IMG/VR virus record: IMGVR_UViG_3300005613_000310
Span: 1 to 29,555 of that record
DNA from: a virus
Length of the DNA: 29,555 bases
Reading direction: 5' to 3' (one strand)
Positions 1-29,555 of the stretch are shown piece after piece (position 1 is the first letter of the stretch; each line of letters starts with the position of its first letter). The notes beneath the pieces are model-generated. The model saw nothing but the letters and a program-made list of their open reading frames with translations. It was not told where the DNA came from and ran no database searches. Position numbers and translations under genes: made by a program.

Positions 1-498
1 GGAACGAGCCTTCCGCCAACAGGTGCGGCTGCAGGCACCTTGGTTGTTGAAGATTCTATTCAAATGTTCAACTCTGGTGCACAAGACAACAACGGTAGAT
101 TCCAAATTTATGTGGGTGAGCAGGAGTCCATTACTGCAACAACAGGCACAATTCGGTTTACATTTTCAACGAACCCAACAACCAAAAGAACTTCCGCACT
201 GTTAAAAATTACAGTGTCTTGGCAGCTCAACAACAACAACATCTTGAACCAGGCGGCCATCGAATTTATGGCACAAATCAATAACAACACTAGCGGGGTC
301 GTGGCTATCAGTGACATCCAGCCTATTTTTGAATGGAGGACAACCGTTGCATCTGATGTCACATTTACAAATTTAAACGGTGGCCAATGTCGCTTTGACG
401 TTCAAACTGTTGTAAATGCTACTCCAAACGCCACTTACAAGGTAGAGGTACTTTGTAGAGATGGTACAATAGATCTATCATCAGTAAGCAAAACCTAA
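1..498 (+). CDS. C-terminal part of a putative virion structural protein (5' end outside window)
   Basis: The reading frame is open from base 1, so the gene starts upstream of the window and only about 165 C-terminal residues are visible. They are rich in Thr, Asn, Val and Gly with alternating hydrophobic residues, which suggests beta-rich structure, and there are few charged residues. This composition is common in phage tail-fibre, baseplate or decoration proteins. No named domain is recognised. It lies 11 bp before two small conserved proteins and the endolysin, which fits the end of a late structural operon. The structural role is inferred from composition and position only. Confidence 0.6.
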   Translation, partial: GTSLPPTGAAAGTLVVEDSIQMFNSGAQDNNGRFQIYVGEQESITATTGTIRFTFSTNPTTKRTSALLKITVSWQLNNNNILNQAAIEFMAQINNNTSGVVAISDIQPIFEWRTTVASDVTFTNLNGGQCRFDVQTVVNATPNATYKVEVLCRDGTIDLSSVSKT

Positions 499-509
499 CT
501 AATACTAAA

Positions 510-851
510 ATGACTACTTCTTTTGACTGGACAATTTCAAGCCTTCAAAGTTACATCTCGAACGGAATAGTTTACACTGTTTACTGGAAGGTTGACGCGG
601 AAAAATCAGACGTAAAAGCGAGTAATCGCAACTTTCTCCATCTACCAGAGCCAGAAGGGAACGTAATCCCTTACGAGGATTTAACCCCAGACATAATTTT
701 TTCCTGGTTTGATGACTACGGTTTTCTAGACAGGCAAAGCATTGAGTCTGAATTGGAAGCCACTATCGATGAGCAGCTTGCATCACCGCTAACCTATAGA
801 ACACTGCCTTGGAAGATCGACGATGGAACAGAAGAATTATTAAGTCAGTAA
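510..851 (+). CDS. Small conserved protein, paralogue of the next gene
   Basis: A 113-aa acidic protein with ATG start 11 bp after the structural gene. It shares a pattern with the 888-1244 product: an N-terminal W-x-I-x-x-L segment, a V-Y-x-V-x-W strand, then an I-P-Y-[EF]-x-L-T-P-[DE]-I segment followed by a Trp and an acidic helix, ending with a TLPW-like motif in place of GTPW. The two genes look like an old tandem duplication. Families of this general type sit near tail-fibre and lysis genes in cyanophages as far as I recall. Function is unknown; a minor virion or fibre-associated role is possible from position. Confidence 0.75.
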   Translation: MTTSFDWTISSLQSYISNGIVYTVYWKVDAEKSDVKASNRNFLHLPEPEGNVIPYEDLTPDIIFSWFDDYGFLDRQSIESELEATIDEQLASPLTYRTLPWKIDDGTEELLSQ

Positions 852-857
852 TTTATT

Positions 858-866
858 TGCTATAAT
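858..866 (+). promoter_or_regulatory. Extended -10 promoter element for the 888 gene
   Basis: TGC followed by TATAAT (861-866) is an extended -10 box. The hexamer ends 21 nt before the ATG at 888, the same spacing as for the genes starting at 3899, 11546 and 16031. No convincing -35 box is visible. Predicted leader is about 15 nt. Confidence 0.5.
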
Positions 867-887
867 CTAATTGAATATTCTTTTCTC

Positions 888-1244
888 ATGGCCATCACTT
901 ACACTTGGAACATTAATACACTTGAACGTGAAACAGCCACTGGTAAAGTGAAAGCTGTCCAATATTCCGTGTCTGCAACAGATGGTGTTTATGTCTCTGA
1001 TGCAAGCGGTACTACAGCACTAACGGGTGAAGTTACAATTCCTTACTTCGAACTGACCCCAGAAATCTGCACTCTTTGGGTACAAAATTCATTAGCTGAA
1101 CAGCTTCCCGCAGAAGATGAAATGGGCGCTTCGATCACACTTGAGGAACGTCGCCTTAATGTAGTTAATCAAGTTGAAACAAGATTAGCTGCCCAAGTTA
1201 ACGAACAATCAGCGCCCACTCACGCTCTTGGAACTCCTTGGTAA
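888..1244 (+). CDS. Small conserved protein, paralogue of the preceding gene
   Basis: A 118-aa protein with the same layout as the 510-851 product: T-W-x-I-x-T-L at the N terminus, a V-Q-Y-S-V strand, IPYFELTPEIC in the middle, Trp shortly after, a long acidic C-terminal helix and a final GTPW. Its own -10 promoter lies 21 nt before the ATG, so it may be transcribed independently of its paralogue. The stop TAA overlaps the endolysin ATG by one base (TAATG), which suggests translational coupling to lysis. Function is not known. Confidence 0.77.
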   Translation: MAITYTWNINTLERETATGKVKAVQYSVSATDGVYVSDASGTTALTGEVTIPYFELTPEICTLWVQNSLAEQLPAEDEMGASITLEERRLNVVNQVETRLAAQVNEQSAPTHALGTPW

Positions 1245-1930
1245 TGACAATAAATCTCAACAACGCAGCTAAGTATTACAAAGAAATGCCGCATCAAATT
1301 GCGGCTTTTAACTTCTTGGAATCTAAAATTCCAGAAGACGTACTTGATGAATTCGCAGAACTCTATAGGGCTGGCCCTGCTGATCCGGTTAATAGCATCA
1401 TTACACCAGAGATCATGCAGAAACTTACTGGTTATCCCGCCAGTAGTTTTGATGCAACCTTCTGCGGTGACTTCAATAAGCTATTGATGGCTACTGGTTT
1501 CGATAAATTCGACTTCGCTATTGCCATGCTTACTGCCAACCTGATGCATGAGACCAACAATTTCATCTGGCTTAAAGAGCTGGCTGATGGTTGGGCTTAT
1601 GAAGGACGCAAGGATCTTGGTAATACCGAGCCCGGTGATGGTCCTAAGTTTAAAGGTGCCGGTGTTCTGCAATTAACAGGACGCTATAACTATGAACGTT
1701 GTGCTGAGAAATTGCACGACCCTAAAATTGTAGAGCGCGGCTGCGATTATGTAGCTGATCAATATCCTTTCCGTTCTGCCATTGGCTGGATCGAAGACAA
1801 CAAACTATTAGATGTTTGTATCCATCAAGGATTTGATCATTGCTGTTATCGCATTAACGGCGGTTGGAATGGGTATGATGATCGACTTGCCAAGTATCAG
1901 ATCTGTAAAAAAATCTTTGGCATTCTCTAA
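1244..1930 (+). CDS. GH19 chitinase-like endolysin
   Basis: A 228-aa glycoside hydrolase family 19 protein, probably the endolysin that cuts peptidoglycan glycan strands at the end of infection. The family hallmarks are clear: a His-Glu pair at residues 102-103 (E103 is the expected general acid), then Y-E-G-R-K-D-L-G-N at 119-127, and K-F-K-G-A-G-V-L-Q-L-T-G-R-x-N-Y at 135-150. A late I-N-G-G-W-N-G segment near 204-210 matches the conserved C-terminal N-G-G motif. The ATG at 1244 overlaps the previous stop and is preferred over the upstream in-frame TTG. No signal peptide is seen, so a holin is expected for export; two small membrane proteins lie close by. Confidence 0.93.
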   Translation: MTINLNNAAKYYKEMPHQIAAFNFLESKIPEDVLDEFAELYRAGPADPVNSIITPEIMQKLTGYPASSFDATFCGDFNKLLMATGFDKFDFAIAMLTANLMHETNNFIWLKELADGWAYEGRKDLGNTEPGDGPKFKGAGVLQLTGRYNYERCAEKLHDPKIVERGCDYVADQYPFRSAIGWIEDNKLLDVCIHQGFDHCCYRINGGWNGYDDRLAKYQICKKIFGIL

Positions 1931-2003
1931 TATTATTATTTATTTCTTAACTAGCTGGGCAATTGCCTCTGTTATCTTAATCATCATCAGTAAAACAAGA
2001 TGA
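1875..2003 (+). CDS. Small membrane protein overlapping the endolysin, holin candidate
   Basis: A 42-aa frame begins inside the endolysin gene (overlap 56 bp) and ends in a TGA that overlaps the next ATG (ATGA at 2000-2003). After a short basic N terminus it has one strongly hydrophobic segment rich in Ile, Leu, Tyr and Trp, followed by K-T-R, a single-spanning helix of about 20 residues. Position directly after the endolysin and tight coupling to the next gene support a lysis role such as holin, antiholin or spanin-like protein. ATGs at 1869, 1875 and 1878 are all possible; 1875 has the best G-rich stretch before it. No motif confirms the function. Confidence 0.5.
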   Translation: MMIDLPSIRSVKKSLAFSNIIIYFLTSWAIASVILIIISKTR

Positions 2004-2155
2004 AAAAAGATAAATTATTGCGTGTTAATGTTTGTTGGGAAATTAATAAAGAGCGTAGGTGTGAAACCCTATCAAAGGATCAAGCCTACGCTCTACGTAA
2101 AAGCATTCAAAAAGAAAATGGAATAATCTTTTGGTTTCAGCCACTAGATGATTGA
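2000..2155 (+). CDS. Small basic hypothetical protein
   Basis: A 51-aa frame starting MKKDKLLRVNVCWEI, with an A-rich purine stretch before the ATG and a 4-bp ATGA overlap with the upstream membrane protein. It contains a basic middle (K-E-R-R-C) and ends F-W-F-Q-P-L-D-D. It does not resemble a family known to me. The 10-bp inverted repeat at 2050-2094 lies inside it. Its 3' end overlaps the convergent minus-strand gene by 19 bp, which marks the end of the rightward late block. Confidence 0.6.
   Translation: MKKDKLLRVNVCWEINKERRCETLSKDQAYALRKSIQKENGIIFWFQPLDD
2050..2094. repeat. 10-bp perfect inverted repeat inside a CDS
   Basis: AGAGCGTAGG (2050-2059) is repeated inverted as CCTACGCTCT (2085-2094), with a 25-nt loop. 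It could form a hairpin in the rightward mRNA close to the convergent gene junction, possibly acting as a transcription or RNA stability barrier. There is no U-tract, so it is not a standard intrinsic terminator. Confidence 0.6.
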
Positions 2156-2358
2156 TGCCAGGGCGCACGAATATGCAAATCTCCCAGCTCTATGGGAGGA
2201 GGTACAGAAGGAGGTTGACTTTCATGCCACTCTTCTTCTGCGTTATCTAGTTTACTAGACAAAGTTGCATAAAACTTTTGACGACTTACCTCGCGGTTAA
2301 CGTCGTCAAGAAATGACCTATTGCTGATAGTGAAGATTACTTTACTATCCGGTGGCAT
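2137..2358 (-). CDS. Small hypothetical protein
   Basis: A 73-aa frame whose ATG overlaps the stop of the upstream 48-aa gene by one base (TGATG), so the two are probably translationally coupled. The N-terminal half is charged and likely helical (about residues 14-45); the C-terminal part carries a Pro-rich stretch with P-P-S-V-P-P-P near residue 49. No family recognised. It ends the leftward block and overlaps the rightward 51-aa gene tail to tail. Confidence 0.6.
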   Translation of the reverse strand: MPPDSKVIFTISNRSFLDDVNREVSRQKFYATLSSKLDNAEEEWHESQPPSVPPPIELGDLHIRAPWHQSSSG

Positions 2359-2504
2359 CAGCCCTTTTTTACAGGCTTAAGCGAGTTGATAGCCTTAATA
2401 ACTAACTGCACGATGCTATTGTCTTTCAAGGGAGAAATGCCAATGATTTCAGACAAGGCTGCAATCAAGATCCAAAAGTAAGGACTGGTGAGAATGTCTT
2501 CCAT
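2358..2504 (-). CDS. 48-aa membrane-associated protein, holin-like
   Basis: A 48-aa frame beginning MEDILTSPYFWILIAALSEI. A hydrophobic segment around residues 8-23 is followed by S-P-L-K-D-N-S and an amphipathic helix ending in a basic tail K-P-V-K-K-G. Small proteins with this layout (short N terminus, one hydrophobic stretch, basic C terminus) are common near phage lysis genes. The endolysin lies about 0.4 kb away on the other strand. Coupling to the downstream gene by TGATG supports that it is real. The holin assignment is an inference from size and topology. Confidence 0.65.
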   Translation of the reverse strand: MEDILTSPYFWILIAALSEIIGISPLKDNSIVQLVIKAINSLKPVKKG

Positions 2505-2540
2505 GTTAATAATGTTTAACATCTTTAATTATAATTGCTT

Positions 2541-2987
2541 CTATTTTTTATATATAAAGAAAATATTAAGATCTTCTAAATATTCCCAATTTAATTTTTC
2601 CCTGCCTATGAGCCACTTTTTAAAAACCCTCAGCTGTTTTTTAGGTATTGATGATTCGCATTTAAAAATTATGGAATCTCCTTTTTGTATATGCAAAAAG
2701 CATTTCCTAGTAATGCGTGCAGCTTCTATTAAAGACTTGGCTCCAACATTACCAGTTAGCTTAGATTTAATTTTATTTACACGTTTGTTTTTCCTGCAAC
2801 TATTCCAATCATTTATTTGCCTGTTGGAACGACTGATTGCGATGGCAAAATTCCATATGCATTTATTGTTTTTGACATTAACGGGCGTCAAAAAAGCTTT
2901 AAGAAGCTGACCATTATCAAAACGTTTAATAAAAGTAAGCTTCTTTCTTCTTCTTCTTCTTTCACAGGTCGAAGGCTTCGTCATCAT
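2541..2987 (-). CDS. Basic hypothetical protein with Arg/Lys-rich N terminus
   Basis: A 148-aa, very basic protein. Near the N terminus is a run C-E-R-R-R-R-R-K-K, encoded by the CTT repeats seen on the plus strand at 2941-2960. The body contains several Cys residues and many Lys, Asn and Ile. The ATG at 2987 (or 2984) lies inside the end of the upstream gene (26-bp overlap) and is preferred over the upstream TTG at 2999. The high positive charge fits a nucleic-acid-binding protein, but no fold is recognised. A plus-strand frame over the same bases looks like a shadow. Confidence 0.55.
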   Translation of the reverse strand: MMTKPSTCERRRRRKKLTFIKRFDNGQLLKAFLTPVNVKNNKCIWNFAIAISRSNRQINDWNSCRKNKRVNKIKSKLTGNVGAKSLIEAARITRKCFLHIQKGDSIIFKCESSIPKKQLRVFKKWLIGREKLNWEYLEDLNIFFIYKK

Positions 2988-3738
2988 TTTCAGGAACAAA
3001 AACCTTATAGCCCCGATTAGTTACCTTCTGGTAAACACTTTCAATAAACTCATGATCATCTGCTCTTTGCTTTTCAGTATTGGTTTCCCAGAAATATTCT
3101 TCAGACTCCCCTAGTCTTCCAAACTTTTCATTGGGATACTCGACATTAAAGTATCGCGTGGAGACAAGAAAATCTGGGGTTTTGAGTTCTTCGGGTGACA
3201 GAGAAGGATCAATAAGACGGCATCTGTTGTTGGGATAGGCTGCAAGCTGACCATTTTGCAATGCGATGACATTGAAGGATTTGTGTTCGTCTGGGGTTTC
3301 CGCGAAACTGATGTCTGTGCGGCTGCGATCACCGTTAAAGCTGTCGATAGTAAACAAGTAATCACCACAAAGAGTGCCAAAGGTCTTAGTACGTATTTCC
3401 CACCGCATTGTATAAGTAAGATTTTTTTCAAGTGTGACAATATCATGGCTAAAACAATTCCAAAATTGCAGGTTTTCAAGATCAAGATCAAGATCTGGAG
3501 CAACAGGACATTCAGGAGAATCTGAATCCCAGTTTAGAAAAGCAGAGATCGGTAGCTTGTCATAGAGCGCACCATATTCCGGTAAGTAGGTTTCAAAGTA
3601 AAACGGCCTCCCTGGTAAGGACTTAAGAGAGACCCAATAACCAAGCACGTACTCACCAAACCCATCACGTAAATCCCTAAGATACTCTTTGCGTACCCAG
3701 ACTTTCTGGGGCGGGATGTTAATGATGAGTGTTGACAC
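2962..3738 (-). CDS. Hypothetical protein, acidic, 258 aa
   Basis: A 258-aa acidic protein with GTG start at 3738, two bases after the stop of the upstream 52-aa gene. It is rich in aromatic residues and Asp/Glu, with features such as a D-L-D-L-D-L-E stretch near residues 82-89 and an acidic end E-N-D-D-E-A-F-D-L. There is no signal peptide or membrane helix. The mixture of short beta-like segments suggests a soluble globular protein. I do not recognise the family; location beside other unknown leftward genes gives no functional clue. Confidence 0.72.
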   Translation of the reverse strand: MSTLIINIPPQKVWVRKEYLRDLRDGFGEYVLGYWVSLKSLPGRPFYFETYLPEYGALYDKLPISAFLNWDSDSPECPVAPDLDLDLENLQFWNCFSHDIVTLEKNLTYTMRWEIRTKTFGTLCGDYLFTIDSFNGDRSRTDISFAETPDEHKSFNVIALQNGQLAAYPNNRCRLIDPSLSPEELKTPDFLVSTRYFNVEYPNEKFGRLGESEEYFWETNTEKQRADDHEFIESVYQKVTNRGYKVFVPENDDEAFDL

Positions 3739-3740
3739 AT

Positions 3741-3899
3741 TTATGTATCGTATTCTCTACACTCTAGCTGCCAAGGCTCGTGTCTGCAATAATCTTGGAA
3801 AGCTTTTGTTGGATTTAATTCTTTTTCTTTAGACTTTCCCGTCCAATAAGAAGCTATAATATTACGTTCTTTCTCTGAAACAATAGCTTGTTTAGTCAT
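3741..3899 (-). CDS. Small hypothetical protein, 52 aa
   Basis: A 52-aa frame starting MTKQAIVSEKERNIIASYW and ending with an acidic, aromatic tail (W-Q-L-E-C-R-E-Y-D-T). It fills the gap between its neighbours and ends two bases before the GTG of the next gene. A TATAAT hexamer lies exactly 21 nt before the ATG. Charge is balanced and the N-terminal half is probably helical. No function assigned. Confidence 0.62.
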   Translation of the reverse strand: MTKQAIVSEKERNIIASYWTGKSKEKELNPTKAFQDYCRHEPWQLECREYDT

Positions 3900-3920
3900 T
3901 TTAAAGTTTACTCACAATTT

Positions 3921-3926
3921 ATTATA
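3921..3926 (-). promoter_or_regulatory. -10 promoter element for the 52-aa gene
   Basis: TATAAT read on the minus strand (3926 to 3921), 21 nt before the ATG at 3899, the same spacing as at 861, 11519 and 16004. It sits just past the stop of the gene at 3941. No good -35 box is visible. Confidence 0.5.
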
Positions 3927-3940
3927 GTGGATTTTTAAAT

Positions 3941-4792
3941 CTAAACTTTATTTAACAAAGGATAAAATATTAAAGGAAGCTGAGAGTTTGGCTTGTTATC
4001 ACGTCTCCATGCGGATTGCCATTGTGATAAAGAGTGATCATGAAATGTATTAAAGAATCCAGGATTTGTGTCTCCTAACAAATCACAATCTTCTTCAAGT
4101 CCTAAATTAACAATTGATTCATCTTCACAATTTATATTAACAACATCTTCCTCTGTCTCAATCACAACACCTACTTCATAAGGACGTGGTTCATTCCTCG
4201 TCATAGAAATACAAACTAAGTATTTACCAACCGGTAGTGGGTAGAACATTTCATCTCCCTTATCTATTCTATTAGATTCAAAAGTATTATAAAGATCTGA
4301 TCCCTCAGCAGCAACAGTATCCTGAAAAGGATAATAATAAAAAATTTCTTCAGCTAAGGCTTTTTCCCAATCTTCGTAAGACATACGAGTTTCTCGAGGA
4401 AGCGAAATGGTAACTGATTCCGGATTAATATTAAAATTTCTTGTGACAATTTTTGTACTTATTCTTTCTTTTTGGAATATAATTCTACCTACTTTTTGTT
4501 GCTGATTTGTATCGTATACAGATATATTTAAATCTCTTGGTTTGAACGGACCTTTTGTAAGAATAATCCACGCTGGAGCAGCAAGCGTTATTTGAAACCA
4601 GTTATTATATGTTCCGCCTCCCATGCCACCGTTTGAATTTCTAAGCGTATCTGAAAAACCTACCGGCTTATATACAGGCCCTAGATCACCTGTCAACACG
4701 CGTAAAGTAAGCTGATCAAAAGTACCCAAAGGAAAAGGATTGTTAGCGTTCCTACCTCGTTGAGGAGTGCTTGGTGTTCTACCGCGTGACAC
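3941..4792 (-). CDS. Hypothetical protein, possibly virion-associated
   Basis: A 283-aa protein with GTG start at 4792. The N terminus is basic and low in complexity (S-R-G-R-T-P-S-T-P-Q-R-G-R), followed by a Gly/Asn-rich stretch around residues 53-63 and then beta-rich sequence with T-I-S-L-P-R-E-T-R and V-G-K-Y-L-V-C-I-S strands, and an acidic segment near 205-235. The layout, a disordered basic arm followed by a beta-rich body, is common in minor virion proteins, but no family is recognised. The DNA is more AT-rich than the replication genes. The start could also be nearby; no ATG is available close to it. Confidence 0.68.
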   Translation of the reverse strand: MSRGRTPSTPQRGRNANNPFPLGTFDQLTLRVLTGDLGPVYKPVGFSDTLRNSNGGMGGGTYNNWFQITLAAPAWIILTKGPFKPRDLNISVYDTNQQQKVGRIIFQKERISTKIVTRNFNINPESVTISLPRETRMSYEDWEKALAEEIFYYYPFQDTVAAEGSDLYNTFESNRIDKGDEMFYPLPVGKYLVCISMTRNEPRPYEVGVVIETEEDVVNINCEDESIVNLGLEEDCDLLGDTNPGFFNTFHDHSLSQWQSAWRRDNKPNSQLPLIFYPLLNKV

Positions 4793-4818
4793 AATAATTA
4801 AATAGTACTCATTTAAGT

Positions 4819-5478
4819 TTAATCTAATATGTCTTCTGTACGGTCTTCAACAAGTGATGGGTGCTTGATGTAATTTTTGAATTGAGTCAAACGATAAGCT
4901 TCCAGCTTTTTCTGTTTTTTCAAAACGCCATAGTGTTTAATCTTGGCAAAATCTAAATCAAAGATTAAAGGGTGTATTGATTTTGGGGACACATTAAGAT
5001 TTAAAACACATTCCCAATGCAAAGGATTTACACAATTATCTATTGTGCAGATATTTTTTTTTCTTTGTATACGTAAAGAACCAATGTCTCCCCACGCTGC
5101 TGTATACATTATCTTTGCAACCATTAAGTTTTCTGAAAAAGCTTTTGACGATTCCGATCTGTATGAAGGAAAAGTCATTCTTTTGGTTTTAATATCACAG
5201 GGCCAGCACTCTTCAATTCCTTTTAGCTCTACATGTTTTAAAAATTCTAAGAAGCGTACTTTATATTCGCTTTCTATATAGTTGACATCAAACCCGCAAG
5301 AGTTTATTGAAATCTTATGGGCACAGTGATAGCACCATTTGTCCTTAATAGAACGTATGTCATGTCCATGGATGCATTGCATACCTCGATAAAGACCTAA
5401 ATTTTCCAGGCTTTTTTTATCAAGACTGTCTACATCTTTGTGGAAGGGAAGGACGATTGGTTGTTTTTTTTCAGGCAT
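4819..5478 (-). CDS. Putative HNH-type endonuclease with zinc-binding Cys pairs
   Basis: A 219-aa protein. Residues 35-54 contain a zinc-ribbon-like set C-x2-G-H ... C-Y-H-C. Residues 145-158 contain C-x4-C-V-N-P-L-H-W, which matches the C-x4-C-x-N-P-x-H signature of phage HNH nucleases with a zinc-bound core. Such proteins often behave as free-standing homing endonucleases that cut DNA and promote their own spread. The ATG lies within the end of the upstream HNH gene (8-bp overlap), so the two nucleases are adjacent and probably co-transcribed. The catalytic His is not certain. Confidence 0.65.
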   Translation of the reverse strand: MPEKKQPIVLPFHKDVDSLDKKSLENLGLYRGMQCIHGHDIRSIKDKWCYHCAHKISINSCGFDVNYIESEYKVRFLEFLKHVELKGIEECWPCDIKTKRMTFPSYRSESSKAFSENLMVAKIMYTAAWGDIGSLRIQRKKNICTIDNCVNPLHWECVLNLNVSPKSIHPLIFDLDFAKIKHYGVLKKQKKLEAYRLTQFKNYIKHPSLVEDRTEDILD

Positions 5479-5866
5479 TTTTATTTTGCTTTACGGTACG
5501 ATAACGAAGTGAACTTCTGCGTGCAAAATCGTTAAGTTTCATTCCTTCCCAAACTTTTAATTCTTTTCTGTTATCTTTATCTTTATTACTGTCTAAATGA
5601 ATGATATCTTTGCCGCAAGGATCTTCTCCCGTTCTTAGAAAGTATACGATGCGATGGGCATGATACTGCTCACCAAACAAACGCACAACATAGTACTCAC
5701 CTGTCGCGTTCCACTTGCCACACATCTCTCCTTTTGTGCGCCAGCCATCCTCGTAAACCCACTCTAGTCCGCTTGGATATTTTTCAGAAAGTTTCAAGTA
5801 TTCCTGGGCCTGTTCGAGCGAGTTAAATGGAAGTGCTTTGTAGCGACGGCGAGTCAATGAAGACAT
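5471..5866 (-). CDS. HNH endonuclease
   Basis: A 131-aa protein with a typical phage HNH arrangement: A-H-R-I-V-Y-F-L-R-T-G near residues 71-81, then D-I-I-H-L-D-S-N-K-x-N-R-K-E-L at about 88-105, where the I-H-x-D-x-N-K-x-x-N block carries the catalytic His and the Asn. These enzymes nick or cut DNA and are frequent free-standing homing genes in phages. ATG at 5866 is preferred to the GTG one codon before. The bipartite element at 5875-5918 lies directly upstream, its inner motif ending only 8 bp before the ATG, so the message could be nearly leaderless if the element is a promoter. Confidence 0.82.
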   Translation of the reverse strand: MSSLTRRRYKALPFNSLEQAQEYLKLSEKYPSGLEWVYEDGWRTKGEMCGKWNATGEYYVVRLFGEQYHAHRIVYFLRTGEDPCGKDIIHLDSNKDKDNRKELKVWEGMKLNDFARRSSLRYRTVKQNKNA

Positions 5867-5874
5867 CACAAAAA

Positions 5875-5918
5875 CCGATTACACCTTTATTTTAACTAAG
5901 ATAAAAGAAAACGTACAC
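5875..5918 (-). promoter_or_regulatory. Bipartite repeated element, copy A (putative phage promoter)
   Basis: On the minus strand it reads GTGTACGTTT, 23 nt, GGTGTAATCGG, matching copies at 24849-24892, 25457-25500 and 25600-25643 with identical spacing. It lies between the terminator of the glycosyltransferase gene (5929-5952) and the start of the HNH gene (5866), exactly where a promoter is expected. Neither half matches the host consensus well, so a phage-encoded factor is possible. Confidence 0.65.
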
Positions 5919-5928
5919 TAAGAATATT

Positions 5929-5952
5929 AAAAAAACCCCCTTATTCAGGGGG
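5929..5952 (-). terminator. Intrinsic terminator after the glycosyltransferase gene
   Basis: On the minus strand: CCCCC, a 7-nt loop, GGGGG, then seven T. It lies about 20 bp after the glycosyltransferase stop and just before the putative promoter copy A. Confidence 0.88.
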
Positions 5953-5972
5953 CTGCCTCTTGCCCTTTGAGC

Positions 5973-7181
5973 TTAGGCGGCTTGCTCTGTGTCCACCTTC
6001 TCTTCCAGCACCTCATCGAATACCTCTTCGAAGTTCGCGGCAATTGTATCCCATTGGTACATAGGATCTAGAGCTCGTTCCTTACATGCCATTCCAATTG
6101 CCTTTAATTTTTCTCGATCATGATACAGGTCATTAAGAATCTCAGCAAGATGATCAGCGGAAGGGACTGGCATTCTTCGATTAAAGTTCATGTCTACATC
6201 AACGAATGCAGTATCAATAAGAAGTCCAGCGCCATGGAAAATTTCTTTTAAAGAAGTGTGATCTGGTACAACTTGCGCCACACCACAGGCAGCATGTTCA
6301 TGGTTGACAAGACCATGCCCCTCGCCTTTACAGGTATTTACACCCACGTCTACTGCGTTATAAATAACATTTAAAAGTCTTACTGGAACATTAGGAGGGT
6401 GCGGACTATTTGATGTCATGATGATGCGCCCATTTGCATCAATGCCACGCTTATTCATTTCTTGTGCAAATAATGACATGATGTCCCAGCCTTGATCTTT
6501 GAGCCCCATGTGCATATAAAGCATTGCATCAGGCTTGTCTTCCGCAAATTTAGCGAAGGCTTCAATGGTCACGTCTTGACGCTTACGTGCTTGGTTTCTA
6601 TTTCCATTAAACACGATAAAGCTTTCTTCTTTGAGACCAAGCTCTCTACGACATTCAGCTTTATCTAAAGTTGTGAACTGAGAAGTTGTCACGCCATGCG
6701 GAATAACTACAATTTCTTTAGGGTATCCCGCATTCATAAATTCGCGAGCGCCAAACTCGGTGTAGATAATAAGCTTATCCCAAGCAGGACTCTTATCAAG
6801 TAAGCCGCCTGCCCACTGATAAGAATCCATGGGACAGTAAGCGACAAACTTGAAGTCCCCTTTCTTATGTAGATTTTCAATCTGTGAATAGATTTGGTTA
6901 ACAATCCAAACATCATTGTTTACAAAGACAATGTCAGGCTTTTCACGTTCCACAACTTCGCGGATACGCTGCACACCGAATGGTTCTGTTTGATGTCGAT
7001 TGGAAGATGGATACATCCTGAATCTGTTTTGCAAGTCAGGTGCGGGATCACCCCACCAATTGTTTCCGAGAACAATGATTTCATATTTATCATCGAGTCG
7101 GGTAATTAAATTTTCTGTTACGCGAGCGAAGCCGGTCATGGCAACAACGTCACCACTCCATAAAATCTTTTTCTTAGTCAT
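5973..7181 (-). CDS. GT-B glycosyltransferase (GT4-like)
   Basis: A 402-aa glycosyltransferase with the GT-B fold that would transfer a sugar from a nucleotide sugar. The N-terminal domain has S-G-D-V-V-x-M-T-G-F-A-R-V-T; the linker has I-P-H-G-V near residue 160; the C-terminal domain has F-N-G-N-R-N-Q-A-R-K-R at about 191-201, where family 4 enzymes bind the donor phosphate, and G-E-G-H-G-L-V-N-H-E-H-A-A-C-G near 285-300, replacing the usual E-G-F-G-x-x-x-x-E-A-M-A-x-G. A good AGGAAG ribosome site precedes the ATG. Targets could be virion proteins, phage DNA bases or host surface sugars; the sequence does not say which. It has its own terminator. Confidence 0.88.
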   Translation of the reverse strand: MTKKKILWSGDVVAMTGFARVTENLITRLDDKYEIIVLGNNWWGDPAPDLQNRFRMYPSSNRHQTEPFGVQRIREVVEREKPDIVFVNNDVWIVNQIYSQIENLHKKGDFKFVAYCPMDSYQWAGGLLDKSPAWDKLIIYTEFGAREFMNAGYPKEIVVIPHGVTTSQFTTLDKAECRRELGLKEESFIVFNGNRNQARKRQDVTIEAFAKFAEDKPDAMLYMHMGLKDQGWDIMSLFAQEMNKRGIDANGRIIMTSNSPHPPNVPVRLLNVIYNAVDVGVNTCKGEGHGLVNHEHAACGVAQVVPDHTSLKEIFHGAGLLIDTAFVDVDMNFNRRMPVPSADHLAEILNDLYHDREKLKAIGMACKERALDPMYQWDTIAANFEEVFDEVLEEKVDTEQAA

Positions 7182-7212
7182 AAAAAACTGCTACTTCCTG
7201 AGTAAGTGTAAC

Positions 7213-9816
7213 TTATTTTTCATAGATATTCTTATAGTTCTCTTTGTCATTTACGTATTCAAGAACAGACGGCCACTCATTCTGCTTCACAACAGAGCTC
7301 TCATTTCTAATGCGAAGTCCCCTCAAACCATTTGCACGTTTATATTTTTCTTTAGTAACAGCCAAATTATTTGTGCGACAGTATTCGATTAAATTTGAAA
7401 TAAAATTTCCTCGCGTAGAAGACTTCTGTCCGATATTGGAACAATGCTCTAAGTAACTTGGATAAAGCTCAGTGTTAAAGTTTGCATACTTATGATTGCC
7501 CTCTTGGTTGAAAGGCTTCTCTCTGCTCACACCAATTGCAGTCCAATAATCAGGATCATAGATTACGTATTCTCCTAACCAATCATGGAGTGTTGAAACG
7601 CGACGATCGCGCTCACTCTCTTCCTTGTGGTAACCCTCAACACAAGACGAAGTGGCCATTAAATATTCTTTCATCGTCTCTTCCGACATTGAAAGTAACC
7701 AGTTGATCAAGCCCGGTAGTTCCTTAGAAAAGTCTCCACCTGGTTCTCCAGTCTTGCTAAATGAAATGAGATTTCGCTGTTCGGACGGTTTACCTTTAAA
7801 CACACGGTTAAAATATAAAGTAATGCGTCTTCTCTGAAGCCCAGTGCTTTTATCAGTGGATTGAATTTCTGCATTAGCTGTAATAATAATCATTCCTTTG
7901 TATTGAAACGAAGTAACATTTGCTTTATTCTTGACTTCATTGCGGACCATATCTCCCCCACTTAAGTTTTTCAGAACGCCAACACTTCCCCCATACTTAT
8001 CTTGGTCTGGCAAGACAATTAACTTCTTTCCTGCAAAGTTAGTCAGCTCAAACTTATTGCTTTCCATTTCCTTGAAGCTAGTTGTAGCAATGTTGTCGCG
8101 CCCAACAAGAGCAACACACAAGTTTGCGAAGGTCGACTTGCCAGTCTTTCCGTAACCTACGATCTCGAGGAAGCGCTGGACCTCATGATGCTGCAAGAGT
8201 ACAGCCCTCAGGAACGCACGTAAGAGTTGGACACGGTCTTCACGATCATCTTGAGTCCAGTGCAGCCATTCAATGATGTTGCTAGGCACTTGCGTTTCGT
8301 CGTAGGCATATGGCTGACGATTAATCAGAAAAAGATCGTGTACAAACTTAACGTTTTTGTCAAAAGGAATAAGTTTTTTACTAGGCACATGGAGTATTCC
8401 ATTTGTAAATAAAAGATATTCTCGATCTTCATACCAATTATTAAAGTTAAATTTATTACTTAAAAGATTTTTAATGTCATTAATTAATTTGTTATCATAC
8501 CCATTGATAAGACCAGACTCAGTTAAGATATCCAAACGTTCCATTAAGTCTGCACCCATTTTATTATCAGAGAGAAGCAACCATTGCCCAGTGCTTGCAT
8601 CGAATAAACGAAACTGCCTAAGCGTTTCGCAGTATCTCAAGTTGTCATCGTATGCTTGTACGAGTAAATGAAAAATTTGACTTTGATTCAATGAGCCTTT
8701 TTGCTTCCTTGTTTGTTTCAATTGGCTGCCTCCTCCATCAAAGCCCACAAGTTGTTGTTTATCTTCCTGTAGAAAAGCAATCATTTCCTGCTCAAGCAGT
8801 TCAATCGGATCTTGTTTCTCCTCGTGCTCAAAGTTTTTTAAGAATTGTTCCGCAGCAGCAACCTCTGTGTCTGAAACAGAGTGCGCTTTAAAGTCTTGGC
8901 TGATACTGAAGCCATACTTTTTAGCCTCCTCAATAAGGGATCCAATCCCCGCACCTCCTTCCCGGTCGAATGTTTTCCATTTGGACGCACATATTCCAGG
9001 CTTATACTTTTTAGATTGCTGACTCCATTCATCCCAAATTTCTAAGCAGCTGTCATCAATAGAATGCAGAGCTTGACCGGCAGCAATCCAGCTGTCATAG
9101 GTGTCGCAATGCTCAATCGGTAAACTAAAGATTGCATTTCTAGCAATACGAATATCTCTTTCAACTGTAATTTCACTATTAATTGCAAAATTAATTCCTA
9201 CATAACGCTGCCTCTCGATTGAAGGAGTCCCTTTCTTTTTATTTTGCGCATGAACATTTGCGATGACCCACTCTGGAACAAAGGGAAGATCTTTACAATG
9301 CTCAAACCCTTGCCCTGGCATTGTGTAAAACCCTTTTGTATCAGGGTGTTTACCCATGAGTACACCCTGGCGCTTTGTCCAGAGAACTTCTAGTTGCTCA
9401 TTTGTTTCTCCAAGCCAGCGATACTTTGACCTCGCGAATACATCAAAGTCATTCTTTGATACTTTATAAAGCTTTCGTAAACGTCCTTCCTTTCCACTTG
9501 CAATTGCTAGTGTAGGCGGTAGAGCTTTGTCAAATGGTTCTGTCGATAGCTTTTCGACAATGTCGAAAGCACTTTTACCATCAACATCAACCCATAACAA
9601 ACCGTAGGGCTCGTTGCCTACCGGCCCAGAAAGTAATCCAACTGCTTTTGCTTTGTTCGAATAAACTTCCTCTGCAATTTCAGAAACTGACAGTGGATTT
9701 TTTTGCCACCCTAAAATGTAGGGGGCTTTATCTTGTCCAAGTGGAGTGAGGGGCCATGAACTAGGAATCAGATCGAGGCGAATTTCACCTGGCTTGAGTT
9801 GAAAGTCAATAGACAT
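7213..9816 (-). CDS. Bifunctional primase-polymerase and SF3 (D5-type) helicase
   Basis: An 867-aa replication protein that should both prime DNA synthesis and unwind the fork. Residues 1-190 form a prim-pol domain with D77-V-D79 as the metal-binding pair. Residues about 220-285 match the PriCT-type linker with C-D-T-Y-D-S-W-I-A-A-G-Q-A-L. The D5-like region follows, then an SF3 ATPase: Walker A G-Y-G-K-T-G-K-S-T at 554-562, Walker B K-L-I-V-L-P-D-Q-D near 598-606, motif C I-I-I-T-A-N with N648, and R-R-R at 662-664 as the arginine finger. All key residues are present. It follows a 60-aa gene by one base. Confidence 0.95.
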   Translation of the reverse strand: MSIDFQLKPGEIRLDLIPSSWPLTPLGQDKAPYILGWQKNPLSVSEIAEEVYSNKAKAVGLLSGPVGNEPYGLLWVDVDGKSAFDIVEKLSTEPFDKALPPTLAIASGKEGRLRKLYKVSKNDFDVFARSKYRWLGETNEQLEVLWTKRQGVLMGKHPDTKGFYTMPGQGFEHCKDLPFVPEWVIANVHAQNKKKGTPSIERQRYVGINFAINSEITVERDIRIARNAIFSLPIEHCDTYDSWIAAGQALHSIDDSCLEIWDEWSQQSKKYKPGICASKWKTFDREGGAGIGSLIEEAKKYGFSISQDFKAHSVSDTEVAAAEQFLKNFEHEEKQDPIELLEQEMIAFLQEDKQQLVGFDGGGSQLKQTRKQKGSLNQSQIFHLLVQAYDDNLRYCETLRQFRLFDASTGQWLLLSDNKMGADLMERLDILTESGLINGYDNKLINDIKNLLSNKFNFNNWYEDREYLLFTNGILHVPSKKLIPFDKNVKFVHDLFLINRQPYAYDETQVPSNIIEWLHWTQDDREDRVQLLRAFLRAVLLQHHEVQRFLEIVGYGKTGKSTFANLCVALVGRDNIATTSFKEMESNKFELTNFAGKKLIVLPDQDKYGGSVGVLKNLSGGDMVRNEVKNKANVTSFQYKGMIIITANAEIQSTDKSTGLQRRRITLYFNRVFKGKPSEQRNLISFSKTGEPGGDFSKELPGLINWLLSMSEETMKEYLMATSSCVEGYHKEESERDRRVSTLHDWLGEYVIYDPDYWTAIGVSREKPFNQEGNHKYANFNTELYPSYLEHCSNIGQKSSTRGNFISNLIEYCRTNNLAVTKEKYKRANGLRGLRIRNESSVVKQNEWPSVLEYVNDKENYKNIYEK

Positions 9817-9817
9817 A

Positions 9818-10000
9818 TTAGTTCCTTGCGTCTAGTAATTGTACGGTGATATTTTTGTCAGGACATATATTCGATTTCAACAAATTGAAAGCATGTAACT
9901 GCATCGCAAAAGGCACAATCAGAACGTCACCATCTACAGCGTTAGCGATGATGGATTTTATGGCACGAGAAAACTCCGCCGGTTGAACGACGTATTTCAT
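9818..10000 (-). CDS. Small hypothetical protein before the primase-helicase
   Basis: A 60-aa frame starting MKYVVQPAEFSRAIKSII with alternating helix and strand (D-G-D-V-L-I-V-P-F). It ends one base before the primase-helicase ATG, so it is probably the first gene of that operon. A TATAAT box lies about 50 nt upstream. No family recognised; a replication accessory role is possible from position alone. Confidence 0.65.
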   Translation of the reverse strand: MKYVVQPAEFSRAIKSIIANAVDGDVLIVPFAMQLHAFNLLKSNICPDKNITVQLLDARN

Positions 10001-10305
10001 TGATTGAATTTGCAGCTGTTTTTATTTTAGATCCGGTAATTCAATAATCAATTATAAGTAAATTGAATAGAAGACAATTAAGACAATAATAAACAAGATA
10101 AGAAAAGGCAGTGGCTGCAAGGGGATTTGTGCGGTGCCCTTTAAAGTAACCAGTACTACTCAGGGCATCAACGCCCTCGCATTAAATTTAATTATTGCTC
10201 CGCCTTTTTGTAAGCCTCTTCTTAACGTTAAGATAAGTGTCAAGTATTTTTAAATATAGATAAGTAAAAAAACTTACGATAATTAAGCGAGCGCACTCAA
10301 GCATG
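10001..10305 (-). other. AT-rich intergenic region with mutually exclusive hairpins
   Basis: No coding frame is convincing in these 305 bases. Besides the -10 box, the region holds TGCCCT (10135-10140), AGGGCA (10162-10167) and GCCCT (10173-10177): the middle arm can pair with either flank, so two alternative hairpins exclude each other. An A/T-rich palindrome (AAGTAAAAAAACTT) lies near 10262-10275, and a TCAAG/CTTGA hairpin lies at the stop of the endonuclease VII gene. No known riboswitch is recognised. Confidence 0.4.
10051..10056 (-). promoter_or_regulatory. -10 promoter element for the primase operon
   Basis: TATAAT on the minus strand (10056 to 10051), with an ATTGTC-like -35 about 16 nt upstream. 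The predicted leader to the ATG at 10000 is about 44 nt. Confidence 0.45.
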
Positions 10306-10599
10306 TCAACTTGATTGAAAATAATCTATACAAGATTTTAACAAAGTTACATCATCTTTCAAGTAACCTAGGGCTAAGTTACAGCTCGTGCATAGCAAGC
10401 CTCTTACCTTTTTAGTCCTATGGCAATGGTCAACGGAAAAATGTTTTTTCTTATGTCCGGGATCAGTACAACCGCAAATCTTGCACCGATAGTTTTGGTT
10501 GATAAGCATTTGTTCATACTGTTCAACGCTTATCCCGTATCTTTTTTTTAAATTTTTAGCCCTGATTGATTTCTTTTTTTCGCACTTACTCTTTGTCAT
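10306..10599 (-). CDS. Recombination endonuclease VII-like nuclease
   Basis: A 97-aa member of the endonuclease VII family, the enzymes that resolve branched DNA (T4 gp49 is the type). It has a basic N terminus, Y-G-I-S-V-E-Q-Y-E-Q-M near 20-30, a zinc-binding C-K-I-C pair, then V-D-H-C-H (the catalytic His-Me core) near 56-60, and C-T-S-C-N-L-A-L-G as the second Cys pair. The length is short but covers the whole core. Its ATG overlaps the stop of the RecB-like nuclease gene by one base, so both are co-expressed. It may resolve replication or recombination intermediates; small phage copies can also be homing genes. Confidence 0.92.
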   Translation of the reverse strand: MTKSKCEKKKSIRAKNLKKRYGISVEQYEQMLINQNYRCKICGCTDPGHKKKHFSVDHCHRTKKVRGLLCTSCNLALGYLKDDVTLLKSCIDYFQSS

Positions 10600-11420
10600 T
10601 AGATAAGATCTTTGTCAACAGGGCCGAACTTATTCAGTTGTTCAAAGTATTCTGCGCAACACTTCCACCAATCGTCCCTTAAAGAGTCTAAGAATTTTCT
10701 ACTGATTTTAAAAACCTGTGTACGCAGCGGTGTTGAAACAAGTATAGCTGCCTGATCGACTTTAAGGCCTAGCGTATTTTCAATACCAATATCATACGCA
10801 GCTAACTGTTTAATAGTTTTTTTAAATTTCATGTAGCCACCTAGTAGATCTCTCCACTCTTGCGAACCCTTTTCCAAAGTGTCAGGCCAACGTCTTGAGT
10901 AAGGTTTAACTGAAGTTTTTAAATCAGCAAGTACAAGCTTCCCTTTAACGTAACCGATTACATCTGGTGCCCCAGCAAAGCAATGACCTTCCTCATTAAT
11001 TCCAAACACTCTAGCCACACCATCACCGCCAACAGTGAATTGATGTTCTTTTAAAAGAGGCCTTTCTGCCCATATGCAACTATCAAATTGATCTAGCACT
11101 GCTGGCATACCCGTCCAAAAATCTGCATACTCTTCTTTTATTTCTGGTTGTTTTATTCCATCAGCTAGGTAGTGTTCCATGGCAGCATGAATTGCTGTCC
11201 CTCTTTCTGCTGCTGCTTCTTTTACTCCAGGGTTTGCCTTACTCCACATCTCTAATTTCTTTTTATTAGCTTCGCTCGCAATCTCTGAAAGTATGGTAGT
11301 AACCGAAGGTGCCGGACCAAAGGGAGTAGTGTAGTGTCTTTTGCCATTGATAGTTATGCGACACTCCTTATTGTTTAGCGCCTCCATTTGATCCTTCTTC
11401 CATACCTTTTTGCAAGTCAT
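10599..11420 (-). CDS. PD-(D/E)XK exonuclease (RecB/Cas4-like)
   Basis: A 273-aa nuclease likely to resect DNA ends for recombination or degrade host DNA. Motifs in order: R-G-T-A-I-H with H78, G-A-P-D with D153, D-L-K with D166 and K168, and Q-L-A-A-Y (Q205, Y209). This is the RecB-family pattern. I see no four-Cys iron-sulfur cluster as in Cas4. ATG at 11420 is chosen over the TTG one codon before. It overlaps the endonuclease VII gene by one base, and with the SSB and polymerase it fits phage recombination-dependent replication. Confidence 0.9.
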   Translation of the reverse strand: MTCKKVWKKDQMEALNNKECRITINGKRHYTTPFGPAPSVTTILSEIASEANKKKLEMWSKANPGVKEAAAERGTAIHAAMEHYLADGIKQPEIKEEYADFWTGMPAVLDQFDSCIWAERPLLKEHQFTVGGDGVARVFGINEEGHCFAGAPDVIGYVKGKLVLADLKTSVKPYSRRWPDTLEKGSQEWRDLLGGYMKFKKTIKQLAAYDIGIENTLGLKVDQAAILVSTPLRTQVFKISRKFLDSLRDDWWKCCAEYFEQLNKFGPVDKDLI

Positions 11421-11518
11421 CAATTCTTTATGTATTAAGAAAATAATATCATTCTATTTTTAGATTGTTACTAATTCGAATTTGTAATTGGCATCATGCC
11501 GCTTTAATTTATTACGGC

Positions 11519-11524
11519 TATACT
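11519..11524 (+). promoter_or_regulatory. -10 promoter element for the 67-aa gene
   Basis: TATACT, 21 nt before the ATG at 11546, the same spacing as the promoters of the 888, 3899 and 16031 genes. A closer TATAAA at 11534-11539 is an alternative that would give an almost leaderless RNA. Confidence 0.42.
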
Positions 11525-11545
11525 TTTAATAGTTATAAAATTCTC

Positions 11546-11749
11546 ATGGCTTTGGCGACTCAAGTTCAAATTCCCGTAGACACAGCAAACCAGGCGATGA
11601 GAGAAGCACTTGCATTTGCCGCACGGTCTGAAAATCCTGTATTGATCAGCGCAATTACTGACATCGTTGCAAAGATCGAGTCGCTTAAGTTCATGGATGC
11701 ATTGTGTGATGACTTAGACCGTCACTTAAAGGTGCATAAATTTGAATGA
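11546..11749 (+). CDS. Small helical hypothetical protein
   Basis: A 67-aa frame, MALATQVQIPVDTANQA at the N terminus, then Ala-rich helices and a charged end (D-D-L-D-R-H-L-K-V-H-K-F-E). The ATG at 11546 is preferred over the upstream TTG because a -10 box lies 21 nt before it and the TTG-based extension is unlike protein. Its stop overlaps the TTG of the next gene. It lies on the plus strand between two leftward blocks, so it forms its own small transcription unit. Function unknown. Confidence 0.65.
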   Translation: MALATQVQIPVDTANQAMREALAFAARSENPVLISAITDIVAKIESLKFMDALCDDLDRHLKVHKFE

Positions 11750-11906
11750 AGATAAGAAAGCGGAAGCTGATGCAGAACGCTTCGCTAAGTATTTCAGAGA
11801 ACTTGCTCGCTGGATGCCAGAGCCCCCCTCCGATTGGAGGGAAAAGGCTCTGCCTTCTAAGTATGATGCAATGTACGAAGCAAGGATTAAGGCAGAAGAG
11901 TCTTAA
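11742..11906 (+). CDS. Small hypothetical protein with TTG start
   Basis: A 54-aa frame that begins at a TTG overlapping the preceding stop (TTGAATGA) and ends at 11906, four bases into the convergent Dps-like gene. It is charged and helical: A-E-A-D-A-E-R-F-A-K-Y-F-R-E-L-A, followed by M-P-E-P-P-S-D-W-R and L-P-S-K-Y-D. The amino acid pattern is far more protein-like than the ATG frame at 11746. A nested hairpin, CAGAGCC/GGCTCTG outside CCCTCC/GGAGGG, lies within it at 11818-11852. Function unknown. Confidence 0.55.
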   Translation: MNEDKKAEADAERFAKYFRELARWMPEPPSDWREKALPSKYDAMYEARIKAEES

Positions 11907-12433
11907 TTTCTTAGCATCGATTTAATCTTCCAAGCTGCCAGGAACATTTCACCAACCAGCTCGGCAATATAGTTTTCAATGTCAGGAGCATCAATGCGCT
12001 CTGCTTGTTTCCTAATGCCTTTAAGGTTGACCGCAAAGTTCTCTAGGTTTGTATAATAAGTGAGCAGCATATTGCTGGGTTCATATGATTCCACATGCTT
12101 CACACCTTTTGATGCGGATTTCAAACCTTTCTCGCACATCGGAAGAAGGTAATCCATCGAACGTATGTACTCACCCACCCGATCAAATTGTTCTGCATGC
12201 GCTTCGTACTGCTTTTTCAGAAACTTATGCACACCCAAAAAATTTGAAGCCTCATAGTTTAGATGAATGAGGTGTGACTGAATACGCAGGTGGTCAAGCG
12301 TAGCACAAACACGAGTCAACTCTGATACAAACTTTGCTGTCTTATCATCTTTCTTATACTTAACTGTTGGTTGCACCTCTTGTGCAACAGCTTCTTTATT
12401 ATTGTCTGCGAAGGGATCTGGGAACTGGGCCAT
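11903..12433 (-). CDS. Dps-like mini-ferritin with intact ferroxidase ligands
   Basis: A 176-aa helical protein that resembles Dps, the 12-subunit ferritin that oxidises and stores iron and may coat DNA. The inter-subunit ferroxidase ligands can be read off: H57 (in I-H-L-N-Y-E-A, replacing the usual H-W-N-x-x-G), H69 (G-V-H-K-F-L), D84 and E88 (D-R-V-G-E-Y-I-R). The spacings 12, 15 and 4 equal those of Listeria Dps H31/H43/D58/E62. The length is typical. The first 30 residues are polar and flexible. In a phage it could limit Fenton damage or manage host iron during infection. No DNA-binding tail is proven. Sequence similarity outside the core was not tested. Confidence 0.82.
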   Translation of the reverse strand: MAQFPDPFADNNKEAVAQEVQPTVKYKKDDKTAKFVSELTRVCATLDHLRIQSHLIHLNYEASNFLGVHKFLKKQYEAHAEQFDRVGEYIRSMDYLLPMCEKGLKSASKGVKHVESYEPSNMLLTYYTNLENFAVNLKGIRKQAERIDAPDIENYIAELVGEMFLAAWKIKSMLRN

Positions 12434-12498
12434 CAGTAAGTGTTGAATCTACGTGCCATATTCTAGAATATATTTTCATTTAATATGTATCTAATAAT

Positions 12499-12939
12499 TT
12501 AGAAGAACCCTAAGTATTTACCAGCCATAGGCACTGTCGCACTTGGCTGTGGCACCATTTCACTTTTCATTTCTTGAGGCATTTCCATAGCTTGTCTCCT
12601 GTCTTCATTAAACGCTGTAATGATTTGATCAAGATCGTTTCGACTATTCACATTTTTAATTCCAGCTTTGTCCGCATAGAACTGATAGTCTTGTGTATCA
12701 ATACCTGCATTTCTTAGCGGAGCAAAGAATCTCGACCTTGGACCACCACCAAGCAAAGAAGCTACAAATAAATCTTCAGGATCTCTGCCGCTAGAACCTC
12801 CGCCCCTTCCGCTGTTATTTCCTTCGAAGTAATCGTAATCACTCCTTAAAAATTCACCCAGCGTCTTACCATCGAAAGTTGCACTATCCTCTGCTCCCGA
12901 TATGTAATCTCCGTCACGCTCGAAAAGACCTAATACCAT
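12499..12939 (-). CDS. Gly-rich hypothetical protein
   Basis: A 146-aa frame with ATG at 12939. An acidic N-terminal region is followed by a Gly/Ser/Arg-rich stretch (residues about 40-53), L-L-G-G-G-P-R-S-R-F-F, a short helical domain with S-R-N-D-L-D-Q-I-I-T-A-F-N-E-D-R-R, then a Met/Pro-rich tail. The patchwork of flexible segments is typical of a minor virion or scaffold-like protein, but I do not recognise it. It is divergent from the virion protein gene at 13046, with which it shares a 106-bp promoter region. Confidence 0.68.
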   Translation of the reverse strand: MVLGLFERDGDYISGAEDSATFDGKTLGEFLRSDYDYFEGNNSGRGGGSSGRDPEDLFVASLLGGGPRSRFFAPLRNAGIDTQDYQFYADKAGIKNVNSRNDLDQIITAFNEDRRQAMEMPQEMKSEMVPQPSATVPMAGKYLGFF

Positions 12940-12986
12940 TTTTTTAATCGCTATTGTACTTCTATATTCTTTATTTTAAGTCATGT

Positions 12987-13009
12987 TGCCCTTGTTTACC
13001 TGAAGGGCA
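12987..13009. repeat. Hairpin in a divergent promoter region
   Basis: TGCCCTT (12987-12993) and AAGGGCA (13003-13009) form a 7-bp stem with a 9-nt loop, in the 106 bp between the divergent genes starting at 12939 and 13046. No U-tract is present on either side, so it is more likely an operator or leader hairpin than a terminator. Confidence 0.4.
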
Positions 13010-13045
13010 TTAGAATGTTAGAGATAAAGTATATGGATTAAACTT

Positions 13046-14329
13046 ATGCCACAAGGTCGTTATTATAATTCTGAATTAGTTAAAGATGTGTATGTAGTTA
13101 ATCCTTTAACGGCAGCTATAAGCACATCTGGAACTACAAGCAGTGATGCTTTTGGCAGGCTAAGGGTTTCGAATCCTTATACTTTGTTTGAGTCTTCTCA
13201 TCGCTATGTAGACAATGGCGAATGGGTTACGTCAACAGCAGCAGGAGGTTCTTCTGCCTTTAATGCAGATGCAGGCTTGCTTGACATGACAGTCACAACT
13301 GCATCAGGCTCACAAGTATTAAGAGAAACTAAAAAAGTATTTAATTATCAACCTGGAAAATCTCTGCTTGCTATTTTATCTTTTAATTTTGAAGAAGCTA
13401 AAAATAATCTTAGGCAGCGCATCGGATACTTTGGCGCTGAGAATGGTCTCTACTTGGAGCTCAACAGTACTAATGAACCTTCATTTGTTAAGAGAAGTTC
13501 TGTTACAGGATCTCTTGTCAATACGGAAGTATTAAAAACTGATTGGAATATTGATACCTTGGATGGCAACGGACCTTCAGGGATTACTTTAGATCTATCA
13601 AAGGTTCAAATTGTTTGGTTTGATTTTGAGTGGCTTGGTTCTGGTACAGTCCGATGCGGATTTGTAATAGATGGTGTATTCATTCATTGCCACTCATTCC
13701 AGCACGCAAATGTTAGTTCAGGAACTTACATTACTACAGCTAGCTTACCCTTGCGTGTTGAAATTACCAACACTGACACTACGGCTAGCAGTAGTACTTT
13801 AAAACAGATTTGTATGACAGTTATTTCAGAGGGAGGCTATGAAATAAGGGGTAACGCAGCAGAAGCAAAGTTACCAATCGGTTCTCCAAGAGATCTTACA
13901 GTTGCTTCAACAGTGTATCCTCTTATTTCATTACGTCTAAAGAGCACACGCCTCGACGGCATAGCAATCTTGGATTCATTAAATGTATTAGGTATTACTA
14001 ACAATGCAAACTATTGTTGGGAAGTTGTACAAGGAGGCACGACTTCTGGAGGCACTTGGGTTACTAATAGTAGTTCTTCATTAGTTGAGTACAACATGAC
14101 AGCAACAAGTTACAGCCTTGGTGCAGGCGAAGTGTTAACAGCAGGCTACGCAGCTGGTTCAAACCAAGGCTCCGCTGCTTCAGAACTGCACCGTGATAAT
14201 TTATTTGAATTCCAGCTTGAACGCAACAGCTTCACCAGCACTCCTATAGAACTTATCCTCGTTGCATCTAGTGATACTGCAGGTGCAGATGTACTTGCTT
14301 CACTAGGATGGCAAGAAACAAATAGGTAA
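13046..14329 (+). CDS. Putative virion structural protein (tail or fibre type)
   Basis: A 427-aa protein rich in Ser, Thr, Gly and Asn with almost no long helices. Near residue 34 it has S-D-A-F-G-R-L-R-V-S-N-P-Y-T-L-F-E-S, a motif I associate with a widespread phage and marine virus structural family; about 200 residues of jelly-roll-like strands follow (V-W-F-D-F-E-W-L-G-S-G-T-V-R-C-G-F). The C-terminal part around 320-427 is a second beta domain. It may be a tail fibre, capsid decoration or receptor-binding protein. It lies alone on the plus strand, away from the main structural block at the left end. Confidence 0.72.
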   Translation: MPQGRYYNSELVKDVYVVNPLTAAISTSGTTSSDAFGRLRVSNPYTLFESSHRYVDNGEWVTSTAAGGSSAFNADAGLLDMTVTTASGSQVLRETKKVFNYQPGKSLLAILSFNFEEAKNNLRQRIGYFGAENGLYLELNSTNEPSFVKRSSVTGSLVNTEVLKTDWNIDTLDGNGPSGITLDLSKVQIVWFDFEWLGSGTVRCGFVIDGVFIHCHSFQHANVSSGTYITTASLPLRVEITNTDTTASSSTLKQICMTVISEGGYEIRGNAAEAKLPIGSPRDLTVASTVYPLISLRLKSTRLDGIAILDSLNVLGITNNANYCWEVVQGGTTSGGTWVTNSSSSLVEYNMTATSYSLGAGEVLTAGYAAGSNQGSAASELHRDNLFEFQLERNSFTSTPIELILVASSDTAGADVLASLGWQETNR

Positions 14330-14385
14330 AGTCAAAGGGATACGCTAAGATAATAAAAAGTTATGCTGATCTTAAGGAGGTAGTA

Positions 14386-14535
14386 ATGAATTTATTAAAA
14401 CAATATAAAAAATTAGCAACCCTTAATGTTGAAGCAGAGCAATGTACGACCAGGGAGGAAGCGAAAAAGATTCTAAAGAAAGCTAAAAAAGTAAACCACA
14501 AAGTAGGATTCGACCGATGGAAGAGTACCAAGTAG
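14386..14535 (+). CDS. Small Lys-rich protein with a perfect Shine-Dalgarno
   Basis: A 49-aa frame, MNLLKQYKKLATLNVEAEQ at the start and very Lys-rich in the middle (E-E-A-K-K-I-L-K-K-A-K-K). The ribosome site AAGGAGGT lies 6 nt before the ATG, the strongest in the window. It follows the putative virion protein by 56 bp and overlaps the next gene by 19 bp. The charge and helix content suggest a small nucleic-acid-binding or regulatory protein; no family recognised. Confidence 0.68.
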   Translation: MNLLKQYKKLATLNVEAEQCTTREEAKKILKKAKKVNHKVGFDRWKSTK

Positions 14536-14681
14536 AGAACTGGAAGAAGATCAAAGTAGCTCTTGAAGAAGCAGGTAAAACCGATTGTTTCTTTTATAAA
14601 AGGGCCGCACACATTTCAAAAAATGGCGCGGACATACCTGGCTTCGACCCTGAACTGATTAATCATCAAAGCCAGGAATAA
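14517..14681 (+). CDS. Small hypothetical protein
   Basis: A 54-aa frame starting MEEYQVENWKKIKVALEEAG, with K-T-D-C-F-F-Y-K-R-A then G-A-D-I-P-G-F-D-P-E. The layout (amphipathic helix, then a short P-G-F-D-P segment) recalls a small family common in marine cyanophages, but I cannot name it. It begins inside the previous gene and its end overlaps the convergent gene at 14659 by 23 bp. Confidence 0.6.
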   Translation: MEEYQVENWKKIKVALEEAGKTDCFFYKRAAHISKNGADIPGFDPELINHQSQE

Positions 14682-14952
14682 AAGGACGGTGCGTGCCGTC
14701 GTTTAGTTCCTGATTTTCCCGGATGTATTTGTCAGCCGCTTCCATCCGCTCGAACCACTGGTCACGCATTGCCCTTCCAGCTTCGTTGAGACAGAAGTTT
14801 TGCCACAAACCTGTGTAGGTTGCATGCCTGGGATGGGAGGGATCCTCTCTACCATCACAGCGGTACATGTGTTCTAGAAAAACAACACGTTTGTTTTCTT
14901 CATTAACGTCCCAGTCAATTAGGGAATTGCCGACCATGCGTGGTTTACTCAT
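14659..14952 (-). CDS. Hypothetical protein, 97 aa
   Basis: A 97-aa soluble protein with ATG at 14952, overlapping the upstream stop by 4 bp. It contains F-L-E-H-M-Y-R-C-D-G-R near residue 25, several aromatic residues (G-L-W-Q-N-F) and a charged helix E-A-G-R-A-M-R-D-Q-W-F-E-R-M-E-A-A-D-K-Y. There is no motif I can assign. It is the last gene of a leftward run of small genes that begins at 15988. Confidence 0.7.
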   Translation of the reverse strand: MSKPRMVGNSLIDWDVNEENKRVVFLEHMYRCDGREDPSHPRHATYTGLWQNFCLNEAGRAMRDQWFERMEAADKYIRENQELNDGTHRPFIPGFDD

Positions 14953-15143
14953 TGCTCAAGCAGACGAAAATCTTTAGCACTGGTGGTGAAACAGGAAACA
15001 TCATCCGGACGTAACTCTGCAATCAATGAATGTAAGTCATCTTCGACACTTTCTGTAAACTGTTTTAAGGTTTTTCCTTTAAAGGAATCATACTCAATCT
15101 CTAATTCAACATTGAAAGAGATGCAAGCAACTGCGCTGGACAC
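14949..15143 (-). CDS. Small hypothetical protein with GTG start
   Basis: A 64-aa frame from GTG at 15143; no in-frame ATG exists upstream before a stop. It has an alpha/beta pattern: I-S-F-N-V-E-L-E-I-E-Y strand, then F-K-G-K-T-L-K-Q-F-T-E-S-V-E-D-D-L helix, then R-P-D-D-V-S-C-F-T-T-S strand. This resembles a small cyanophage family I have seen in T7-like genomes, without known function. It overlaps the next gene by 4 bp. Confidence 0.65.
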   Translation of the reverse strand: MSSAVACISFNVELEIEYDSFKGKTLKQFTESVEDDLHSLIAELRPDDVSCFTTSAKDFRLLEQ

Positions 15144-15171
15144 TTTTGTTTGTGAAAGTCTTTTAACTTTA

Positions 15172-15435
15172 TCATAAAAGCTTCTCCAAACTGTGTGCTT
15201 GATTCCCCTTATACTTCGCTATTTGTTCTTGAATAATGTTGTAGTAATTGATAGCTGCTCTGACCTGCTCGTCAGGCTCCATGCAAGCCGCTAGATTTTC
15301 ATTAGAAACCATTGCACAAGTAAGTAAAGTCACGCCCAATTCAAATTTATCTCCAAGCACTGCCTGCAAAGGAGTACCATCTTGCGTGAATCTTGTAAGT
15401 AGATCGCAAAGTTGCGTAGCTTGCTCGTGATTCAT
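15172..15435 (-). CDS. Small helical hypothetical protein
   Basis: An 87-aa, mostly helical and mildly acidic protein (MNHEQATQLCDLLTRFTQ at the start; A-A-I-N-Y-Y-N-I-I-Q-E-Q near the end). No membrane segment or motif seen. It is 15 bp downstream of the 129-aa gene and probably co-transcribed with it. Confidence 0.66.
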   Translation of the reverse strand: MNHEQATQLCDLLTRFTQDGTPLQAVLGDKFELGVTLLTCAMVSNENLAACMEPDEQVRAAINYYNIIQEQIAKYKGNQAHSLEKLL

Positions 15436-15450
15436 TACAGTTAAATTAAT

Positions 15451-15840
15451 TTAAAGAACATTACTTTTACAATAACAGAAATAGTCATAAGCATTCATTG
15501 CATTCACGTGAAATCTTTTGCTCATCATTAAACGTTTCTTTTTTTCTAGAAAATCTTCATACAAATTACAGTTGTATTCAGGAACAGAAGAGTCAATCGG
15601 ATCCTTTAAAATAAGTATTTCCTGATCGACAACTTCTATTTGCATTTGAAAATCTTCAGCAGCATCTTTATGAGTGCGTGAAAGAAACTTAGCTTCCTGT
15701 TGAGAACTAGGAGCCTTTAGCTTCTCATAAAATGCTGCGTTTAAGTGTGGGTGCAGATGAGACCATCTACCTGATGGAACTGTGTCAACATGTGTCTTGT
15801 ATTTTGGAGTGAGTGCTGAATGAAAAGTTGAGAGTGTCAT
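15451..15840 (-). CDS. Hypothetical protein, 129 aa
   Basis: A 129-aa protein with ATG at 15840, 4 bp after the stop of a small secreted or membrane protein. The first third is His/Pro-rich (S-H-L-H-P-H-L); residues 50-110 are charged and probably coiled, with E-K-K-K-R-L-M-M-S-K-R; the end has Y-D-Y-F-C-Y-C-K. No family recognised. Confidence 0.68.
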   Translation of the reverse strand: MTLSTFHSALTPKYKTHVDTVPSGRWSHLHPHLNAAFYEKLKAPSSQQEAKFLSRTHKDAAEDFQMQIEVVDQEILILKDPIDSSVPEYNCNLYEDFLEKKKRLMMSKRFHVNAMNAYDYFCYCKSNVL

Positions 15841-15844
15841 TTAA

Positions 15845-15988
15845 TCAGATGAAAAGAATTGGATCATCCACTTCTTCACAAACCTTAGCATGTGCCTTGA
15901 GCCCACTGCAGAGCACAAGAGCAAAAAGTGTAGCAGTCGTGACAAGACCTATAAGTGTCATAGAGCTTTTGAAAATAAAAAGATTCAT
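15845..15988 (-). CDS. Small signal-peptide or single-pass membrane protein
   Basis: A 47-aa frame, MNLFIFKSSMTLIGLVTTAT at the start, with a hydrophobic segment of about 18 residues from 11 to 28, then C-S-G-L-K-A-H-A followed by K-V-C-E-E-V-D-D. This can be read as a signal peptide with cleavage after A-H-A or as one membrane anchor with a short acidic outer tail. The Cys after L-V-L does not fit a standard lipobox. It is the first gene of a leftward run and is divergent from the 16031 gene. A membrane or lysis accessory role is possible. Confidence 0.6.
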   Translation of the reverse strand: MNLFIFKSSMTLIGLVTTATLFALVLCSGLKAHAKVCEEVDDPILFI

Positions 15989-16003
15989 TGAAAAGAAAGT
16001 GAT

Positions 16004-16009
16004 TAAAAT
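16004..16009 (+). promoter_or_regulatory. -10 promoter element for the 66-aa gene
   Basis: TAAAAT, 21 nt before the ATG at 16031, matching the spacing at the 888, 3899 and 11546 genes. A TATAAA at 16021-16026 is close to the start codon and is an alternative. Confidence 0.38.
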
Positions 16010-16030
16010 AATTTAAAACATATAAAAAGC

Positions 16031-16231
16031 ATGTTCAGTGAACTGAAGTTTGAGCCAGCCACTAAGGATTTATTTTGGGAAGAAAAAATAAAGAGATCAA
16101 TAGAGGCAATGGAAACAACAAGCGAGTTAAAAGAACTCGCGATCCTGCTCGCTAGGATCGCGACACAAAGAGCGGGAGTGATTAACGGACTTACAAAAGC
16201 ACTAATGGACGCTGAGTTTGGTTCAAAGTGA
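16031..16231 (+). CDS. Small helical hypothetical protein
   Basis: A 66-aa frame, MFSELKFEPATKDLFWEEKI at the start, then an amphipathic helical region (E-L-K-E-L-A-I-L-L-A-R-I-A-T-Q-R-A-G-V-I). It reads like a compact two-helix protein. It stands alone on the plus strand, divergent from 15988 and overlapping the convergent gene at 16223 by 9 bp. I recall similar small proteins in cyanophages but no function. Confidence 0.68.
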   Translation: MFSELKFEPATKDLFWEEKIKRSIEAMETTSELKELAILLARIATQRAGVINGLTKALMDAEFGSK

Positions 16232-17206
16232 CGCGTCCTCTCCTGTGGGGTTCGATGCAGGAAGAGCTTTAGTCTCAGTTGGAACAGCAGGAAGAATTTC
16301 TACTCCTTCCTTGATTCCATACTGACCATTCAGCTTTGCTGCGATCATGTCGCAGTAGGCCTGAATGTATCCCTTGTACTTCTCCTGATCAGACCAAGTC
16401 TTTTCATAGTCCTCTTCTCTGATCATAAACTTATCAAGAGCTTCAGCTGCTTCATCAATGCTCTCAGCAAGAGGCATCTCGTAGCTTTCAATGCCACAGA
16501 TCTCAACCCCACGCTCTCCTTCCATTGCACGCTCAAAAGAGCAGCTGAACACAGAGAGAGCATGAACTTGTTGAGAGAAAGTCGCGCTTACTTCTTCTTC
16601 ATTCACACGGTTAAGGCAGGACTCTACAGCCCGGTCAAATTCTTTTGTCTTGTTAGAAAGATCAACACCATTGAGACCTTTGATTGATAAAACAAGAGGC
16701 TTGTTGTGTGCACGCTTGTTATCTTTTGTCAGTACATACACACAATACATTGTGCGTACAGTGTACTTACGTTTGTAATCACTTTCCTTTGCTGCATTCT
16801 CTTTGTCCTCGTCAAACAATTGTTTGGCGATGGGATGATCGAAAGTACCAATCATTTCTTTATTGCCAACTGTCTCTTGAATAATCAGAGGACTAACATG
16901 CAATCTTTGAAAGCGGATGGATGTAAAGTTAATACCTTTCTCTACGTTTTTGGCTGAGCCATGGCCGCCAAAGCTTTGCTCGTAATTAAAAATGACAGCA
17001 CCTTTAGGATGCTCAGGGTATTCCATGTCTTTCTCAGACGCTGTCCATTCGCAATGCTGAAGGTCTTGCTCTTTCAGAAACCAGCCCATCCTCTTTGATT
17101 TATTTAGGGGCTGGAGAGTAGCAAGTGTTTGATACCCTGATTTATATTTAGCACTTGAGAAAATTTGGAAGTCTCTGGCTGAACGCTTTTTGATACTTGA
17201 TGGCAT
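16223..17206 (-). CDS. Replication/recombination-associated protein of unknown function
   Basis: A 327-aa protein with ATG at 17206. The N-terminal region includes L-Q-P-L-N-K-S-K-R-M-G-W-F-L-K and a C-E-W segment, then F-N-Y-E-Q-S-F-G-G-H-G-S-A-K; the middle has a strand-rich part (Y-K-R-K-Y-T-V-R-T-M-Y-C-V-Y-V-L). The C-terminal 20 residues are a Pro/Thr-rich linker. This resembles a domain of unknown function in cyanobacteria and their phages (I think DUF5895). It follows the SSB gene by 76 bp, so a role in single-stranded DNA handling, such as annealing or mediator, is an inference from context. Confidence 0.6.
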   Translation of the reverse strand: MPSSIKKRSARDFQIFSSAKYKSGYQTLATLQPLNKSKRMGWFLKEQDLQHCEWTASEKDMEYPEHPKGAVIFNYEQSFGGHGSAKNVEKGINFTSIRFQRLHVSPLIIQETVGNKEMIGTFDHPIAKQLFDEDKENAAKESDYKRKYTVRTMYCVYVLTKDNKRAHNKPLVLSIKGLNGVDLSNKTKEFDRAVESCLNRVNEEEVSATFSQQVHALSVFSCSFERAMEGERGVEICGIESYEMPLAESIDEAAEALDKFMIREEDYEKTWSDQEKYKGYIQAYCDMIAAKLNGQYGIKEGVEILPAVPTETKALPASNPTGEDASL

Positions 17207-17237
17207 GGGATTGTTCGTGATGGTACGTGATTAAAAC

Positions 17238-17251
17238 AGGTGGAAGCACCT
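17238..17251 (-). terminator. Weak terminator or attenuator hairpin between SSB and the next gene
   Basis: On the minus strand: AGGTG, loop CTTC, CACCT, then GTTTTAA. The 5-bp stem and short U-tract suggest only partial termination, which could set the level of the 327-aa gene relative to the SSB. Confidence 0.35.
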
Positions 17252-17282
17252 AGGCGATGCTCCCAACTCTGAAATGCTAGCC

Positions 17283-18068
17283 TTAAAAATGCTCGTTGTC
17301 ATCGATTGCATTCACCTGAGCTGGCGGTGTCTGTTGTACAGTCCAACCATTCTCAGAGCTTTCTGGCCACAGAGATTTCGCAACGCTTCCATTAGAGATG
17401 TTTACTTTAGGTTTGATCTCAGGAGTTGCTCCCGGTTGTGGCCTAGGAGGAAGAGTCATTTTGGTCACAGAGATCTGAGTTGTCTGACGAGGTTCACCTG
17501 TAGTTTGGTCAACCCAACCTCTTGTAGATAGTCTGCCTAGGATTGTGAGACCTGATCCTTTACGGGTGAAGTCAGCCATGAGTCTTGCGATAGGCAACTT
17601 GTCATTGGCTCCATTGATTGCTACCAAATTAAACAGATCACTCTGCCCATCACCGGTACGAACTTGAAGTGTTTGGTTAACGATCAAGAGTCCATCACTT
17701 GTTCGCTTTACATTTTTAGGATCTGATTCATCGATGTCTTTAATACAACGTCCAGCCAAAAGGACATCATTGAAACGTGTAAAGCCATCACCAACAGGTT
17801 CAACTGAACCTGAGATAACAGAAAACTTTTTTGTTTCTAAGTCGTGACGTAGAGTACCGCGATTAACAAAGATTTTCATGCCAGCACGCGCACATTCTTG
17901 AAACATCTTTGCTCGTTCACCGACAACCACTAGTTCGAGCGGAGTGTCTATTCTGTTTTTCCCTGCTTGAGTAACGTTGGCCAAGCATTTAGATACAAAC
18001 CAACTAGGATTACTGTTGTCAGGGAGAGGATCACCAATAAGAGTGACAGTGAGAGAGGAGAAGTTCAT
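17283..18068 (-). CDS. Single-stranded DNA-binding protein with two OB folds
   Basis: A 261-aa SSB-like protein. Residues about 5-95 form a degenerate OB fold; residues about 98-208 form a clearer one with F-N-D-V-L-L-A-G-R, F-N-L-V-A-I-N-G, K-G-S-G-L-T-I-L-G-R-L-S-T-R-G-W-V-D and T-G-E-P-R-Q-T-T-Q-I-S-V. A Pro/Gly-rich linker follows, and the tail ends N-A-I-D-D-N-E-H-F: acidic with a final Phe, as in bacterial SSBs whose tips recruit partner proteins. It should coat and protect single strands during replication. The gene lies in one run with the polymerase and overlaps the previous gene by 4 bp. Confidence 0.85.
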   Translation of the reverse strand: MNFSSLTVTLIGDPLPDNSNPSWFVSKCLANVTQAGKNRIDTPLELVVVGERAKMFQECARAGMKIFVNRGTLRHDLETKKFSVISGSVEPVGDGFTRFNDVLLAGRCIKDIDESDPKNVKRTSDGLLIVNQTLQVRTGDGQSDLFNLVAINGANDKLPIARLMADFTRKGSGLTILGRLSTRGWVDQTTGEPRQTTQISVTKMTLPPRPQPGATPEIKPKVNISNGSVAKSLWPESSENGWTVQQTPPAQVNAIDDNEHF

Positions 18069-18385
18069 TGCGGTGAAAAAAGTTTGTTGAGAGCTGAGCA
18101 GACTTTATCGTTGCTCAATAGTTTAAGAGAGTCAGATAGACAGGTGTAAATACCCTCTGCATCATAAAAGATTAACAGCATTTGTTGAGCTTCATCATCA
18201 CCAGTTTTATTTCCAGTTAACCCTTCTAGTATTTCTGTTCCCATATCCGACACCAGAAGTTCAACTAAATATTCAATTGCAGTTTTATATTGACCGGGCT
18301 GCATCAAGTAGATGAGGTCACAGATCAAGTCGTGGTTTGGATCCAAAACAGATTCCTCAGAAGGTTCGCGAATAAATGAAAACAT
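18065..18385 (-). CDS. Small acidic protein between polymerase and SSB
   Basis: A 106-aa acidic, helical protein. Its ATG overlaps the polymerase stop by one base and its end overlaps the SSB start by 4 bp, so all three are translationally coupled. Hydrophobic helices such as C-D-L-I-Y-L-M and A-I-E-Y-L-V-E-L-L-V alternate with acidic loops. No motif recognised. Coupling suggests a replication accessory protein. Confidence 0.72.
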   Translation of the reverse strand: MFSFIREPSEESVLDPNHDLICDLIYLMQPGQYKTAIEYLVELLVSDMGTEILEGLTGNKTGDDEAQQMLLIFYDAEGIYTCLSDSLKLLSNDKVCSALNKLFSPQ

Positions 18386-20250
18386 TAGTGAGTCTCATAC
18401 CAACATGATCCTAGTTTCGCATCACCTTCAATAGGAACTCTAAATTTAAAATCATTTCCTGATTCTATAAAAGACTTTAAAGATAATTCTTTAACTCTGT
18501 CAGCCACGCCTGGACGACATGAAAGCTGTACTTCATCATGAACAAAGGCATGTTGTTGCCAATCAATACCATAAACCAATCCTTGCGAATTTAAATTACG
18601 ATGAATGTTAATCACAACTTGCTTCATCAGAACAGCACCAGCTGCTTGCAATAATACATTTAAAGATTTAAATTCAGATCTACAGAACAAAGGACGTTTG
18701 TCAAGACCAAGAAGAAACCCACGCCGTTCTAAATTTGAGCTGAGAGATTTTTTTAAAAGAGCTAGTGCTGGCACACCAGCCATGAAAGAATTGATTGCCT
18801 CTCTTCCAAGCTGCTTAATCTTTTCAGGGTCTGTTTCATTTGGGTCAACGATTGTACCTGCTTTGTAGTACCCAGCTCCATACAACACTGCGTAAAGAAG
18901 TCTTTTACTTATATCTCTTGTCGCCACACCAAACTTTTCTTGATTGAAACTATGTATATCTATATCATCATCACAAACTAATCTTCCATACTCACCTTGA
19001 TCATAGATAGCTAAGTAACCAGCCAAGCATCTCAGTTCAAGTGCCTTAGCATCTACGCCGATAAGATCAAAACCATCAGGGGGTAAGAACAAGGAGCGAC
19101 ATTCTTTTCCAAAGGGCGAGTACCCAGCCGGAACTTGTGCCATGTTCGGAGACTTATGGCTAGCTCTACCAGTGATGCAGCCATTGGTAATGAGATCACC
19201 ATGTATTAAATTATCATCTGTAACTAGCTTTAGCCATGCATTAGAACCCTCCTTAATTTGTCCCAGCCTTTTCTTGATGAGCATATATTCTGAGAGAAGT
19301 TTTGCCTCAGGATATATAAGTTTTTCTAATACTTCGTCATCAAGAACTGGGTTACCTTTCTCTGTTCTTGCAGTAGGTTCCCACCCATATTTTTCTTTAA
19401 GCCTTTCGCAAATCTGCTGACGGCTACCGGGATTAAACTCAATAACTTTTGGCCTCCACACCGTCTCTCCCTTTAAGTAACCTGTGTTCTTATTGTTTAC
19501 CTTTGGTGTAAACCAATCACCCTCATCTTTTGAAGGGAAAGCCTCTCTAAGCTGGCCCTCTAATTCATCCTTCCGCTTTTCAAGTTCAGCCACCAAATCA
19601 TTAGCCGCATCAACATCAAATCCAAAGCCAGATCTAATCTGTCTTTCAATACATCGAGCCAAGTCATGTTCCAGACGCAGCGCTCGTTCGTATTTACGGG
19701 GTTGATCACACAGCAGTTTGTATAACTTGAACGAGACACTGACATCTTGTAAACAATAATCAAGCATTTCTTGTGTGAAAGTCTCAAAGTTTTTGAAATC
19801 ACCTTTGTAGTCTTTGAAGCGGTGGCCCCAGGCTTCCAGAGAAGCAGAGCCCATAAGACGGGAGGGAACATGATTGAAATCAACTTGATCTATTTCGTGA
19901 AGTTTTTCTTTAGGCCACAGCAATCTCACACAGACCAAGGTGTCAATTACTTCTTTAGTAGAGAAATCTATTGCACCCGGATGCAGCTTTTCTATTACAG
20001 GAATGTCATAGAAAATTATATTGTGACCAATGACAACATCAGCTGAATCCAGATGAACAAGAGCGTTGCTAATGCGGTCAGGCCTGTAACTAAAAGTCTG
20101 TCCTGAGTTGACATCTTTAATGACGATACAATGTATCTTGTTAACATCATTGTAAAATCCGTTTGTTTCTATGTCAAAAAGAAGAACTACTTTATCCGAA
20201 CTTGGAGGCAGAGGAAACTTCGAAGTCGTGTGAAGAAAGGATGGAATCAT
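18385..20250 (-). CDS. polA: Family A DNA polymerase with 3'-5' exonuclease
   Basis: A 621-aa replicative polymerase of the T7 type. Exonuclease motifs: D26-I-E28 (Exo I), N-I-I-F-Y-D82 (Exo II), Y165-C-L-Q-D169 (Exo III). Polymerase motifs: T-G-R at 360-362, motif A D400-A-K-A-L-E-L-R (E405), motif B R445-x3-K449-x3-Y453-x3-Y-G, and motif C H571-D572-E573. Tyr at position 453 matches T7 Tyr526. All catalytic residues are present, so proofreading and synthesis should both work. It is shorter than T7 gp5 (704 aa). No 5' nuclease domain. A 76-aa gene overlaps its 5' end by 59 bp. Confidence 0.97.
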   Translation of the reverse strand: MIPSFLHTTSKFPLPPSSDKVVLLFDIETNGFYNDVNKIHCIVIKDVNSGQTFSYRPDRISNALVHLDSADVVIGHNIIFYDIPVIEKLHPGAIDFSTKEVIDTLVCVRLLWPKEKLHEIDQVDFNHVPSRLMGSASLEAWGHRFKDYKGDFKNFETFTQEMLDYCLQDVSVSFKLYKLLCDQPRKYERALRLEHDLARCIERQIRSGFGFDVDAANDLVAELEKRKDELEGQLREAFPSKDEGDWFTPKVNNKNTGYLKGETVWRPKVIEFNPGSRQQICERLKEKYGWEPTARTEKGNPVLDDEVLEKLIYPEAKLLSEYMLIKKRLGQIKEGSNAWLKLVTDDNLIHGDLITNGCITGRASHKSPNMAQVPAGYSPFGKECRSLFLPPDGFDLIGVDAKALELRCLAGYLAIYDQGEYGRLVCDDDIDIHSFNQEKFGVATRDISKRLLYAVLYGAGYYKAGTIVDPNETDPEKIKQLGREAINSFMAGVPALALLKKSLSSNLERRGFLLGLDKRPLFCRSEFKSLNVLLQAAGAVLMKQVVINIHRNLNSQGLVYGIDWQQHAFVHDEVQLSCRPGVADRVKELSLKSFIESGNDFKFRVPIEGDAKLGSCWYETH

Positions 20251-20422
20251 TTTCTTTTAGCCAGTGTAAAATTTGAAGGGCAATGGTTTGTTGTGGGGCA
20301 TTAAAAGCCCGAGCTACATCCGATGTACTGTTGATAGGAATGAGAACAAACTTTCCTGCATCTTGATCAGGCTTTATGCAATGAGTGATGCCGCTTATGT
20401 TTGTAGCTATTACGTAGCTCAT
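20192..20422 (-). CDS. Small hypothetical protein overlapping the polymerase start
   Basis: A 76-aa frame with ATG at 20422, overlapping the methyltransferase stop by 4 bp. It is mixed alpha/beta: I-S-G-I-T-H-C-I-K-P, G-K-F-V-L-I-P-I-N, then helix V-A-R-A-F-N-A-P-Q-Q-T-I-A-L-Q-I-L-H-W-L. The last 19 codons overlap the polymerase in another frame. The N-terminal two thirds look like a normal small protein. Function unknown. Confidence 0.62.
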   Translation of the reverse strand: MSYVIATNISGITHCIKPDQDAGKFVLIPINSTSDVARAFNAPQQTIALQILHWLKENDSILSSHDFEVSSASKFG

Positions 20423-21087
20423 GAGTTACTCCAGATAAATGCCTGCTGATAATCATCGACAAGAAGTTTCATGCCAAGAGTGTCATGAAGAACCTCTCTA
20501 ATCAAACGACCCTTGCCGATAAGCTTTTGATCATAGGGGCTTTTAATATTATCGTCTACGATTACCAAGGAGCCATCTTCCAATAGTTCTTTTGCAACGA
20601 ACAGTTCTTTGAGATGATGAGCAGCAGACTCATGGTCATGATTCCAATCATCAATATTAAAAGAATCTAAATAAAGAACTGATATTGGATAAGTTAAATT
20701 ACTTAGATAATCAACGCTATCATTTTGAATCACTAAAGCACACTCTGTGCTTTTACGAGCCAGCTCACAAGCAGCGGGATCGATATCAATAGACAACAGT
20801 ATGCCTGAGTGATACTTAATAAAAGCATCAAAGAGAAGAGTGGAGCAACCGTCGCCTTCATAGTTATTCACCTCACGATATGTACCTGTCTCAACGATAC
20901 AGAGATGATCTTGCAAATGTTCTTTGATGTATTCAAATATTTTCTCAAAGCCATCAGCCCTGGCACGAAGCCTAGGCTTTACGAGTGCAAAGAATTCATC
21001 CCAAGTTGTGTGGTCTCCTTGCAGTGGTTCAGGCGTACGCACATTGGGGGAGCGATTTGAGTTGGGTTGGATCTTGAGAACTGACAT
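20419..21087 (-). CDS. Class I SAM-dependent methyltransferase
   Basis: A 222-aa protein with the Rossmann methyltransferase core: motif I V-E-T-G-T-Y (65-70), then G-D-G-C-S-T-L-L-F, the acidic S-I-D-I-D (99-103) that binds the ribose, Y-L-D-S (139-142), and L-V-I-V-D-D-N (174-180). It resembles the Methyltransf_24 group of small-molecule or sugar O-methyltransferases rather than DNA methylases: there is no N/D-P-P-Y/F motif. ATG at 21087 is chosen over the upstream TTG at 21102. Substrate unknown; a glycan or nucleotide sugar is plausible given the phage's glycosyltransferase. Confidence 0.78.
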   Translation of the reverse strand: MSVLKIQPNSNRSPNVRTPEPLQGDHTTWDEFFALVKPRLRARADGFEKIFEYIKEHLQDHLCIVETGTYREVNNYEGDGCSTLLFDAFIKYHSGILLSIDIDPAACELARKSTECALVIQNDSVDYLSNLTYPISVLYLDSFNIDDWNHDHESAAHHLKELFVAKELLEDGSLVIVDDNIKSPYDQKLIGKGRLIREVLHDTLGMKLLVDDYQQAFIWSNS

Positions 21088-21161
21088 TGTGTTGGTGATC
21101 AACGAAATAAATTTAGCCCTGATGAAAAATAAAGCAATAGATTTGTTGGATTCAGAACCGA

Positions 21162-21167
21162 TATAAT
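21162..21167 (+). promoter_or_regulatory. -10 promoter element for the riboswitch transcript
   Basis: Perfect TATAAT on the plus strand. The predicted start about 7 nt downstream (near 21174) would coincide with the first base of the riboswitch P1 helix (21175). No clear -35 box is visible. Confidence 0.55.
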
Positions 21168-21172
21168 TGAAG

Positions 21173-21222
21173 AACGTTCACCGGTTCACACCGGCGCACT
21201 TCTTCAGGCAGGGAACGGGGCC
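21173..21222 (+). ncRNA. Glutamine riboswitch-like RNA (glnA / downstream-peptide type)
   Basis: P1 is CGTTC (21175-21179) with GAACG (21213-21217). Inside is an ACC-CCGG hairpin (21181-21184 with 21191-21194, loop TTCACA), then GCGCA, a pyrimidine stretch, and G-G-G-A-A-C-G-G-G-G-C-C at the 3' side. This agrees with the family layout I recall for glutamine aptamers: CGUUCACC, hairpin, G-CGCA/ACGGAAG junction, and GGAACGNGCC. These RNAs lie before small peptides in Synechococcus, Prochlorococcus and phages, and control nitrogen-related genes. The downstream YRG-motif peptide strengthens the call. The junction region differs from my memory of the consensus, so a covariance search is decisive. 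Confidence 0.7.
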
Positions 21223-21245
21223 TGAGATTTGACGAGGAACTGACC

Positions 21246-21398
21246 ATGGAAAAACTTTGCTACAGGGGAATCAGCTACAAGCGTTCTCCTATTGAGCTTC
21301 GCTATCTTTTGAATCTTCGCTATCGAATAGATAAGCTCGAACAAGATCTAAACCGATGCAAGCCAACAGCTCATTCTGAAGAGCGAGCTGCTGCTTGA
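21246..21398 (+). CDS. YRG-motif small peptide controlled by the riboswitch (DUF4278-like)
   Basis: A 50-aa frame starting MEKLCYRGISYKRS. The L-x-Y-R-G-x-x-Y motif at residues 4-11 is the signature of DUF4278-type small proteins, the group that includes the cyanobacterial PII-interacting regulator PirA, and peptides after glutamine riboswitches often carry it. A GAGGAA ribosome site lies about 8 nt before the ATG. The C-terminal half is a charged helix (R-Y-R-I-D-K-L-E-Q-D-L-N-R). It may adjust host nitrogen or arginine control during infection; this is an inference by analogy. It is antisense to the 64-aa gene, with 110 bp of overlap. Confidence 0.75.
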   Translation: MEKLCYRGISYKRSPIELRYLLNLRYRIDKLEQDLNRCKPTAHSEERAAA

Positions 21399-21483
21399 TT
21401 GCATCAAGCTCTTCATGAATGTCTTGATGATGAAACCGAAGAGGCTTCTGAATTAATTTCTGAAGCCTTTTCTTTTTAGACAT
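21289..21483 (-). CDS. Small coiled-coil-like protein, antisense to the riboswitch peptide
   Basis: A 64-aa frame, MSKKKRLQKLIQKPLRFHHQ at the start, then a helix with heptad-like hydrophobics (I-H-E-E-L-D-A-I-K-Q-Q-L-A-L-Q-N-E-L-L) and an acidic tail with D-S-E-D-S-K-D-S-E. Its ATG overlaps the stop of the upstream zinc-ribbon gene by 8 bp, which supports that it is real. Its 3' 110 bp are shared with the plus-strand peptide gene, and its first codons overlap that gene's terminator. One of the two may be less conserved. Confidence 0.5.
   Translation of the reverse strand: MSKKKRLQKLIQKPLRFHHQDIHEELDAIKQQLALQNELLACIGLDLVRAYLFDSEDSKDSEAQ
21439..21478 (+). terminator. Intrinsic terminator of the riboswitch-peptide transcript
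   Basis: A 10-bp stem (21439-21448 with 21462-21471, one G-T pair), a 13-nt loop, then TCTTTTT. It lies 40 bp after the peptide stop and closes a complete plus-strand transcription unit of about 300 nt. Confidence 0.75.
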
Positions 21484-21796
21484 TTGTAAATGATTGATAC
21501 CTTACAATCTTATCTACAAATTCAGGTTTAATCGAAACTTTTTCTGATATACGTTTGATGCTATATCCATTTCTTTTTAGCCTACGAATATTTTTTATAG
21601 CGTCTTCATCTATATGAGAAGAGCCAGGTATGAAACCGTATCTGTTTTTTCTGCACTCTTCACGTAAGGCATACCTCTCAACTGTTTTAAATTTAACATC
21701 ACAGGTTAAGCACCTGCAGTAACGCGCAGTGAAAGAATCTTTATGTTGTGTGCAGGTGACTTTTGTTTTTTTAGCATTGCAAACAGGACATTTCAT
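21476..21796 (-). CDS. Zinc-ribbon plus helix-turn-helix regulator (NrdR-like ribbon)
   Basis: A 106-aa protein. Residues 3-34 form a zinc ribbon, C-P-V-C ... C-R-C-L-T-C, with a layout close to the NrdR N terminus (C-P-x-C, T-K-V, R-x-C, C-x-x-C, F-x-T-V/F-E). The second half has a helix-turn-helix-like stretch: D-A-I-K-N-I-R-R-L-K-R-N-G-Y-S-I-K-R-I-S-E-K-V. No NrdR ATP-cone is present. It is probably a small DNA-binding regulator of phage transcription. It is one of three successive zinc-ribbon genes, all linked by 1-4 bp overlaps. Confidence 0.72.
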   Translation of the reverse strand: MKCPVCNAKKTKVTCTQHKDSFTARYCRCLTCDVKFKTVERYALREECRKNRYGFIPGSSHIDEDAIKNIRRLKRNGYSIKRISEKVSIKPEFVDKIVRYQSFTNV

Positions 21797-22074
21797 TTGT
21801 TAGAAATAGATAGTGGCTTTAAATAAAAGGTACGTTTCATATCGCGTGGCATGTTTTTATACTTAGGGGGATGAACAACACGTTCCTTTAAAGGATCAAT
21901 ATTCATCTCTGGACTTTGTTTAGTCCACCATTTTCCTTCACACCAAGCACAGTTTCTGAAGCGGAGAATGAAACCATCCTCTGTATAAACTGTGTCCTTA
22001 ACGTAAGAAGATCCTGGACCTTCTCTTTTACAATCAGGGCAAGCTGGAGCGGGATAGAATTTTCTTTGGGGCAT
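21793..22074 (-). CDS. Zinc-ribbon protein
   Basis: A 93-aa protein with C-P-D-C near residues 12-15 and C-A-W-C near 42-45, separated by a beta-hairpin-like stretch (D-T-V-Y-T-E-D-G-F-I-L-R-F-R-N). The Cys spacing fits a zinc ribbon of the kind found in small phage transcription activators. The C-terminal half is basic (P-K-Y-K-N-M-P-R-D-M-K-R). It overlaps its upstream neighbour by one base and the downstream gene by 4. Nucleic-acid binding is inferred; no target known. Confidence 0.7.
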   Translation of the reverse strand: MPQRKFYPAPACPDCKREGPGSSYVKDTVYTEDGFILRFRNCAWCEGKWWTKQSPEMNIDPLKERVVHPPKYKNMPRDMKRTFYLKPLSISNK

Positions 22075-22313
22075 TAGTATTTGAATTTAAGGTAGGTTAC
22101 TAGTTCTTTAATCTTTCCTAGTACATACTCATAGCGTTTCCACTTCTCATAAGTTTCTTCATCCAATTCATATTTGGATTCTTTAAACTTACAAAGGTCA
22201 CAAACATAACGTCTGCGAGTAGCAGTGGAAGTTTTATCAGTGCATGTAATTCGGTAAGACTTTTGTCTACAGTTAGGACATTGGGCAAGCTTGAGCTTGA
22301 TGGTATCTTTCAT
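22074..22313 (-). CDS. Zinc-ribbon protein (third of three)
   Basis: A 79-aa protein with C-P-N-C (residues 12-15) and C-D-L-C (38-41) around a T-C-T-D-K-T-S-T-A-T-R-R-R-Y-V stretch, resembling the NrdR/Ogr style of zinc ribbon. A charged C-terminal helix (E-E-T-Y-E-K-W-K-R-Y-E-Y-V-L-G-K-I-K-E) follows. Overlaps neighbours by 1 and 4 bp. Together with the next two genes it forms a block of small putative regulators. Confidence 0.72.
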   Translation of the reverse strand: MKDTIKLKLAQCPNCRQKSYRITCTDKTSTATRRRYVCDLCKFKESKYELDEETYEKWKRYEYVLGKIKELVTYLKFKY

Positions 22314-22609
22314 GCACCAATAGATTCAACCTGGGATGCGATCATTAAATCTTTATCTTCCTCTAGATGTAAGCGACTGGCTAACACCAAATCTACTCTT
22401 CCGTTATCATCCCATCTAACTTTACAGTGAGGATGGTATGAACCTCTCTTATTTTTAATAGTAATTATTTCTAGAATTTCTCCGTGCATTATCTTAGGTA
22501 GCTTTCTTTTCTGCATGCTAATTTGAGTGCCTATCAAAGTCATGTTTGATTTTTTCACAACTCTTTGACCAGGTTGCAAACGACTGTAAGGCTGTTTCTT
22601 TCTTGGCAT
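22310..22609 (-). CDS. Small basic protein with SH3-like barrel pattern
   Basis: A 99-aa frame from ATG at 22609 (MPRKKQPYSRLQPGQRVVKK). The longer frame from 22675 would overlap the upstream gene by 44 bp and adds unlikely sequence. The pattern L-Q-P-G-Q-R-V-V-K ... H-G-E-I-L-E-I-I ... H-C-K-V-R-W-D-D-N-G-R-V-D-L-V is typical of small SH3/Tudor-like beta barrels, which often bind nucleic acid or proteins. The end is acidic. No precise family assigned. Confidence 0.62.
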   Translation of the reverse strand: MPRKKQPYSRLQPGQRVVKKSNMTLIGTQISMQKRKLPKIMHGEILEIITIKNKRGSYHPHCKVRWDDNGRVDLVLASRLHLEEDKDLMIASQVESIGA

Positions 22610-22631
22610 TGGATTGAATTGATGTAAGGGA

Positions 22632-22841
22632 TTAGAAAATAGCTTGAAGGAGAGTGATTGCTTTGACCTCTCCATAAGTAAGAGAGAATTTTTCTTTCCC
22701 CCCTCGACTTTCTACATAGAAGTCAAGACCTTCTCCGTTTGCCCACTCAGTAGCTTCGATATAGTCAGGTCGTGATGCAAGATGGCAAAGACCATCTAGA
22801 CTGACTGACTTTGCTACCCGTTTTGATTCAGTGAGTTCCAT
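22632..22841 (-). CDS. Small hypothetical protein upstream of the SH3-like gene
   Basis: A 69-aa frame, MELTESKRVAKSVSLDGLCH at the start, then I-E-A-T-E-W-A-N-G-E-G-L-D-F-Y-V-E and S-L-T-Y-G-E-V-K-A-I-T-L-L-Q-A. The strand-helix mix suggests a compact alpha/beta protein. It begins 17 bp after the tRNA and is the first protein gene of its operon. No family recognised. Confidence 0.65.
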   Translation of the reverse strand: MELTESKRVAKSVSLDGLCHLASRPDYIEATEWANGEGLDFYVESRGGKEKFSLTYGEVKAITLLQAIF

Positions 22842-22857
22842 GATTGTTTCGTTTGGT

Positions 22858-22946
22858 TGGTAGGAGCGGAGGGACTTGAACCCACATAAGCTTTAAAGCT
22901 CGACGGATTTTAAGTCCGTTCTGTCTACCAATTCCAGCACGCTCCC
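22858..22946 (-). tRNA. tRNA-Leu (UAA), with encoded CCA
   Basis: On the minus strand from 22946: acceptor GGGAGCG pairs with CGCTCCT (one G-U pair). The D arm, the anticodon stem ACGGA/TCCGT with loop CTTAAAA (anticodon UAA), a long class II variable arm, and a T arm with TTCAAGT follow. The discriminator A and CCA end at 22858. The T stem has one mismatch (T-T). It reads UUA and UUG leucine codons, which are frequent in this AT-leaning phage. A promoter-like TTGATG-N19-TATAAA lies upstream after the terminator. Confidence 0.95.
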
Positions 22947-23068
22947 TACTGATTTGAACATTGAAAAGATAACTTGCATTCGATTAAGTGTCTCGCAATG
23001 TTCAGGAGATCATGACATTCAAACTAATTCTTTATATTTATTTAACACTTGCACACATCAAACTACAC

Positions 23069-23095
23069 AAAAAAAATCCCTGCCGAAGCAGGGAT
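23069..23095 (-). terminator. Strong intrinsic terminator upstream of the tRNA unit
   Basis: On the minus strand: ATCCCTGC, tetraloop TTCG, GCAGGGAT, then eight T. It ends the leftward operon that lies to its right and insulates the tRNA and zinc-ribbon block. Confidence 0.95.
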
Positions 23096-23099
23096 CATT

Positions 23100-23381
23100 T
23101 CACACCTCCCTTAGATGTTTACATAAGGTTACTTGCCATTGCATGTAGTTTACCCCTTCTCTTTTTACCTTGATCAAGTTTCTCTCCTCCATTCTCTGGA
23201 GCTGCCCCAGATATCTCTTCTGACTTGACGCATGCCTTGGAAGGAAACAAGGGGCCTGTGGGTATTTTTTGTAATGGTGGCGGACATACCTCAGTAGATT
23301 TCTCTGCATCGGCGTTAGTCTTAACCGCGTTGCTCCTGTCAATGGCATCTTCGATTCGGTTGCGTAGAGATACAAGTCCAT
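23100..23381 (-). CDS. Winged-helix DNA-binding protein, overprinted on another frame
   Basis: A 93-aa frame (ATG 23381; MPLTGATRLRLTPMQRNLL at 23348 is an alternative). The sequence R-L-T-P-M-Q-R-N-L-L-R-Y-V-R-H-H-Y-K-K-Y-P-Q-A-P, then L-G-Q-L-Q-R-M-E-E-R-N-L-I-K-V-K-R-E-G and W-Q-V-T-L reads like a LexA-type winged helix, with a recognition helix and a wing. It shares almost all of its bases with the C-terminal part of the 156-aa gene, shifted by one base. It may be a real overlapping gene, or be joined to the upstream frame by a frameshift. The strong terminator follows its stop by 5 bp, which suits a last gene. Confidence 0.5.
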   Translation of the reverse strand: MDLYLYATESKMPLTGATRLRLTPMQRNLLRYVRHHYKKYPQAPCFLPRHASSQKRYLGQLQRMEERNLIKVKREGVNYMQWQVTLCKHLREV

Positions 23382-23589
23382 CAATTCTTTGCCTATATAT
23401 GGAAATGTTTTTTGATGTTTCTCTTATGTACTCAATCTTTTGAGCTTTACTAAATCCATCAGTCAGTACATCGATGAAGTGGTTGTTGAGTGCAATTTCG
23501 TCATTGATTAATTCTTTGAAATCAAAAAGAGATAAAGGTCTATCTTTAGAGTGCAGGGCTTTGAACATTGTGTCGTGAGTTGTTTGCAT
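23119..23589 (-). CDS. Hypothetical protein with helical N terminus and disordered C terminus
   Basis: A 156-aa frame with ATG at 23589. Residues 1-85 are charged helices (L-F-D-F-K-E-L-I-N-D-E-I-A-L-N-N-H-F, I-D-G-L-V-S-L-R-N-R-I-E-D-A-I-D). Residues 86-156 are low in complexity and Pro/Gly/Lys-rich (P-P-P-L-Q-K, G-K-K-R-R-G-K). The disordered half is the part overlapped by the winged-helix frame, so that stretch may serve mainly the other protein. Two hairpins precede its ATG. Function unknown. Confidence 0.55.
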   Translation of the reverse strand: MQTTHDTMFKALHSKDRPLSLFDFKELINDEIALNNHFIDVLTDGFSKAQKIEYIRETSKNISIYRQRIDGLVSLRNRIEDAIDRSNAVKTNADAEKSTEVCPPPLQKIPTGPLFPSKACVKSEEISGAAPENGGEKLDQGKKRRGKLHAMASNLM

Positions 23590-23623
23590 GATGAAGATGG
23601 TTTTGTGGGATAGGAACGTGGGC

Positions 23624-23675
23624 TAGTCCCATAAAATTGTGGGACTATGGCACAGGGTTATGGGTGACCCTGTGC
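23624..23675 (-). other. Two adjacent 8-bp hairpins in the leader of the 156-aa gene
   Basis: TAGTCCCA/TGGGACTA (23624-23631 with 23640-23647, loop 8) and GCACAGGG/CCCTGTGC (23650-23657 with 23668-23675, loop 10) stand side by side. They occupy the space before the ATG at 23589 and the end of the upstream gene. Neither has a U-tract, and no hammerhead or other ribozyme core is recognisable. Confidence 0.6.
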
Positions 23676-24167
23676 TTGGGTGGCTTGTGTCTCCTGCTCA
23701 GCTTCCTCTTGCTCCATGCGACGGTTATACATGTACTGAATTTGAGAAAGCAGTTGCTCTTCATTGTCCGGCCCAGCCTGTGGGTGACGACCGACGCCGG
23801 GACCGCCGAGCTTCATGAGCTCCCTGATCTCTTTTGTGAGACGGGGCAGTGATTTGGCATCGCTTTCGGTTGAAGCATCAAGGACTGATTGGAACAAGAT
23901 GTTGATCAGGACATCACGCATCTCCATAACTGGAGGCGTTGCCTTGACTCCACCCTCGTCTTTGCTTGCCCTCTCATTGTTGGCGATAGCGATGTCTCTG
24001 AAGGCACTGCTCCGGCAGATTGAGAAACGCTTCTGCATCTGCAGTGCGATTGCATAAGAAGGCACGTTGAGATCAAGCATGCGCTTGGCGAAAGCGATGT
24101 GCTCATCGCGCTCTGCATTAGTACGGCGGTTCTTTGTGTTGGTCTTTGTCTCGTTCTTGTTGGTCAT
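23658..24167 (-). CDS. HTH protein, possible terminase small subunit
   Basis: A 169-aa protein. Residues about 17-66 form a helix-turn-helix-like segment (R-D-E-H-I-A-F-A-K-R-M-L-D-L-N-V-P-S-Y-A-I-A ... S-A-F-R-D-I-A-I). A central helical region ends in L-P-R-L-T-K-E-I-R-E-L-M-K-L-G-G-P-G. The tail is Gln/Glu-rich. An N-terminal HTH plus helical middle and low-complexity tail is the usual form of phage small terminases, which recognise packaging sites, but no large subunit is seen in the window, so this stays tentative; another DNA-binding regulator is equally possible. Confidence 0.55.
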   Translation of the reverse strand: MTNKNETKTNTKNRRTNAERDEHIAFAKRMLDLNVPSYAIALQMQKRFSICRSSAFRDIAIANNERASKDEGGVKATPPVMEMRDVLINILFQSVLDASTESDAKSLPRLTKEIRELMKLGGPGVGRHPQAGPDNEEQLLSQIQYMYNRRMEQEEAEQETQATQAQGHP

Positions 24168-24438
24168 GATCAGAGGTTGAAGTGGATTCGAATTTAAAGC
24201 AGGGGCCTGGATAGACTACTGTGATTCCTATTTCAATGCGAGTTATCCATGCTGTATGGGTAGCTCGTAGGAGAATCCAGTCGTCATTCAGCCAGTCATA
24301 CAAAGACTGAACAGAGCTAAAGGTTACTGTCACTGGCTTTGAGAGCTGGGGCGACAGTTCGATTATGTAGTTGAGGGTACATCCCTCTCCGCTGAATCGG
24401 AGATCTGCTCTGGTGGCAGGAGTCCGTGGTCTATCCAT
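24118..24438 (-). CDS. Hypothetical protein, overlapping both neighbours
   Basis: A 106-aa frame with ATG at 24438. Residues 23-83 look globular and beta-rich (T-L-N-Y-I-I-E-L-S-P, K-P-V-T-V-T-F-S-S-V-Q-S-L-Y-D-W-L, R-I-E-I-G-I-T-V-V-Y). The first 20 and last 20 residues are low in complexity and are shared with other frames: 76 bp with the upstream gene and 50 bp with the downstream gene. The start could be a later non-ATG codon. No family recognised. Confidence 0.52.
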   Translation of the reverse strand: MDRPRTPATRADLRFSGEGCTLNYIIELSPQLSKPVTVTFSSVQSLYDWLNDDWILLRATHTAWITRIEIGITVVYPGPCFKFESTSTSDHDQQERDKDQHKEPPY

Positions 24439-24644
24439 TCGCCTTCGGGGATGAGGTTGTCTGGGTTGTTAGGATCTGGGGCCATCCATCCTTCTTCATC
24501 AAGCTCCCACCCTGATTCCTCTCTAAGTTTGAAGATCCGATCCTGTTCAAGGATGGCAGCTTCTACTTTGTCGAGGTGGTCATACCAGTTCGGGTGGAGC
24601 TCCATCATCTGGAGGTTCCATCTGGCTGTGTAGTTGTCAGTCAT
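24363..24644 (-). CDS. Small acidic hypothetical protein
   Basis: A 93-aa acidic frame whose ATG overlaps the stop of the 51-aa gene (ATGA). It contains W-N-L-Q-M-M-E-L-H-P-N-W-Y-D-H-L-D-K-V-E and a Pro/Trp-rich middle (D-E-E-G-W-M-A-P-D-P-N-N-P-D-N). It reads like a soluble alpha protein with a flexible tail. Function unknown. Confidence 0.65.
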   Translation of the reverse strand: MTDNYTARWNLQMMELHPNWYDHLDKVEAAILEQDRIFKLREESGWELDEEGWMAPDPNNPDNLIPEGEWIDHGLLPPEQISDSAERDVPSTT

Positions 24645-24796
24645 AAGTCAATGTAGATGTCGTTTGATTGATCTTCAGTTTGTTCTTTGCTTGCAATGGA
24701 CACCGGCTCTAAGTAACCGTTCTCACCTAGAACATAGATGTATTCATCCATGCAATCTTCAGGTTCTCTTAACAATTCGTTTGGGTTCATGTTCAT
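24641..24796 (-). CDS. Small acidic protein, first gene after element B
   Basis: A 51-aa frame, MNMNPNELLREPEDCMDEYI at the start and rich in Asp, Glu and Asn. The ATG at 24796 (or 24790) lies about 53 bp downstream of the bipartite element B, and its stop overlaps the next ATG. No motif. It leads a small leftward operon (24796 to about 23100) that ends at the strong terminator. Confidence 0.6.
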   Translation of the reverse strand: MNMNPNELLREPEDCMDEYIYVLGENGYLEPVSIASKEQTEDQSNDIYIDL

Positions 24797-24848
24797 CGGG
24801 GTGGGTTGAATGTACTGAGGGATTGTAACAAGGTTGTGTGTATAAAAA

Positions 24849-24892
24849 CCGATTACACCTATAAATTATCTTGGTACTAAAGAAACGTACAC
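24849..24892 (-). promoter_or_regulatory. Bipartite repeated element, copy B (putative phage promoter)
   Basis: GTGTACGTTT, 23 nt, GGTGTAATCGG on the minus strand, followed by TTTTTATA. The flank outside GTGTAC (T-A-C-G-T-T-A-A-C-C-C-C-C-C-T-T) is also shared with copies C and D. It lies between the genes at 25033 and 24796. Confidence 0.65.
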
Positions 24893-24907
24893 AAGGGGGG
24901 TTAACGT

Positions 24908-25024
24908 ATGTTTTGGTTGTGGATAAGTGTGACCGTGGTAAGTGTAATCGAATTTTGTGCAGGATTGTTGTTTGTCCTGGTGCAATCAATGACTGGTGCA
25001 TGGTTAGTCCAGTGGGTTAGCTAA
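24908..25024 (+). CDS. Possible 38-aa membrane peptide (plus strand)
   Basis: A 38-aa frame, MFWLWISVTVVSVIEFCAGL at the start, almost entirely hydrophobic with Trp-rich ends: one membrane helix. An AAGGGGGG tract lies 7 nt before the ATG. The frame lies in the gap between element B and the end of the 25033 gene, and its DNA carries a degenerate GTGTAATCG half-site of the repeated element at 24942-24950. It may thus be regulatory DNA that is open by chance; kept at low confidence. Confidence 0.3.
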   Translation: MFWLWISVTVVSVIEFCAGLLFVLVQSMTGAWLVQWVS

Positions 25025-25032
25025 GGGTTAGT

Positions 25033-25332
25033 TCACGTAGTCATATACAGATCATCACCTTCGTCATCGCATCGCCAGTCGATCTCTTGCCCTACGAGAT
25101 AGCTCAACAGCTCTGCATGTTCGTTCTTGAGCGGTGGGTGCTCGCCATCTAGTGGTACCTCGAAGCCGCCTGAGCATTGCCCTGGCCGCCACTCCGCTGG
25201 ATCAAGCAGACTCGTCCGTACCTTGTAGACATCTTCAAGGATTGCAGTGGCGATGTAATGCGTGGTCCCTTCTTTGTCGATGAGATCAACGTCGACTGAG
25301 ATGATCTCAATGATCTTGTTCGTGATTGTCAT
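25033..25332 (-). CDS. Hypothetical protein, 99 aa, first gene after the inverted-repeat region
   Basis: A 99-aa acidic protein from ATG at 25332 (MTITNKIIEIISVDVDLIDK); the frame extends upstream only to a weaker TTG. A beta-rich N-terminal half (T-H-Y-I-A-T-A-I-L-E-D-V-Y-K-V-R) is followed by P-G-Q-C-S-G-G-F-E-V-P-L-D-G-E-H-P-P-L, a small loop-rich part with two Cys, and an acidic tail. It is transcribed leftward from copy C of the bipartite element. Family unknown. Confidence 0.66.
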   Translation of the reverse strand: MTITNKIIEIISVDVDLIDKEGTTHYIATAILEDVYKVRTSLLDPAEWRPGQCSGGFEVPLDGEHPPLKNEHAELLSYLVGQEIDWRCDDEGDDLYMTT

Positions 25333-25387
25333 AAGTCTTGTGGTGTTGTTACTGAGATGAGTTCTCAATAGTGTTGGGTGTGCATGT

Positions 25388-25438
25388 TTTCCGATTACAG
25401 CTTAGCTGAGATCCCTTGCGGTGTCTCATAATCGGAAA
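25388..25438. repeat. Nested inverted repeat with a CCGATTA core
   Basis: TTTCCGATTA (25388-25397) and TAATCGGAAA (25429-25438) are perfect inverted repeats. Between them, TGAGA (25407-25411) pairs with TCTCA (25424-25428), directly next to the outer helix on the right. The outer arms share the CCGATTACA core of the bipartite elements. It lies in the leader of the 25332 gene, so it may be an RNA hairpin or a protein-binding site. Confidence 0.55.
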
Positions 25439-25456
25439 TTAAATGACGCAAAAAAA

Positions 25457-25500
25457 CCGATTACACCCCTTCGCAAATCCCCCTATAGAAAAACGTACAC
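25457..25500 (-). promoter_or_regulatory. Bipartite repeated element, copy C
   Basis: GTGTACGTTT, 23 nt, GGTGTAATCGG on the minus strand, followed by TTTTTTTG. It points leftward to the 25332 gene and forms the left arm of the 189-bp inverted repeat. Confidence 0.65.
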
Positions 25501-25599
25501 TAGGGGAGTTAATGTACAGAACATTAGTCTCAAAAAAGATTAATGAGATTGTCTTGATTGGATCAGATGAGACTCAGCTTCTGTACATAAGACCCTCTT

Positions 25600-25643
25600 G
25601 TGTACGTTTTCTCTATAGCTAAATAAATCAAGGGTGTAATCGG
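25600..25643 (+). promoter_or_regulatory. Bipartite repeated element, copy D
   Basis: GTGTACGTTT, 23 nt, GGTGTAATCGG on the plus strand, followed by TATTTG. It points rightward, toward genes that lie on the minus strand, so a transcript from it would be antisense to the right-hand operon. Confidence 0.6.
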
Positions 25644-25675
25644 TATTTGTGCACTGATTTTCTCGATTGTTACAG

Positions 25676-25711
25676 CAAAAATCCCTGAGATGCATTGGCA
25701 CCACAGGGATT
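25676..25711 (-). terminator. Intrinsic terminator of the right-hand operon
   Basis: On the minus strand: AATCCCTG (25711-25704), a 16-nt loop, CAGGGATT (25687-25680), then TTTT. It closes the leftward operon that runs from beyond the right edge to about 25841. Confidence 0.75.
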
Positions 25712-25840
25712 CACTCAAGTGCATTAAGTTCAAATACAGCTTCGCCTTGCTCGCGTGGTATCATCTCGCCCCTCTTGATTCCTTATTGCATCTCCCCTGT
25801 TCCTTGCTACCTTTCCGTAGCTCCACTCAGCTCGTGCTCA

Positions 25841-26170
25841 TCACACCAGCCCAGCCAGACTCAGCCATGAATCCTCATGGTCTGGTTCAACGGTATCTCC
25901 ATCAGGCGTGGGACAGACACTGTCCATCGTCCACTCCTGAAAGGCAGCCAGTGATGGCACCTGATACCAATTGCCGTTCCACCAGAGCTTTAGGACACCC
26001 TTGAAGGCTGCAACGTCTCCATTCATACGCTGAAGTTTGCCGTCGATCATTGTCCGCTTTCTGCCGTTGACAGTCTTGGTGCATCTGACCATGCCATCTT
26101 TGGATCGGAACACGGTCTTGTTCAGGGGAAGCTGCTCTTCTAAGGAGCGTTCGTAATCGATGTCAATCAT
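25841..26170 (-). CDS. Hypothetical protein, last gene of the right-hand operon
   Basis: A 109-aa frame from ATG at 26170 (MIDIDYERSLEEQLPLNKTV), overlapping the upstream gene by 8 bp. It has a basic beta-like part (M-V-R-C-T-K-T-V-N-G-R-K-R-T-M-I-D-G-K-L) and then V-L-K-L-W-W-N-G-N-W-Y-Q-V-P-S-L-A-A-F-Q-E-W. The acidic, Pro-rich end has D-G-D-T-V-E-P-D-H-E-D. Aromatic density suggests a compact beta domain. No family recognised. Confidence 0.66.
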   Translation of the reverse strand: MIDIDYERSLEEQLPLNKTVFRSKDGMVRCTKTVNGRKRTMIDGKLQRMNGDVAAFKGVLKLWWNGNWYQVPSLAAFQEWTMDSVCPTPDGDTVEPDHEDSWLSLAGLV

Positions 26171-26588
26171 TGTTGAGTTCCTTCTTAAGTTGCTTGAGAG
26201 TAATAGGAGCACCGTCGAGTCGCAGCTTGCAGATCAGGCGGTTAAAAGGGAAGCCAATGGGACTATCCATCTTTGTATATGTCAGCTCAATGCTGATGAC
26301 ATGCTCACCAAAGAGAATCGAATGAGTCACTGGATCAGCATGACAGGTTGATCCCTTTTCACCTAGCTTCATTCTGTACTCATCTTTATACTGCTCGATC
26401 AAACTTAAGACTTGATCTTTGGTGCTGGCTGAAATGTCCATGGTGTTGTTGTTCATTTGTTTGATGACTTGAAAGTTGTTCTTTGGTCTTGAAGCTTTCA
26501 CACGTTTGATCCTGTGAGAGTTTAAGGCTCTCACCCTAATCATTTGTCGTTCAAGATCTTTCTGAAGATGCTTGCTGATCATGTTCAT
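26163..26588 (-). CDS. Hypothetical protein, 141 aa
   Basis: A 141-aa protein, ATG at 26588 overlapping the upstream stop by 4 bp. The first 45 residues are basic and helical (L-Q-K-D-L-E-R-Q-M-I-R-V-R-A-L-N-S-H-R-I-K-R-V-K), then a helix D-Q-V-L-S-L-I-E-Q-Y-K-D-E-Y, then beta strands (V-T-H-S-I-L-F-G-E-H-V-I-S-I-E-L-T-Y). A basic N-terminal arm fits nucleic-acid binding, but there is no recognised motif. A second Met at residue 3 is an alternative start. Confidence 0.66.
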   Translation of the reverse strand: MNMISKHLQKDLERQMIRVRALNSHRIKRVKASRPKNNFQVIKQMNNNTMDISASTKDQVLSLIEQYKDEYRMKLGEKGSTCHADPVTHSILFGEHVISIELTYTKMDSPIGFPFNRLICKLRLDGAPITLKQLKKELNND

Positions 26589-26740
26589 GAGTCAATTAAT
26601 CTGTCTTTGATTTGATCAATTTGGTCATAGATGTTTGTGTAATCGAGTTGGCTCTTTACTTGATAAGCAAGTAATTCCATTTGGTCTTCAGTTAATGACG
26701 TTGTGTCTCGGAGATAGATCTTGATTTCGTGTTCAGTCAT
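26585..26740 (-). CDS. Small acidic helical protein
   Basis: A 51-aa frame, MTEHEIKIYLRDTTSLTEDQ at the start, helical throughout (M-E-L-L-A-Y-Q-V-K-S-Q-L-D-Y, I-D-Q-I-K-D-R-L-I-D-S). ATGA overlaps join it to both neighbours, at 26737-26740 and 26585-26588, which strongly supports it. Function unknown. Confidence 0.68.
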   Translation of the reverse strand: MTEHEIKIYLRDTTSLTEDQMELLAYQVKSQLDYTNIYDQIDQIKDRLIDS

Positions 26741-26982
26741 GAGTCATTCCTGGTAACATTCGGACGAGGTTTGGGAAGCAAAGGCCCAGTAGGGGTGTGT
26801 TTACTTTTGGTCTGTTGCTTAGCTTCCCCTTCCGCGTCAGCTGAGAAGTCGCGGACAATTTTGCCCAGCAAATAAAGGCAGGAGCATAAGACACCTAAGA
26901 GAAACCCACCCCCTGGAACGAGGATAAAACAGCCCGCCATAATTATGGTGGGCATCCAGTCAAACCCTTTAGATTTAGTCAT
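26737..26982 (-). CDS. Small membrane protein
   Basis: An 81-aa protein. Residues 9-43 are hydrophobic (M-P-T-I-I-M-A-G-C-F-I-L-V-P-G-G-G-F-L-L-G-V-L-C-S-C-L-Y-L-L-G), enough for two short helices joined by a Gly turn. The C-terminal half is charged and Pro-rich (A-E-G-E-A-K-Q-Q-T-K-S-K-H-T). It probably sits in the host membrane with a cytoplasmic tail. Phage genes of this type are often superinfection-exclusion or lysis accessory proteins, but nothing here proves that. Confidence 0.68.
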   Translation of the reverse strand: MTKSKGFDWMPTIIMAGCFILVPGGGFLLGVLCSCLYLLGKIVRDFSADAEGEAKQQTKSKHTPTGPLLPKPRPNVTRNDS

Positions 26983-27244
26983 TGAATTCAGTGATTGTTC
27001 CTTTGGATTTAATCTTGATCACACGACGTGCATCAAATGAACGCCATGCTTGCTTGGTGTTATCACGAACACGGAAGATGTTCGCGTCAACTTTACTGGT
27101 GTCTCCAGTGCCCTTGATGTCATTCACATCCTTAGGATTGAATGTCATCTGACGTTCACTGCCATCCTTCTTAATAAACGTGACAGAAACATAGCTAGAG
27201 CCAGCTTCATCAATAAGAGACTTGATGCGTTCGCTTCTGTTCAT
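26975..27244 (-). CDS. Small SH3-like protein (DUF2693-like)
   Basis: An 89-aa protein, ATG at 27244. It has Y-V-S-V-T-F-I-K-K-D-G-S-E-R-Q-M-T-F-N near residues 18-36 and F-R-V-R-D-N-T-K-Q-A-W-R-S-F-D-A-R-R-V-I-K-I near 57-78. The V-x-F-x-K-x-D-G-x-x-R-x-M and W-R-x-F-x-x-x-R-V pattern is that of a small beta-barrel family I associate with DUF2693, frequent in phages. Function in that family is not established. It overlaps its neighbours by 4 and 8 bp. Confidence 0.68.
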   Translation of the reverse strand: MNRSERIKSLIDEAGSSYVSVTFIKKDGSERQMTFNPKDVNDIKGTGDTSKVDANIFRVRDNTKQAWRSFDARRVIKIKSKGTITEFND

Positions 27245-27510
27245 TTGTTCAACCCTTGCATGCAGAATTTGACAGTACCCATGAAAGAACGGACAGATGC
27301 AATCTGATCCGCTGGTCCATAACAGGTAGTTTCAACCTGTTTATTAATCTCTTTCTGGGCTGCGATTGTTAATAATGTTCCAATACCTACACCAGCAATA
27401 ACTGATAAGAAATAGTGGTAAAATTGCATTGATCTTGTGGGATAGTCTTCGTCACGATACGTGTCGAGCGTGAGAAATTTGTTCTTGCCGAGGCGAAATG
27501 AATTGATCAT
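27241..27510 (-). CDS. Small membrane protein with one helix
   Basis: An 89-aa frame, ATG at 27510. One hydrophobic segment near residues 30-50 (Y-H-Y-F-L-S-V-I-A-G-V-G-I-G-T-L-L-T-I-A-A) follows a charged N terminus; the second half is polar with three Cys. Predicted topology is a single membrane pass. The ATG overlaps the stop of an upstream non-ATG frame. Confidence 0.64.
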   Translation of the reverse strand: MINSFRLGKNKFLTLDTYRDEDYPTRSMQFYHYFLSVIAGVGIGTLLTIAAQKEINKQVETTCYGPADQIASVRSFMGTVKFCMQGLNK

Positions 27511-27680
27511 GGTTTGAGTTGATGTATGTTTGAGACTTCAGTGGTGATGAAGCCTTGTTGCTTGAATGCCAGGGGAATTGGCGAAACAATCCCCCAAACC
27601 TGGGACTTACGCCGTAGAGAATCATGGCGCGAAAGCACCACACAGTCACGCCACGATGCTGCCCAGATAACAGTGATCAG
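27507..27680 (-). CDS. Putative 57-aa protein with non-ATG start (CTG or GTG)
   Basis: A frame from CTG at 27680, overlapping the preceding stop as CTGA, to a TGA at 27507-27509 that overlaps the next ATG as ATGA. Residues read I-T-V-I-W-A-A-S-W-R-D-C-V-V-L-S-R-H-D-S-L-R-R-K, then V-W-G-I-V-S-P-I-P-L-A-F-K-Q-Q-G-F-I-T-T-E. The composition is convincingly protein-like, and much more so than the longer frame on the same strand (27452-27649). No ATG is available; a GTG gives a 44-aa version. Both ends match the coupling style of the operon. Confidence 0.45.
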   Translation of the reverse strand: MITVIWAASWRDCVVLSRHDSLRRKSQVWGIVSPIPLAFKQQGFITTEVSNIHQLKP

Positions 27681-28048
27681 ACCATGGAAAGGTACTGACC
27701 TGTCATCCTTGCCTTAGAGACCTTACGTTTGATGCCAGTGATGGCACGAAGGTCTCCGCTTGATTGAATCATTAATGACTCATTGGAAGTATACAAAGGA
27801 TGAACAGCAGGCGCAAGGTTAGTGGTTGGTTCGTATCGATATACGAACAAAGACTCTATCTTATTTCTGTATCGTTTACGGTTTGCATATAAATGCACAC
27901 AAACTGTGATTAATAAAGCGATGCCAGAAATAACGTGATGATGTAAGTGTTGCCGGTAGAACTTACCTGTTTCATAGCCTAAATCGTAGCCAGTTTGGAT
28001 CAGAATTGACAGCACATTAAGTGCTCGAAGGATGTTGTGATTGTGCAT
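27677..28048 (-). CDS. Membrane protein with His-rich N terminus
   Basis: A 123-aa protein with ATG at 28048, about 26 bp after hammerhead copy 1. N terminus MHNHNILRALNVLSILIQTG is hydrophobic; a second hydrophobic helix follows near residues 36-54 (H-H-H-V-I-S-G-I-A-L-L-I-T-V-C-V-H-L-Y), then a basic patch (N-R-K-R-Y-R-N-K) that suggests cytoplasmic location. The C-terminal half is soluble. The role is unknown; superinfection exclusion or host membrane modification is possible. Confidence 0.7.
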   Translation of the reverse strand: MHNHNILRALNVLSILIQTGYDLGYETGKFYRQHLHHHVISGIALLITVCVHLYANRKRYRNKIESLFVYRYEPTTNLAPAVHPLYTSNESLMIQSSGDLRAITGIKRKVSKARMTGQYLSMV

Positions 28049-28073
28049 TGGATTGTTGAAAAGAATAGTGGCA

Positions 28074-28131
28074 GACTCATCAGCCAGGGGATGCCAACCC
28101 CTAGGACCATCCCCGAAGGGATGGTTTCGTC
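28074..28131 (-). ncRNA. Type II hammerhead ribozyme, copy 1
   Basis: Read from 28131 to 28074. Stem II 5' strand GAC, then GAAA; stem III of 8 bp closed by a TTCG tetraloop (28125-28106); T-C before the cut after C 28105; stem I of 7 bp (28104-28098 with 28090-28084, one T-G pair) with loop TTGGCAT; then CTGATGA (28083-28077) and stem II 3' strand GTC. All conserved core bases of a hammerhead are present. Stem II is the open helix, so it is type II. It fills the gap between the genes ending at 28136 and starting at 28048. Confidence 0.93.
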
Positions 28132-28135
28132 GAGA

Positions 28136-28897
28136 TCAATTGAACAGCAGCTCAGAAAGCTCGTGCACATCTTGACTGACATAAGAGACCAACTTACCAG
28201 CCGTGCCATGAGCAGGGATGAAAATATCAGTCTTTGAACCATCACATAGAGTGCAAGATTGACACTTAGCTTGTGAGTTTGGAACCTCAGTCGGACATAG
28301 CTTGCCGATGTTAGCTACATCGGTATCACCCTTGTTGACAACCGAGAAACACTTCCACCCCTTAGAAGAGGCCTCTAGATAATCTCCGAATGAATCACAT
28401 GATGCCTGGAATATACCAATGAAAGTATCAGCAAATGCATGTCTCCATTGATGAGTGTATCCAGTGTGACCCTCAGCTTTCTCATTGAAAGACTTCACAA
28501 TAGAAGGGTCAATCACAGAAGGATCCCCATATGCACCCCACCTAATATGGCGGCCCGATAGTAACCGGGGGACATTAAAGCAATTGTTAATGCCAGGATA
28601 CAAACCCTTCTTGTAAGCACGCCAGATAGATAATGGCGCTTGACCTGGATTCACATAGCAAGTTCTATGTAACTTGCCATCAGAATGTAGTCGCAAACGA
28701 TGTGGACAATCTCCACATATAGTTTGATCTAAGCCTGACTTAATTGCATCAACAGGATTAACATCCTCATGCAATATCCAGACCTGGATCATATTGCCCG
28801 TCTTCTTATTAGAAGACTTCATTGTCATGATTACAACGAAAGGTTCACCATTGATAGGTGAAAGTCCCCGCTGTAAAACATAGCCGTTACTTGACAT
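28136..28897 (-). CDS. Cys-containing phage protein of unknown function
   Basis: A 253-aa protein from ATG at 28897 (MSSNGYVLQRGLSPINGEPF); the longer frame would run through hammerhead copy 2. Residues about 63-70 have C-G-D-C-P-H-R, followed near 80 by R-T-C-Y-V-N-P-G-Q-A-P-L-S-I-W-R-A-Y, then R-H-I-R-W-G-A-Y-G-D-P. Near the end, C-P-T-E ... C-Q-S-C-T-L-C resembles a second Cys cluster. Proteins with this G-D-C-P-H-R ... C-Y-V pattern are common in phages (I think DUF7227) and have no known function; metal binding is likely. Confidence 0.7.
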   Translation of the reverse strand: MSSNGYVLQRGLSPINGEPFVVIMTMKSSNKKTGNMIQVWILHEDVNPVDAIKSGLDQTICGDCPHRLRLHSDGKLHRTCYVNPGQAPLSIWRAYKKGLYPGINNCFNVPRLLSGRHIRWGAYGDPSVIDPSIVKSFNEKAEGHTGYTHQWRHAFADTFIGIFQASCDSFGDYLEASSKGWKCFSVVNKGDTDVANIGKLCPTEVPNSQAKCQSCTLCDGSKTDIFIPAHGTAGKLVSYVSQDVHELSELLFN

Positions 28898-28925
28898 GTT
28901 CGTAGTGGTGATTGAACAAATGGCA

Positions 28926-28985
28926 GGCTCATCAGTCCGGGCATGCCAAGCCCGGAGACTATCCCCCGTAGGAGATAGTTTCGCC
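28926..28985 (-). ncRNA. Type II hammerhead ribozyme, copy 2
   Basis: Read from 28985 to 28926. Stem II 5' strand GGC, GAAA; stem III of 9 bp with one T-G pair and TACG loop (28979-28958); cut after C 28957; stem I of 7 bp (28956-28950 with 28942-28936) with loop TTGGCAT; CTGATGA (28935-28929); stem II 3' strand GCC. All core bases match copy 1, while stem I, II and III sequences differ with pairing preserved. It fills the gap after the stop at 28987 and before the ATG at 28897. Confidence 0.94.
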
Positions 28986-28986
28986 A

Positions 28987-29298
28987 TTAACCCTTGTATA
29001 AAAACCCTCCAAACATATCGCATTGCTGCGGATTGCTTGTGAGATGTTCTAGATCGTAACGTTTACCCTTAGCAGGCGATTGCCAGGAAGCAGGCTTATA
29101 AACTGCCCCCTCTTTATCGATGAAACAGAATACACTACGCTGTGAATTGCGGTCATCAATTTTAATAAGTTTGAAATACTTTCTACCCTTAGTGTAAGAA
29201 AGCACATCAGAACAAAAGCCATGTTTTTCTGACCATTGATTAGTCAGAGTTTCACATAGAGTTTCAATTGATTGTTCAATGTTCATAGTGTTTGCCAT
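28987..29298 (-). CDS. Phage protein of unknown function (KPASW type)
   Basis: A 103-aa protein from ATG at 29298. It has T-K-G-R-K-Y-F-K-L-I near residue 36, C-F-I-D-K-E-G-A-V-Y-K-P-A-S-W-Q-S-P-A-K-G-K-R-Y at about 58-80, and a short C-terminal region. The F-I-D-x-x-x-G-x-x-Y-K-P-A-S-W-x-x-P-A-K pattern is familiar from many unrelated phages, usually as a small conserved hypothetical. It overlaps the upstream gene by 16 bp. Its stop lies one base from stem II of hammerhead copy 2. Confidence 0.72.
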   Translation of the reverse strand: MANTMNIEQSIETLCETLTNQWSEKHGFCSDVLSYTKGRKYFKLIKIDDRNSQRSVFCFIDKEGAVYKPASWQSPAKGKRYDLEHLTSNPQQCDMFGGFLYKG

Positions 29299-29477
29299 GG
29301 TTGAGCTTCCTGAATTTCAGTGGAATAGTATTTGCGAAGGATTGAATTAATGACGGGATACCATGGCTCATTAGATGAAGGGTACCCACATTCCTCAGCC
29401 TGACGAAGGAAATGCAGGATGCAAGTTTCCTCATTAGGGGTTAATTCAACCCTATTCAGTGAATAGGTCATGTTCAT
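29283..29477 (-). CDS. Small helical protein at the right edge
   Basis: A 64-aa frame from ATG at 29477 (MNMTYSLNRVELTPNEETCI), with MTYSL at 29471 as an alternative that would match the start context of the 28897 gene. It contains L-H-F-L-R-Q-A-E-E-C-G-Y and S-I-L-R-K-Y-Y-S-T-E. The longer frame to 29540 would include structured leader sequence and is rejected. Function unknown. Confidence 0.66.
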   Translation of the reverse strand: MNMTYSLNRVELTPNEETCILHFLRQAEECGYPSSNEPWYPVINSILRKYYSTEIQEAQPWQTL

Positions 29478-29555
29478 AGTGGTGATAGAACAAGAATGGC
29501 AACATGACTGCTGCCAATAACTGCCGGAGGGATTGCACACTCCGGACCCGCTTGA
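29478..29555 (-). other. Structured leader resembling a degenerate hammerhead region
   Basis: The leader shares features with the region between hammerhead copy 2 and its gene: a T-T-G-T-T-C-N-A-T-C-A-C-C-A-C-T segment and a GTC followed by a CGGAG/CTCCG hairpin near the edge. No CTGATGA is seen, so an active hammerhead is not supported within the window; the rest of the element may lie outside or be decayed. Confidence 0.3.

Follow-up and report, generated by a model that had tools for sequence, protein, structure and literature searches.

A phage-specific two-block unit, paired head to head in a 205-bp palindrome, as a candidate promoter/operator element in a relative of Synechococcus phage S-EIV1

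The palindrome centred on position 25550 of the IMG/VR record IMGVR_UViG_3300005613_000310 consists of two copies, arranged head to head, of a single phage-specific and probably regulatory unit. Two further copies of this unit were found in the 29,555 nucleotides analysed here, hereafter referred to as the window, which on sequence comparison derives from the genome of a tailed phage that is a relative of Synechococcus phage S-EIV1. The unit is likely to be a lineage-specific promoter/operator element, and it probably needs a phage-encoded DNA-binding factor. This reading draws on the structure of the unit, on its occurrence in related phages and on its position with respect to the surrounding genes.

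Structure of the palindrome and copies of the unit

An earlier note on this DNA had described two 77-bp arms mirrored without a gap around 25550, with conserved patches, an AT-rich centre and bipartite elements pointing outward on both sides, and this description was confirmed. The arms described (25456-25532 and 25568-25644) actually extend further, to 25448-25532 on the left and 25568-25652 on the right, giving a span of 205 bp. They are separated by a centre of 35 nt without assigned strand (25533-25567), with a G+C content of about 31%, as counted by eye. The ungapped inverted-repeat score was 23.4, the strongest in the region, whereas none of 300 dinucleotide-shuffled versions of the 500-bp region scored above 14.0; folded as single-stranded DNA, the palindrome gave a z-score of -9.6.

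Each arm is characterized, from the centre outwards, by an inner and an outer block, which are perfectly conserved between the two arms (11 out of 11 and 13 out of 13 positions, respectively), whereas a base-by-base comparison of the arms revealed near-random identity in the spacer between the blocks. Selection seems to have preserved the blocks and their spacing, a pattern for which a recent duplication would not account. In the left arm, the outward unit lies on the minus strand, with the inner block GTGTACGTTT at 25500-25491 and the outer block GGTGTAATCGG at 25467-25457; in the right arm, it lies on the plus strand, with the corresponding blocks at 25600-25609 and 25633-25643. In both arms, moreover, the inner block is preceded, at a distance of 19 bp, by a second TGTACA half-site (25518-25513, minus strand, and 25582-25587, plus strand), which results in the dyad GTACA-N13-TGTAC.

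When the arms were searched against the window, the unit was also found singly at two positions that the earlier note had missed, 24838-24908 and 5867-5923. The third copy (24838-24908, minus strand; inner block 24892-24883, outer block 24859-24849) lies upstream of an ORF at 24641-24796 and is accompanied by a degenerate, reverse-facing partner on the plus strand (24904-24960, with TGTAATCG at 24943), so that the two form a second, weaker inverted pair (24838-24960). The fourth copy (5867-5923, minus strand) has its inner block at 5918-5909 and its outer block at 5885-5875. Overall, the unit corresponds to GTGTACGTTT-N23-GGTGTAATCGG, which is exact in the four window copies with an invariant spacing; about 1e-8 chance occurrences would be expected for one exact copy. 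The distance from TGTAC to TGTAATCG was 34 bp in all five window-lineage units examined.

The unit was absent from 84,980 bacterial and archaeal species genomes, with the exception of one hit (L035), apparently a chance match, which on reading by eye seems to lie within a protein gene. A likeness of the arms to the cyanobacterial LexA and NtcA boxes was considered and dropped, as the matches were either not common to both arms or a poor fit.

Conservation of the unit and of its layout in related phages

No match to the window was found in the phage collection at the DNA level, and pattern scans of IMG/VR detected the unit in only three contigs. One relative, IMGVR_UViG_3300006810_000037 (hereafter G1; 69,774 bp), is probably complete, as indicated by an 81-bp terminal repeat. 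It carries four units in the same places as the window and none elsewhere. The palindrome is the top-ranked inverted repeat of the entire G1 genome, in which the weaker pair corresponding to 24838-24960 scored 14.2. G1 and the window are 91-94% identical over most of their shared length, so conservation in G1 alone is weak evidence. The non-coding stretch at about 25440-25800 is about 98-99% identical to G1, compared with 77-97% in most of the neighbouring 100-bp bins on either side. Genome-wide, 28% of same-size segments equal or exceed the identity of this stretch. At 24991-25001, G1 carries about 230 bp of extra sequence with a 68-aa ORF that is not in the window. In a further contig (L009), which is about 79% identical, the fourth unit and its spacing are kept; the preceding sequence differs and is again terminator-like. 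Another contig (L034), whose homologue of the gene at 25841-26212 is 46% identical, belongs to a different phage, in which the palindrome is absent.

IMGVR_UViG_3300030095_006494 (hereafter L042; 40 kb) was recovered when the neighbouring 93-aa protein was used as a query. It shares the local gene order of the window, and its polymerase is 67% identical over the available part. Upstream of its homologue of the gene at 25033-25335, L042 carries an inverted repeat at 2543-2750, which is 208 bp long (205 bp in the window) and scored 37.8, versus a shuffle maximum of 13. Its arms contain TTTAC and TGTCTACG, 31 bp apart, which differ from the window blocks and are the same in both arms. A third unit, at about 4857-4895, contains the same TTTAC/TGTCTACG pair, again 31 bp apart; its location makes it the counterpart of 24838-24908. 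Each genome thus has a single version of the blocks, and the version differs from one genome to the other, which is what a single trans-acting protein reading every copy would lead one to expect.

The palindromes of the window and of L042 did not align significantly when compared directly. Their homology is instead suggested by gene position, span, architecture, the third unit and a shared GGnTGTnnnCGG pattern in the outer block, the last chosen post hoc. A similar spacer, CTTTAG[T/A]ACCAAGA[T/C]AA, was also observed in L042 at about 4825-4906 and in the window at 24838-24960. The earlier note had named missing conservation of the arms in relatives among the grounds for refuting its reading; G1 has kept the arms, and L042 carries a comparable palindrome at the same gene position.

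Other features were observed elsewhere in the window. A virion structural gene at 13046-14329 stands alone on the plus strand inside a minus-strand cluster; it is 60% identical to a gene of Puniceispirillum phage HMO-2011, and related ones occur in many cyanophages. Three consecutive small proteins encoded at 21476-22313 (minus strand) contain pairs of cysteines reminiscent of zinc ribbons. The first of them, which has relatives in S-EIV1 and L042, matches the NrdR zinc ribbon weakly. A tRNA-Leu gene (anticodon taa) is located at 22858-22946 on the minus strand.

Gene context and possible roles of the unit

Only four units are present per genome, none of them before structural genes. The fourth lies between an intrinsic terminator just upstream (5934-5954, minus strand) and, directly downstream, a gene encoding an HNH endonuclease-like protein (5471-5869, minus strand; PHROG 99, E-value 8.5e-11, with a weak match to Pfam HNH_3), and nearly fills the gap between the terminator and the start codon. 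The first gene downstream of the left arm (25033-25335, minus strand) has homologues in L042 and S-EIV1; neither Pfam nor PHROGs assigned it to a family. It is separated from the arm by a leader of about 120 nt, in which a branched hairpin is predicted (25387-25438, minus strand; z-score of -3.5 for 25300-25440). The base stem of this hairpin repeats TAATCGG/CCGATTA, and TAATCGG is the outer-block motif. No sigma-70-like promoter was called in 25000-26200, and Rfam gave no match over 25300-26000. The blocks do not clearly correspond to a -35 or a -10 element, and the outer-block TGTAAT becomes TGTCTA in L042.

Taken together, the repeated unit, its fixed spacing, the placement of one copy ahead of a start codon and behind a terminator, and the conservation in relatives point to a promoter or protein-binding role. 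Two of the roles put forward in the earlier note, promoter activity and symmetric protein binding, are well supported as interpretations on these grounds; a replication origin is less likely. In the mechanism that we propose, a phage protein would bind the blocks and recruit or position RNA polymerase. The left arm would drive the minus-strand genes from 25335 leftwards, and the right arm would either produce a non-coding antisense RNA over the gene at 25841-26212 or provide a second binding site for cooperative control.

As for the factor that might read the unit, two small proteins encoded downstream provide a lead only: a candidate DNA-binding regulator that appears helix-turn-helix-like by eye (23658-24167, minus strand) and a candidate regulator that appears winged-helix-like by eye (23100-23384, minus strand). 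No family match was found for either in Pfam and PHROGs. Among three genomes compared, both were conserved in G1 and L042 and were not detectable in S-EIV1.

The right arm faces no gene of its own, as the earlier note had stated. The only notable plus-strand ORF (25690-26004) was not retained as a gene: it overlaps the opposite-strand gene at 25841-26212, and the few differences between the window and G1 in its non-overlapping part alter the amino acid. The gene at 25841-26212 (minus strand), over which the arm points in antisense, has homologues in L034 and S-EIV1 and probably terminates at a hairpin followed by TTTTT (25672-25711, minus strand), into which the arm also points. In L042, the reverse arm similarly overlaps the end of a co-directional ORF. 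Since in both phages a co-directional gene lies behind the reverse-facing arm, the palindrome does not serve two operons as a divergent promoter, the latter being a role that the earlier note had considered. A structured small RNA transcribed from the right arm was also discarded, as 25640-25830 exhibited no unusual fold (z-score of -1.2), and no plus-strand terminator was found just past the arm. As two diverged phages both maintain a reverse arm that serves no gene, the symmetry may well have a use in itself, and the arm is presumably kept for antisense RNA, for cooperative binding or looping, or for replication priming.

The dyad GTACA-N13-TGTAC present in both mirrored arms, as well as the uniformity of blocks within a genome expected for one trans-acting protein, would also suit an operator array for a repressor or another regulator, devoid of a promoter of its own, in which the bound protein bridges the two arms. 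We consider such an array quite unlikely, however, because the unit before the HNH gene leaves little room for a separate promoter ahead of the start codon. Inverted duplications do occur, and the arms share extra sequence outside the blocks, but it is extremely improbable that the palindrome arose by chance or by a recent inverted duplication without function: its score lies far above those of the shuffles, perfect blocks flank a diverged spacer, and the palindrome is kept in G1 and matched by a comparable element in L042, where the gene position is the same.

The palindrome may also be all or part of a replication origin, either through symmetric initiator sites or through divergent transcripts that would prime bidirectional synthesis, as do the MotA-dependent promoters at oriF and oriG of T4; T4 origins built on such promoters offer a precedent (PMC3016281). 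The gene-less right arm would then be a primer promoter. Consistent with this, TGTAATCG occurs eight times in G1, versus 1.6 expected, with six of these occurrences within 2 kb around the palindrome. Moreover, the only TTWTCCACA box in the window (TTATCCACA, DnaA-like; 24918-24926, minus strand) and the only one in the examined 40 kb of L042 are both situated 25-26 bp upstream of the neighbouring unit, with spacing determined by eye. The L042 box, at nearly the same distance from the unit corresponding to 24838-24908, is TTTTCCACA, the cyanobacterial DnaA box (PMC4674748). Against this, no DnaA box was found inside the palindrome, and the lone unit copy before the HNH gene, about 20 kb away, needs no origin role. 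The skew analysis that the earlier note had proposed as a check of its origin claim, run in G1, revealed no cumulative GC or AT skew inflection at the palindrome, gene orientation being a confounding factor in this measure. G1 also contains another DnaA-like cluster away from the palindrome, with three boxes within 130 bp (33412-33541 in reverse-complement coordinates, past the window end). This cluster, near a minus-to-plus gene switch, is a competing origin candidate. An origin at the palindrome is unlikely, although its chance is appreciable. A composite arrangement can also be envisaged, in which paired factor-dependent promoters, one of them gene-less, would act as an early-gene switch and as a bidirectional, transcription-primed origin, with the recognition blocks of every site changing together from one related phage to another; we regard this arrangement as unlikely.

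Comparison with known systems

The S-EIV1 genome (KJ410740) resembles the window in its polymerase (57% identical) and primase (41% identical), and both genes flanking the palindrome have homologues there in the same order. It differs in that the unit is missing, the corresponding place has no comparable inverted repeat, and homologues of the two candidate DNA-binding proteins were not detectable; a 17-nt resemblance in S-EIV1, TTATAGGTGTAAT, was not clearly above chance. In a limited literature search, neither mapped promoters nor a mapped origin turned up for S-EIV1-like cyanophages. The preferred reading, in which the unit is a promoter/operator element, would provide an exact motif for gene control in these phages and points to two candidate regulators. 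The window and L042 also offer an example of recognition blocks that are uniform within, and different between, two related phages. If the gene-less arm does prime replication, it would locate an origin for this lineage.

Among known systems, the nearest mechanistic parallel is the middle promoter of T4, which depends on MotA; of the kinds described so far, the intergenic-repeat promoters of halovirus HF2 come closest. T4 middle promoters are likewise those of a lytic phage and, as we propose for the unit, factor-dependent, and some of them also prime replication (PMC3016281). In T4, however, a MotA site in the -30 region is combined with a sigma-70 -10 element, whereas the blocks of the unit are 34 bp apart in the window (31 bp in L042) and are accompanied by no consistent -10; an activator site at -30 together with a sigma-70 -10 was not found in 25000-26200, and no MotA homologue was identified.

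The HF2 repeats comprise a class I of 58 bp and a class II of 29 bp and include a conserved bidirectional promoter region (PMC8707807). The likeness lies in short, virus-specific intergenic repeats with conserved motifs and positions, one region being bidirectional, and the unit is, in the same manner, a short motif repeated at several intergenic positions with conserved spacing. Long counter-transcripts have also been reported for the HF2 repeats (PMC8707807). HF2 differs in its archaeal host, its TATA boxes and its proven promoter activity, whereas the promoter described here is predicted and has no clear TATA box or -10. A further difference from HF2 is that the pair in the window forms a large palindrome, with one arm that faces no gene.

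Follow-up and report, generated by a model that had tools for sequence, protein, structure and literature searches.

Two elements in viral record IMGVR_UViG_3300005613_000310 are, on the evidence of sequence and structure comparison, well supported as type II hammerhead ribozymes sited between the cistrons of a minus-strand operon ("the window" below is the whole 29,555-nucleotide stretch analysed, positions 1 to 29,555 of that record). Both are quite probably functional and would cut the operon RNA in the cell between genes, giving single-gene messages. In themselves the ribozymes do not depart from the ordinary type II form, and the idea that they process the transcript goes back to 2011 (Perreault et al., 2011; PMC3088659). 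What is new is that sibling gaps of the same operons carry a possible tRNA-like element of ~50 nt, and that either element, if cut, would leave a 5′ hairpin on the next message. Hammerheads of all three types are known from phages, and their role was considered unsettled in reviews of 2017 and 2020 (PMC6155905; PMC7761336). That role, in prokaryotes as in phages, has been open since 2011, and the stop-ribozyme-start geometry described here makes the idea of message punctuation quantitative. Within the literature covered, which included few subscription papers or preprints, no account was found of such array density, of the stop-start geometry, of cyanophage hammerheads or of alternation with tRNA-like elements.

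Hammerhead ribozymes in the window

The two ribozymes and their 3′ tails are located as follows.

28926..28985, minus strand: type II hammerhead ribozyme, copy A (Rfam RF02276, independent model, MFE fold)
28921..28925, minus strand: 3′ tail UGCCA of copy A, predicted pseudoknot partner of loop I UUGGCAU (sequence and survey covariation)
28074..28131, minus strand: type II hammerhead ribozyme, copy B (Rfam RF02276, independent model, MFE fold)
28069..28073, minus strand: 3′ tail UGCCA of copy B, predicted pseudoknot partner of loop I UUGGCAU (sequence and survey covariation)

Read 5′ to 3′ (28985-28926, minus strand), copy A comprises GGC, GAAA, stem III with a UACG loop, the UC site, a 7-bp stem I, CUGAUGA and GCC, while copy B (28131-28074, minus strand) comprises GAC, GAAA, an 8-bp stem III with a UUCG loop, UC, a 7-bp stem I, CUGAUGA and GUC. 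The core required by RF02276 (CUGANGA...GAAA...U-H) is complete in both copies as CUGAUGA, GAAA and the UC site. Three stems meet at this core, with stem II open and stems I and III closed by loops, as judged from MFE folds and from covariation among 42 hammerheads. The hammerhead is the MFE structure of both copies (-26.4 and -30.5 kcal/mol; z -2.0 and -4.2), and the predicted cleavage residue, C17, is 28957 in copy A and 28105 in copy B. An earlier note, made from the letters alone, had placed two type II hammerheads at exactly these minus-strand coordinates; its core motifs and three stems, its exchange of GAC/GTC (B) for GGC/GCC (A) in stem II and of TTCG for TACG in the tetraloops, and its two cut positions were likewise found as described. 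It overlooked that loop I can form a pseudoknot with the 3′ tail. This feature of RF02276, which Perreault et al. (2011; PMC3088659) had found in type II hammerheads, is present in both copies as a potential pairing of UUGGCAU with UGCCA. The note also overstated how far each copy fills the space between genes (“nearly all”), as ribozyme and pseudoknot tail together take up ~73% of each gap (89 nt for A, 87 nt for B). Stem II lies 1 nt (A) and 4 nt (B) from the preceding stop codon, and the ribozyme 28 nt (A) and 25 nt (B) from the next start. There is no third hammerhead in the window, where the next match to model R1 scores 12.2 bits (E 0.12) and falls within a coding gene.

A search with Rfam Hammerhead_II (RF02276), which the earlier note had proposed, gave a divided result. 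In a permissive search both copies match over the full length of the model (36.0 bits for copy B, 35.9 bits for copy A), with E-values of 2.6e-5 and 2.8e-5 in 1.3 kb and ~1.5e-7 within the window's own record, but at the gathering threshold of 37 bits, which is a curator's cut-off and no structural feature, neither copy is listed. This score, 1 bit below the cut-off, is the only difference between the window copies and RF02276, with which they share the core, the open stem II of 2-3 bp, the closed stems I and III, the pseudoknot and the phage context (PMC3088659). To guard against circularity, a second model (R2) was derived from 31 hammerheads on unrelated phage contigs, with all sequences of this phage group kept out of it. 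It assigns 72.7 bits to copy A and 71.9 bits to copy B (E 2-4e-16 over 151 kb). Chance occurrence was gauged with a structural descriptor that asks for stems like these: simulated sequence of matched dinucleotide composition gave a single match in 2.96 Mb, compared with two in the 30-kb window. Rfam matches to PhotoRC-I and c4-a1b1 inside the ribozymes were rejected as chance resemblance to hairpins.

The phage and its flanking genes

Both ribozymes are read in the same direction as the small, co-directional genes whose gaps they occupy, all within one operon, and their orthologs are placed likewise in two related contigs, L003 and L169.

28987..29298, minus strand: upstream gene, 103 aa, DUF7717 (Pfam PF24835, E 1.9e-22), with its stop 1 nt before stem II of copy A
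28136..28897, minus strand: middle gene, 253 aa, phrog_2554 of unknown function (E 1.8e-64)
27677..28048, minus strand: downstream gene, 123 aa, phrog_3587 of unknown function (E 2.9e-14)

The start of the middle gene was set by its 253-aa ortholog at L003:6001-6762. A search of the 2.7-kb region gave no sigma-70-like promoter. This agrees with a read-through transcript, although such an absence is weak evidence for a phage. The DNA polymerase A encoded in the window shares 57% identity over its full length with that of Synechococcus phage S-EIV1, the next best match being 43%. Together with a primase, a glycosyltransferase and a glutamine-II riboswitch, the polymerase suggests a cyanophage, and the virus is probably an S-EIV1-related phage with a putative cyanobacterial host.

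The glutamine-II riboswitch aptamer (window 21172-21226, plus strand) scores 46.0 bits against a gathering score of 33 and stands ahead of a 50-aa ORF. At 22946-22861 on the minus strand lies a tRNA gene (52.5 bits), probably for tRNA-Leu, that has a long variable arm. The window also contains a 49-nt repeat, AAAAACCGATTACACC...AAACGTACAC, at 5870-5918, 24844-24892 and 25452-25500, possibly a phage promoter or leader for minus-strand genes.

Conservation in related phages

A near relative, represented by two contigs (L003 and L004), retains both ribozymes at the same places. Between L003 and the window, the flanking genes share 92-93% DNA identity and the aligned gaps 90% and 93%. In copy A, a G-C pair of stem II and a G-C pair of stem I are each replaced by A-U, and in copy B a C-G pair of stem III is replaced by U-A, with pairing retained in every case. 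Two further one-sided changes are compatible with pairing, and the core is unchanged. Copy B of L003 also has two changes that break pairs, namely the loop-closing pair of stem I and one pair of the pseudoknot, so activity may escape strong selection in some copies. A third phage, L169, carries three hammerheads (75.0, 62.6 and 56.1 bits). All three stems are rewritten in the one that follows its DUF7717 gene, and in another the loop UUGACAU and the tail UGUCA constitute a double change in the pseudoknot. Stem II is irregular in L169:1030-1099 and 1496-1566, with a U.U opposition beside the core and an extra U after CUGAUGA.

Across the 42 hammerheads, 88.9% of cells are paired, against 30-41% when the 3′ partners are slid, and covariation is 0.614, against 0.160 when shuffled and 0.08-0.15 when slid. 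The search descriptor had itself imposed part of the stem pairing in the surveyed set, which leaves the pseudoknot, the comparison of orthologs and gene placement as the only independent tests. The pseudoknot, scored on 49 loops and lying outside the seed-pattern selection, reaches 11.9, compared with 8.2 +/- 0.4 with tails shuffled.

Distribution is patchy. Among relatives of the 253-aa gene (L005-L013), of a 62-aa gene (L370-L383) and of an 89-aa gene, hammerheads were found only in L003/L004, L169 and the distant L338. The S-EIV1 genome has none by the descriptor or by either model, and most related contigs that share the small-gene module gave no hammerhead match, which suggests that the ribozymes come and go.

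Hammerhead arrays and gene placement in other phages

A seed-pattern scan of viral contigs returned at least 119 stretches, and among the matches listed 39 contain full hammerheads, often many. The same pattern in bacterial genomes gave no convincing hammerhead in 118 loci, compared with 39/119 in viruses, again among the matches listed and to be read as a contrast only. By Rfam matches, the densest contig (G007) has 17 hammerheads in 8.5 kb, followed by G005 with 14, G004 with 9, and G003, G006 and G009 with 8 each.

G007:C1:5561-14102: 17 Rfam Hammerhead_II matches in contig IMGVR_UViG_2856781440_000005
L288:1626-9114 (record 31626-50588, reversed): nine hammerheads of phage Andris in annotated gaps, two of them in gap 2541-2904

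Among the matches listed, 34 phage contigs supplied 91 distinct type II hammerheads for an assessment of gene placement. Automatic gene calling by longest ORF was dropped because it picked antisense ORFs in GC-rich contigs, and a strand-aware test was used instead. An ORF stop lies within 40 nt upstream in 79/91 hammerheads (median 1 nt from stem II), and a start codon 5-60 nt downstream in 85/91 (median 25 nt, quartiles 22-28). Both flank 75 of the 91, as opposed to 10% of random same-strand positions. Nine type II hammerheads (E 1.8e-15 to 2e-3) occur in one operon of Andris, a cultured Streptomyces phage (OP751147; host S. lividans), every one of them (9/9) in an annotated gap of at least 60 nt; such gaps make up 12% of the stretch, and 8/12 are occupied by one or two hammerheads. 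In this phage, with its nine hammerheads in annotated gaps, the punctuation idea is directly testable.

Proposed processing of the operon transcript

The function best supported by this anatomy and by published phage examples is cleavage of the polycistronic RNA into separate messages, as the earlier note had proposed; for the copies in the window it is a prediction. The arrangement is less unusual for a phage than that note had assumed, as both it and the hypothesis were published in 2011 (PMC3088659) and it recurs across dozens of the phage contigs surveyed. The 2011 proposal of Perreault et al. was that polycistronic prophage transcripts are processed into single-gene mRNAs, and cleavage was shown for several examples: self-cleavage in vitro is on record for type II and for clustered phage hammerheads, and the Agrobacterium tumefaciens triplet also cuts itself when transcribed in E. 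coli (PMC3088659). The ardA triplet of A. tumefaciens and the clusters of Clostridium scindens and Azorhizobium caulinodans likewise have several hammerheads flanking single small genes within one transcription unit (PMC3088659). The window differs from those clustered prophage hammerheads in that its phage is cyanophage-related, copy A is succeeded by a shared leader hairpin whose loop is TCACCAC, and a possible tRNA-like element takes the hammerhead's place in neighbouring gaps.

A long minus-strand transcript of the small-gene operon would be cut just past one stop codon and ~25 nt before the next start. In the type II layout both stem I and stem III are hairpins closed by loops, so each cut would leave hairpin ends: hairpin III, carrying a 2′,3′-cyclic phosphate, at the end of the upstream message, and hairpin I, with a 5′-OH, at the start of the downstream one. 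We did not find this predicted consequence stated in the literature searched. Cutting at both sites would free the 253-aa gene on an RNA of 852 nt. In bacteria, mRNA decay of the RNase E type tends to be slower when the 5′ end is a hairpin and when it lacks a monophosphate. With a hairpin at either end, single-gene messages would probably have their stability and translation uncoupled from those of their neighbours, a benefit that we put forward as a hypothesis.

Cleavage might instead have been selected to release the 852-nt RNA for closure into a circular mRNA by a host RNA ligase or the reverse hammerhead reaction, which we consider improbable. One gene (28956-28105) is indeed flanked by two hammerheads, and a 5′-OH and a 2′,3′-cyclic phosphate are ligatable ends of known chemistry. 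In viroid-like RNAs, moreover, circle formation is a known hammerhead role. Long arrays with a ribozyme in nearly every gap, however, suit punctuation better than a single circle, and circular or spliced products of clustered hammerheads were sought by Perreault et al. and none were found (PMC3088659).

It is similarly unlikely that the ribozymes serve mainly as borders of exchangeable gene cassettes, or recombination spacers, with RNA cutting secondary. Their neighbours do change: ribozyme A in L003 has the same downstream gene and a different upstream gene, in L169 it is the downstream gene that differs for the ribozyme following the DUF7717 gene, and flanked genes vary in the clusters of Perreault et al. 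(PMC3088659). Contig L094 carries near-identical ribozymes repeatedly. Compensatory change, though, has conserved the structure and not the DNA sequence, a pattern unexpected under selection for recombination identity, and the tight spacing to stop and start indicates a role at the RNA level. That both elements are ordinary hairpins (terminators or RNase III/E sites) resembling hammerheads by chance, or dead relics, is very improbable: Rfam scores just below gathering and strong GC-rich hairpins with UNCG loops would suit such a reading, but the independent model gives E ~1e-16, the core is complete in both copies, orthologs differ by compensatory changes, and an intrinsic terminator is rejected because stem III is followed by UCUCC and UCCUA, with no U tract, and neither hairpin is listed as terminator-like.

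Possible tRNA-like elements and leader hairpins in sister gaps

In L003, three gaps upstream of the hammerheads carry a sister element at the place of the hammerhead, as does the gap at the end of the window. The sister elements and the leader hairpins that occur in these operons are as follows.

29497..29555, minus strand: sister element, incomplete at the window end, with a T-arm-like hairpin and a TTGGCAGCA hairpin, possibly tRNA-like (matches L003 repeat D2)
L003:4895-4970, 5157-5230 and 5599-5672; L169:522-595: sister elements in relatives
28895..28919, minus strand: leader hairpin with TCACCAC loop between copy A and the start codon (repeat D18; folds in relatives)
29493-29469 and possibly 27547-27541, minus strand: further TCACCAC leader hairpins in the window
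L003:4967-4991, 5228-5250, 5670-5692 and 5978-6000; L169:597-619: TCACCAC leader hairpins in relatives

Two of the L003 sister copies form a 97-nt repeat (96% identical). All sister copies contain, directly after the possible tRNA-like part, a TTG(G/T)CAGCA hairpin (elsewhere given as TTG(G/T)CANCA) with a four-base loop and a stem that varies yet stays paired, and the repeat copies have a T-arm-like hairpin with the loop UGCAAUC. The TTG(G/T)CAGCA hairpin is followed by the leader hairpin with its TCACCAC loop and then by ATG. Leader stems also vary between copies with pairing retained (TTGTC/GACAA versus TGTTCT/AGAACA). An exact-pattern search with the sister-element core GTGTGCAATCCCTCC gave apparently meaningful matches only in the two near relatives; the rest are within chance for 15 bases.

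A tRNA-like nature of the sister elements, at ~50 nt, is possible. Within a small stretch, the best Rfam match of L003:4895-4943 and L169:522-569 is mascRNA-menRNA (RF01684). The 19.2 and 19.7 bits reached, well short of the 42.5 needed for gathering, denote a likeness of shape and no membership. The likeness consists of an acceptor-like stem, a T-arm with a canonical T-loop, a length of ~50 nt and the lack of an anticodon arm, and it concerns the sister gaps only. RNAs of the mascRNA type are processed by RNase P and RNase Z. Both elements have a UUCGA T-loop, and their acceptor-like stems differ yet pair (GUUCCUG/CAGGAAC, 7/7; GUUCCCG/CGGGAUC, 6/7). ARAGORN found no tRNA in the sister gaps, and free folding of L169:520-571 did not yield the tRNA shape.

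A search combining the T-loop with TTGGCANCA retrieved marine phage contigs (L385, L387-L395 and L398) with a 41-nt tRNA-like element that comprises only an acceptor stem of 6-7 bp and a T-arm and is followed by a TTGGCANCA leader. In L391 (511-551) this element stands right before a 384-aa ORF that we take for a capsid gene. A true tRNA-Gly precedes the same kind of TTGGCANCA leader at L400:622-694. No hammerhead was found in any of the marine contigs with the 41-nt element or the tRNA-Gly leader. The marine elements and this tRNA-Gly make punctuation of a tRNA type plausible. More tentatively, and with the odds against it, hammerheads and tRNA-like elements may be interchangeable intercistronic cassettes, one per gap, that cut themselves or are cut by host tRNA-processing enzymes, so that the downstream message would start with a hairpin, usually with a second leader hairpin before the start codon. 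If the sister elements are truly tRNA-like, a single phage operon would rely on two unrelated ways of cutting its RNA to the same end. A second glutamine-II riboswitch aptamer is located at L391:348-400.
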